This document shows, in pieces, positions 1 to 35,736 of a DNA stretch of 35,736 nt. Position 1 is the stretch's first letter. Each line of letters begins with the position of its first letter. The stretch is from the NCBI GenBank assembly GCA_012719175.1, contig JAAYAX010000001.1, positions 1 to 35,736 on the forward strand. Reading direction: 5' to 3'. The position numbers were made by a program, and so were the translations under genes. This stretch comes from Methanomassiliicoccus sp. GTDB taxonomy: Archaea; Thermoplasmatota; Thermoplasmata; Methanomassiliicoccales; Methanomassiliicoccaceae. The notes under the pieces are model-generated. The model did not search any database. It saw nothing but the letters and a program-made list of their open reading frames with translations, and was not told where the DNA came from.

Positions 1-382
<382 letters not shown>

Positions 383-560
383 AAGTGTCGGCTTAACAGT
401 CAAACGAATTGCATATGGTTTACTCTTCCGAATTTATCATTTTATTTCAATTCAGCGTGAGCTGCATATTTTCAAGGTGGATGATTGCATATAGCGTTAG
501 CTCTTCTGCTCCATTTTTATTCGAAGAAAGAATTGAGGCCATGCTCTGCGAACGTTCAGA
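383..560 (+). other. 23S rRNA trailer and spacer, no gene seen
   Basis: This AT-rich spacer lies between the 23S 3' end and the promoter of the next gene. It holds T-rich stretches around 433-447 and 510-520 that could end rRNA transcription. I see no tRNA or 5S gene in it. It probably contains the 3' half of the rRNA processing stem, but the 5' half is outside the window and pairing cannot be tested. Confidence 0.5.
433..447 (+). terminator. T-rich element, possible 23S rRNA terminator
   Basis: A T-rich run on the coding strand lies about 50 bases past the inferred 23S end, followed by further T tracts near 510-520. Archaeal RNA polymerase terminates at U-rich stretches without needing a hairpin. 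Assignment is by position and composition only. Confidence 0.35.
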
Positions 561-568
561 TAAATAAT
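561..568 (+). promoter_or_regulatory. TATA box of the ion-channel-like gene
   Basis: The sequence TAAATAAT is centred about 32 bases before the ATG at 597. Transcription would start near 590-593, leaving almost no leader. Confidence 0.5.
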
Positions 569-596
569 TATCATCGTATCTAGCTATTATCACCCG

Positions 597-1601
597 ATGA
601 ACGCACCAAGGGGGCTTCTCTTGACGTTGCTCATCATCGCGTTATTCTCGATGACGTTCGCCATGGTCCCACAGGCTGACGACGATGATGCTGTTCCCGA
701 TCCTTCTCTGATCTTGGACGGGGAAGAATACAATGACTCCATGGGAATGACCGTGGGGATCTGGATCATCAATACGTATGATTTTGATTATCCCTCGGGG
801 AGGTACGTGTTCGACTTCTTCATTTACTTCCACTGGGCGGATTCCAACATCAGCACGGTCCCCTGGTTCATCATGAACGGCTATCCAACGACGCCGGCGA
901 CAAACGAGCTGGTGGAAAAGAAGGAGACCAACGGCACATTTGTCGAGGTCTACCGAGTAAGGGCGATCCTGAGCTACCCGTTGGAAGCGGGTAACCATCC
1001 CTTCGAGGAGGTCAGGCTGCCGATCCAGGTGGAGGTGACAACCATCAACAGCTCGGTCCCGCTTCAATGGTTCCCCCCGGAGAGCGGGATCGATTCCGGC
1101 TTCAAGGTCCAAGGTTGGAAGCTGACCGGGGTCGAATACTCTGTTGAGCATAAACAATATCCCTATGAGGTCGAGTCCTACCGGGCCAGCATGAACGTCG
1201 TAATAGAGCGGGACCTGATAGTGGCCATTCCGCAGCTTCTGGTGCCGCCGATCTTATTCTGCATCGTTTCCGCGTTCTCGTACCTTATGCGCATGGATGA
1301 TGGCTCGGCGTTCGGGCTGAGGTTCGGGCTGAACACCTCCATGCTCATCTCCGCTGTGCTGTTCACTGTGGCCGTTCAGAACAGCGTTCCCCCGACCTCC
1401 ACCATCAACTTCTATATGGTGTTCAGCATAGGAGTGTTCATTTTCCTGGCCTCGAACATCATGGTCACTGTTGTGGGCTATGTCGAGTTCAACTACCTGA
1501 ACCACCCGGAAAGACTGAAGAGCATCAACCGATACGGGATCCTGGCCTCGGGTATAATATCGCTGCTGATCCTGGGGATGGCGATCTATGCGGTGATGTA
1601 A
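597..1601 (+). CDS. Probable pentameric ligand-gated ion channel homologue (Cys-loop/GLIC-like)
   Basis: The 334-residue protein has the layout of a prokaryotic pentameric ligand-gated ion channel subunit. There is a signal peptide at about 1-23, a beta-rich extracellular domain at about 35-204, then four transmembrane helices at about 206-230 (M1), 241-263 (M2), 270-295 (M3) and 311-333 (M4). Family-like marks are a W-x-D at 80-82; a loop ending in NHPFEEVRLPIQVEV (133-147), matching the pre-channel loop that leads into a conserved beta strand; the prolines in M1 (LLVPPIL, 214-220); the pore-type M2 RFGLNTSMLISAVLFTVAV; and the proline-rich M2-M3 linker (PPTST). As in other prokaryotic members, the loop lacks the disulfide cysteines. 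The subunit would form a homopentameric channel in the cell membrane; ion and ligand are unknown. It stands alone between the 23S gene and a convergent gene. Family assignment rests on remembered motifs, not a search. Confidence 0.72.
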   Translation: MNAPRGLLLTLLIIALFSMTFAMVPQADDDDAVPDPSLILDGEEYNDSMGMTVGIWIINTYDFDYPSGRYVFDFFIYFHWADSNISTVPWFIMNGYPTTPATNELVEKKETNGTFVEVYRVRAILSYPLEAGNHPFEEVRLPIQVEVTTINSSVPLQWFPPESGIDSGFKVQGWKLTGVEYSVEHKQYPYEVESYRASMNVVIERDLIVAIPQLLVPPILFCIVSAFSYLMRMDDGSAFGLRFGLNTSMLISAVLFTVAVQNSVPPTSTINFYMVFSIGVFIFLASNIMVTVVGYVEFNYLNHPERLKSINRYGILASGIISLLILGMAIYAVM

Positions 1602-1672
1602 CGGCTGGCCGTGCTGCCGAGAGACCTGAGCTCGAGAAGCGGCTCCGCCCCGCCTACATGCTCCAGGACCAT

Positions 1673-2260
1673 CTAGGACCGGAGGGGCTGGTCCTCTTCA
1701 ACTCCGTACCTCTCCTTGATCTGCCGCACCATCTTGTCCAGCTCGTGGTAGTTCCGGCGGCCGAGGTCCAGGACCTTGCCGTTGCTCAGCCGGAGCTTGA
1801 GGGTGGTCGGCATATTCTCCACCTTGCCGTCGATGTTCACGTCGATCCGTCGTACGATGAGCGCCTTGATGCTCTCTTTGGGAATGAATCCAGGGAATCC
1901 CCGGACCTCTTCCAGGAAGGAGGTATGGACCTCCACCCCCTTGGACCACACCTTTACGGGGTAGCTCATCCTCCGCCCCCGGGGGCTTATTACCTCGGTG
2001 ACGTAGATCATGAGCACCAGGGCGACCGCGCAGAAGAGGATGTTCACGACATTGGACGCCACCGACAGGTCAGTGGAGGCGATCAGATCGATAAGAAAGA
2101 CCAGCAGTACGACCTCGGCGACCCGGCCGAGGTTCTCCAATATTCCCCATCTCTTACCTGCCAGGACCTTTCGGGGCTGCAGCTTCTTCGGTATCGTCTC
2201 GGTGAACAGCAGTTCGCCCTTGGTCTCGTCGACAGACCTCGTTCCCTTGGCCATCGCCAT
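1673..2260 (-). CDS. Two-helix membrane protein with PH-like C-terminal domain, unknown function
   Basis: I do not recognise this gene. From the ATG at 2260 the protein is about 195 residues; a TTG at 2281 would add seven. A basic N-terminal segment is followed by two hydrophobic helices close together (roughly residues 47-65 and 69-88), then a soluble beta-rich domain of about 100 residues ending in an amphipathic helix (RRNYHELDKMVRQIKERYG). Two membrane helices followed by such a domain recalls bacterial PH-like (bPH) membrane proteins, which is only a structural guess. It follows the DUF763 gene by a few dozen bases on the same strand and is probably co-transcribed with it. It converges with the channel gene, leaving about 70 bases between them. 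Confidence 0.6.
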   Translation of the reverse strand: MAMAKGTRSVDETKGELLFTETIPKKLQPRKVLAGKRWGILENLGRVAEVVLLVFLIDLIASTDLSVASNVVNILFCAVALVLMIYVTEVISPRGRRMSYPVKVWSKGVEVHTSFLEEVRGFPGFIPKESIKALIVRRIDVNIDGKVENMPTTLKLRLSNGKVLDLGRRNYHELDKMVRQIKERYGVEEDQPLRS

Positions 2261-2292
2261 GGTGAAGTAGAGGAAAATCAAGTACCTTTGCT

Positions 2293-3393
2293 TTACCTAC
2301 CGTGGTCCGGCGGTACGAGGGCCCGGAGCCGCTGGACCGCTTCCAGCTTCTCCCTCTTCTTGAGCTTGGCCTCCTCGACCCCCTGCGTCAGGTAATCGAT
2401 GGCCTGGTCCATGGCCTTCCTGTCCACGGGGTACGGGACGCCGTCCTTTCCGCCAACGGCGAAGGAGAACTTCACAGGATCGTTCCAGCTGGGACCGGCA
2501 CCGTAGATCAGCTCGCCGGTGAGAGCCAGGGCCCGCACGGCCGAGGGCCCCACGCCTCTGATTGCCAGCAACTCCTCGTAGTTGCTGGGCTGGAACTCGT
2601 AAGCGGCGCGAAGTGCTCTCCAGTTCACCGTCCGGGGCATGTCCAGCTTTTTTGGCCTAAGGCCGCACCACTCATCTATGGTGGTCTGCCCCTTAGCGAC
2701 CCTAAGGATCTCCTTCTCCAACTTGCCCACCCCATCATTGACCAGGTCCACCGCCACCTTGCGGGATTCCAGCGAGAGCGGGGAGGTCATGTCCAAAGTT
2801 CCGTCCACTCTGTTGCCCAGGATACAAGTGTGCGGCTCCTCGATGAAGCCGCTGAGGTCCCGGGACGACCACTGGTATCGGCGAGCGTATCCCGCCAGGT
2901 CGGACATGCCCTGCTGGATGACCGTCCAGTTCCCCCTATCGTCGAAGGCCAGGGCATGGTGGTATAGCCTATGCCCGTCCTGGATGGCCGCGTTGTCGAC
3001 CTTGGCGCACATCCTTGATACGTAGACGAGCCGGTCCTGGTGCTCCTCTGAAATATCGTTTAGGTCGGCGTGGAAGGCGATCTCCTCAGGGGTGCGTAGC
3101 GAGACCTTGCCCTTGCCGCCGACGACCACGAGGTCCTTCCTTCCCTCCAACGCCTTCTTCAACGCTCCGCAGGTGACCGTGGTCGTGCCCGATGAATGCC
3201 AGTCAAAGCCCAGAACGCATGAGAAGGCTTGGAACCAGAAGGGGTCCGCCAGCCGGCGGAGATACTCCTCGCTGCCGCACTCCAGGACCATGACGTCCGA
3301 TATCGCCCCTGCCAACTTGACAATCCGGTTGAACAGCCAGCGCGGGGCGGTGCCGTTGTGCAAGGGGAGATCGGTTATGCCGGTACGGGACAC
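2293..3393 (-). CDS. DUF763 family protein
   Basis: The N-terminus (RTGITDLPLHNGTAPRWLF) is the signature of the DUF763 family, which is widespread in archaea and some bacteria and runs to about 360-400 residues; this copy is full length at about 366. Near residues 275-300 the segment YEELLAIRGVGPSAVRALAL reads as a helix-hairpin-helix, a fold that usually contacts DNA backbone, so a nucleic-acid role is plausible but inferred. I chose the GTG at 3393 because a TATA-like element lies about 30 bases upstream of it and the family normally starts just before RTG; a GTG at 3405 would add four residues. It lies 70 bases after the sulfatase maturase on the same strand but seems to have its own promoter. 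Biochemical function is not asserted. Confidence 0.85.
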   Translation of the reverse strand: MSRTGITDLPLHNGTAPRWLFNRIVKLAGAISDVMVLECGSEEYLRRLADPFWFQAFSCVLGFDWHSSGTTTVTCGALKKALEGRKDLVVVGGKGKVSLRTPEEIAFHADLNDISEEHQDRLVYVSRMCAKVDNAAIQDGHRLYHHALAFDDRGNWTVIQQGMSDLAGYARRYQWSSRDLSGFIEEPHTCILGNRVDGTLDMTSPLSLESRKVAVDLVNDGVGKLEKEILRVAKGQTTIDEWCGLRPKKLDMPRTVNWRALRAAYEFQPSNYEELLAIRGVGPSAVRALALTGELIYGAGPSWNDPVKFSFAVGGKDGVPYPVDRKAMDQAIDYLTQGVEEAKLKKREKLEAVQRLRALVPPDHGR

Positions 3394-3418
3394 GCCTATG
3401 CCCACGACCGGTCATGCC

Positions 3419-3428
3419 ATAAATATTT
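3419..3428 (-). promoter_or_regulatory. TATA box of the DUF763 gene
   Basis: On the minus strand this AT run reads AAATATTTAT. Its centre is about 30 bases before the GTG at 3393, which fits a leaderless or near-leaderless transcript and favours that start over the GTG at 3405. Confidence 0.5.
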
Positions 3429-3462
3429 CCGAGGGCCGACCGAATCGCATAGAACCTTCGTC

Positions 3463-4710
3463 TCATGGTACCTTGTTCCAGCCGGGGAGCGGCTGGTCGA
3501 GCAACTGCATGACCTCCTGTGCCGGCCGTCCCCTCCGGACCAGGCCGGCCATGAGCCTCATGGTGAAGCTGGTGTGGTGAAAGAAGAGCTTATATCCTTC
3601 GCACAGGTAGTTCACGCCCGGGCCCTCGCCACCGGGCGGCAGGATCCGGTTCTTGGGGCATTCCCCACAGCAGGCGAACAGCACTTCGCACTCCATACAT
3701 CGGCTGGGCAGCCTGGCCTTGTCGAGGCCGAACGACACCTGCTGGGGCGATCCCAGCAGCGACGCCATGTGCACCTCGCCGATATTGCCCAGCCGGTGCT
3801 GGGGGTCTACGAAGTGATCGCATGAGTACAGGTCGCCGTTATGCTCCAGGACCGGACCCCCTCCGCAGGTCTCGTTGAACACGCACATGCCCGACGAGCT
3901 CATGTTCAGCCAGTTCCTCAAGGTGGCCTCGAAGGTCTGCACGAACAAACGGCCGACATCGCGGCGGACCCACTCATCATAGATCTCCATTAGGAATCGG
4001 CCGAAACGATCGGGCTGCACGGACCTCTCGGAGACCCGGGGACCCATGGGATCGGGCGTGCCGTCCTCACCGATCCGCTCGACCACCGGTATGAACTGTA
4101 TCCAGGTCGCCTTGGCATCGTCACGGAGGAAGCGGTAGACCTCCATGGGGTGGCTGGCATTCGCCCGGTTGACGGTCGTGAGGACATTATGCTCCACCCC
4201 ATGTTTTTGGAGCAGCCGGAGACCTCTCATCACCGCAGCGAAGGTCGGTCGGTCGGCATTATCGACCCGGTATGTATCGTGCAGTTCCCGTGGCCCGTCG
4301 AGGCTGATGCCCACGAGGAAATCATGCTTCTTGAAGAAGGCCGCCCAGTCATCGTCCAACATCGTGCCGTTGGTCTGGATGGTGTGGGTGACGGTCATTC
4401 CCGGCCTCCGGTATCTCTCTACCAGGTCCATGGCGTGACGGTAGAAGTCGAGGCCCATGAGCGTCGGCTCACCCCCCTGCCAGGAAACCTCGACGCGATG
4501 ACCGCTGTGCGACTCGATGAGCTGCCGGATGTACTGTTCGAGCACCTTGGGGCTCATGGTGGAATCATCGTCAGGATATAACGCCCGCTTTCCAAGGTAA
4601 TAGCAATAAGCACAGTTGAGGTTGCAGGCCGCGCCGGTCGGCTTGGCGAGCAGGTGGAACGCGGGCAGAGACGCCTCCGGAGGACCCTGGGGAGGATGGG
4701 GCATCTTCAT
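3463..4710 (-). CDS. Anaerobic sulfatase-maturating enzyme (radical SAM, SPASM)
   Basis: The enzyme would oxidise the active-site cysteine (or serine) of a sulfatase to C-alpha-formylglycine without oxygen, using S-adenosylmethionine and iron-sulfur clusters. From the ATG at 4710 it is 415 residues. The radical SAM cysteines are C29, C33 and C36 (CNLNCAYC), followed by an SAM-site glycine motif (WQGGEPTLMG). The C-terminal SPASM region has the cysteine-rich pattern of two auxiliary 4Fe-4S clusters: CVFNETCGGG, YSCDHF, CMECEVLFACCGECPKNR and a final YLCEGY. I chose ATG 4710 because GAGG sits 8 bases before it; an in-frame GTG at 4731 is also open. The gene starts 95 bases after the stop of the Cys-type sulfatase on the same strand, which is the expected substrate. 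A different SPASM peptide maturase is possible but less likely given that neighbour. Confidence 0.88.
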   Translation of the reverse strand: MKMPHPPQGPPEASLPAFHLLAKPTGAACNLNCAYCYYLGKRALYPDDDSTMSPKVLEQYIRQLIESHSGHRVEVSWQGGEPTLMGLDFYRHAMDLVERYRRPGMTVTHTIQTNGTMLDDDWAAFFKKHDFLVGISLDGPRELHDTYRVDNADRPTFAAVMRGLRLLQKHGVEHNVLTTVNRANASHPMEVYRFLRDDAKATWIQFIPVVERIGEDGTPDPMGPRVSERSVQPDRFGRFLMEIYDEWVRRDVGRLFVQTFEATLRNWLNMSSSGMCVFNETCGGGPVLEHNGDLYSCDHFVDPQHRLGNIGEVHMASLLGSPQQVSFGLDKARLPSRCMECEVLFACCGECPKNRILPPGGEGPGVNYLCEGYKLFFHHTSFTMRLMAGLVRRGRPAQEVMQLLDQPLPGWNKVP

Positions 4711-4805
4711 TGTTATGGCCTCGGCGCCCACTTAAGGCGTGCGGTCATCTGTACCCTTCTCGTTGCGAGGTTGATCATGATGGCTTCCCGCTTCGCGCGC
4801 TACCG

Positions 4806-6344
4806 CTAGTCTTTGCTCAGCCCCGCTTCCATCTTCTCCATTATCTGTTCCACCGTGAACGAGGCGGGCCTCATCCGCGGGGGGAACTCCTTGAACGTCT
4901 CCAGGAACTGGGCGACCAGGAACTGGGCTGCGTACAGGATATACGCACGGTCGATCATCCAGTCGAAGTAGGTGTTCGAGGTGGTGTCGGCGCGCTCGAA
5001 CGGGTCGGTGCGCAGGTTGAAGAACTTGGGAATCCTCAGGAAGGTGAACGGCTCCGCCCACACTGCCAACGTCCCCTGTTTGCGCTGCTCGGCGAAGACG
5101 ATCTTCCAATTGTCATACCTCAGGCCGACCAGGTCCCCGTCATCTGAGAAGTAGATGACGCCTGGTCGGGGTCCCTTCTCGTCCTGGCCGGTCAGATATG
5201 GAATTAGGTTGTAGCCGTCGATATGGACCTTGAAGAGCCTGTCCCCGATGTGGTGCCCGCTCTTCAGCTTCTCGGTGATGCTCGGATCTCCGGCCGCCCC
5301 CAGCAGGGTAGGCAGCCAATCGGTGTGGCTGATGATATCGTTGGATACCGTGCCCGCCTTGATCTTGCCGGGCCAGCGGATCATCTCCGGCACCCGGAAC
5401 GCGCCCTCCCAGTTGGAGTTCTTCTCGTTGCGGAAGGGCGTCATGGCGCTGTCAGGCCACGAGTTCATGTGCGGACCGTTGTCGGTGGAGTATATCACGA
5501 TCGTATCATCGGCGATGCCCAGCTCGTCCAGAAGGTCCAACATCTGGCCCACGTGCTTGTCGTGCTCGACCATGGTATCGTGGTATGCGGACTGCCACCT
5601 CCCGGCCTGGCCCCGGATCTCCGCCGGCGGACGGACGCGGAAGTGCATCCAGGTGGTGTTGAGCCAGACGAAGAACGGGAGACCTTGGGAATGTGCGCGC
5701 TTGATGAAGTCTTGGGCCGCGGCGACGAACTCGCCGTCACAGGTCTCCATCCGCTTCTTGCTCAGCGGGCCGGTGTCCTCTATCCTCTGTCTACCGATCC
5801 GACCCCATCGAGGCTCCTCAGTGGGATCGTCCTCCTCGGTGGCCCAGGAGTGGATGACCCCACGTGGACCGAACAGTTCGCGGAAGTGAGGGAAGTCGTC
5901 CTGCGGGGGATAGTCCTCGTGCTCCGGCTCCTCCTCGGCGTTGAGGTGGTAGAGGTTGCCGAAGAACTCGTCGAACCCGTGGACGGTGGGAAGGTACTTG
6001 TTCTTGTCACCGAGGTGGTTCTTGCCGAACTGACCCGTGACATACCCCAGGGGTTTGAGCAGCTCGGCAATGGTGACATCCTCCTCCTGGAGGCCGATGT
6101 CGGCACCGGGCATGCCGACCTTCGTCAGCCCGGTCCGGAAGGGGTTCTGCCCGGTGATGAACGCCGACCGGCCGGCAGTGCAGCTTTGCTGGCCATAAGA
6201 ATCGGTGAACCGCATCCCCTCTTCGGCAATGCGGTCGATGTTCGGTGTACGATAGCCCATCAGGCCATCGCTGTAGCAGCTCAGATTGGTGATCCCTATA
6301 TCATCTCCCCAGATAACCAGGATGTTCGGCTTTCCGTCGGGCAT
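4806..6344 (-). CDS. Cys-type sulfatase (arylsulfatase family)
   Basis: The 512-residue protein is a type I sulfatase that would hydrolyse a sulfate ester. The active-site signature C-x-A-x-R is intact as CTAGR at residues 55-59, so C55 is the residue to be converted to formylglycine. The N-terminal metal-binding aspartates (GDD, 13-15) and the later metal and substrate segment (STDNGPHMNSWPD) are present. There is no signal peptide, so maturation and catalysis should be cytosolic. I chose the ATG at 6344 because the family begins here (KPNILVIWGDD) and GAGG precedes it by 9 bases; the open frame extends to 6683 but that part reads as shadow sequence antisense-overlapping UPF0216. The maturase gene follows in the same direction. 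The substrate cannot be read from sequence; host or plant sulfated compounds are a guess. Confidence 0.9.
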   Translation of the reverse strand: MPDGKPNILVIWGDDIGITNLSCYSDGLMGYRTPNIDRIAEEGMRFTDSYGQQSCTAGRSAFITGQNPFRTGLTKVGMPGADIGLQEEDVTIAELLKPLGYVTGQFGKNHLGDKNKYLPTVHGFDEFFGNLYHLNAEEEPEHEDYPPQDDFPHFRELFGPRGVIHSWATEEDDPTEEPRWGRIGRQRIEDTGPLSKKRMETCDGEFVAAAQDFIKRAHSQGLPFFVWLNTTWMHFRVRPPAEIRGQAGRWQSAYHDTMVEHDKHVGQMLDLLDELGIADDTIVIYSTDNGPHMNSWPDSAMTPFRNEKNSNWEGAFRVPEMIRWPGKIKAGTVSNDIISHTDWLPTLLGAAGDPSITEKLKSGHHIGDRLFKVHIDGYNLIPYLTGQDEKGPRPGVIYFSDDGDLVGLRYDNWKIVFAEQRKQGTLAVWAEPFTFLRIPKFFNLRTDPFERADTTSNTYFDWMIDRAYILYAAQFLVAQFLETFKEFPPRMRPASFTVEQIMEKMEAGLSKD

Positions 6345-6380
6345 GGTCCGTTCCCTCGCTCCGTATTTGCTTTCCAGTTG

Positions 6381-6390
6381 AGAGTATTTG
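6381..6390 (-). promoter_or_regulatory. Possible TATA box of the sulfatase gene
   Basis: The minus strand reads CAAATACTCT, about 40 bases before the ATG at 6344. A start near 6360 would leave a short leader holding the GAGG ribosome binding site. The match is weak. Confidence 0.3.
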
Positions 6391-6529
6391 ATAGTTATCT
6401 CGGCACATCGAGCTTGGACAGGGTCACGACCGTCGATGGGCTTGAGAACATCGACCTCACTAACTATGAGGCGAGGGGGCGATCGTTCTCGGCATCTCGC
6501 TCCTACGGTGGTCTGCGGGCGCCGTCCGC

Positions 6530-6931
6530 TCACGGGGAGAACAGGGTGGTGGTGGCCGTGGGCAGCACGCTCCTTAGCTTGCCCACGTGGGGGTTGAACA
6601 GCCTCATCTGGTCCGGGAACTCCGGCTCGCGGCCTACCAGCGCGGAGACCACCTTTACTTCCACGCGCCCCATGACCTTCCACGAGCCCCCGTGATCCGA
6701 CGAGGTGTCGGTCATGATTATGATCGGCAGCTTGAGCTTGTTCCTCTCCATATCGTCGAGCATCCCCGCGAGCAGGTCCAGCTCGGCCTTCTTGATGCGG
6801 TAGTCCACGCCGTCCTTCCCCTTATAACCGGCCTCCCGCTGTTTCAGCAGGTCTGCCAAAGAGCTGCGCTTGGAAGGGATATGGCGGTTCATCATCTCGA
6901 GCATCTTGCGGATCTGGCCTTCTTCCTGCAT
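6530..6931 (-). CDS. UPF0216 (DUF61) protein
   Basis: The 133-residue protein matches the archaeal UPF0216/DUF61 family of uncharacterised proteins. Recognisable parts are MMNRHIPSKRSSLADLL near the N-terminus, the central YRIKKAELDLLAGML, the strand LKLPIIIMTD, and the C-terminal FNPHVGKLRSVLP. Length is normal for the family. No catalytic motif is evident, and no function is known to me. It is transcribed divergently from the alpha/beta hydrolase, with 120 bases between the starts, and ends 185 bases before the sulfatase start on the same strand. The spacer contains a TTGAA/TTCAA inverted repeat (6959-6976), too short to be convincing as an operator. Confidence 0.85.
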   Translation of the reverse strand: MQEEGQIRKMLEMMNRHIPSKRSSLADLLKQREAGYKGKDGVDYRIKKAELDLLAGMLDDMERNKLKLPIIIMTDTSSDHGGSWKVMGRVEVKVVSALVGREPEFPDQMRLFNPHVGKLRSVLPTATTTLFSP

Positions 6932-7015
6932 CCACCCATACTACTGCTGCGGGCCTCTTGAACCTTTTGATTCAACAGTACGAAGGAAGAGAAACGATCT
7001 CGTGCGAGGCGGACC

Positions 7016-7025
7016 GTTAAGTATC
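7016..7025 (+). promoter_or_regulatory. TATA box of the alpha/beta hydrolase gene
   Basis: GTTAAGTATC is centred about 31 bases before the ATG at 7052, giving a leader of only a few bases. Confidence 0.45.
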
Positions 7026-7051
7026 TTGGGCCCCAATCCACAAGGGACACC

Positions 7052-7885
7052 ATGAACGATGGCAGCGAGGACCAGGGGGCATCAGAGGATAGGAAGGAGC
7101 TGCCCCTGGAGGAACATGCCACTCCGATGAACATTGAGATAGCCAGCGTGGAGGAGAGCGACGACGGGAAGCTGATGGACCTCAGCTTCGATTGCAGGAA
7201 GGGCGTGAGGATCAGGGCATACTTCATGGAGCCCCGTGCCCCCGCGCCCTGGCCCGCTGTCCTCATGGTACATCCCGCGCCGGGGGACCGTTCATACTTT
7301 CTCGCGGAAGGATGGAGACTTGCACGCGAGGGGATCGCTTCCCTCCTATTGGACGCACCCTGGAGCGATCCGGCATGGGGTCCCTCGCTGGCCGCTCCCG
7401 AGGACGCCATCAGGGCGGTGACGGTGAGCTTCCGCAAGGTGCAGAGGGGGATCGAGCTTCTGGCGACGCTCGACGACGTGGACCATGATAGAATGGGATA
7501 CCTGGGCATGAGCCTGGGAGCGCTTATCGGCGGCATCGTTGTAACCATCGACCACCGGCTGAAGGCCGCGGTGCTGATGTCGGGAGTGGGCAGCTTCACC
7601 GACGTGGCCTCGCTGAACGTCCCGGAGATGAGCGGGGAGGCCCTCGATCGCTACCGCAGCATCATGGCGGCCATAGACCCTCAGACCTACATAGGCAAAG
7701 CCGCGCCGACCCAGCTACTGTTCCAATATGGAAACCGGGATGTGTTTCCCCGGGAGAAGCTGGTCGCTTTCGCCGAGGCGGGGAGCGAGCCCAAGAAGAT
7801 CATCGAATACGATGCGGAGCACTACCTCAACGATCAAGCAAGGGATGACGCCATCGCCTGGTTGGTGGATGCGTTAAAGCAATGA
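7052..7885 (+). CDS. Alpha/beta hydrolase (dienelactone hydrolase-like)
   Basis: The 277-residue protein has the canonical order of an alpha/beta-hydrolase. The nucleophile elbow G-x-S-x-G is GMSLG with Ser154; the acid is Asp230 (YGNRDVF); the base is His257 (DAEHYL). The strand VLMVHPAPGDR (70-80) supplies the oxyanion-hole region. There is no signal peptide or membrane segment, so it acts in the cytoplasm. The first 25 residues are acidic and poorly structured, and an internal ATG at residue 26 could be an alternative start. Upstream TATA spacing supports the longer form. It would hydrolyse an ester or a related bond; the substrate is unknown. It is monocistronic, between divergent UPF0216 and the next TATA box of nifB. 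Confidence 0.85.
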   Translation: MNDGSEDQGASEDRKELPLEEHATPMNIEIASVEESDDGKLMDLSFDCRKGVRIRAYFMEPRAPAPWPAVLMVHPAPGDRSYFLAEGWRLAREGIASLLLDAPWSDPAWGPSLAAPEDAIRAVTVSFRKVQRGIELLATLDDVDHDRMGYLGMSLGALIGGIVVTIDHRLKAAVLMSGVGSFTDVASLNVPEMSGEALDRYRSIMAAIDPQTYIGKAAPTQLLFQYGNRDVFPREKLVAFAEAGSEPKKIIEYDAEHYLNDQARDDAIAWLVDALKQ

Positions 7886-7945
7886 TGGGACCGGACTCTT
7901 CGCGCTGGATGTGCGGCCACTAGAGTGGGCGTTCAGGGGTAGCGG

Positions 7946-7953
7946 TTATAATC
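7946..7953 (+). promoter_or_regulatory. TATA box of the nifB-TPP enzyme operon
   Basis: TTATAATC predicts a transcription start near 7973-7977. That is after the ATG at 7968 but before the ATG at 7983, so it decides for the second start. Confidence 0.5.
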
Positions 7954-7982
7954 GTTTAGTTCCATAGATGGGGGGAAGTGAG

Positions 7983-9263
7983 ATGACCAAGGAGATCAAG
8001 CCCGAGCTCGAGGCGATGCTGGAGACACACCCCTGCTACAACGAGTGCGCTCACAGGAAGTTCGCCCGGATGCACCTGCCCATCGCCCCCAAGTGCAACA
8101 TCCAGTGCAACTTCTGCAACCGCAAGTACGATTGCACCAACGAGAGCCGGCCGGGGGTGACCTCAGATATACTGACGCCAGAGGAGGCGGTGGAGAAGAT
8201 CCGCTACGTGCGCACCAAGGTCCCCTACCTATCGGTCATCGGCATTGCCGGTCCTGGAGATCCATTAGCTAACGAGGAGACGTTCCGCACCCTCGAGCTG
8301 GTGGGTAAGGAGTTCCCTGACCTCACACTGTGCCTCAGCACCAACGGGCTGAACCTGCCGCAGAGCGTCGATCGCCTCAAGGCGCTGAACGTGAGGTTCA
8401 TAACCGTCACCATGAACGCCATAGATCCTGAGGTCGGCGCCAAGGTATACGACTTCGTCCACTACGAGGGAAGGAACTACCGGGGCATGGAGGCGGCCGC
8501 CATCCTCCTCCGGAACCAGCAGGAAGGGATAAGAAGGGCGGCGGAGGCGGGAATGCTAGTTAAAGTGAACTCGGTGCTCATACCGGGCATCAACGCCGAC
8601 CATCTACCCGCGGTGGCGAAGAGGGCCAAGGAGCTGGGGGCGTACATTATCAACATCCTACCGCTGATACCGGTCCCCGGAACCAAGTTCGAGAACCTCT
8701 CCGCGCCCACGGCCAAGCAGCGCCGGGAGCTGCAGGACCTGTGCGAAGTGGATATCAGACAGATGCGCCACTGCCGCCAGTGCCGCGCCGATGCCATCGG
8801 GCTCCTGGGCGAGGACCGTTCGGCGGAGTTCGCCCACTTCACCTGCGCCGCCCGGGCCAAGGGGGAGGAGGTCAACGTCCCGCTGGAGCTGGAGGGAAGC
8901 ACCAAGTACCGCATCGCCGTGGCCACCTCCGACGGGACATCGGTCGACCAGCACTATGGCCACGCCGAGAGGTTTCGCATCTACGAGGTGGAGGCGGGCA
9001 GGATCGACGATGCCGGGAGCGTGGACATGAGCGGCCAGCAGGATGTCCCGCTGTTCGGTCCGGACCATCGCCAGAAGATGGTGACCACGGCCGAGAGGCT
9101 GCGGGGCATGGACGCAGTGATCTCCCTCCAGTACGGGGATCCCGCCATCGGCGAGCTGCGCCAGAGGGGCATAATTCCTATAGAGGACCACGGTGATGTC
9201 CACCAGGCACTACGCCGGGCCGCGGACTCCATCTACAAGGAGAGGGCCGCGACCTTCGGGTGA
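7983..9263 (+). CDS. nifB: NifB radical SAM enzyme with C-terminal NifX-like domain
   Basis: NifB builds NifB-co, the 8Fe-9S-carbide precursor of nitrogenase cofactors, from two 4Fe-4S clusters and SAM. From ATG 7983 the protein is 426 residues. The N-terminal HPCYNECAH, the radical SAM triad C38-C42-C45 (CNIQCNFC), the following NRKYDCTNESRPGVTS and the late HCRQCRADAIGLLGED are all hallmark NifB sequences, so ligands for the RS and the two substrate clusters appear complete. Residues about 318-420 form a dinitrogenase-cofactor-binding domain of the NifX/NafY type (YRIAVATSDG, VDQHYGHAERF). Many methanogen NifB proteins, as I recall them, lack this domain. No nifHDKEN genes are in the window. 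The next gene starts within 10 bases of the stop. An upstream ATG (7968) is disfavoured by TATA spacing. Confidence 0.92.
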   Translation: MTKEIKPELEAMLETHPCYNECAHRKFARMHLPIAPKCNIQCNFCNRKYDCTNESRPGVTSDILTPEEAVEKIRYVRTKVPYLSVIGIAGPGDPLANEETFRTLELVGKEFPDLTLCLSTNGLNLPQSVDRLKALNVRFITVTMNAIDPEVGAKVYDFVHYEGRNYRGMEAAAILLRNQQEGIRRAAEAGMLVKVNSVLIPGINADHLPAVAKRAKELGAYIINILPLIPVPGTKFENLSAPTAKQRRELQDLCEVDIRQMRHCRQCRADAIGLLGEDRSAEFAHFTCAARAKGEEVNVPLELEGSTKYRIAVATSDGTSVDQHYGHAERFRIYEVEAGRIDDAGSVDMSGQQDVPLFGPDHRQKMVTTAERLRGMDAVISLQYGDPAIGELRQRGIIPIEDHGDVHQALRRAADSIYKERAATFG

Positions 9264-9268
9264 TGACC

Positions 9269-10870
9269 ATGAAAAGTTCGGACGTTCTGGTAAAGTGCCT
9301 CCAGGCCGAGGGCGTGGAGCGGATCTTCGGGATACCGGGAGAGGAGAACCTCGACCTCATGGACTCGCTGATAGGTTCGGGCATTGAGTTCGTGCTCACG
9401 CGCCACGAGAGCAGCGCGGCGTTCATGGCGGGGATGGTTGGCCGTCTCACCGGCCGCCCCGGCGTCTGCCTCACCACCCTGGGCCCGGGCGCGGCCAACA
9501 TGGCCATTGGCGTTATGGAAGCGTACCTTGGTTACTATCCCCTGGTGGCAATGAGCGGCCAGTTGCCGGCGGACTGCCAGCGCTACCCCCGGAAGCAGTA
9601 TGTGGACCTCCGTTCGATGTTCAAGCCCATCACCAAGGAGTGCATCTCGGTGCGCTCCGGCGATGATGTGCCGCATCTGACGCGGAGGGCCTTCGCCCTG
9701 GCCGCGGAGGAGCGTCCGGGTCCGGTGTTCTTTGAGCTCCCCCAGGACGTGATGGGCCAGAGCGCTGAGGGAGCGCCTCGGGAGATCGTTCCGCGCGACG
9801 CCGTGGAGGTGCCGCCGGAGGCTCTGGCGATGGTGCGCGAGCTACTTTCCTCGGCCCAGCGTCCAGTGGTGCTCTCGGGCGCGGGCGTGGTGCGCGGCGG
9901 TGCAGGAGAAGCGTTGCGCCGGTTCGCTGAGGTATGGAACCTGCCGGTGGCCATGACCTGGCTGGGTGCGGGGACCATGCCGTTCGATCATCCTCTGAGC
10001 CTGGGAACCGTCGGCCTGAGGCGGGCGGACATGATGAGGGCGGCCTTCGAGGCCGCAGACCTCGTCGTCCTCGTGGGCTTCGACCTGATGGAGTTCGAGC
10101 CACAGTACTGGAACTTCGGTACCGCGAAGAGGGTGGCGTACATCGCTGCCGCCCCTTGCGACATCGTGCCGGGCTTCGCCCCTGACGTCCAGGTGATAGG
10201 GGACCTGTCCACCTCTTTGCGCTCCCTGGCCAACGCCGGCCGTCCGGGGGCCGCATGGACGAAGGAGCTGAAGGAATCGTTAGTGAGCATGTTGAACACC
10301 GTTCCGGAGGAGAACCACGGGGTGAAACCGCAGACCATCGTCCGGTGCGTTAGGGACGCGCTCGGCCGCGAGGACATCGTGGTCTCGGACGTGGGAGCGC
10401 ACCTCATCTGGATGGCACAGCGGTACCCGGTGTACAGGGAGAACACGCTGCTGATGAGCAACGGCCTCTTCCCCATGGGCGTTGGCGTCCCCTGGGCCAT
10501 CGCCACCAAGCTGACGTTCCCGGCGTGCAAGGTCGTGGCGTCGGTCGGAGACGGCAGCTTCGCTATGACAGGCATGGAGCTGGAGACCGCCAAGCGTCTG
10601 GACACACCGTTCATCACGCTGGTGTGGAACGACCGGAGCCTGGAGCTAATAAGGATAAAGCAGGAGAAGACCTTCGGACGAGCGGTAGGCACCTCGTTCG
10701 ACAACCCGGACCTTGTCAAGTACGCCGAGTCGCTAGGGATCGAGGGTCGCCGAGTGTCCTCCGAGGCGGAGCTGCGGGAGACCTTGACCGAGTTCCTGCG
10801 GGACGATGTGCTGGCGGTCATCGACGTGGCGGTGGACAGCGGAGAGAACGCCGGGCTCAGTCCTAAGTGA
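9269..10870 (+). CDS. Acetolactate synthase-like TPP-dependent enzyme
   Basis: The 533-residue protein belongs to the thiamine diphosphate enzymes of the acetolactate synthase large-subunit group. The catalytic glutamate is E47 (RHESSAAFMAG), and the TPP-binding motif GDGSFAMTGMELETAK to VWND spans about 425-455. It could condense two pyruvates to acetolactate, but related enzymes act on other 2-oxo acids. No small regulatory subunit gene is adjacent, which argues against the regulated biosynthetic form. I chose ATG 9269 because the sequence GGTGAT, complementary to the archaeal 16S 3' end, lies 5 bases before it and overlaps the nifB stop codon; in-frame ATG 9263 and GTG 9260 are alternatives. 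It is clearly translationally coupled to nifB, although no known pathway links the two. Confidence 0.85.
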   Translation: MKSSDVLVKCLQAEGVERIFGIPGEENLDLMDSLIGSGIEFVLTRHESSAAFMAGMVGRLTGRPGVCLTTLGPGAANMAIGVMEAYLGYYPLVAMSGQLPADCQRYPRKQYVDLRSMFKPITKECISVRSGDDVPHLTRRAFALAAEERPGPVFFELPQDVMGQSAEGAPREIVPRDAVEVPPEALAMVRELLSSAQRPVVLSGAGVVRGGAGEALRRFAEVWNLPVAMTWLGAGTMPFDHPLSLGTVGLRRADMMRAAFEAADLVVLVGFDLMEFEPQYWNFGTAKRVAYIAAAPCDIVPGFAPDVQVIGDLSTSLRSLANAGRPGAAWTKELKESLVSMLNTVPEENHGVKPQTIVRCVRDALGREDIVVSDVGAHLIWMAQRYPVYRENTLLMSNGLFPMGVGVPWAIATKLTFPACKVVASVGDGSFAMTGMELETAKRLDTPFITLVWNDRSLELIRIKQEKTFGRAVGTSFDNPDLVKYAESLGIEGRRVSSEAELRETLTEFLRDDVLAVIDVAVDSGENAGLSPK

Positions 10871-10907
10871 TCGTACAATAAGTTGAGCGAGTAAGAAATA
10901 TCCAAAA

Positions 10908-10917
10908 GGTTAATACA
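10908..10917 (+). promoter_or_regulatory. TATA box of alaS
   Basis: GGTTAATACA, preceded by an A-rich stretch, is centred about 27 bases before the ATG at 10940, predicting a leaderless transcript. Confidence 0.5.
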
Positions 10918-10939
10918 AAAGCTAACCTACCCGACCAGC

Positions 10940-13627
10940 ATGTCATCCGAGTTCGATCTCGCTTTCTTTCGAGATAATGATTTCCACCGTCAAGTCTGCC
11001 CCAAATGCGGACGGGCTTTTTGGAGCCAAGGCCTCCATCCCAGCTGCGGGGAGTCCCCCTGCGAAGAGTATTCGTTCATCAATAATTCACCTATAAAGCG
11101 TCCCTATTCTAACCACGAGATGCGCGAGGAGTACCTCAGCTTTTTCGAGGAGAACGGGCACGGCCGTGTACGACGTTATCCCATCGTCGCGAGGTGGAGG
11201 GATGATGTCTTCTTCACCCAAGCCAGCATCTATGATTTTCAGCCCTGGGTGCTAAACGGGGTGGTCGAACCCCCCGCGAACCCGCTGACCATCTCTCAGA
11301 CCTGCGTGCGCTTCAACGATATCGATAACGTCGGCAGGACCGGCAGGCACTACACCTTCTTTGAGATGCTGGCCCACCACGCGTTCAACAAGCCAGGCAA
11401 GAATATATATTTCAAGGACCGGACGGTGGAGCTATGCCATCGCTTCTACACTGAGCGCCTTGGTGTCGATCCGGTCAGGATGCGCTACATCGAGGAATGG
11501 TGGGAGGGCGGCGGCAACTCCGGCCCCTGCGTGGAGGTAATACTCGAAGGAGTGGAACTGGCTACCCTGGTCTTCATGCAGTACCGGGAGACGCCACAAG
11601 GACGAATCCCTATGGACATGACCGTCGTGGACACTGGCTACGGCCTGGAGCGTGCGACGTGGATATCCCAGGGGACGCCGTCGGCGTACGAGGCAGTGTT
11701 CGGCCCGGTGGTACAGCATATCCAGGAGGAGCTTGGGGTGAGTCCCGACCCACTTATACTGACCGAGTATTCCAAGGTCGCCGGGGCCATGAACATGAAG
11801 ACCGCGGCGGACATACGGAACCTGAGACAGCGCACCGCCGATCGTCTAGGCATTTCTTTCGAGGAGCTGTTGAAGAATGTCGGACCGATGGAGGATATCT
11901 ACATAATATGCGACCATTCACGTGCGCTGGCTTTCATGCTCAATGACGGGGTCGTCCCCTCGAACGTTCGCGAGGGATACTTCGCCCGCATGCTGGTCCG
12001 CCGTGCCCTGCGCTCCATGCGCTCCCTGAACGCGAAATTCACTCTATCCGAGATCGTGGGACGCCAGATCGACTACTTCTCTCCGCACTTCCCCGAGCTG
12101 GTCGAGAACAGGGAGGACATCATGAACCTGGTCAAGGTGGAGGAGCAACGCTACTATGAGACCCTGGACCGCGGCCGCTCCATCGTCCAGCGCATGACCA
12201 AGGACCTCAAGGGAGCGCCGATCACCATCGACAAGCTCATCGAGCTGTACGATTCTCACGGGCTCAACCCCGAGATCGTCCAGGAGTTCTCCGACGTGCC
12301 CGTGGAGATCCCCGACAACTTCTACATGCAGGTTGCCAAGCGGCATGAGGACACCAAGGCGGAGGAGTCGGACGAGCCCAAGGAGGAGGAGTTCCCCCAG
12401 GACATGCCCTCGACCAAGATGTCCTACTATGATGACCCGGAGGTCATGGCCTTCGAGGCCCGGGTGTCCGCGGTCATCAACGGGGCGGTGGTCCTGGAGC
12501 ACACCTACTTCTATCCTGAGGGAGGCGGGCAGGAGCCGGACTATGGCACCATGAACGGCATGGAGGTCGTCAACGTGCAGAAGGTCCGCAACACCATCCT
12601 TCACTACCTGAAGGAGAAGCACTCCATATCCGAGGGGGACATCGTCACCTGCGCCATCAACGAGTCGCGCCGCAGACAGCTCATGCGCCACCATACCGCT
12701 GCCCACATCATCAACGGCAGCGCCCGAACCATGCTGGGCAACCACATCTGGCAGACCGGGGCCCATAAGAGCGTGGACGAGGCCCGCCTGGACGTGACCC
12801 ATTTCGAGAACCTCTCCGAGGAACAGCGGGAGCAGCTGGAGAGACGCTGCAACGAGGTGGTTCTGGAGGACCATCCGGTGCACATAAAGTTCATGCCCCG
12901 CGATGAGGCCGAGGCCCAGTTCGGCTTCCGCCTGTACCAGGGAGGGGTGGTCCCGGGAAGGATCATCCGGGTGGTGAACACTACCGGCGTGGACGTGGAG
13001 GCCTGCGGTGGCCTGCACTGCGACCGCACCTCCCGCGTGGGGCCGATCCGCATCCTGCGCACCAAGCGCATACAGGACGGGGTGGTCCGCATCGAGTACT
13101 CGGCCGGCCTGGCCGCGGTCTCGGGCATGCAGTCGGACAAGGCCTGCGTGGACGCCCTGGCGGACAAGCTCAACGTCAACCGGGAAACGGTCCTTCCGGC
13201 GGCCATCAAGCTCCTGGGGGACATCAAGGAGGACCGCAAGAGGCTGGAAGCGCTAACCGCCCGCCTCAACGAGAACATGGCCGAGACCCTCCTGGCACAA
13301 GCGGTGCCGGTCGATGGCGTCCGGGTAGTGGTCTACCAGGTAGAGGAGGGGGAGGACCCCCAGGCCCTGTCCTTATCGCTCACGTCCAGGCCGGGCGTAG
13401 TGGCCGTGCTGGGCATGGCCAGCAAGAGCCCCAAGCTTTTCGTCTCGCGCTCCGCTGACCTCACCTTAGATTGCCGCCCGGTGCTCAAGGACATCATGAA
13501 GCTCGTGGGCGGAGGCGGTGGGGGGAAACCGGAGTTCGCCCAGGGAGGGGGCGGCGACCCCTCGAAGCTCCCTGGCGCTCTGGAGAAGGCACCGGAGATC
13601 GTTAAGGCGGCACTCTCCCGCAAGTAG
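10940..13627 (+). CDS. alaS: Alanyl-tRNA synthetase (archaeal type)
   Basis: The enzyme charges tRNA-Ala with alanine and edits mischarged serine or glycine. At 895 residues it is normal length for the archaeal form. The N-terminus carries the archaeal cysteine motif (C20-P-K-C23), followed by the class II catalytic core (RFNDIDNVGRTGRHYTFFEM and RATWISQGTP). The editing domain has the zinc-binding HHTAAHI near residue 583 and CGGLHC near residue 689. The C-terminal domain ends with a glycine-rich loop (KLVGGGGGGKPEFAQGGGG) typical of C-Ala. An acidic, lysine-rich linker lies near 475-490. It is preceded by its own TATA box and followed by a strong hairpin, so it appears to be transcribed alone. 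Confidence 0.97.
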   Translation: MSSEFDLAFFRDNDFHRQVCPKCGRAFWSQGLHPSCGESPCEEYSFINNSPIKRPYSNHEMREEYLSFFEENGHGRVRRYPIVARWRDDVFFTQASIYDFQPWVLNGVVEPPANPLTISQTCVRFNDIDNVGRTGRHYTFFEMLAHHAFNKPGKNIYFKDRTVELCHRFYTERLGVDPVRMRYIEEWWEGGGNSGPCVEVILEGVELATLVFMQYRETPQGRIPMDMTVVDTGYGLERATWISQGTPSAYEAVFGPVVQHIQEELGVSPDPLILTEYSKVAGAMNMKTAADIRNLRQRTADRLGISFEELLKNVGPMEDIYIICDHSRALAFMLNDGVVPSNVREGYFARMLVRRALRSMRSLNAKFTLSEIVGRQIDYFSPHFPELVENREDIMNLVKVEEQRYYETLDRGRSIVQRMTKDLKGAPITIDKLIELYDSHGLNPEIVQEFSDVPVEIPDNFYMQVAKRHEDTKAEESDEPKEEEFPQDMPSTKMSYYDDPEVMAFEARVSAVINGAVVLEHTYFYPEGGGQEPDYGTMNGMEVVNVQKVRNTILHYLKEKHSISEGDIVTCAINESRRRQLMRHHTAAHIINGSARTMLGNHIWQTGAHKSVDEARLDVTHFENLSEEQREQLERRCNEVVLEDHPVHIKFMPRDEAEAQFGFRLYQGGVVPGRIIRVVNTTGVDVEACGGLHCDRTSRVGPIRILRTKRIQDGVVRIEYSAGLAAVSGMQSDKACVDALADKLNVNRETVLPAAIKLLGDIKEDRKRLEALTARLNENMAETLLAQAVPVDGVRVVVYQVEEGEDPQALSLSLTSRPGVVAVLGMASKSPKLFVSRSADLTLDCRPVLKDIMKLVGGGGGGKPEFAQGGGGDPSKLPGALEKAPEIVKAALSRK

Positions 13628-13640
13628 GGCCGGACACTCG

Positions 13641-13680
13641 CCGGGGGGCATTGCTGGAGCCCTTCCAGCATTGCCGCCGG
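13641..13680 (+). other. Long imperfect hairpin after alaS
   Basis: Fourteen bases past the alaS stop the sequence folds into one 40-base hairpin. CCGG (13641-13644) pairs with CCGG (13677-13680), GGCA (13647-13650) with TGCC (13672-13675), and TGCTGGA (13652-13658) with TCCAGCA (13664-13670), with a T-T mismatch and a small GG/G bulge, closing on a 5-base loop. No T tract follows, so it is not a standard intrinsic terminator. It could stabilise the alaS 3' end or be a processing site. Confidence 0.6.
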
Positions 13681-13702
13681 AAGCGTCCCGTCATAGGGAA
13701 AC

Positions 13703-13711
13703 GATTAAATA
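13703..13711 (+). promoter_or_regulatory. TATA box of the rps13-rps4-rps11-rpoD operon
   Basis: GATTAAATA predicts a start near 13733. Unlike most genes here, this leaves a leader of about 60 bases before the TTG start at 13794. Confidence 0.5.
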
Positions 13712-13734
13712 GGGACTTGCGTGTAGGGGAGACG

Positions 13735-13787
13735 CTCCATTAACTATAATCAGAGAATGGAGATATTCGTTCAATTTCATTGGAGGT
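13735..13787 (+). promoter_or_regulatory. Leader hairpin and ribosome binding site of the S13 operon
   Basis: CTCCATT (13735-13741) is perfectly complementary to AATGGAG (13756-13762). It also pairs at six of seven positions with ATTGGAG (13779-13785), which contains part of the ribosome binding site GGAGGT (13782-13787). The two pairings exclude each other, so the leader could switch between exposing and hiding the start. The site sits 6 bases before a TTG start. Confidence 0.4.
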
Positions 13788-13793
13788 AGCTCT

Positions 13794-14369
13794 TTGGCGC
13801 AACCTGAAGGACAGGAAAAACCACAAAAGGCCGAGAAGAAGGAGAAGGCGAAGAAGGAGAAGGCGGAGAAGCCTGTAGAGAAGAAGGTAGATGAGAACTT
13901 CCGCTACATCGTCCGCATCATGAACAGCGATATCGATGGCAACAAGTCCATGATGATGGGCATCCAGAATATCAAGGGCGTAGGCCCCAGGGTCGCCGCC
14001 GTTGTCGCGAAGAGAACCGGCATCAAGTCCTCCGAAAAAATGGGAAACCTGTCCGAGGCCCAGACCGAGTCCATCGAGAAGGTAATTGCCAGCTACCCAG
14101 AGTTCGCTCCGTCGTGGGCCGTCAACAGGCAGAACGATGTGGAGACCGGTGAGGACTTGCACATTTTCGGCCAGGACCTTGATATCGCCAAGAAGGACGA
14201 CATCAACCGGATGAAGATGATCAGATGTTATAGAGGTGTAAGGCACGAGCAGGGACAGAAGGTTCGTGGTCAGAAGACCCGGTCCAACGGAAGGACTGGC
14301 CTTACCATGGGGGTCAGCAGGCAGAAGGCTCAGCAGCCAGGTGCCTCGGCTTCCTCAGACAAGAAGTAA
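13794..14369 (+). CDS. rps13: 30S ribosomal protein S13
   Basis: The protein binds the head of the small ribosomal subunit and contacts the P-site tRNA. Residues about 36-180 match archaeal/eukaryotic S13/S18e (FRYIVRIMNSDIDGNKS, IKGVGPRVAAVVAKRTGI, CYRGVRHEQGQKVRGQKTRS). The first 35 residues form a lysine/glutamate-rich tail, which makes this 191-residue copy longer than the usual 150 or so. Translation starts at TTG 13794, supported by GGAGGT 6 bases upstream; no ATG is suitably placed. It is the first gene of the S13-S4-S11-RpoD operon, and S4 begins 23 bases after its stop. Confidence 0.96.
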   Translation: MAQPEGQEKPQKAEKKEKAKKEKAEKPVEKKVDENFRYIVRIMNSDIDGNKSMMMGIQNIKGVGPRVAAVVAKRTGIKSSEKMGNLSEAQTESIEKVIASYPEFAPSWAVNRQNDVETGEDLHIFGQDLDIAKKDDINRMKMIRCYRGVRHEQGQKVRGQKTRSNGRTGLTMGVSRQKAQQPGASASSDKK

Positions 14370-14392
14370 ACAACAATTGAGCAGGTGCTAAA

Positions 14393-15088
14393 ATGGGAGA
14401 TCCGAAGTTCTCTCGGAGGTCTTTCGACGCTCCCTCTCACCCCTGGAGAGGAGAGAGGATCAAGACCGAGACCGAGATATGCAATGCGTTCGGTTTGAAG
14501 AGCAAGCGGGAGCTGTGGAAGGCTCAGGCGATCCTCAGGAACCTGAGGAACCAGTCCAAGCAGCTGCAGGCCCGCGTTCGCCTTGACGATGAACAGGCCA
14601 AGCTGGAGGCGAGCCTCCTGCTGAAGAAGTGCGGCCGTATGGGCCTTCTGCCCATGGACGGAAGCACCCTCGATGACGTCCTGGGTCTGACCCAGGAGAC
14701 CGTGCTCAACCGCAGGCTCCAGACCCTGGTGCAGCGGAGGGGGCTGGCCGCCACCTGCAAGCAGGCAAGGCAGCTGATCGTCCACGGCCATGTGGCCATC
14801 GACGGACGGAAGGTCACCATACCTGGTTATATCGTGAAGAGGAGCGAGGAGGAGAAGATCGCGTTCAACGCCCTCTCGCCCGTTTCCAACGAATTGCATC
14901 CCATCAGGACCGGCGCGCCCAAGGAGAGGCCAGTAGAGGCCCCCGCACCTGTCGTGGAAGAGAAGATCAACCCTCAGCTTGAGAAGGTAGAGAAGGTATT
15001 GAAGAAGGTCGCCGCCGACGTGGTCGATGATGAGGGCGCCCCGGCAGATCTCCCTGACCTGCCCGCTACCGAGTCTAAGGAGGAGTGA
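14393..15088 (+). CDS. rps4: 30S ribosomal protein S4
   Basis: The protein is a primary 16S rRNA binder that nucleates small-subunit assembly. The N-terminus ([18 protein letters not shown]) and the S4 RNA-binding domain ([35 protein letters not shown], about 105-140) match archaeal S4. The 231-residue length includes an acidic and proline-rich C-terminal extension from about 170 that ends in EEE-rich sequence; archaeal S4 is commonly about 170-190. AGGTG lies 6 bases before the ATG. The gene sits between S13 and S11 as in other archaea and may feed back on the operon leader, by analogy with bacterial S4, although that mechanism is not shown here. Confidence 0.96.
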
Positions 15089-15090
15089 AC

Positions 15091-15474
15091 ATGGGAAAGT
15101 GGGGCATCGCGCACATCTACGCTAGCTACAACAACATCATCATCACCTTGACCGACGTCACTGGTGCGGAGACCATCACCAAGGCCACCGGCGGCATGGT
15201 GGTCAAAGCGGCCAAGGACGAGTCCTCTCCCTACGCGGCCATGAGGGCTGCGGAGAAGGTCGCAGAGATAGCCAAGGAGAAGGGCATCGAGGGCATCCAT
15301 GTCAAGGTTCGCGCCCCTGGCGGGAACAAGGCCACCTCCCCCGGTCCCGGTGCTCAGGCTGCCATCAGGGCCCTGGCCCGTGCCGGCATGAAGATCGGCC
15401 GCATCGAGGACGTAACCCCTATCCCTCACGACGGGACCAAGAAGAAGGGCGGCAGAAGGGGCCGGAGAGTCTGA
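15091..15474 (+). CDS. rps11: 30S ribosomal protein S11
   Basis: The protein lies on the platform of the small subunit near the mRNA exit. Its 127 residues match the family end to end: [19 protein letters not shown] at the start, [19 protein letters not shown], the [20 protein letters not shown] loop, and the basic C-terminus [16 protein letters not shown] chose ATG 15091 because AGGAGGAG lies about 6 bases upstream; a GTG at 15085 overlapping the S4 stop would add two residues. It is tightly coupled to S4, and RpoD follows 10 bases after its stop. Confidence 0.97.
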
Positions 15475-15484
15475 GGTTGCATAC

Positions 15485-16324
15485 ATGGACCTGAAGATCA
15501 TCGACCTGGCCGAAAACCATGCTAAGTTCGTAATCTCGGGCATCCGTCCCGACCTGGCGAACGCCCTGCGTCGGGCGCTCATGACCGAGGTCCCCAAGAT
15601 GGCGATCGAGACCGTCGAGTTCCACCTAGGTCCTATCCGGGACGAGGACGGCAAGGAATGCGAGAGCGTCAGCCCTCTGTTCGATGAGATCATATCTCAT
15701 CGCCTGGGCCTGATCCCCATTCCCACCGATCCCGACCTGTATGTTTTCAAGGACAAGTGCACCTGCGAGGGCGAGGGTTGCCCCAACTGCACCATCATGT
15801 ACTCCCTCAACAAGAAGGGGCCATGCGACGTGTACTCCGGCGACCTGGAGCCGCTGGGCAGCCAGGAGCTGCGAGTGAAGGACGAGCTGATCCCCATAGT
15901 GAAGCTGGGGCCCAAGCAGGCCTTGCTCATCTATGCCTCGGCCGAGCTGGGAACCGCCAAGCGCCATGCCAAGTGGCAGGTCACCTCCGGGTGCGGCTAC
16001 CGCTACTACCCCACCGTGACCATCGATGCCAGCAAGTGTAACGTTTCCGCCGACTGCGTCAAGGTCTGCCCCCGAGGGGTCCTGGAAAAGCAGGACGGAA
16101 AGGTCGCGGTCGTGAACTTGGAGGCGTGCATACTTTGCGGCGCCTGCGTGGATGCGTGCATCAAGAACGCCATCACTATAAGCGGCGATGATTCCAAGTT
16201 CATCTTCGAGTTCGAAACCGACGGTTCCATGTCCTCGCGTGACACCCTCCGCAAGGCCCTCGAGGTCCTAGAGAAGGAGTTCGATGACTTCCGGGAAGAC
16301 GTCGGTAGCCTTATCGAAGGCTGA
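15485..16324 (+). CDS. rpoD: DNA-directed RNA polymerase subunit D with ferredoxin-like domain
   Basis: The 279-residue protein is the archaeal counterpart of eukaryotic Rpb3 and bacterial alpha. It forms a heterodimer with subunit L and anchors polymerase assembly. The N-terminal dimerisation motif SGIRPDLANALRRALMTEVP is at 18-37. A ferredoxin-like insertion at about 180-232 holds seven cysteines: C185, C191 and C195-P in the first motif, and C215, C218, C221 and C225 in the second. The second motif is complete. In the first, the position expected for the second ligand is not cysteine, so one 4Fe-4S and perhaps one 3Fe-4S cluster are possible. GAGGT lies 8 bases before the ATG. It is the last gene of the operon, followed directly by a T-rich terminator. 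Confidence 0.97.
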   Translation: MDLKIIDLAENHAKFVISGIRPDLANALRRALMTEVPKMAIETVEFHLGPIRDEDGKECESVSPLFDEIISHRLGLIPIPTDPDLYVFKDKCTCEGEGCPNCTIMYSLNKKGPCDVYSGDLEPLGSQELRVKDELIPIVKLGPKQALLIYASAELGTAKRHAKWQVTSGCGYRYYPTVTIDASKCNVSADCVKVCPRGVLEKQDGKVAVVNLEACILCGACVDACIKNAITISGDDSKFIFEFETDGSMSSRDTLRKALEVLEKEFDDFREDVGSLIEG

Positions 16325-16327
16325 ACC

Positions 16328-16360
16328 TCTTTTCTAATTCTTTTATATATTATTTATTTG
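16328..16360 (+). terminator. T-rich terminator after rpoD
   Basis: Several T tracts (TCTTTTCT, TTCTTTTATA, TTATTTATTT) begin 4 bases after the rpoD stop. This is a typical archaeal U-rich termination region for the ribosomal operon. Confidence 0.65.
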
Positions 16361-16467
16361 CACAATAAACGGCTCTGTTGCCTTGATCCATGCATTGCTG
16401 TCCAATTATATAGCCAGCTTGTGCACGATAAAGACCATCTTCGGCCCCTAGTATAATTCATGGACAA

Positions 16468-16479
16468 TTTAGATATATG
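16468..16479 (+). promoter_or_regulatory. TATA box of the rubredoxin gene
   Basis: TTTAGATATATG predicts a start near 16500. The ribosome binding site GGAGG (16513-16517) then lies 7 bases before the ATG at 16525. The rest of the 200-base spacer after rpoD is AT-rich with no gene recognised. Confidence 0.55.
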
Positions 16480-16524
16480 TTGAAAGAAATCAATAATCAC
16501 CTAGAACAACAGGGAGGATAAAAG

Positions 16525-16707
16525 ATGGAAATGGACAAGTACGTTTGCCCGATCTGTGGATATGTATACGACCCGGAGCAGGGAGACCCCGAGCACGGGA
16601 TCGCCCCCGGAACCGCCTTCGAGGACCTGCCCGAGGATTGGGTCTGCCCATACTGCAACACCCCCGCGAGCAGCATGATGAGCTTCGCCTCGGTCATGGG
16701 CGGCTGA
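16525..16707 (+). CDS. Rubredoxin
   Basis: The 60-residue protein is a one-iron electron carrier of the cytoplasm. The first knuckle is [19 protein letters not shown] (C8, C11) and the second is WVCPYCNTP (C41, C44), with the conserved aromatic and acidic residues between. The second knuckle reads CPYCN where rubredoxins normally have CPxCG, which may slightly alter the site. The C-terminal [12 protein letters not shown] replaces the usual short acidic tail. GGAGG 7 bases upstream fixes the start. In anaerobes rubredoxin often serves oxygen and peroxide reduction. The peroxiredoxin and superoxide dismutase genes lie 6-8 kb away, not in the same unit. Confidence 0.93.
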
Positions 16708-16787
16708 ACGTTTACACATCGGTCCACCAGGACCGACAACACCCTTATCCTTTCCACTTTCTATACCGCAGTTCTATCTCTGAGCCA

Positions 16788-19700
16788 TCACATGAAATCG
16801 GTGAGCTTGCACTTCTTTACTTTGTCGGACTGGAACAGGGACCTCATGGACTCCTCTACGATGGCGATGCGCTGCTGGGTGTAGGTGTCCAGCTCGAACT
16901 TCTCGCTGATCTCCTTAGTGATCTCGAGGTACTTCTTCACGCTCTTCTCGTGCACCGTGAGGGTGAGGTTGTTACCGCAGTAGCAATGTCCGCTTAGAGG
17001 GATGCGACGATACTTCTCCCCGCACTTGGTGCATCGCAGCGACTGCGAGGAGAAGGACTTGAGGTTTCCGATCATGTCGGGCAGGAAGTGCTTGGTTATG
17101 ACGCGGTAGACCACGTCCTTGGCGTCCACCGCCCGTATCTTCCGCGCCAGCTCCAGCTGGGCGTTCATCTTGTCGATCATCGTCTCCAGCGTCTTGTATG
17201 CGGACTCTCGCGGCCCCTCGGATATGTCCCCGGTATCATGGGTGAAGCCGAAGCCCTCGTACTGCAGGTTGGAACTGATCCTGCCGGCCACCTGGTCCAT
17301 AATGGAATCTATCTCCTTGGGATGCTTGTACTCCAAGCATGCCTGGTAGAACTCCAAGGGGTACTCCCAAAGCACGTCGATGTTGTGAGCTTCCTTATCG
17401 ATCTCATTGGGGTCGAGCCTGGTGGTGAGGACCAGGGGGGCGTCCATCAGGCCTCCGCGGGTCCGCGGTAGGAAGTCCCGGGAGAAGTTCAGCAGCCCGT
17501 CGAGCAGAAGGATGACGGAGTCCTCGTCCCCATCGGCGTTCCGGCGCTTGGCAGCGTGGAAGAAGGGATGTCCGTAGCCCACGTTAGTTCGGGTGTAGCC
17601 GATGATGCGGCAGAGGATGCCACCCGAGGTGTGAGGAGCTAAACCGATGGTCATCTGCCCGATGAGGTCCCCCCGGGACGAGGCCTTGTAGAATGGGGAG
17701 AGGCCGTAGTACTTCTCCAGCAGGTCATCGATGAAGTTCGCAACCTTCACCAGGTAGTCGCCGCACGATTCTGCGGGAATTATGTCCTGCACTCTGAGCT
17801 CGCACAGCTGTTCCGGTGATGTCAGCTCCGCCCCGAAGACATCCTTGGTATAGCCCAGGGCGATGGCCTTCTCCACGCTCAGGCCGATCTCTCGAGGGCG
17901 GAAGTGAGTGAGGGGGACGTCCGTCATATCATAGCGGATGGTGCCGTCCTTGAACACGAAGATATCATGAACGGCGCGCAGCAGCCCCTTCTCCAGCGCC
18001 TCTGGTGTCTTGTTCTTGGATATCATCCCTTGGACGCCCTTGATCTCCGGGGCGGTGGACACTCCCACTCTGGCCATGGCGCTTTGGAGCAGCTGTGCCA
18101 GGTCGATGCGCTGCACGCTGGGGCGGTTCACCGTGAAGGTGTGGGCCCCGCACTCCGCGCAGGAGCACTGGAAGGTGTTCTTGCCGCACTCCGGGCACTG
18201 CCGCAGCCCCATCTCCGCCTCTACACGAGACTGACCCACGGCGGTGGACACCAGCCGCTGCATGCCTCCGCTCTGCCCCAGGGGGAAGAGGGCGTGGGGT
18301 GGCGGCTTCATCTTCCTCTCCTTGGCCTTCTCCGGCCTGGCCATGCGTGAGCCTATACGCGTCACCGCCCTGGCCCTCACCTCCAGGCCTAGCGCCTGCG
18401 ACACCGCCCGTAGGGAGGGGGAGGAGAACGCCGCCTCGTCCATGGTCCCGGGGTCCTCCAGCACCGTCCGCTCCACTACCTTGGGCCCGTCAACTGCCAG
18501 ACCCAGACCTTCCACCAGAGGAAGGGCGTAATGGTCCAGTGCCACCATCGTGGCGCTGGCCGTGTGCAGCGCTCCCAGGGTCTCCAGGGTGCGCTTGGTG
18601 ATGGGTTCTCTCTTCACCGTGAGCTTGCCGTCCCTCCAGGTACCGGTGGTCAGCACATGCTGCCTCAGCGCCTTCAGTTCGTCCAGGGGGATATCGAACC
18701 AGAAGAGGTTGTACCGGGGGTGGAGAGGCACGCCGCAGGTGCGGGAGATCTCCTTGGCACGTTCGTAACTTGGCTCCTTCCAATCGTCCGGTAGCTGTGA
18801 ACGGGAGGAGAGCTCCACCTTGTACCATTCGGCAGCGTAGGCTCCAGGAGCTAGGAGATGATTGTTCTCCATGAACTCTCCGTAGGCCAGCAATACCTCC
18901 CCCAGGTCCACGACCTCGGCGATTTCGGGCCGGTATTGCTTCGCCTCCTTGCTGGTGTTGGCCTGAACGAGGTCGCCGTTCTTCAGCAGGAGTATGGGGC
19001 CCTCGATGCTGTCGCAAGGTGTTACCGCCCCCGCCTTCCCCGGCCTCTCGATCTTGATCTGCGTGCCCACGGCCAGGAAGTCGTCGAGGGCGATCATGGT
19101 GGCCGGATTGATGGCCAGGGCGGCGAGGCCGGTGGTCCGCCCCCGGCCGTAGCGAAGACGCAGACCACCCAGGCGGGAGGGGTGGGCGATGACCGGACGT
19201 CCGGCCACCATGTCCTTGAGGAACTTGGCGTCGGGGACGATCTTCTTCGCTCCCTTGTCGTCCCCCTTGTCATCATGGCGCTTCTTCCATGCCATGTACT
19301 CATCGATGAACTCCCAGCCGTCGATGCCCAGCTTCTTCACGTGCTTCTGGATCTTGGGAGCCTTGAGGCACATGCCCTCGGCGATGACCAGGCAGGCGCC
19401 GCCGCGGACGCGGTTGGACTCGATGCGCGGCAGGTCCCGGAAGCCGGAGATCTCCATGACCTCCGTGCCCTCGCCGTCCACGCACACCGGGCAGCCACTA
19501 GCGATGATCTCGATCTCCTCGTTACCGGGTGTGTACTGGAGGTGCTGGCACTGCTTGTAGAGGGGGATCTCCTCCTTGAGACGCTGGACCTCGCTGTCGG
19601 TGGGGATGTACTTCCCGATGCCGATCTCCCTACGCACCACGTCCCCGATGAGCACGCTCAGCGCCTGCCCCGTGCCCCCCGCCGCCCTGATGGGCCCGGC

Positions 19701-20132
19701 GAAGGATATGGCGAGATACTCGCTCCCGTCGGAGTTTCGGCCTATGGTCACCCCGGCGATCCCCTCCAGCGGCGCTACCAGTATGCCCTCGGTGAGCACA
19801 GCGAGTCCCACCCGCACCGCCCGATCTATGGCATCCTCGCGGCTCTTGGCGGGCGCGGTGGCCATCTCCTTGGCCAGGAGCAGGGAGACCTCCTCACGGT
19901 TATGGTCCTTGGACAGCTCCCGGATGCGCTCGGCCACGCCCTCCACGTGCCACGCCTCCAGAAGCTTCTCGCAGCGGGAGGCGAGGTCCTCGGCTCGGGG
20001 GATCTCCACGAACACCTCGGGGTCGAGCCCGCGGGAGCGCGCCCTGCGGGCGATGGAGTAGCAGCGGTCCGCCTCCGCGAACATGGTCGCGAAATACTCC
20101 TCCATCGCCTTGCTGCATGCAACACCAGCCAT
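16788..20132 (-). CDS. polC: DNA polymerase D large subunit DP2
   Basis: This is the catalytic subunit of the archaeal replicative polymerase PolD, which pairs with the DP1 exonuclease subunit. At 1114 residues it is the usual size. The catalytic aspartate region AKRRNADGDEDSVILLLDG lies near residue 860. Two zinc-binding regions are visible: CPECGKNTFQCSCAECG near 645 and CTKCGEKYRR with CYCGNN near 1033-1055. Its N-terminus (EEYFATMFAEADRCYSIARRARSRG) is family-typical. No intein interrupts the catalytic region, although inteins are common there. A GGTGGAGGAG purine run precedes the ATG, and a TATA element at 20180-20189 predicts a leader of about 26 bases. DP1 is not in the window. Confidence 0.97.
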   Translation of the reverse strand: MAGVACSKAMEEYFATMFAEADRCYSIARRARSRGLDPEVFVEIPRAEDLASRCEKLLEAWHVEGVAERIRELSKDHNREEVSLLLAKEMATAPAKSREDAIDRAVRVGLAVLTEGILVAPLEGIAGVTIGRNSDGSEYLAISFAGPIRAAGGTGQALSVLIGDVVRREIGIGKYIPTDSEVQRLKEEIPLYKQCQHLQYTPGNEEIEIIASGCPVCVDGEGTEVMEISGFRDLPRIESNRVRGGACLVIAEGMCLKAPKIQKHVKKLGIDGWEFIDEYMAWKKRHDDKGDDKGAKKIVPDAKFLKDMVAGRPVIAHPSRLGGLRLRYGRGRTTGLAALAINPATMIALDDFLAVGTQIKIERPGKAGAVTPCDSIEGPILLLKNGDLVQANTSKEAKQYRPEIAEVVDLGEVLLAYGEFMENNHLLAPGAYAAEWYKVELSSRSQLPDDWKEPSYERAKEISRTCGVPLHPRYNLFWFDIPLDELKALRQHVLTTGTWRDGKLTVKREPITKRTLETLGALHTASATMVALDHYALPLVEGLGLAVDGPKVVERTVLEDPGTMDEAAFSSPSLRAVSQALGLEVRARAVTRIGSRMARPEKAKERKMKPPPHALFPLGQSGGMQRLVSTAVGQSRVEAEMGLRQCPECGKNTFQCSCAECGAHTFTVNRPSVQRIDLAQLLQSAMARVGVSTAPEIKGVQGMISKNKTPEALEKGLLRAVHDIFVFKDGTIRYDMTDVPLTHFRPREIGLSVEKAIALGYTKDVFGAELTSPEQLCELRVQDIIPAESCGDYLVKVANFIDDLLEKYYGLSPFYKASSRGDLIGQMTIGLAPHTSGGILCRIIGYTRTNVGYGHPFFHAAKRRNADGDEDSVILLLDGLLNFSRDFLPRTRGGLMDAPLVLTTRLDPNEIDKEAHNIDVLWEYPLEFYQACLEYKHPKEIDSIMDQVAGRISSNLQYEGFGFTHDTGDISEGPRESAYKTLETMIDKMNAQLELARKIRAVDAKDVVYRVITKHFLPDMIGNLKSFSSQSLRCTKCGEKYRRIPLSGHCYCGNNLTLTVHEKSVKKYLEITKEISEKFELDTYTQQRIAIVEESMRSLFQSDKVKKCKLTDFM

Positions 20133-20179
20133 AGCTCTCCTGCTCCTCCACCCGATGAACGCTTGTAGCCTCAGGTAGA

Positions 20180-20189
20180 AGATAAACTA
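20180..20189 (-). promoter_or_regulatory. TATA box of the PolD large-subunit gene
   Basis: The minus strand reads TAGTTTATCT, about 50 bases before the ATG at 20132. The resulting short leader contains a strong GGAGGAG ribosome binding site. Confidence 0.4.
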
Positions 20190-20224
20190 CACGCTCGCTA
20201 ACTGACAATTGGGAATGTCCGGGC

Positions 20225-21220
20225 CTATGTGGGCAGCTTGTCGGGATCGGTGACGCGCTGCGAGCGCAGGACCGCCTCCACGTTCTTCATGAGATCGTCC
20301 ACACCCTCGCCTGTGAGCGCGGATATCCTCGGACGGCCGGTGGGCTTCCCCTCCAGGTCGGCCTTGTTCTCCACCTCGATGAACGGCACGTCCGGAAAGT
20401 TGCTCCTGATGGACTCCAGAAGGGCGAGCTGGCGATCGATGGTGTACCCGCAGGTCTCCGAGGGATCGATGATGAACACGATGACGTCCGCCAGGTAGCG
20501 CAGGGCCAGGACCGCCTGCAGCTCGATGGCGTTGCGCTTCTCCAGCTCCCGGTCCAGCAGCCCCGGGGTATCGATGACCTGGTAGGTGCGCCAACCGCTC
20601 TTCATGTGCCCGATGACAACGCCCTTGGTGGTGAAAGGGTAGGGAGCAATGGCCGGCTTGGCCGAGGACACTCGCTCTACCAACTGGCTCTTCCCCACGT
20701 TGGGGTATCCGGCGATAACTATGGTCTCCACGGCGGTGTCGATGGCGGGCAGATGCCGGAGCATGTCCCTGGCCTTCTGGCAGAACAACAGGTCCGCGTC
20801 CACCCTGTTCACCACCGAGGAGAACCTTCCATAGAACTCTCGGGTGGCCTTCGCCACCTCATCGATGGAGGGCGCCTTGCGCACCCTCAGAAGGTACTTC
20901 CTCTGCAGGTCGGAGCACTTCTCTGCGCACCACGATATGTTCGCCAAAGCCCGCTTGAGCTTGTCGTGCCCTATTATGACGTCGATGAGCTGGGAGTAGA
21001 ACTCGTCCTCCCGCTCCATCTTGGGGAAAGCCCGCACGTACTTCAGCAGCGTGGTGGTGGTCATGTCCCCTATCCCTGTGATCTTCGCTATGTTGGTCTT
21101 CTTCACGTGATCGAATGGAGCGGCACCGTTGACCTCGGCCCGGGAAGCGCGGGCGTAGGCTCGGTCCAGCAGCTCCTGGGATGTCATGATGGTGGGGATC
21201 TGTCGCTTCCAATTCTGCAT
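20225..21220 (-). CDS. NOG1-like GTPase
   Basis: The 331-residue protein is a TRAFAC-class GTPase of the NOG1/Obg group; eukaryotic NOG1 acts in large-subunit ribosome assembly. An N-terminal helical domain of about 165 residues precedes the G domain. The motifs are complete: G1 GYPNVGKS (171-178), G2 in PFTTKG (196-200), G3 DTPG (217-220) and G4 NKAD (in EVENKADLEG), with a G5-like SALTGEG. Archaeal members end after the G domain as this one does. The ATG at 21220 is about 26 bases from the shared TATA element at 21243-21249, so the transcript is probably leaderless. The PolD gene lies downstream on the same strand but has its own promoter. Confidence 0.93.
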   Translation of the reverse strand: MQNWKRQIPTIMTSQELLDRAYARASRAEVNGAAPFDHVKKTNIAKITGIGDMTTTTLLKYVRAFPKMEREDEFYSQLIDVIIGHDKLKRALANISWCAEKCSDLQRKYLLRVRKAPSIDEVAKATREFYGRFSSVVNRVDADLLFCQKARDMLRHLPAIDTAVETIVIAGYPNVGKSQLVERVSSAKPAIAPYPFTTKGVVIGHMKSGWRTYQVIDTPGLLDRELEKRNAIELQAVLALRYLADVIVFIIDPSETCGYTIDRQLALLESIRSNFPDVPFIEVENKADLEGKPTGRPRISALTGEGVDDLMKNVEAVLRSQRVTDPDKLPT

Positions 21221-21242
21221 GTGCGAGCATATAGGGAGGAAG

Positions 21243-21249
21243 TTATTAA
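21243..21249. promoter_or_regulatory. Shared bidirectional TATA element (NOG1 gene and HTH-Nudix gene)
   Basis: TTATTAA on the plus strand is TTAATAA on the minus strand. Its centre is about 26 bases from the NOG1 ATG (21220, minus) and about 29 from the HTH-Nudix ATG (21275, plus). No other AT-rich box exists in the 54-base spacer, so one element appears to serve both genes. Confidence 0.55.
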
Positions 21250-21274
21250 GCTATCACTTGGCCATGGAAGGGGG

Positions 21275-21994
21275 ATGAGCCGAGGGGTAAAGTGCCAGGT
21301 CTGGATAACCGAGGAGGGTCACCCCGTTTTGGGGGAGGAAGGGGCGGAGCTGCTCGCCGGAGTGCGCGAGAAGAGCAATCTCTCGCCGGTGGCCGAGGCC
21401 ATGGGTATGACCTTTCTGGAGGCACGTGAGCTCCTCAGCGGCATCGAGGAGGCCGCCGGACATAAGGTGGTGTTCACGATGCGGGGCACGGAAGGCTCCG
21501 TGACCGTTCTCACCCCTGAGGGCGAGGCGCTGCTCGATGAGTACAATAACAAGAAGAGGCGCGTGGAGGAGCAGCTGGAGCGCATGTTCCGGAATCCTAC
21601 CCTGACCGCCGACGGCATCATCCTGGTGGATGGCCGCTTAGTGCTCATAAAGAGGGGGAACGAGCCCGGGAAGGGGAGGTACGCCCTCCCCGGGGGCTTC
21701 GTGGAATACGGGGAGAGGCTGGAGGACTGCGCCGTGCGCGAGGTGCTCGAGGAGACCGGCCTGCGCACCGAGCCCCTGGACCTGGTGGGCATGTATTCCG
21801 ATCCCCATCGCGATCCCCGGGGGCACCTCGTCAGTGCCGTGTTCCACCTTCATAGGGTGGGAGGAGAGCTCAGGGCGGGTGACGATGCCCAGTCAGTGGA
21901 GCTTTTCGACCTGGACCGGCTTCCGTCCCTAGCCTTCGATCATGCGAGGATCATCTCGGATTTCATGCGCTCTAAGTACCGTTTCGGGCGATGA
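21275..21994 (+). CDS. ModE-like winged helix fused to Nudix hydrolase
   Basis: The 239-residue protein has two domains. Residues about 15-90 resemble the ModE N-terminal winged helix (EEGAELLAGVREKSNLSPVA, then AEAMGMTFLEARELLSGIEEA), a DNA-binding fold. Residues about 105-235 are a Nudix hydrolase with a complete box, G141-x5-E147-x7-R155-E-V-L-E-E-T-G162-L, and the ADP-ribose-pyrophosphatase-like start TADGIILVDGRLVLIKRG. It may be a metabolite-sensing regulator, an active pyrophosphohydrolase, or both; intact Nudix residues suggest activity. The frame stays open far upstream, but that part is antisense to the NOG1 gene. ATG 21275 is set by the TATA spacing and the domain start. Confidence 0.85.
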   Translation: MSRGVKCQVWITEEGHPVLGEEGAELLAGVREKSNLSPVAEAMGMTFLEARELLSGIEEAAGHKVVFTMRGTEGSVTVLTPEGEALLDEYNNKKRRVEEQLERMFRNPTLTADGIILVDGRLVLIKRGNEPGKGRYALPGGFVEYGERLEDCAVREVLEETGLRTEPLDLVGMYSDPHRDPRGHLVSAVFHLHRVGGELRAGDDAQSVELFDLDRLPSLAFDHARIISDFMRSKYRFGR

Positions 21995-22062
21995 ATGCCT
22001 GCGGTCGCCATGCAATAATGGGTCAGTAACCTTTTTTAGCCCAGGGGGACGTTTATCGAGGT

Positions 22063-22503
22063 ATGCTCCAAGAGGACCTGGACTCTCGCATTCTCCGCAT
22101 GCTTCAACGCAATGGGAAGCTCACCTACGAGGAGATCGGGGCCATGGTCGACCGTTCCCCCTCAACCATACGCGACCGCATACGGAAGCTGGAGGAGGAG
22201 AAGAAGATCCTGGGGTACTCGGCCATCGTGAACCAGGAGAAGATGGGCATCAACGCCGACGCCTATGTCTCCGCGGACGTGGCCCCGGACCGGTCCCAGA
22301 ACGCCATGGCAGTGCTGTTCTCGATGGATAACGTGTCCGAGATCCTTCGGGTCACCGGGGAGCGGCGCATCATGTTCCGCATCCGAGCTGCCAGCAACGG
22401 CGAGCTCATCGAAATCATAGACCGCAAGATCCGGCCTCTGGGATTCCAGAACATCGAGGTGACCTTGGTCCTGGAGCATGTGGTCCGATATCCTGGCCTA
22501 TAG
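22063..22503 (+). CDS. Lrp/AsnC family transcriptional regulator
   Basis: The 146-residue protein has the standard Lrp layout: an N-terminal helix-turn-helix (LDSRILRMLQRNGKLTYEEI, with AMVDRSPSTIRDRIRKLEEE) and a C-terminal ligand-binding RAM domain from about residue 60. These proteins form dimers and octamers and respond to amino acids or related metabolites. A weak T-rich TATA-like element (CTTTTTTAGC) lies about 30 bases upstream. Its last codons overlap the convergent MEDS gene by 6 bases. Target genes cannot be inferred; the divergently placed HTH-Nudix gene ends 68 bases upstream on the same strand. Confidence 0.9.
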   Translation: MLQEDLDSRILRMLQRNGKLTYEEIGAMVDRSPSTIRDRIRKLEEEKKILGYSAIVNQEKMGINADAYVSADVAPDRSQNAMAVLFSMDNVSEILRVTGERRIMFRIRAASNGELIEIIDRKIRPLGFQNIEVTLVLEHVVRYPGL

Positions 22504-23175
22504 GTTGTCGATGTTGGCGGTCTCCGAGGTCCACGTCAATTCCACGTTGCCCCGGCCGCGCGGCGATCTCCCCATGGTGCTGTTGGCCACCAACCAGAAC
22601 TGACGTGAGAGCTTTCCATCCTCCAGAACCAGCTGGTTAGCTCGCATAACCCGCTCCAGCTGTTGGGAGGTCAGCTCCGAGGCCTTGTACTGCCATATCA
22701 GCGTGAGGTTCGACGGCAAGCCAGACAGAGGCAGGGTGGACTGATATACGATGTGCGCCTCGAAGTCATCCGGCTCGTCCTTGAGCCACTCCAGGTCCCA
22801 GATGGTCACCAGACCTCTGTAGCCTTCGCTCAACGCTCTATCACGTTCGACGCTTATGACGTCCTTGAGGGCTTCCGGCCGGAACCTTCCGGACGCGTAG
22901 AACGGCCGCCTGGCCGGTACGATGATGAATCGTCCCTCGTCCATTGCTGCATCCAGAACACGGGAGCGCGACTGCTTGGGGTCATCGTCCCAGCGATCGC
23001 TGATCATAACCAACCGCGACTCGTCGTCCATCCAATTGAGGGCATCGATGATGACCCGGCCCTGGTCTGCCTTGGAATGATAGATGTGAGCGGCTTGGTC
23101 CCCTATGCGGAGGTCGTCGTACCATTTCCTAGCGGTCAACATCTCATCCCCTTGGAAGCGTTCATCGGTCACCAC
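22498..23175 (-). CDS. Stand-alone MEDS-domain protein (DcmR-like sensory domain)
   Basis: The 225-residue protein resembles the MEDS domain, a sensory module first described in methanogens and methylotrophs (DcmR) and often joined to histidine kinases or HTH domains. The near-N-terminal GDQAAHIYHSKADQGRVIIDALNWMDDESRLVMISDRW holds the characteristic histidine and the RecA/DUF-like strand. Then come a substrate-like loop (IIVPARRPFYASGRF) and the C-terminal TLIWQYKASELTSQQLERVMRANQLVLEDG, typical of the family. No kinase, HTH or membrane segment is attached. The GTG start at 23175 overlaps the end of the superoxide dismutase gene by 14 bases; an ATG at 23142 with GGGGATGAG just before it is an alternative. 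Position suggests co-expression with SOD. Confidence 0.75.
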   Translation of the reverse strand: MVTDERFQGDEMLTARKWYDDLRIGDQAAHIYHSKADQGRVIIDALNWMDDESRLVMISDRWDDDPKQSRSRVLDAAMDEGRFIIVPARRPFYASGRFRPEALKDVISVERDRALSEGYRGLVTIWDLEWLKDEPDDFEAHIVYQSTLPLSGLPSNLTLIWQYKASELTSQQLERVMRANQLVLEDGKLSRQFWLVANSTMGRSPRGRGNVELTWTSETANIDNL

Positions 23176-23791
23176 TCAGTATCTTCTCCAGGCGTTGGTC
23201 TACCGCACCCCAGTTGACAACGTTCCAGAAGCCGGCGGTATAACGGGCCTTCTCGTTCTTGTAGTCCAGATAGTACGCGTGCTCCCACACGTCCATGACC
23301 AGGAGGATGCGTTGACCGGGCACCACGAAGAGGTGGTGGTCCTTGATCTGGGTTATGAGCGGACGATGGGTATGCATGCAGAAGGTGAGCACGGCCCAGC
23401 CAGAGGACTCGACAGCGTTGGCGGTCTCCGAGAACTCCTTCATGAACCGCTCATAGCTCCCGAACTCCTTGTTCAGGACATCGCCTATGCGTCCGCCAGG
23501 GGTCCCCCCGCCGCCGGAGGAGGTAGGGGCCATGTTCTCCCAATAGAGCGAGTGCAGGATGTGACCACCGACGTTGAACGCCAGTGCTTGGGGCTCGCAC
23601 CTCATGTTCAGAACCGTACCGTCGCTGCGGGCCTTCTCCAGCTTCTCCAGCAAGGCATTGGCCTGATTGACGTACTTCTGATGATGACCATCATGGTGTA
23701 TCTTGAGCAGCGCTTCGGACAAGAAGGGCGACAGGTCCCCATATCCATATGGCAGTGCGGGCAGGGAGTATCTCATACTATTATCCACCAT
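23162..23791 (-). CDS. sod: Superoxide dismutase (Fe/Mn family)
   Basis: The enzyme converts superoxide to oxygen and hydrogen peroxide in the cytoplasm. From ATG 23791 it has 209 residues. The four metal ligands are visible: H32 (IHHDGHH), H80 (GGHILHSLYW), and the aspartate and histidine of MDVWEHAYYLDYKN. The residue four before H80 is glycine (G76), as in manganese or cambialistic enzymes, so metal choice is not settled. The open frame continues to 23899, but the TATA box at 23821-23830 predicts transcription from about 23798, which excludes that extension; ATG 23776 is another candidate. It lies directly downstream of peroxiredoxin, which would remove the peroxide it makes, and overlaps the MEDS gene. 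Confidence 0.94.
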   Translation of the reverse strand: MVDNSMRYSLPALPYGYGDLSPFLSEALLKIHHDGHHQKYVNQANALLEKLEKARSDGTVLNMRCEPQALAFNVGGHILHSLYWENMAPTSSGGGGTPGGRIGDVLNKEFGSYERFMKEFSETANAVESSGWAVLTFCMHTHRPLITQIKDHHLFVVPGQRILLVMDVWEHAYYLDYKNEKARYTAGFWNVVNWGAVDQRLEKILSGDR

Positions 23792-23820
23792 GATATCTGC
23801 CAATAGCTCAGAGCTTCCCG

Positions 23821-23830
23821 TATATTTAGT
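23821..23830 (-). promoter_or_regulatory. TATA box of the superoxide dismutase gene
   Basis: The minus strand reads ACTAAATATA, a strong match about 30-35 bases before the ATG at 23791. It abuts the T-rich terminator of the upstream peroxiredoxin gene. Confidence 0.6.
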
Positions 23831-23836
23831 TTTTCT

Positions 23837-23852
23837 AAAAAAAGTAGAAAAA
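23837..23852 (-). terminator. T-rich terminator after peroxiredoxin
   Basis: On the minus strand two T runs (TTTTTCTAC and TTTTTTTAG) follow the peroxiredoxin stop by about 20 bases. Archaeal termination at this kind of U-rich sequence is expected. The sod TATA box begins 7 bases further on. Confidence 0.6.
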
Positions 23853-23871
23853 GGGGTCCGTCCAGGACCGT

Positions 23872-24531
23872 TCACAGGGAGCGGTAGCAGAACCACCAAT
23901 CGTAGTTGTCATACGTCTTCTTCCTCTCCTTGGCTGTGGCCTCGTCGGCCGCTGACCTCACTATCACCTTATCGCCCAGAAGCTCGTTCTTGGGCCAGTT
24001 GGCGGGCATGGCCACGTTGTTGGCGTCCGAGACCTGGAGAGCCTTCAGGGCGCGGAGGATCTCCTCCATGTTGCGCCCGACCTCCTGGGGGTAGTATATT
24101 ATGAGCCTTATCACACCCTTGTCGTCCACTATGAACACCGAACGCACGGTGTTGCTTCCCTTGCCCGGATGCACCATACCAAGCCGGGTCGCCACCGTCC
24201 CCAGGGCATCGGCGATTATCGGAAAGGGGACCTCCACATCCAGGTTCTCATTGATCCATTCCACCCACTTAATATGAGAGTGCACTTGGTCAATAGAGAG
24301 GCCGATCAGGTCGGTGTTGAGCTTATTGAAATCATCGCTCATCTTCGTGAAGCTGTAGAACTCCGTGGTACAGACTGGCGTGAAGTCCCCGGGGTGGCTG
24401 AACAATATGAACCATTTCCCGGCCTTGTCCTCGGGCAATGTCATCTTACCGTGAGTCGTCCATACCTCCATGTGCGGGAACATGTCCCCGATCAATGTGG
24501 TCTCCCTTTCAGCATCTTTCGATTCTACCAT
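23872..24531 (-). CDS. Peroxiredoxin (Prx6-type)
   Basis: The enzyme reduces hydrogen peroxide and organic peroxides. At 219 residues it matches archaeal Prx6-type peroxiredoxins. The peroxidatic cysteine is C54 in FTPVCTTEF, preceded by the FSHPGDF strand. The second conserved block [21 protein letters not shown] and the C-terminal WWFCYRSL with C215 (a possible resolving cysteine) are present. There is no signal peptide. It precedes sod on the same strand, separated by a T-rich terminator and the sod promoter, so the two are neighbours with separate promoters rather than a strict operon. Two short inverted repeats upstream could carry regulation. Confidence 0.95.
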
Positions 24532-24560
24532 ATTCTCACCTTACCTAATTTGGAGGGCAT

Positions 24561-24590
24561 GGTAAATATGATATTTCCCTGACAGGTCAG
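24561..24590 (-). promoter_or_regulatory. Peroxiredoxin promoter region with two inverted repeats
   Basis: AAATATgATATTT (13 bases, around 24564-24576) is a perfect dyad that also contains the likely TATA element, about 35-45 bases before the ATG at 24531. Next to it CTGACagGTCAG (24579-24590) is a perfect 5-base inverted repeat. Either could bind a regulator; the evidence is symmetry and position only. Confidence 0.35.
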
Positions 24591-24741
24591 ATATTCAGAC
24601 GTGATGGTGCGGCTCCTAAAACCATACGAAATAAAGAAATGGGCGTTCCGACCCAGGAGATCAGAAGGTGGATTAACTTAGGGCCATCTTGCATATTGTC
24701 ATAAAACCCATTGATGCTGCTGTCATGCCCGCTCCACCACG

Positions 24742-24750
24742 CTTATGTAT
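24742..24750 (+). promoter_or_regulatory. Possible TATA box of the MFS transporter gene
   Basis: CTTATGTAT lies about 50 bases before the ATG at 24796. The match is weak, and no clear ribosome binding site follows. Confidence 0.3.
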
Positions 24751-24795
24751 GGAAAGATGCTCTAGTGGCCAGCCACAGGTAGGCAGGTTTGTCCC

Positions 24796-26268
24796 ATGGG
24801 CATGGAGCGCAGGGAGAAGTGGATCGTCCTATTGATCACGTCCGTGGGGGCCATGATGGGCCCCCTTGATTCCACCATCGTCAGCGTCTCTCTGCCTACG
24901 ATCTCCCAGGTATTGGAAATAGACTACGCCGCCTCGGTATGGATACCCACGTCGTACCTGGTCGCCCTGGCGGTCCTTCTTCTCACCATGGGCAGGCTGT
25001 CCGATCTATACGGCCGGAAGCCCATATTCATCATCGGCTTCGGCATCTTCGTCCTGGGTTCTTTCCTCTGCAGCATATCCAGCAACGGAAGCCAGATCAT
25101 TGCCTTCAGGGCATTGCAGGGATGCGGGGCCGCATTCATCACCGCCACCTCCGCGGCTATCATCACCGCCGCCTTCCCCCCCAAGGAGAGGGGGAAGGCA
25201 CTGGGCATCAACGCCATGTCCGTGTACATCGGGCTGAGCCTGGGCCCTCCGCTGGGGGGTTTCCTAACCGGCGCCCTGGGCTGGCCATCCATATTCTGGG
25301 TCAACATCCCCATCGGGGCGGTGGTCATCGCACTGGCATTGTGGAAGCTACAGGAGCCGAAGAACGAGGCACCGGTGCGGCCCTTCGACATTTCCGGCGC
25401 GATCACCTTCGGGATTGGGTTGGCTACTCTGCTGGTGGCCCTCACCTTGGGCGAGGACTGGGGGTGGACGTCCCTTCCCATCGTCGCCCTGCTTGTGGTT
25501 GCGGTCGTGGGCTTCTCCGCGTTCCTGCTCATCGAGCACAGGAAGGGGAGCGATGCCATGCTCGACCTCACCCTGTTCACAGAAAACCGCCTTTTCGCCA
25601 TGGCCAATGTGTCCACGCTGCTTAACTATACTGCCTACTTCGGCATCTCCTTCCTGATATCGTTCTACCTCCAGCGGGTCCTCGCCTATGATCTATATCT
25701 CACCGGCCTGGTCCTTCTGTCCATGCCCCTCATAATGAGCGTGCTGTCCCCGCTGATGGGGTGGGCCTCCGACCGCGTGGGGTCCCGAGTGCTGGCCTCG
25801 ACGGGCATGGTGGTGATCGGCATTGGGCTTTTACTGCTCAGCACCCTGAGCGTCGATTCCTCCACCGGCAGCCTGGTCGCCTATCTCACCCTTTGCGGGA
25901 TAGGCATGGGCATGTTCTCCTCCCCCAACACCAGTGCCATTATGGGCAGCGTGAGCAAGAGACAGCTGGGTGTGGCCTCCGGCACCGTGTCCACCATGCG
26001 CACCGTGGGGCAGTCCCTGAGCTTGGCCATCATGGTCGCGGTGGTGGCGAGCGTGGCCTCGCCGGCGGTAGTTTCGGAACTGTTCTCCAGCAATGTGGGC
26101 TCTATCCCCCCGCAGGTGGCCGAGGAGTTCGTCAGGGGCATGGTGCTGGCGTTCCAGGTGGCGGCGGCGATCGCCTTCCTGGGAGCGCTGACCTCCCTGG
26201 CCCGAGGACGGAAGGTCGGTTCCTCCGAGCCCAAGGAGGTCGTGGAGGAGAGGAACTTTCAGGGATGA
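24796..26268 (+). CDS. MFS multidrug exporter, EmrB/QacA (DHA2) family
   Basis: The 490-residue membrane protein reads as about 14 transmembrane helices, the number of the DHA2 drug:proton antiporters. The first helix carries the family start GAMMGPLDSTIVSVSLPTIS. Motif A follows as GRLSDLYGRKPIFIIGFG, and motif C-like sequence is seen in SLGPPLGGFLTG. Loop and helix pattern continue to a charged cytoplasmic tail. It would export drugs, bile-type compounds or other amphiphiles using the proton gradient; the substrate is not readable. An in-frame ATG at 24802 is an alternative start. No regulator gene is directly attached, although the Lrp and MEDS genes lie 2 kb upstream. Confidence 0.9.
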   Translation: MGMERREKWIVLLITSVGAMMGPLDSTIVSVSLPTISQVLEIDYAASVWIPTSYLVALAVLLLTMGRLSDLYGRKPIFIIGFGIFVLGSFLCSISSNGSQIIAFRALQGCGAAFITATSAAIITAAFPPKERGKALGINAMSVYIGLSLGPPLGGFLTGALGWPSIFWVNIPIGAVVIALALWKLQEPKNEAPVRPFDISGAITFGIGLATLLVALTLGEDWGWTSLPIVALLVVAVVGFSAFLLIEHRKGSDAMLDLTLFTENRLFAMANVSTLLNYTAYFGISFLISFYLQRVLAYDLYLTGLVLLSMPLIMSVLSPLMGWASDRVGSRVLASTGMVVIGIGLLLLSTLSVDSSTGSLVAYLTLCGIGMGMFSSPNTSAIMGSVSKRQLGVASGTVSTMRTVGQSLSLAIMVAVVASVASPAVVSELFSSNVGSIPPQVAEEFVRGMVLAFQVAAAIAFLGALTSLARGRKVGSSEPKEVVEERNFQG

Positions 26269-26334
26269 GCATTCTGTCATATTCTGCCTCCCGGCGACCG
26301 CATGGCTGAGCACTTGGCCGCACTATCACCAAAA

Positions 26335-26342
26335 ACATATTA
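26335..26342 (+). promoter_or_regulatory. TATA box of the SelB-like gene
   Basis: ACATATTA, after an A-rich stretch, is centred about 28 bases before the ATG at 26367, predicting a leaderless transcript. Confidence 0.5.
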
Positions 26343-26366
26343 TGCGTTCCATTTTTACCGTCCCTC

Positions 26367-27326
26367 ATGGCCAATCTCAACGTGGCGGTCATCGGTCCCA
26401 ATGATTACGCCAAGGACCTGGGTAAAAAGGGTACTGTCTCAGACATCACCCTGTACGATCTCAAGCAGGGAACGGACACGGTGACCTTTATAGAGGCGAC
26501 CAACTACCCCGATCGCCTGGCGCCCCTTTTCTATACCGCCTCCATGGCCGACCTCGCGCTGGTGGTCATCGACGCCATCAACTCCCAGCTGGGCGAGTGC
26601 ATGGTAATGCTGCACTGCGCAGACGTCAAGAAGGGCTACATCGTGCTGCGCAACTACCTCACGCCGGAGCAGGTGGCACCCCTGACCAAAGGCACCGTCC
26701 TGGAATCCTACACTTTCATCGAGGACGATAAGAACGCCATCCGTGAGAGGCTGCTGGCGGATACTAAGGCCATCACCTCCCCGGGAGAGCCGGGGAAGGG
26801 AGCGGTGACCATAGACCATTTCTTCAACGTGAAGGGCGTGGGTACGGTGATCCTGGGCACGGTGGCCTACGGCCGGATCGTGCGCCATGACGACCTCAAG
26901 GTGCTTCCCACGAAGAGGACGGCACTGGTGCGCTCCATCCAAAAGCACGATGACGACTACCAGGATGCCGTGGCCGGCGACAGGGTGGGTCTGGCCCTCA
27001 AGAACATCGACGTGGAGCAGCTGGACCGGGGGCACGTGCTCACCCTCGACGACAAGGTCCAATGCGGCAGTGAGATCACCGCCCCGGCGGAGCTGGTCAA
27101 CTATTGGAAAACGCCCCTGAAGGAGGGCATGGTCCTGCACCTGGGTCACTGGATGCAGTTCATCAGCGCCCGGGTGGAGTCCGTGCAGGACAGCGGGGAC
27201 TTTCGGCGGCCCACGGTGAAGCTCTCCCTGGACAAGCCGTTGGTGCATCCTCCGGGGAGCAGGGCCGTCCTCATGTACCTTGAGGGCGGGAAGCTGAGGG
27301 TCATCGGCTCTTTGACCCTGACCTGA
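26367..27326 (+). CDS. SelB-like elongation factor homologue (aSelBL) with degenerate GTPase domain
   Basis: The 319-residue protein follows the EF-Tu/SelB layout but has lost the nucleotide-binding signatures. The G1 position reads IGPNDYAKDLGKKG instead of G-x4-GK-S/T. The switch II DxPGH is replaced by ATNYPDRL, followed by the expected helix and strand FYTASMADLALVVIDA. The NKxD slot reads HCAD. Domain II is recognisable (FFNVKGVGTVILGTVAYGRI, then IQKHDDDYQDAVAGDRVGLAL), and so is a domain III-like end (RPTVKLSLDKPLVHPPGSRAV). A family of archaeal SelB-like proteins present in organisms without selenocysteine has been described, and this looks like a member. Its role is unknown; a link with pyrrolysine or tRNA binding is speculation. 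Transcribed alone, with its own TATA box. Confidence 0.82.
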   Translation: MANLNVAVIGPNDYAKDLGKKGTVSDITLYDLKQGTDTVTFIEATNYPDRLAPLFYTASMADLALVVIDAINSQLGECMVMLHCADVKKGYIVLRNYLTPEQVAPLTKGTVLESYTFIEDDKNAIRERLLADTKAITSPGEPGKGAVTIDHFFNVKGVGTVILGTVAYGRIVRHDDLKVLPTKRTALVRSIQKHDDDYQDAVAGDRVGLALKNIDVEQLDRGHVLTLDDKVQCGSEITAPAELVNYWKTPLKEGMVLHLGHWMQFISARVESVQDSGDFRRPTVKLSLDKPLVHPPGSRAVLMYLEGGKLRVIGSLTLT

Positions 27327-27334
27327 TCCTCTCA

Positions 27335-27357
27335 GGGAGGCCTCCCCAATCTTTTCA
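27335..27357 (+). terminator. Possible terminator of the SelB-like gene
   Basis: The palindrome GGGAGGCCTCCC (27335-27346) can form a short GGGA/TCCC stem, and CTTTT follows a few bases later. It lies 9 bases after the stop codon, in the convergent spacer before the lipocalin-like gene. Confidence 0.35.
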
Positions 27358-27373
27358 CTAGGTATTAGAGAGC

Positions 27374-28285
27374 TCAACTCTTGCGCACAAGGTACTCGGC
27401 GATCCCGTAGCCCTTCTGGCCGTTGAAGGTGTACTCAGAGAGGGTCTCGTGCATCACTGACACGCTCTTGCCGTCCCGGCCAGGGAAGGGCATCATGACC
27501 TCCCGCAGGACCTCAGCGGTCACCTTGTGCTTTCCGCCATCCTTGTCCACAAGGTTCATGGCCAGCGACCTCGGCGTTCCGTCAGGGTCAAGGACCGTGC
27601 GGATGTCCGCCTTCACCAGGGGGATGTTCCTCCCGTTGATGTGGAAGAACCCCGCGGACACCTCTCCTCCCTCCACGAACAGCTTGGTGACGTTGAGGGC
27701 CAGGTTCCGGGAGAACTGGGCGGTGAGCCATATCCACATCTTGGGAGCGTTCCAGTCCCTCACTCCCCAGGAGTGGTCCCGCTCCCCCAGGCCCTGGATG
27801 TCGAAGTGCTCCTCCCCCACGGTGAGCGTTCCCGTGGCCATCCCGAACTGTTCAAGATGCTCGGAGGCAACGCTTCTGGACATGGCCTCCCCCTCCTTGT
27901 CCACGCTATCCCGGTAGTCGTACATCTTGTTCAAGGACTCGAACTCCAGGGAGAATTTGACCTTGACCGGTACCGGCCCCTTGTCCTCCATCCGGGCCAT
28001 GGCGCCGTTGAACTCCAGCTTCCACCGTTTCTCCGGCTCCAGCATGTGGAAGCGCAGGGAACTGACGTTCAGGCTCCCGTCCCCGAGGACCTCCATCTCC
28101 TTCTTGCCGATGACCGAGCCGTCGGGCATCATGATGAAGCAGAACATCGAGCGCTCGTCCATGTTGGGCTTCAGACCGATGCGCATGAACATGCACAGGT
28201 CGTGCGCCTGATCATAGAAGTTGAAGTAGAAGCTCTCGTTCCATTCCTTGTCCGCCCCAGGTTGATGCATGGTATCGCTGTTCAT
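27374..28285 (-). CDS. AttH/CrtC-type lipocalin-like protein
   Basis: The 303-residue protein looks like the lipocalin-like families that include AttH, hydroxyneurosporene synthase (CrtC) and DUF7064/7065 proteins. The clearest mark is GERDHSWGVRDW near residue 165, followed by W-rich strands (KMWIWLTAQFSRNLALN) and a late beta-rich half. The N-terminal half (FYFNFYDQAHDLCMFMRIGL) is the matching second barrel. There is no signal peptide. Such proteins act on isoprenoids or other lipids, sometimes as hydratases, but I cannot assign a reaction. Its ATG overlaps the stop of the phosphotransferase gene by 3 bases (ATGA), with GGAGG 8 bases upstream, so the two are translationally coupled and probably act in one pathway. 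Confidence 0.7.
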   Translation of the reverse strand: MNSDTMHQPGADKEWNESFYFNFYDQAHDLCMFMRIGLKPNMDERSMFCFIMMPDGSVIGKKEMEVLGDGSLNVSSLRFHMLEPEKRWKLEFNGAMARMEDKGPVPVKVKFSLEFESLNKMYDYRDSVDKEGEAMSRSVASEHLEQFGMATGTLTVGEEHFDIQGLGERDHSWGVRDWNAPKMWIWLTAQFSRNLALNVTKLFVEGGEVSAGFFHINGRNIPLVKADIRTVLDPDGTPRSLAMNLVDKDGGKHKVTAEVLREVMMPFPGRDGKSVSVMHETLSEYTFNGQKGYGIAEYLVRKS

Positions 28286-30912
28286 GTTAATTCCTCCCCG
28301 ATGATGTAAATGGTGCCGTCGTTCCCGTCAAGGGTAACGCGCTGGCCGGTCCTGAAGAAGGTGGTGGCGTCCTTTACCGCGGTGACCGATGGGATCCCGT
28401 ACTCTCGAGAGACCACCGCTCCATGGGATAGTATGCCTCCGGTCTCCGTCACCAGCCCGCCCAGCTTGGAGAACACCGCCGTCCACCCGGGATCGGTGTT
28501 GGAGGTGACCATGATCTCTCCCTCCCGCACCAGCGGAAGGTTCTCGATGGTCTCCACGACCCTGATGTTCCCCGTGACCACGCCTGGGCTCGCCGAGACG
28601 CCGCTGACCCGGATGGTGTCGGGACCGCGGACCACGGTATCGTCGAACTCCACGTTCCCTCTCAGGAACTTCGGCGGCAGGACGTTCTCGTAACGGTCGA
28701 AGTCCGCCCGGCGCTCGTCGACCGCCGCCTTCATGTCGCCGCCTTTCTCCAGGAGCTCGAAGGCCTCCTCCTTGGTGAGGAAGAATATGTCCTCCTTCCT
28801 CTCCAGCAGCCCCCGGGAGGCAAGCCTGCGCCCGTACTCCAGGAACAGGACCCTCCAGCGGCGGATGATGTGGTCAAGGTAGAAGCGCTGGTTCTCCCGG
28901 AACATGAGGTAGGTCTGGGCGAAATGCAGGACCGGGCGGAACACCATGTTCCGCAGATAGCCGTAGCGGAGGCGGGCGATCTTCTCCAGGACCACTTTCT
29001 CCGTCTCCTTCCTCTCCCTTATGCGCTCCTTCTCCAGCTTCTCCAGGTCCCCTACCTCCGAGGACATGAGGGAGCGCACCACGTCGATCACCAGGGTGGG
29101 GTCGTCGGCCCAGCGGGGGAAGTACATCTCACGGGTGTGAGAACGGTGCCCGTAATCCTTCAGGAAGGCTTCGAGCTCCTGCCCGAACGACCTCATCCTC
29201 GGATCCACGGACAGGGTTTCCAATGCCTCCCTGGAGCTCAAGGAGGTCAACCGCTCACGGACCGCCTCGTCCTTCTGAGCGACCTTGGCCAGCTTGGCGA
29301 TGGCGATATTGGTCTTGATGGTCTTGTTGTCGTCCAGGCCGGATATGAGCTTGGAGTATAGGAGACCGCTGCGGTCGTCAAGCCAGTCCATAAGCCACCT
29401 CTTGACCATGAGGTTGGTACCGATGGAGTGAGTGACCATCCCATAGCGGATGAGCTGGAAATGCTTGATGGATGCCTGCCGCAAGGTCATATACTCCGCC
29501 TGCAGCTGGGCATCGTCCAGTGCGGCGAGGTCCAGGGAATCGAAGCGCTCGGCCACCTTAATGAACGAGGCCGCCCACTTCCTGTAGGCCTTATCGGTGC
29601 GCAGTATCACGCCCTCATTGTCCAGGAGGGTGATCCGAACCTCGGCCCATAGCCGCGCCGCGATCCTGGTGTCCGCCCGGGCGATGCGATCCTGGTCCTT
29701 CTGGGGGAAGTAGTTCAATAACTCGTTGGTGCGCGAAAACTTGGGGTTGTAGGTGAACACTTCCTCCAGCACCGAGGCGTTGAAGTAGATGTGCCCTTTA
29801 TGGACCTTCAACAGCTCCTTGTCCGTCAGCCCCCAGTAGCCCATGATCTCCGAGCCCTCATGGTTGACGTACTTGGTCAGCATCTCCCCCAGCAGGGAGA
29901 AGAAGAGAGGCGATGTTACATCGGACCAGTACTCGTCGCCATAACCCCGCGTCCATAAGGTGTCGCCATCATTGGAGAGGTTCGTGATCGGTCGGGATTG
30001 GAGGATGAAAAGGTGTTCTCCCTCGATGGCCCACTCCACGTCCTGGGGGGCGCCGAAATAAGACTCGATCTTACGGCCCATCTTGGCGACCATGGTGATC
30101 TCGTCTGTGGTGAGGGACGGCGCCATCTGCCTCTCTTCCGTCATTCTCACCGACCTCGAGCCATCTGAAGAGAGGAATATGCCGGTTACCTTACGGTTCA
30201 CCGTCCGCTCTATGAGCTTCCCGGTGAGCTTGTCGCAAATGTACCTGTCCGGTGTGACCAACCCAGAGGCGATGGACTCTCCAAGTCCCCATGAGGACTC
30301 CATGACAATGCGGTCCTTCCTGCCGGACACGGGATCGGAAGTGAACATTATGCCTGAGGAGCGAGCGTCCACCATACGCTGGACCACCACGGCGATGCCG
30401 CTGCTAATCTGATCGACACCAGCCTTGTGACGGTAGGAGATGGCCCGGGTGTTCCAAAAGGAGGCCCAGCACTTGCGCACGTTCTCGCTGACATTGGGAC
30501 GGCGTATGTTGAGGTAGGTGTCCTGCTGACCAGCGAAGGACGCCGTGGCCAGGTCCTCCGCGACAGCCGAGGAGCGAACAGACCACAGGGACTCGGGATC
30601 GATGTCGGCCAGGGCGAGGTCGAGACCGGCCACCACCTCTCCAGTGTCGATGTCGGAGAACAGACCCTTGATCGTTCCAGAGGCCTTCTCCACCGAGGCC
30701 TCGTCCTGGAAGTCGATGGACGACAGCGCCTCCACGATCTTCTGGCGGATCCCCTCACGGCCCAGATACTCATCGTAGGCCTCCACGGGGATGACCAGAC
30801 CTGGTGGTACGGGAAAGCCTCCGGCGATGAGCCTGCCGAGATTGGCGGCCTTGCCCCCAACCTCCGTAGCCTGCTTATCGTCGATCGAACCGAGCTTCAT
30901 TATGTGGAGCAT
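28282..30912 (-). CDS. Rifampin phosphotransferase-like dikinase (not PEP synthase)
   Basis: From ATG 30912 the protein has 876 residues. The N-terminal 330 or so form an ATP-grasp domain like pyruvate phosphate dikinase (GGKAANLGRLIAGGFPVPPG, VRSSAVAEDLATASFAGQQD, QRMVDARSSGIMFTSDPVSG). A long middle region follows. The C-terminal swivelling domain carries the phosphohistidine as H830 in GGILSHGAVVSREYGIPSV. The chain stops 46 residues later, so the PEP/pyruvate-binding TIM barrel of true PEP synthase is absent. This is the layout of rifampin phosphotransferase (Rph, about 870 residues), which transfers the beta-phosphate of ATP to a small molecule. Archaeal RNA polymerase is naturally insensitive to rifampicin, so the real substrate is probably different. 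A TATA element at 30958-30965 supports starts at 30912 or 30900. The lipocalin-like gene overlaps its stop. Confidence 0.87.
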   Translation of the reverse strand: MLHIMKLGSIDDKQATEVGGKAANLGRLIAGGFPVPPGLVIPVEAYDEYLGREGIRQKIVEALSSIDFQDEASVEKASGTIKGLFSDIDTGEVVAGLDLALADIDPESLWSVRSSAVAEDLATASFAGQQDTYLNIRRPNVSENVRKCWASFWNTRAISYRHKAGVDQISSGIAVVVQRMVDARSSGIMFTSDPVSGRKDRIVMESSWGLGESIASGLVTPDRYICDKLTGKLIERTVNRKVTGIFLSSDGSRSVRMTEERQMAPSLTTDEITMVAKMGRKIESYFGAPQDVEWAIEGEHLFILQSRPITNLSNDGDTLWTRGYGDEYWSDVTSPLFFSLLGEMLTKYVNHEGSEIMGYWGLTDKELLKVHKGHIYFNASVLEEVFTYNPKFSRTNELLNYFPQKDQDRIARADTRIAARLWAEVRITLLDNEGVILRTDKAYRKWAASFIKVAERFDSLDLAALDDAQLQAEYMTLRQASIKHFQLIRYGMVTHSIGTNLMVKRWLMDWLDDRSGLLYSKLISGLDDNKTIKTNIAIAKLAKVAQKDEAVRERLTSLSSREALETLSVDPRMRSFGQELEAFLKDYGHRSHTREMYFPRWADDPTLVIDVVRSLMSSEVGDLEKLEKERIRERKETEKVVLEKIARLRYGYLRNMVFRPVLHFAQTYLMFRENQRFYLDHIIRRWRVLFLEYGRRLASRGLLERKEDIFFLTKEEAFELLEKGGDMKAAVDERRADFDRYENVLPPKFLRGNVEFDDTVVRGPDTIRVSGVSASPGVVTGNIRVVETIENLPLVREGEIMVTSNTDPGWTAVFSKLGGLVTETGGILSHGAVVSREYGIPSVTAVKDATTFFRTGQRVTLDGNDGTIYIIGEELT

Positions 30913-30957
30913 GTGCACCCTGCCTCGAGAACCGATAGTCTGGTATCCTGAAGGGCC

Positions 30958-30965
30958 ATTAATAA
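30958..30965 (-). promoter_or_regulatory. TATA box of the Rph-like/AttH-like operon
   Basis: The minus strand reads TTATTAAT, predicting transcription from about 30935. It excludes the open-frame extension up to 31053 and leaves a leader of about 23 bases. Confidence 0.5.
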
Positions 30966-31079
30966 CCGCTCCCTGCATCCTCGGAGGGTCGAATGGTGGC
31001 TTCGGTGAAGGAACAGCACTTGACGTACACTCCACGCAAAAGGGGTGGGTCAAGGCCGCCCTCGGTCATCCTTTGCTCA

Positions 31080-33269
31080 TCACGGATTCAGCCTGTTCCG
31101 GCGCAGCAGGTACAGCACTGAGCCCACGCCTACCACGGCCAGACCGGCAATGGCGACAAGACCCACGGGAGAGTCGACGACGGATTCCTTGGGAACGGTG
31201 ATGGTCACCGGAGCTGAAGAGGGACCGTCCCCTGCCTCGTTAACGGCCGCGACCGTGTAGACGTAGGTGACACCGTCCCTCCGACCATTATCCTCGAAGG
31301 AGTTGGTGGTGACCGATGTGATGTAGCTCAGGGTGGCCTGGCTAGTGCCGCGATAGATCTTGTAGCCGGTGATTTCTCCTCCGCCATTAAAGGTAGGTAC
31401 CGTCCACGTCAGCAGCACATTGCCGTTGACCATCTCCGCCCTCAGTTCCAACGGGACCGAGGGCACCGATGACAGCGGGACATGGATATCGAAGACTGCG
31501 CTCCTAGCACCTTCACCGACCTCATTGATCGCCGAGATCGCGTAGTAGTAGGTATTTCCCTTCACGGTGTTGGTGTCGTTGTATGTCAGCTCCGTGGCGG
31601 TACCGATCTGCACCAGGTTGGACTCCATCACACCGCGGTAGATCACGTATTGGGTGATTGCGGCTCCACCGTCACTGCTCGGTTCTGCCCATGATAAGAA
31701 GACACTACCGTTCTGTAGCTCTCCATTCACACTCTGGGGAGCCGAGGGTGTGGACATAGCACCGATAACGGCAGGGCCCGCTGCCGAACCTTCGCCCACA
31801 CTGTTCCTCGCTGTGACCCAATAGTAGTAGGTCACGCCGCTGGTCACGCTCGTATCCTCGAAGGTTGTGGACGTGGTTGTGAACGAAAGCGAGCTGGGAA
31901 TAGAGTTCGAGGTTGAGCGATATATGTCATATTCCGTGATCGTGGAGCCCCCATCGGAGGAGGGGGCGTTCCAGGTCAGGTTGACCTTTCCGACGTCGGC
32001 CCTGGCGACAAGGTTCAATGGTGCCCCGGGTACGGCCCCAGGGGTAGCAGTTACCGGGCCGGCAGCAGCTCCTTCTCCTACATTGCTCACCGCGCTAACC
32101 GAGTAGTAATAGGTCTGACCATTGGTCACCGAACTATCTGTATAGGAGGTCCCAGTGGTGGTAAATGTAGGTGATGTGGGCATTGTTGGGTCCGTAGCCC
32201 TATAGATATTGTACTGGGTGATCATTGAATCACCTGGGGAAGGAGCGGTCCAGGAGAGGGAGACCGAACCAGCGCCGCCTGTTGCCTGAAGATCTCCAGG
32301 GGTACCGGGAGGGTCCTCAGGGGGCTCTTGAGGTACGGCCGAGTCCGGACCTACGGCTTCGCCTTCTCCCGCGCTATTATATGCGGCGACCCAATAGTAG
32401 TATGTTGTACCGATCACCAGATCGGCGCTGTCTGAGTAAGTTAACGTGCCACCACCATTTGTATGAATGGGAGTATCTGGCTTGGTGCTTGACGTAGCAC
32501 GATAGATGCGGTATTCAGTGATCTCCGCTCCACCGTTGTCCGCCGGAGCGCTCCAGGAGATCTGAATGGATTCGACACCGTCCTGGGCATTGAGATTTGT
32601 TGGTGCTCCCGGCAGGTTTGCGGCCAGCGGAGAGGCTGTGGCCATGTTGGACAAAGGACCCAGACCGTTCACGTTACTGGCTGCCACCCAGTAAAAGTAT
32701 GTTCGACCAGACTCGATGCTACGATCTATGTAACCCGTACCTGACTGAGTGGTCAGTGGTGAGCTCGGAGCGGTAGTGCTGTCAGAGCGATAGATGGAAT
32801 ACTGTGTTACGGCCGATCCCCCATCGTCATCGGGAGGGGACCAAGTGAGCGATATCAGACCGAACGACCTTGTGGCCGCTAGATTGTCGATCGCTCCGGG
32901 CGCAGTGGTCGGAATGGTGGCAGATGCTACCTCGCTTCGAACCCCCTCACCATCTACGTTGAATGCTGCCACCTGGTAATAGTACGTATCACCCTTTCTC
33001 AGGTTGTAATCCGTGAAGGTATTGTCTGTGGTGGGGCCGAGGTCGGTGGTGATTGATCCGGATGTTTCCCCGCGATATATCCTGTACCCATCAATGCTTG
33101 TGCTAGAGGGCGGGGGGCTCCATTCCAGGGTTATGTCTATTCCGGAAGCGGTCGCCGTTACGCTTAAAGGCGGTCCAGGAGGTTCAGCCGCAACAGCGAA
33201 CAGGAGGACGATCGGCGACATCGCGACCAACAGCAAAGACAGTGACACGAGCAGGGTTGAAGACTTCAT
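31080..33269 (-). CDS. Surface protein with seven fibronectin type III domains
   Basis: The 729-residue protein has a signal peptide at 1-28, then seven consecutive FN3 domains of about 90-95 residues each. Every repeat has the core pattern of a W-x-P/A-P strand, an I-T-x-Y-x-I-Y-R strand and a TYYYxVxAxNxxGEG strand. The C-terminus is a single hydrophobic helix (VGLVAIAGLAVVGVGSVLYLL) capped by RRNR, which would anchor it in the membrane with the FN3 rod outside. The FN3 rod could mediate adhesion to cells or polysaccharides; no catalytic domain is present. One line of it (32161-32220) has 28 G/C of 60, against 40 of 60 in a line of the neighbouring gene (29041-29100), so the repeats may be of different origin. 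A weak TATA-like element lies at 33305-33314. Confidence 0.9.
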   Translation of the reverse strand: MKSSTLLVSLSLLLVAMSPIVLLFAVAAEPPGPPLSVTATASGIDITLEWSPPPSSTSIDGYRIYRGETSGSITTDLGPTTDNTFTDYNLRKGDTYYYQVAAFNVDGEGVRSEVASATIPTTAPGAIDNLAATRSFGLISLTWSPPDDDGGSAVTQYSIYRSDSTTAPSSPLTTQSGTGYIDRSIESGRTYFYWVAASNVNGLGPLSNMATASPLAANLPGAPTNLNAQDGVESIQISWSAPADNGGAEITEYRIYRATSSTKPDTPIHTNGGGTLTYSDSADLVIGTTYYYWVAAYNSAGEGEAVGPDSAVPQEPPEDPPGTPGDLQATGGAGSVSLSWTAPSPGDSMITQYNIYRATDPTMPTSPTFTTTGTSYTDSSVTNGQTYYYSVSAVSNVGEGAAAGPVTATPGAVPGAPLNLVARADVGKVNLTWNAPSSDGGSTITEYDIYRSTSNSIPSSLSFTTTSTTFEDTSVTSGVTYYYWVTARNSVGEGSAAGPAVIGAMSTPSAPQSVNGELQNGSVFLSWAEPSSDGGAAITQYVIYRGVMESNLVQIGTATELTYNDTNTVKGNTYYYAISAINEVGEGARSAVFDIHVPLSSVPSVPLELRAEMVNGNVLLTWTVPTFNGGGEITGYKIYRGTSQATLSYITSVTTNSFEDNGRRDGVTYVYTVAAVNEAGDGPSSAPVTITVPKESVVDSPVGLVAIAGLAVVGVGSVLYLLRRNRLNP

Positions 33270-33448
33270 CCACTCAGCCTCGATGCTATCTTGAATGGGT
33301 GAGAACTATTAGAATGATACCGATGATTCCTTGCTGGAACGAACTCACTTGGCCTTTTCAGGAAAAAACGACCGACTTAGCTCCTCCTTATGGAAAAAAT
33401 CCTCAATGACATCGGCCCTCCAGCGTCCATCGTTCCACCGATAGTCAC

Positions 33449-33457
33449 GTTTATATC
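33449..33457 (+). promoter_or_regulatory. TATA box of the XPD-like helicase gene
   Basis: GTTTATATC is a strong match centred about 27-28 bases before the ATG at 33481, which argues for a leaderless transcript and for that ATG. The rest of the 211-base spacer (33270-33480) holds only the divergent promoter of the FN3 gene. Confidence 0.6.
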
Positions 33458-33480
33458 GGTCCCAGGCATGGCACGAAGAC

Positions 33481-35541
33481 ATGGCCGGTCACTTCTGTCC
33501 CCGATGCAATACCTTGGTGCCGCCGATCTTGTCCCACTGCCCCCGGTGCGGGCGGGAGCACGAGAGAGAGGTGGAGCCAGCGATAGAAGAGGAGCTGATC
33601 GAAGAAGATCTGGCACCGGGCAAGGTCAGGATAGAGCGGCCTCCCTACTTCCCGTATCGGCCTAGGCCCTCCCAGGTGGAGATAGTGAGGGCGGTGGAGG
33701 GGGCCATGGACGGAGGCAAGCACCTGGTCATGGAGTCCGGCACCGGCACCGGCAAGACAGTGTGCTCGCTGGTGGGCGCATTACAACACGCCAAGGCCAA
33801 CAAGAAGAAGGTCCTGTACCTCACCCGCACCATCTCGCAGAGCGACCAGGTTATGAAGGAGCTGAGGTCCATCTCTCGACGGCAGAAGGTGACGGGGATA
33901 CCGATGCTGGGACGTCGGAAGTCCTGCCTCCTCATACGAAGCCTGGATGAGTTCGAGGACATACCCCCTCACGCCCTGGCCAAGATATGCGAGGAGCGCA
34001 AGTCCCGGACCCTGGCCAAGCAGAGGGGTGGATGCCCGCACTACGCCGACTTCCTGGCCATCGGGGAAACGAGCTTCCTGCAGTACTGCTCCAACCATCT
34101 GCCCACGGCTGCGGAGTTCGACACCTTTTGTGAGAAGCAGGGAGCCTGCCCCTATGAGGCCAGGAAGGCGGTGATGCCGCTGGTCGACGTGGTAGCCGTC
34201 CCCTACGTGCAGCTCCTGTCCCGGGAGATCCGTTCGCAGTTGCTTGATCGCCTGCAGCTCACCATGGACGATTTCGTTCTCATCGTGGACGAGGCCCACA
34301 ACCTCATCGATGCCGCTCGGGACCAGGAGAGCTTCGACCTCTCAGTACGCGACATCGAGGCCGCGGAGGCGGAGTCCAAGGAGCTGGGGAACCCCCGTTT
34401 GGTGAGAGGGGTCGAGCACACCTATCTGTGCATAACCCTTAGGCGCATCATCGAGGAGGCGATCAAGGAGCAGATCCCCCGGGGGAGCTTTGATGCCAAG
34501 CTCGGGCGGAGGTTCCTGGAGGGCCGTTTGCGAGGGGAACTGGAACTGAGCGATGAGGAGATGCGTTCCATGTGCGCCAACCTGGTGAACATCGGGCAGG
34601 AGCATGTGGACACGAGGCTCGAGGCCGGCAAGGAACCGGTGTCCGCCACCCTCCGCCTGGGATCCCTCCTCACCGACTGGCTGCAGGCGGAGGACTCACG
34701 CTTCGTCAAGATCGTATCATCGGACGACCTGGGCTGCCTCAGAGCGCACTGCCTCGATCCGCAGGAGACGACCATGTTCCTGAAGGAGGTCAAGGGGGCG
34801 GTGCACATGTCCGGCACCATGCAACCGCTTCGGCAGTACGCCGACATCCTCGACCTTCCGTCCGACCGCGAGCTCCGCATATTCCCCTCACCATTTCCGC
34901 CGGAGAACCGCCTTGTGCTGTACGCCGAGGACGTGTGCGCGGGTCAACGGGAGATGCGCGAGGACCCCACCATGCGCACTCGCATTGAGGACCACATAAT
35001 CGACATCTGCCAGGCCACGGACCGCAACACCATGGTGTTCTTCCGTTCATATGAGATGCTGCGTTCCATGCGTGGCCGCATCGAGGAGAACGTGGACCGA
35101 CCGCTGTACTGGGAGGAGGCCGGCTCCTCTCGCCGCCTGGCATCCAGCATCCAGGCGTTCAAGAAGGGGCGGGGGGGCGTGTTCTTCACCGTCATGGGGG
35201 GTAAGGTGGCCGAGGGCCTGGACTTCCCCGGCCAGGAGCTGGACATCGCCGTAGTGGTAGGTCTGCCCTACCCTCCCCCCTCCCTGCCGCTGGAGGAGCT
35301 GAGAAGGAGGTACGACCGCATGTACGGCCCCGGAAGGGGGTGGGAGTACTCCTCCGCCGTTCCCGCGGTGCGGAAGGTTCAGCAGGCAGTGGGACGGCTC
35401 ATACGCACCGAGACCGACAAGGGGGTGGCCATCATCCTGGACAACCGCATCTCTAGGTACAGGGAGCAGATCGGCGCCCGGCCCTCCGATGACCTGGTCA
35501 AGGACATTGTAGGCTTCCTGGGATGGAGCAAGAGGTTCTGA
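33481..35541 (+). CDS. XPD/DinG-family ATP-dependent DNA helicase with N-terminal zinc ribbon
   Basis: The 686-residue protein is a superfamily 2, 5'-3' helicase of the XPD/Rad3/DinG group, used in DNA repair. Walker A is SGTGTGKT at 86-93, the DEAH box is at 270-273, and the C-terminal helicase motif VI reads QQAVGRLIRTETDKG. Between motifs Ia and II lie cysteines C149, C170, C185, C203, C217 and C223; a subset of four should bind the 4Fe-4S cluster of the family, with C149 and C223 (GACPYE) the clearest. Unusually, residues 1-25 form a CxxC-x10-CxxC zinc ribbon (C6, C9, C20, C23) ahead of the helicase. The TATA spacing supports ATG 33481. Confidence 0.94.
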   Translation: MAGHFCPRCNTLVPPILSHCPRCGREHEREVEPAIEEELIEEDLAPGKVRIERPPYFPYRPRPSQVEIVRAVEGAMDGGKHLVMESGTGTGKTVCSLVGALQHAKANKKKVLYLTRTISQSDQVMKELRSISRRQKVTGIPMLGRRKSCLLIRSLDEFEDIPPHALAKICEERKSRTLAKQRGGCPHYADFLAIGETSFLQYCSNHLPTAAEFDTFCEKQGACPYEARKAVMPLVDVVAVPYVQLLSREIRSQLLDRLQLTMDDFVLIVDEAHNLIDAARDQESFDLSVRDIEAAEAESKELGNPRLVRGVEHTYLCITLRRIIEEAIKEQIPRGSFDAKLGRRFLEGRLRGELELSDEEMRSMCANLVNIGQEHVDTRLEAGKEPVSATLRLGSLLTDWLQAEDSRFVKIVSSDDLGCLRAHCLDPQETTMFLKEVKGAVHMSGTMQPLRQYADILDLPSDRELRIFPSPFPPENRLVLYAEDVCAGQREMREDPTMRTRIEDHIIDICQATDRNTMVFFRSYEMLRSMRGRIEENVDRPLYWEEAGSSRRLASSIQAFKKGRGGVFFTVMGGKVAEGLDFPGQELDIAVVVGLPYPPPSLPLEELRRRYDRMYGPGRGWEYSSAVPAVRKVQQAVGRLIRTETDKGVAIILDNRISRYREQIGARPSDDLVKDIVGFLGWSKRF

Positions 35542-35582
35542 GCGCGTTATCTGTTCTAACATCAGGCGAAGGAACGGAAACG

Positions 35583-35590
35583 AATAAATA
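35583..35590 (+). promoter_or_regulatory. TATA box of the 5S rRNA gene
   Basis: AATAAATA, preceded by the purine run GAAACG, is centred about 26 bases before the inferred 5S start. It shows that this 5S gene is transcribed independently. Confidence 0.65.
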
Positions 35591-35611
35591 CACGTTCACC
35601 ATCAGTGGTTT

Positions 35612-35736
35612 TGGTGTGACGGCCACAGCGGCGGGGATACACCCGGTCCCATCTGAACCCGGTAGTTAAGCCCGCCAACGTTCCATGCTGTACTGCGGTG
35701 CGCGAGCCCGCGGGAACCATGGGGCGCTGTCAGCCA
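35612..35736 (+). rRNA. rrf: 5S ribosomal RNA
   Basis: The 125-base sequence has the conserved 5S core: GGCCACAGCGG and CACCCGGTCCCATCTGAACCCGG (in two pieces around 35621-35665), then GTTAAGCCCGCCAACG. The 3' end GTCAGCCA at 35729-35736 pairs with the 5' TGG...TGAC, closing helix I with one bulge. The gene runs to the window edge and may extend a base or two beyond. It stands alone, about 35 kb from the only 23S gene seen here, and has its own TATA box. Confidence 0.93.

Follow-up and report, generated by a model that had tools for sequence, protein, structure and literature searches.

An archaeal SelB-like protein of Methanomassiliicoccus sp. that has lost its nucleotide site and may act as an aminoacyl-tRNA clamp

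The window analyzed here, a 35,736-nt stretch of Methanomassiliicoccus sp. DNA, contains a forward-strand ORF (26367–27326, ATG start, 319 aa) that encodes a 'divergent' aSelBL (aEF-X/MM1309-like) protein, a typical member of a described archaeal family, and the gene is real and under strong purifying selection. The nucleotide site is lost and the aminoacyl pocket is kept, and we consider it probable that the protein binds aminoacyl-tRNA without a nucleotide. In the full statement of the proposed function, to which we give roughly even credence, it would be a pseudo-GTPase, that is, an EF-Tu/SelB-type clamp held closed in a 'GTP-like' form with no nucleotide. The switch I strip would sit as a fixed wedge in place of GTP, so that the clamp could grip the acceptor end of one aminoacyl-tRNA and keep its ester bond and side chain safe from hydrolysis or oxidation. 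The likeliest ligand in Methanomassiliicoccus sp. would be Cys-tRNACys made by the ordinary CysRS, which the clamp would hand over to EF1A or another user by exchange, not release through GTP hydrolysis on the ribosome.

Searches with the window protein place it firmly in this family. The PDB sequence search (phmmer) returned MM1309 from Methanosarcina mazei first (3wnb, E = 5e-31) and an archaeal SelB second (4ac9), and Foldseek ranked the predicted model in the same order, with 3wnb first (TMq 0.85, 28% identity) and archaeal SelB next. Among EF1-type factors, both sequence and fold are thus closest to SelB/MM1309, in agreement with the first-pass annotation, which had called the product SelB-like and named the aSelBL family. 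Its statement that domains II and III remain is likewise borne out by Pfam, the PDB sequence search and Foldseek. The only Pfam match above cut-off is EF-Tu domain 2 (GTP_EFTU_D2, E = 3e-11), which, with conservation, delimits domain II at residues 144–232 (26796–27062, forward strand, as for all features within the gene); the whole-length fold match and the alignment assign residues 233–319 (27063–27323), with the clade-specific motifs GHWMQ and GGKLR, to domain III. The NCBIfam selB model matches below its cut-off. The ORF is the sole significant match in its own genome (2.42 Mb, 99.6% complete) and is therefore single-copy; the nearest named relative is from Methanomassiliicoccus sp. QR_Bin.16 (92%), and mcrA, pylS and the way they are arranged are consistent with Methanomassiliicoccales.

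The aSelBL family and its 'divergent' subgroup were defined by Atkinson et al. 2011 (PMC3037878), and the window protein shows no essential difference from that subgroup. It stops with domain III, lacking the SECIS/SBP-reading C-terminal extension; G1 is disrupted by a 5-residue deletion (4–5 aa in the family) and the switch II His is lost to Tyr47; the switch I consensus KGTxx is present as K21-G22-T23-V24-S25 and the pocket signature Asp-His...Arg as D150, H151 and R206 (changed in family f2); and the stretch from G4 to G5 is shortened, the region of MM1309 L134–N137 having no counterpart, which corresponds to the 10–14 aa G-domain deletion that marks the subgroup. The aSelB of Methanococcus maripaludis (4AC9) shares the fold and the same pocket residues (D191/H192/R247 for D150, H151 and R206) but is a selenocysteine factor whose GTPase motifs are intact and which carries a C-terminal extension. 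EF-Tu/EF1A shares the three-domain architecture and the CCA pocket residues, whereas the window protein is much shorter and has neither the nucleotide site nor the catalytic His. A role as a selenocysteine factor SelB was rejected, as no SelD scored above cut-off in this genome or in any of 41 genomes searched.

The first-pass annotation had described the GTPase motifs as all destroyed, with the G1, switch II and NKxD slots replaced. Aligned with MM1309, the window protein has indeed lost nearly all GTP-contact residues of that relative, and it lacks the G1, G3 His and G4 with which canonical translational GTPases bind and hydrolyze GTP. The P-loop stretch IIGTEKSGRTSLAANLGKK of MM1309 (19 aa, I6 to K24) is reduced to VIGPNDYAKDLGKK (14 aa, residues 8–21, 26388–26429), such that the phosphate-binding K11–R14 have no counterpart and N12 and D13 stand opposite T15 and S16. 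The G3/switch II slot reads EATNYPDRL (residues 43–51, 26493–26519), opposite DAHSYP in MM1309 and DAPGH in aSelB, with Asp46 of MM1309 replaced by Glu43 and the catalytic-His position occupied by tyrosine in both proteins (Tyr50 in MM1309, Tyr47 here). The guanine-base contacts Asp103 and Thr136 of MM1309 are missing. The replacement of G1 and of the switch II/G3 slot therefore stands; the NKxD motif is also lost, but not at HCAD (residues 83–86, 26613–26624), which aligns upstream of the G4 position and precedes the G4 strand. The true G4 slot is R95-N96-Y97-L98 (26649–26660), opposite T100–D103 (T-R-S-D103) of MM1309, where the guanine-binding Asp is gone. Nor does 'all destroyed' extend to the G2/switch I strip K20–D26, which is highly conserved. 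The expectation that the protein cannot cycle GTP normally is supported by MM1309, which binds GTP at 0.43 µM and has no GTPase activity (PMC4329189), and by the window protein being without even the contacts of MM1309.

In 11 of 12 relative pairs, the dN/dS of the G domain is 0.05–0.22, and in the twelfth 0.01, with values of the same order in domains II and III. These values, together with a shortened P-loop that recurs in nearly all sampled relatives except MM1309, argue that the motif loss is due to neither chance nor decay. The lost motifs on their own would fit a decaying, pseudogene-like remnant with a structural role or none; given the selection values, which refute it for the order as a whole, and one intact aSelBL copy in nearly all complete relatives, we regard this reading as having a negligible probability.

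The retained parts of the protein are those that in MM1309 serve the aminoacyl pocket and the contact between domains. The switch I strip K20-K-G-T-V-S-D26 (26424–26444) is near-invariant in 70 relatives at K20, G22, T23 and D26, and few stretches of the protein are as conserved as K20-K21-G22-T23-x-S25-D26. From the MM1309 structures (PMC4329189), this strip would form the wall of the aminoacyl pocket and the lock between domains I and II; its residues there touch Arg234, His179 and Arg249 of domain 2, whose equivalents R206, H151 and R221 are present here. The CCA/aminoacyl pocket is kept (D150, H151, F153, V155, V161, L163, Q192, R206 and R221), and G22, T23, S25, D26, D150, H151, F153, L163, R206 and R221 of pocket and lock are shared with MM1309. 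Two departures from MM1309/EF-Tu speak against the clamp model: switch I S27 is V24, and Lys90 of EF-Tu, which contacts the 5'-phosphate (K55 in MM1309), is A52.

The AlphaFold2 model (42 sequences; pLDDT 94.2, pTM 0.91) has all three domains complete, with just a four-residue helix remaining after the former P-loop. The first-pass annotation had tied its reading to a Ras-like G domain, and an N-terminal domain of this kind is present in the predicted fold, minus the nucleotide site. Foldseek scores are about 0.79 for closed forms of EF-Tu (1exm, TM 0.79) and about 0.49 for the open-form matches 1aip, 9v5s and 7vmc. A closed, GTP-like EF-Tu/SelB fold is accordingly what the model predicts, although the AlphaFold training set may favour the closed state. 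A rival reading is a true alternative elongation factor that, perhaps under stress, would deliver aminoacyl-tRNA to the ribosomal A site with no need for GTP hydrolysis. The authors of the MM1309 study listed this option, and domain II is the most conserved part of the protein, including regions that touch the small subunit in EF-Tu (Atkinson 2011, PMC3037878). However, the protein lacks both elements that couple decoding to release, the switch II His and the nucleotide site, and a clamp unable to open would block accommodation, so that we consider such a factor unlikely.

The clamp model draws its ligand from MM1309 (3WNB, 3WNC, 3WND; Yanagisawa et al. 2015, PMC4329189), a 'conservative' aSelBL that is like the window protein in fold, pocket and switch I lock but, unlike it, keeps a P-loop variant and Asp103. 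The apo, GDP and GMPPNP structures of MM1309 are identical and closed, with the switches serving domain contacts, and MM1309 binds and protects Cys-tRNACys, extending its half-life from 80 to 300 min (PMC4329189). These Cys-tRNA data come from MM1309 only, whose identity to the window protein over the fold alignment is 28%; GTP was present in the assay, and no other tRNAs were reported as tested. A literature search on the aSelBL family names found no later functional study. By analogy with MM1309, we infer that the fixed closed state and Cys-tRNACys binding may extend to the divergent subgroup. Of the options in the first-pass annotation, a tRNA-binding chaperone is the one best supported, through the predicted fold, the kept pocket and, again by analogy, the MM1309 data. 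CysRS scores above cut-off in the genome of the window and in 37 of 41 relatives. A connection with the indirect, SepRS-dependent Cys pathway was rejected, as no SepRS was found above cut-off in this genome or in the order sample (41 relatives). No gene neighbours tying aSelBL to cysteine were found.

Another of the annotation's options was an adapter for pyrrolysine, which would deliver Pyl-tRNAPyl to UAG codons; it had proposed looking for pylTSBCD and for co-occurrence across genomes. The first search was positive: this genome carries two pylS copies and two complete pylTSBCD clusters (L161, G000:C4:399000-413000; L162, G000:C14:1-16000). The second spoke against the idea. In a phylum sample of 390 genomes, aSelBL occurs in 286 and pylS in 37, all of the latter in the order of the window and each with aSelBL, whereas at least 249 of the 286 aSelBL genomes lack pylS, including the one-contig genome G027 of the same order, so that aSelBL does not follow the pyrrolysine system as a specific factor would. 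Within the order, the pylS/aSelBL association (37/0 versus 16/3) is confounded by phylogeny. Moreover, Pyl was judged too large for the pocket of MM1309 (PMC4329189), and ordinary EF-Tu handles tRNAPyl in vitro according to work cited in PMC3037878 and PMC3941956. A pyrrolysine adapter is thus highly improbable. As separate observations, the PylRS proteins of the two clusters share 58% identity, a comparable pyl duplication being published for Methanomassiliicoccus luminyensis (PMC9071458, PMC3941956), and in genus g11, alone among the genera checked, some 5 kb separate aSelBL from pylS, pylDCBS running on the opposite strand (L163:3281-9901, L164).

A tight link to methanogenesis was also rejected: two nearly complete f6 genomes have neither aSelBL nor pylS, yet carry mcrA, and aSelBL is common in other classes. 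The tree places the window protein with families f1 and f3, close to sequences from Methanomicrobiales, Methanothrix and Bathyarchaeota (fork 86/95), while most f2 sequences stand apart as a separate, fully supported clade. This arrangement suggests aSelBL transfer between methanogen lineages, as in Atkinson et al., in a tree with some deep forks open and very long outgroups.

Within the window, a putative archaeal BRE/TATA box (CCAAAAACATATTAT, 26329–26343, forward strand), read by eye and with similar elements in loci L039 and L003, ends ~24 nt before the ATG and suggests that aSelBL is transcribed from a promoter of its own into a leaderless mRNA. The upstream neighbours of aSelBL in f1 are an MFS exporter and, on the other strand, peroxiredoxin and superoxide dismutase genes. 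In the window, the latter two are a 1-Cys-type peroxiredoxin (23872–24531, reverse strand; Pfam/NCBIfam and synteny), kept in most of the f1 loci whose flanks are long enough and also close to aSelBL in a few loci of f3, and an Fe/Mn superoxide dismutase (23162–23899, reverse strand; Pfam and synteny), in the same neighbourhood in f1. They would fit, weakly, a role in protection from oxidation or in oxidative stress. Across orders, no conserved aSelBL neighbour was found within about 5 kb; the trp genes near aSelBL in Methanothrix are on the opposite strand and clade-specific. Elsewhere in the window, a PEP-synthase-like gene (28282–31053), for which rifamycin phosphotransferase and undecylprodigiosin ligase RedH models score well, all below their cut-offs, adjoins a DUF7064/7065 (Rv3169-like) gene, a pair kept in several f1 relatives. 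The window also encodes an archaeal RNA polymerase subunit D with 4Fe-4S ferredoxin domains (15485–16324) and a radical SAM protein with a C-terminal dinitrogenase iron-molybdenum cofactor-type domain (7968–9263).

Family f2, probably Methanomethylophilaceae to judge by its PylRS, which is closest to a solved PylRS from that group, differs in both pocket and gene context. In 15 of its 16 sequences, His is replaced by Ser (H151S) and Arg by His (R206H), the sixteenth having Glu and Arg; this contradicts the pocket Arg published as universal in aSelBL (PMC3037878). A comparison of these 15 f2 proteins with 24 others of the order gave fixed differences at only 6 of 319 positions, among them the pocket positions 151 and 206; by a rough estimate, six positions would include two of the three pocket residues by chance about once in 1000 cases, a figure that can serve only as a guide because the sequences are related. 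All 16 f2 loci, and one f5 genome, carry a codirectional run of a PaaK-like ligase, an ACT-pair protein and aSelBL, with an ACT–aSelBL gap of mostly 3–14 bp; these counts come from tblastn because GC-corrected ORF calling misses aSelBL in 22 loci. Both the pocket change and the gene run appear to be unreported. The run (L163:1541-5557, L173-L175, L204-L212, L217, L218, L110) is often trailed by a second PaaK, and the aSelBL of Methanoregula sp. UBA276 (L112) has Ala at the pocket His position as an isolated pocket change.

Gene run and pocket change together would fit a role outside translation, in the supply or regulation of aminoacyl-tRNA, for example as a charging sensor for an aromatic-acid pathway. 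The run is, however, absent from all 12 f1, f3 and f4 loci, so that an aromatic-pathway role would not directly apply to the window gene, and f5 has the run with an unchanged pocket; we hold this reading to be rather improbable. Since positions 151 and 206 differ between clades, it is unlikely that all members of the family share one ligand. That the two f2 changes occurred together and stayed fixed within the PaaK-ACT run may point to a change of ligand. A similarly long shot is that aSelBL is a family of nucleotide-free clamps with a pocket re-tuned by clade, f2 having moved from Cys-tRNA to another, perhaps aromatic, aminoacyl-tRNA for sensing and not for translation.

The family is widespread in archaea, and the one biochemical study found concerns MM1309, which has kept GTP binding. 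The f2 pocket swap and the PaaK-ACT run make the ligand question directly testable, and nucleotide-free tRNA binding by a translation-factor fold, if true, would separate the holding of tRNA from the GTPase clock.
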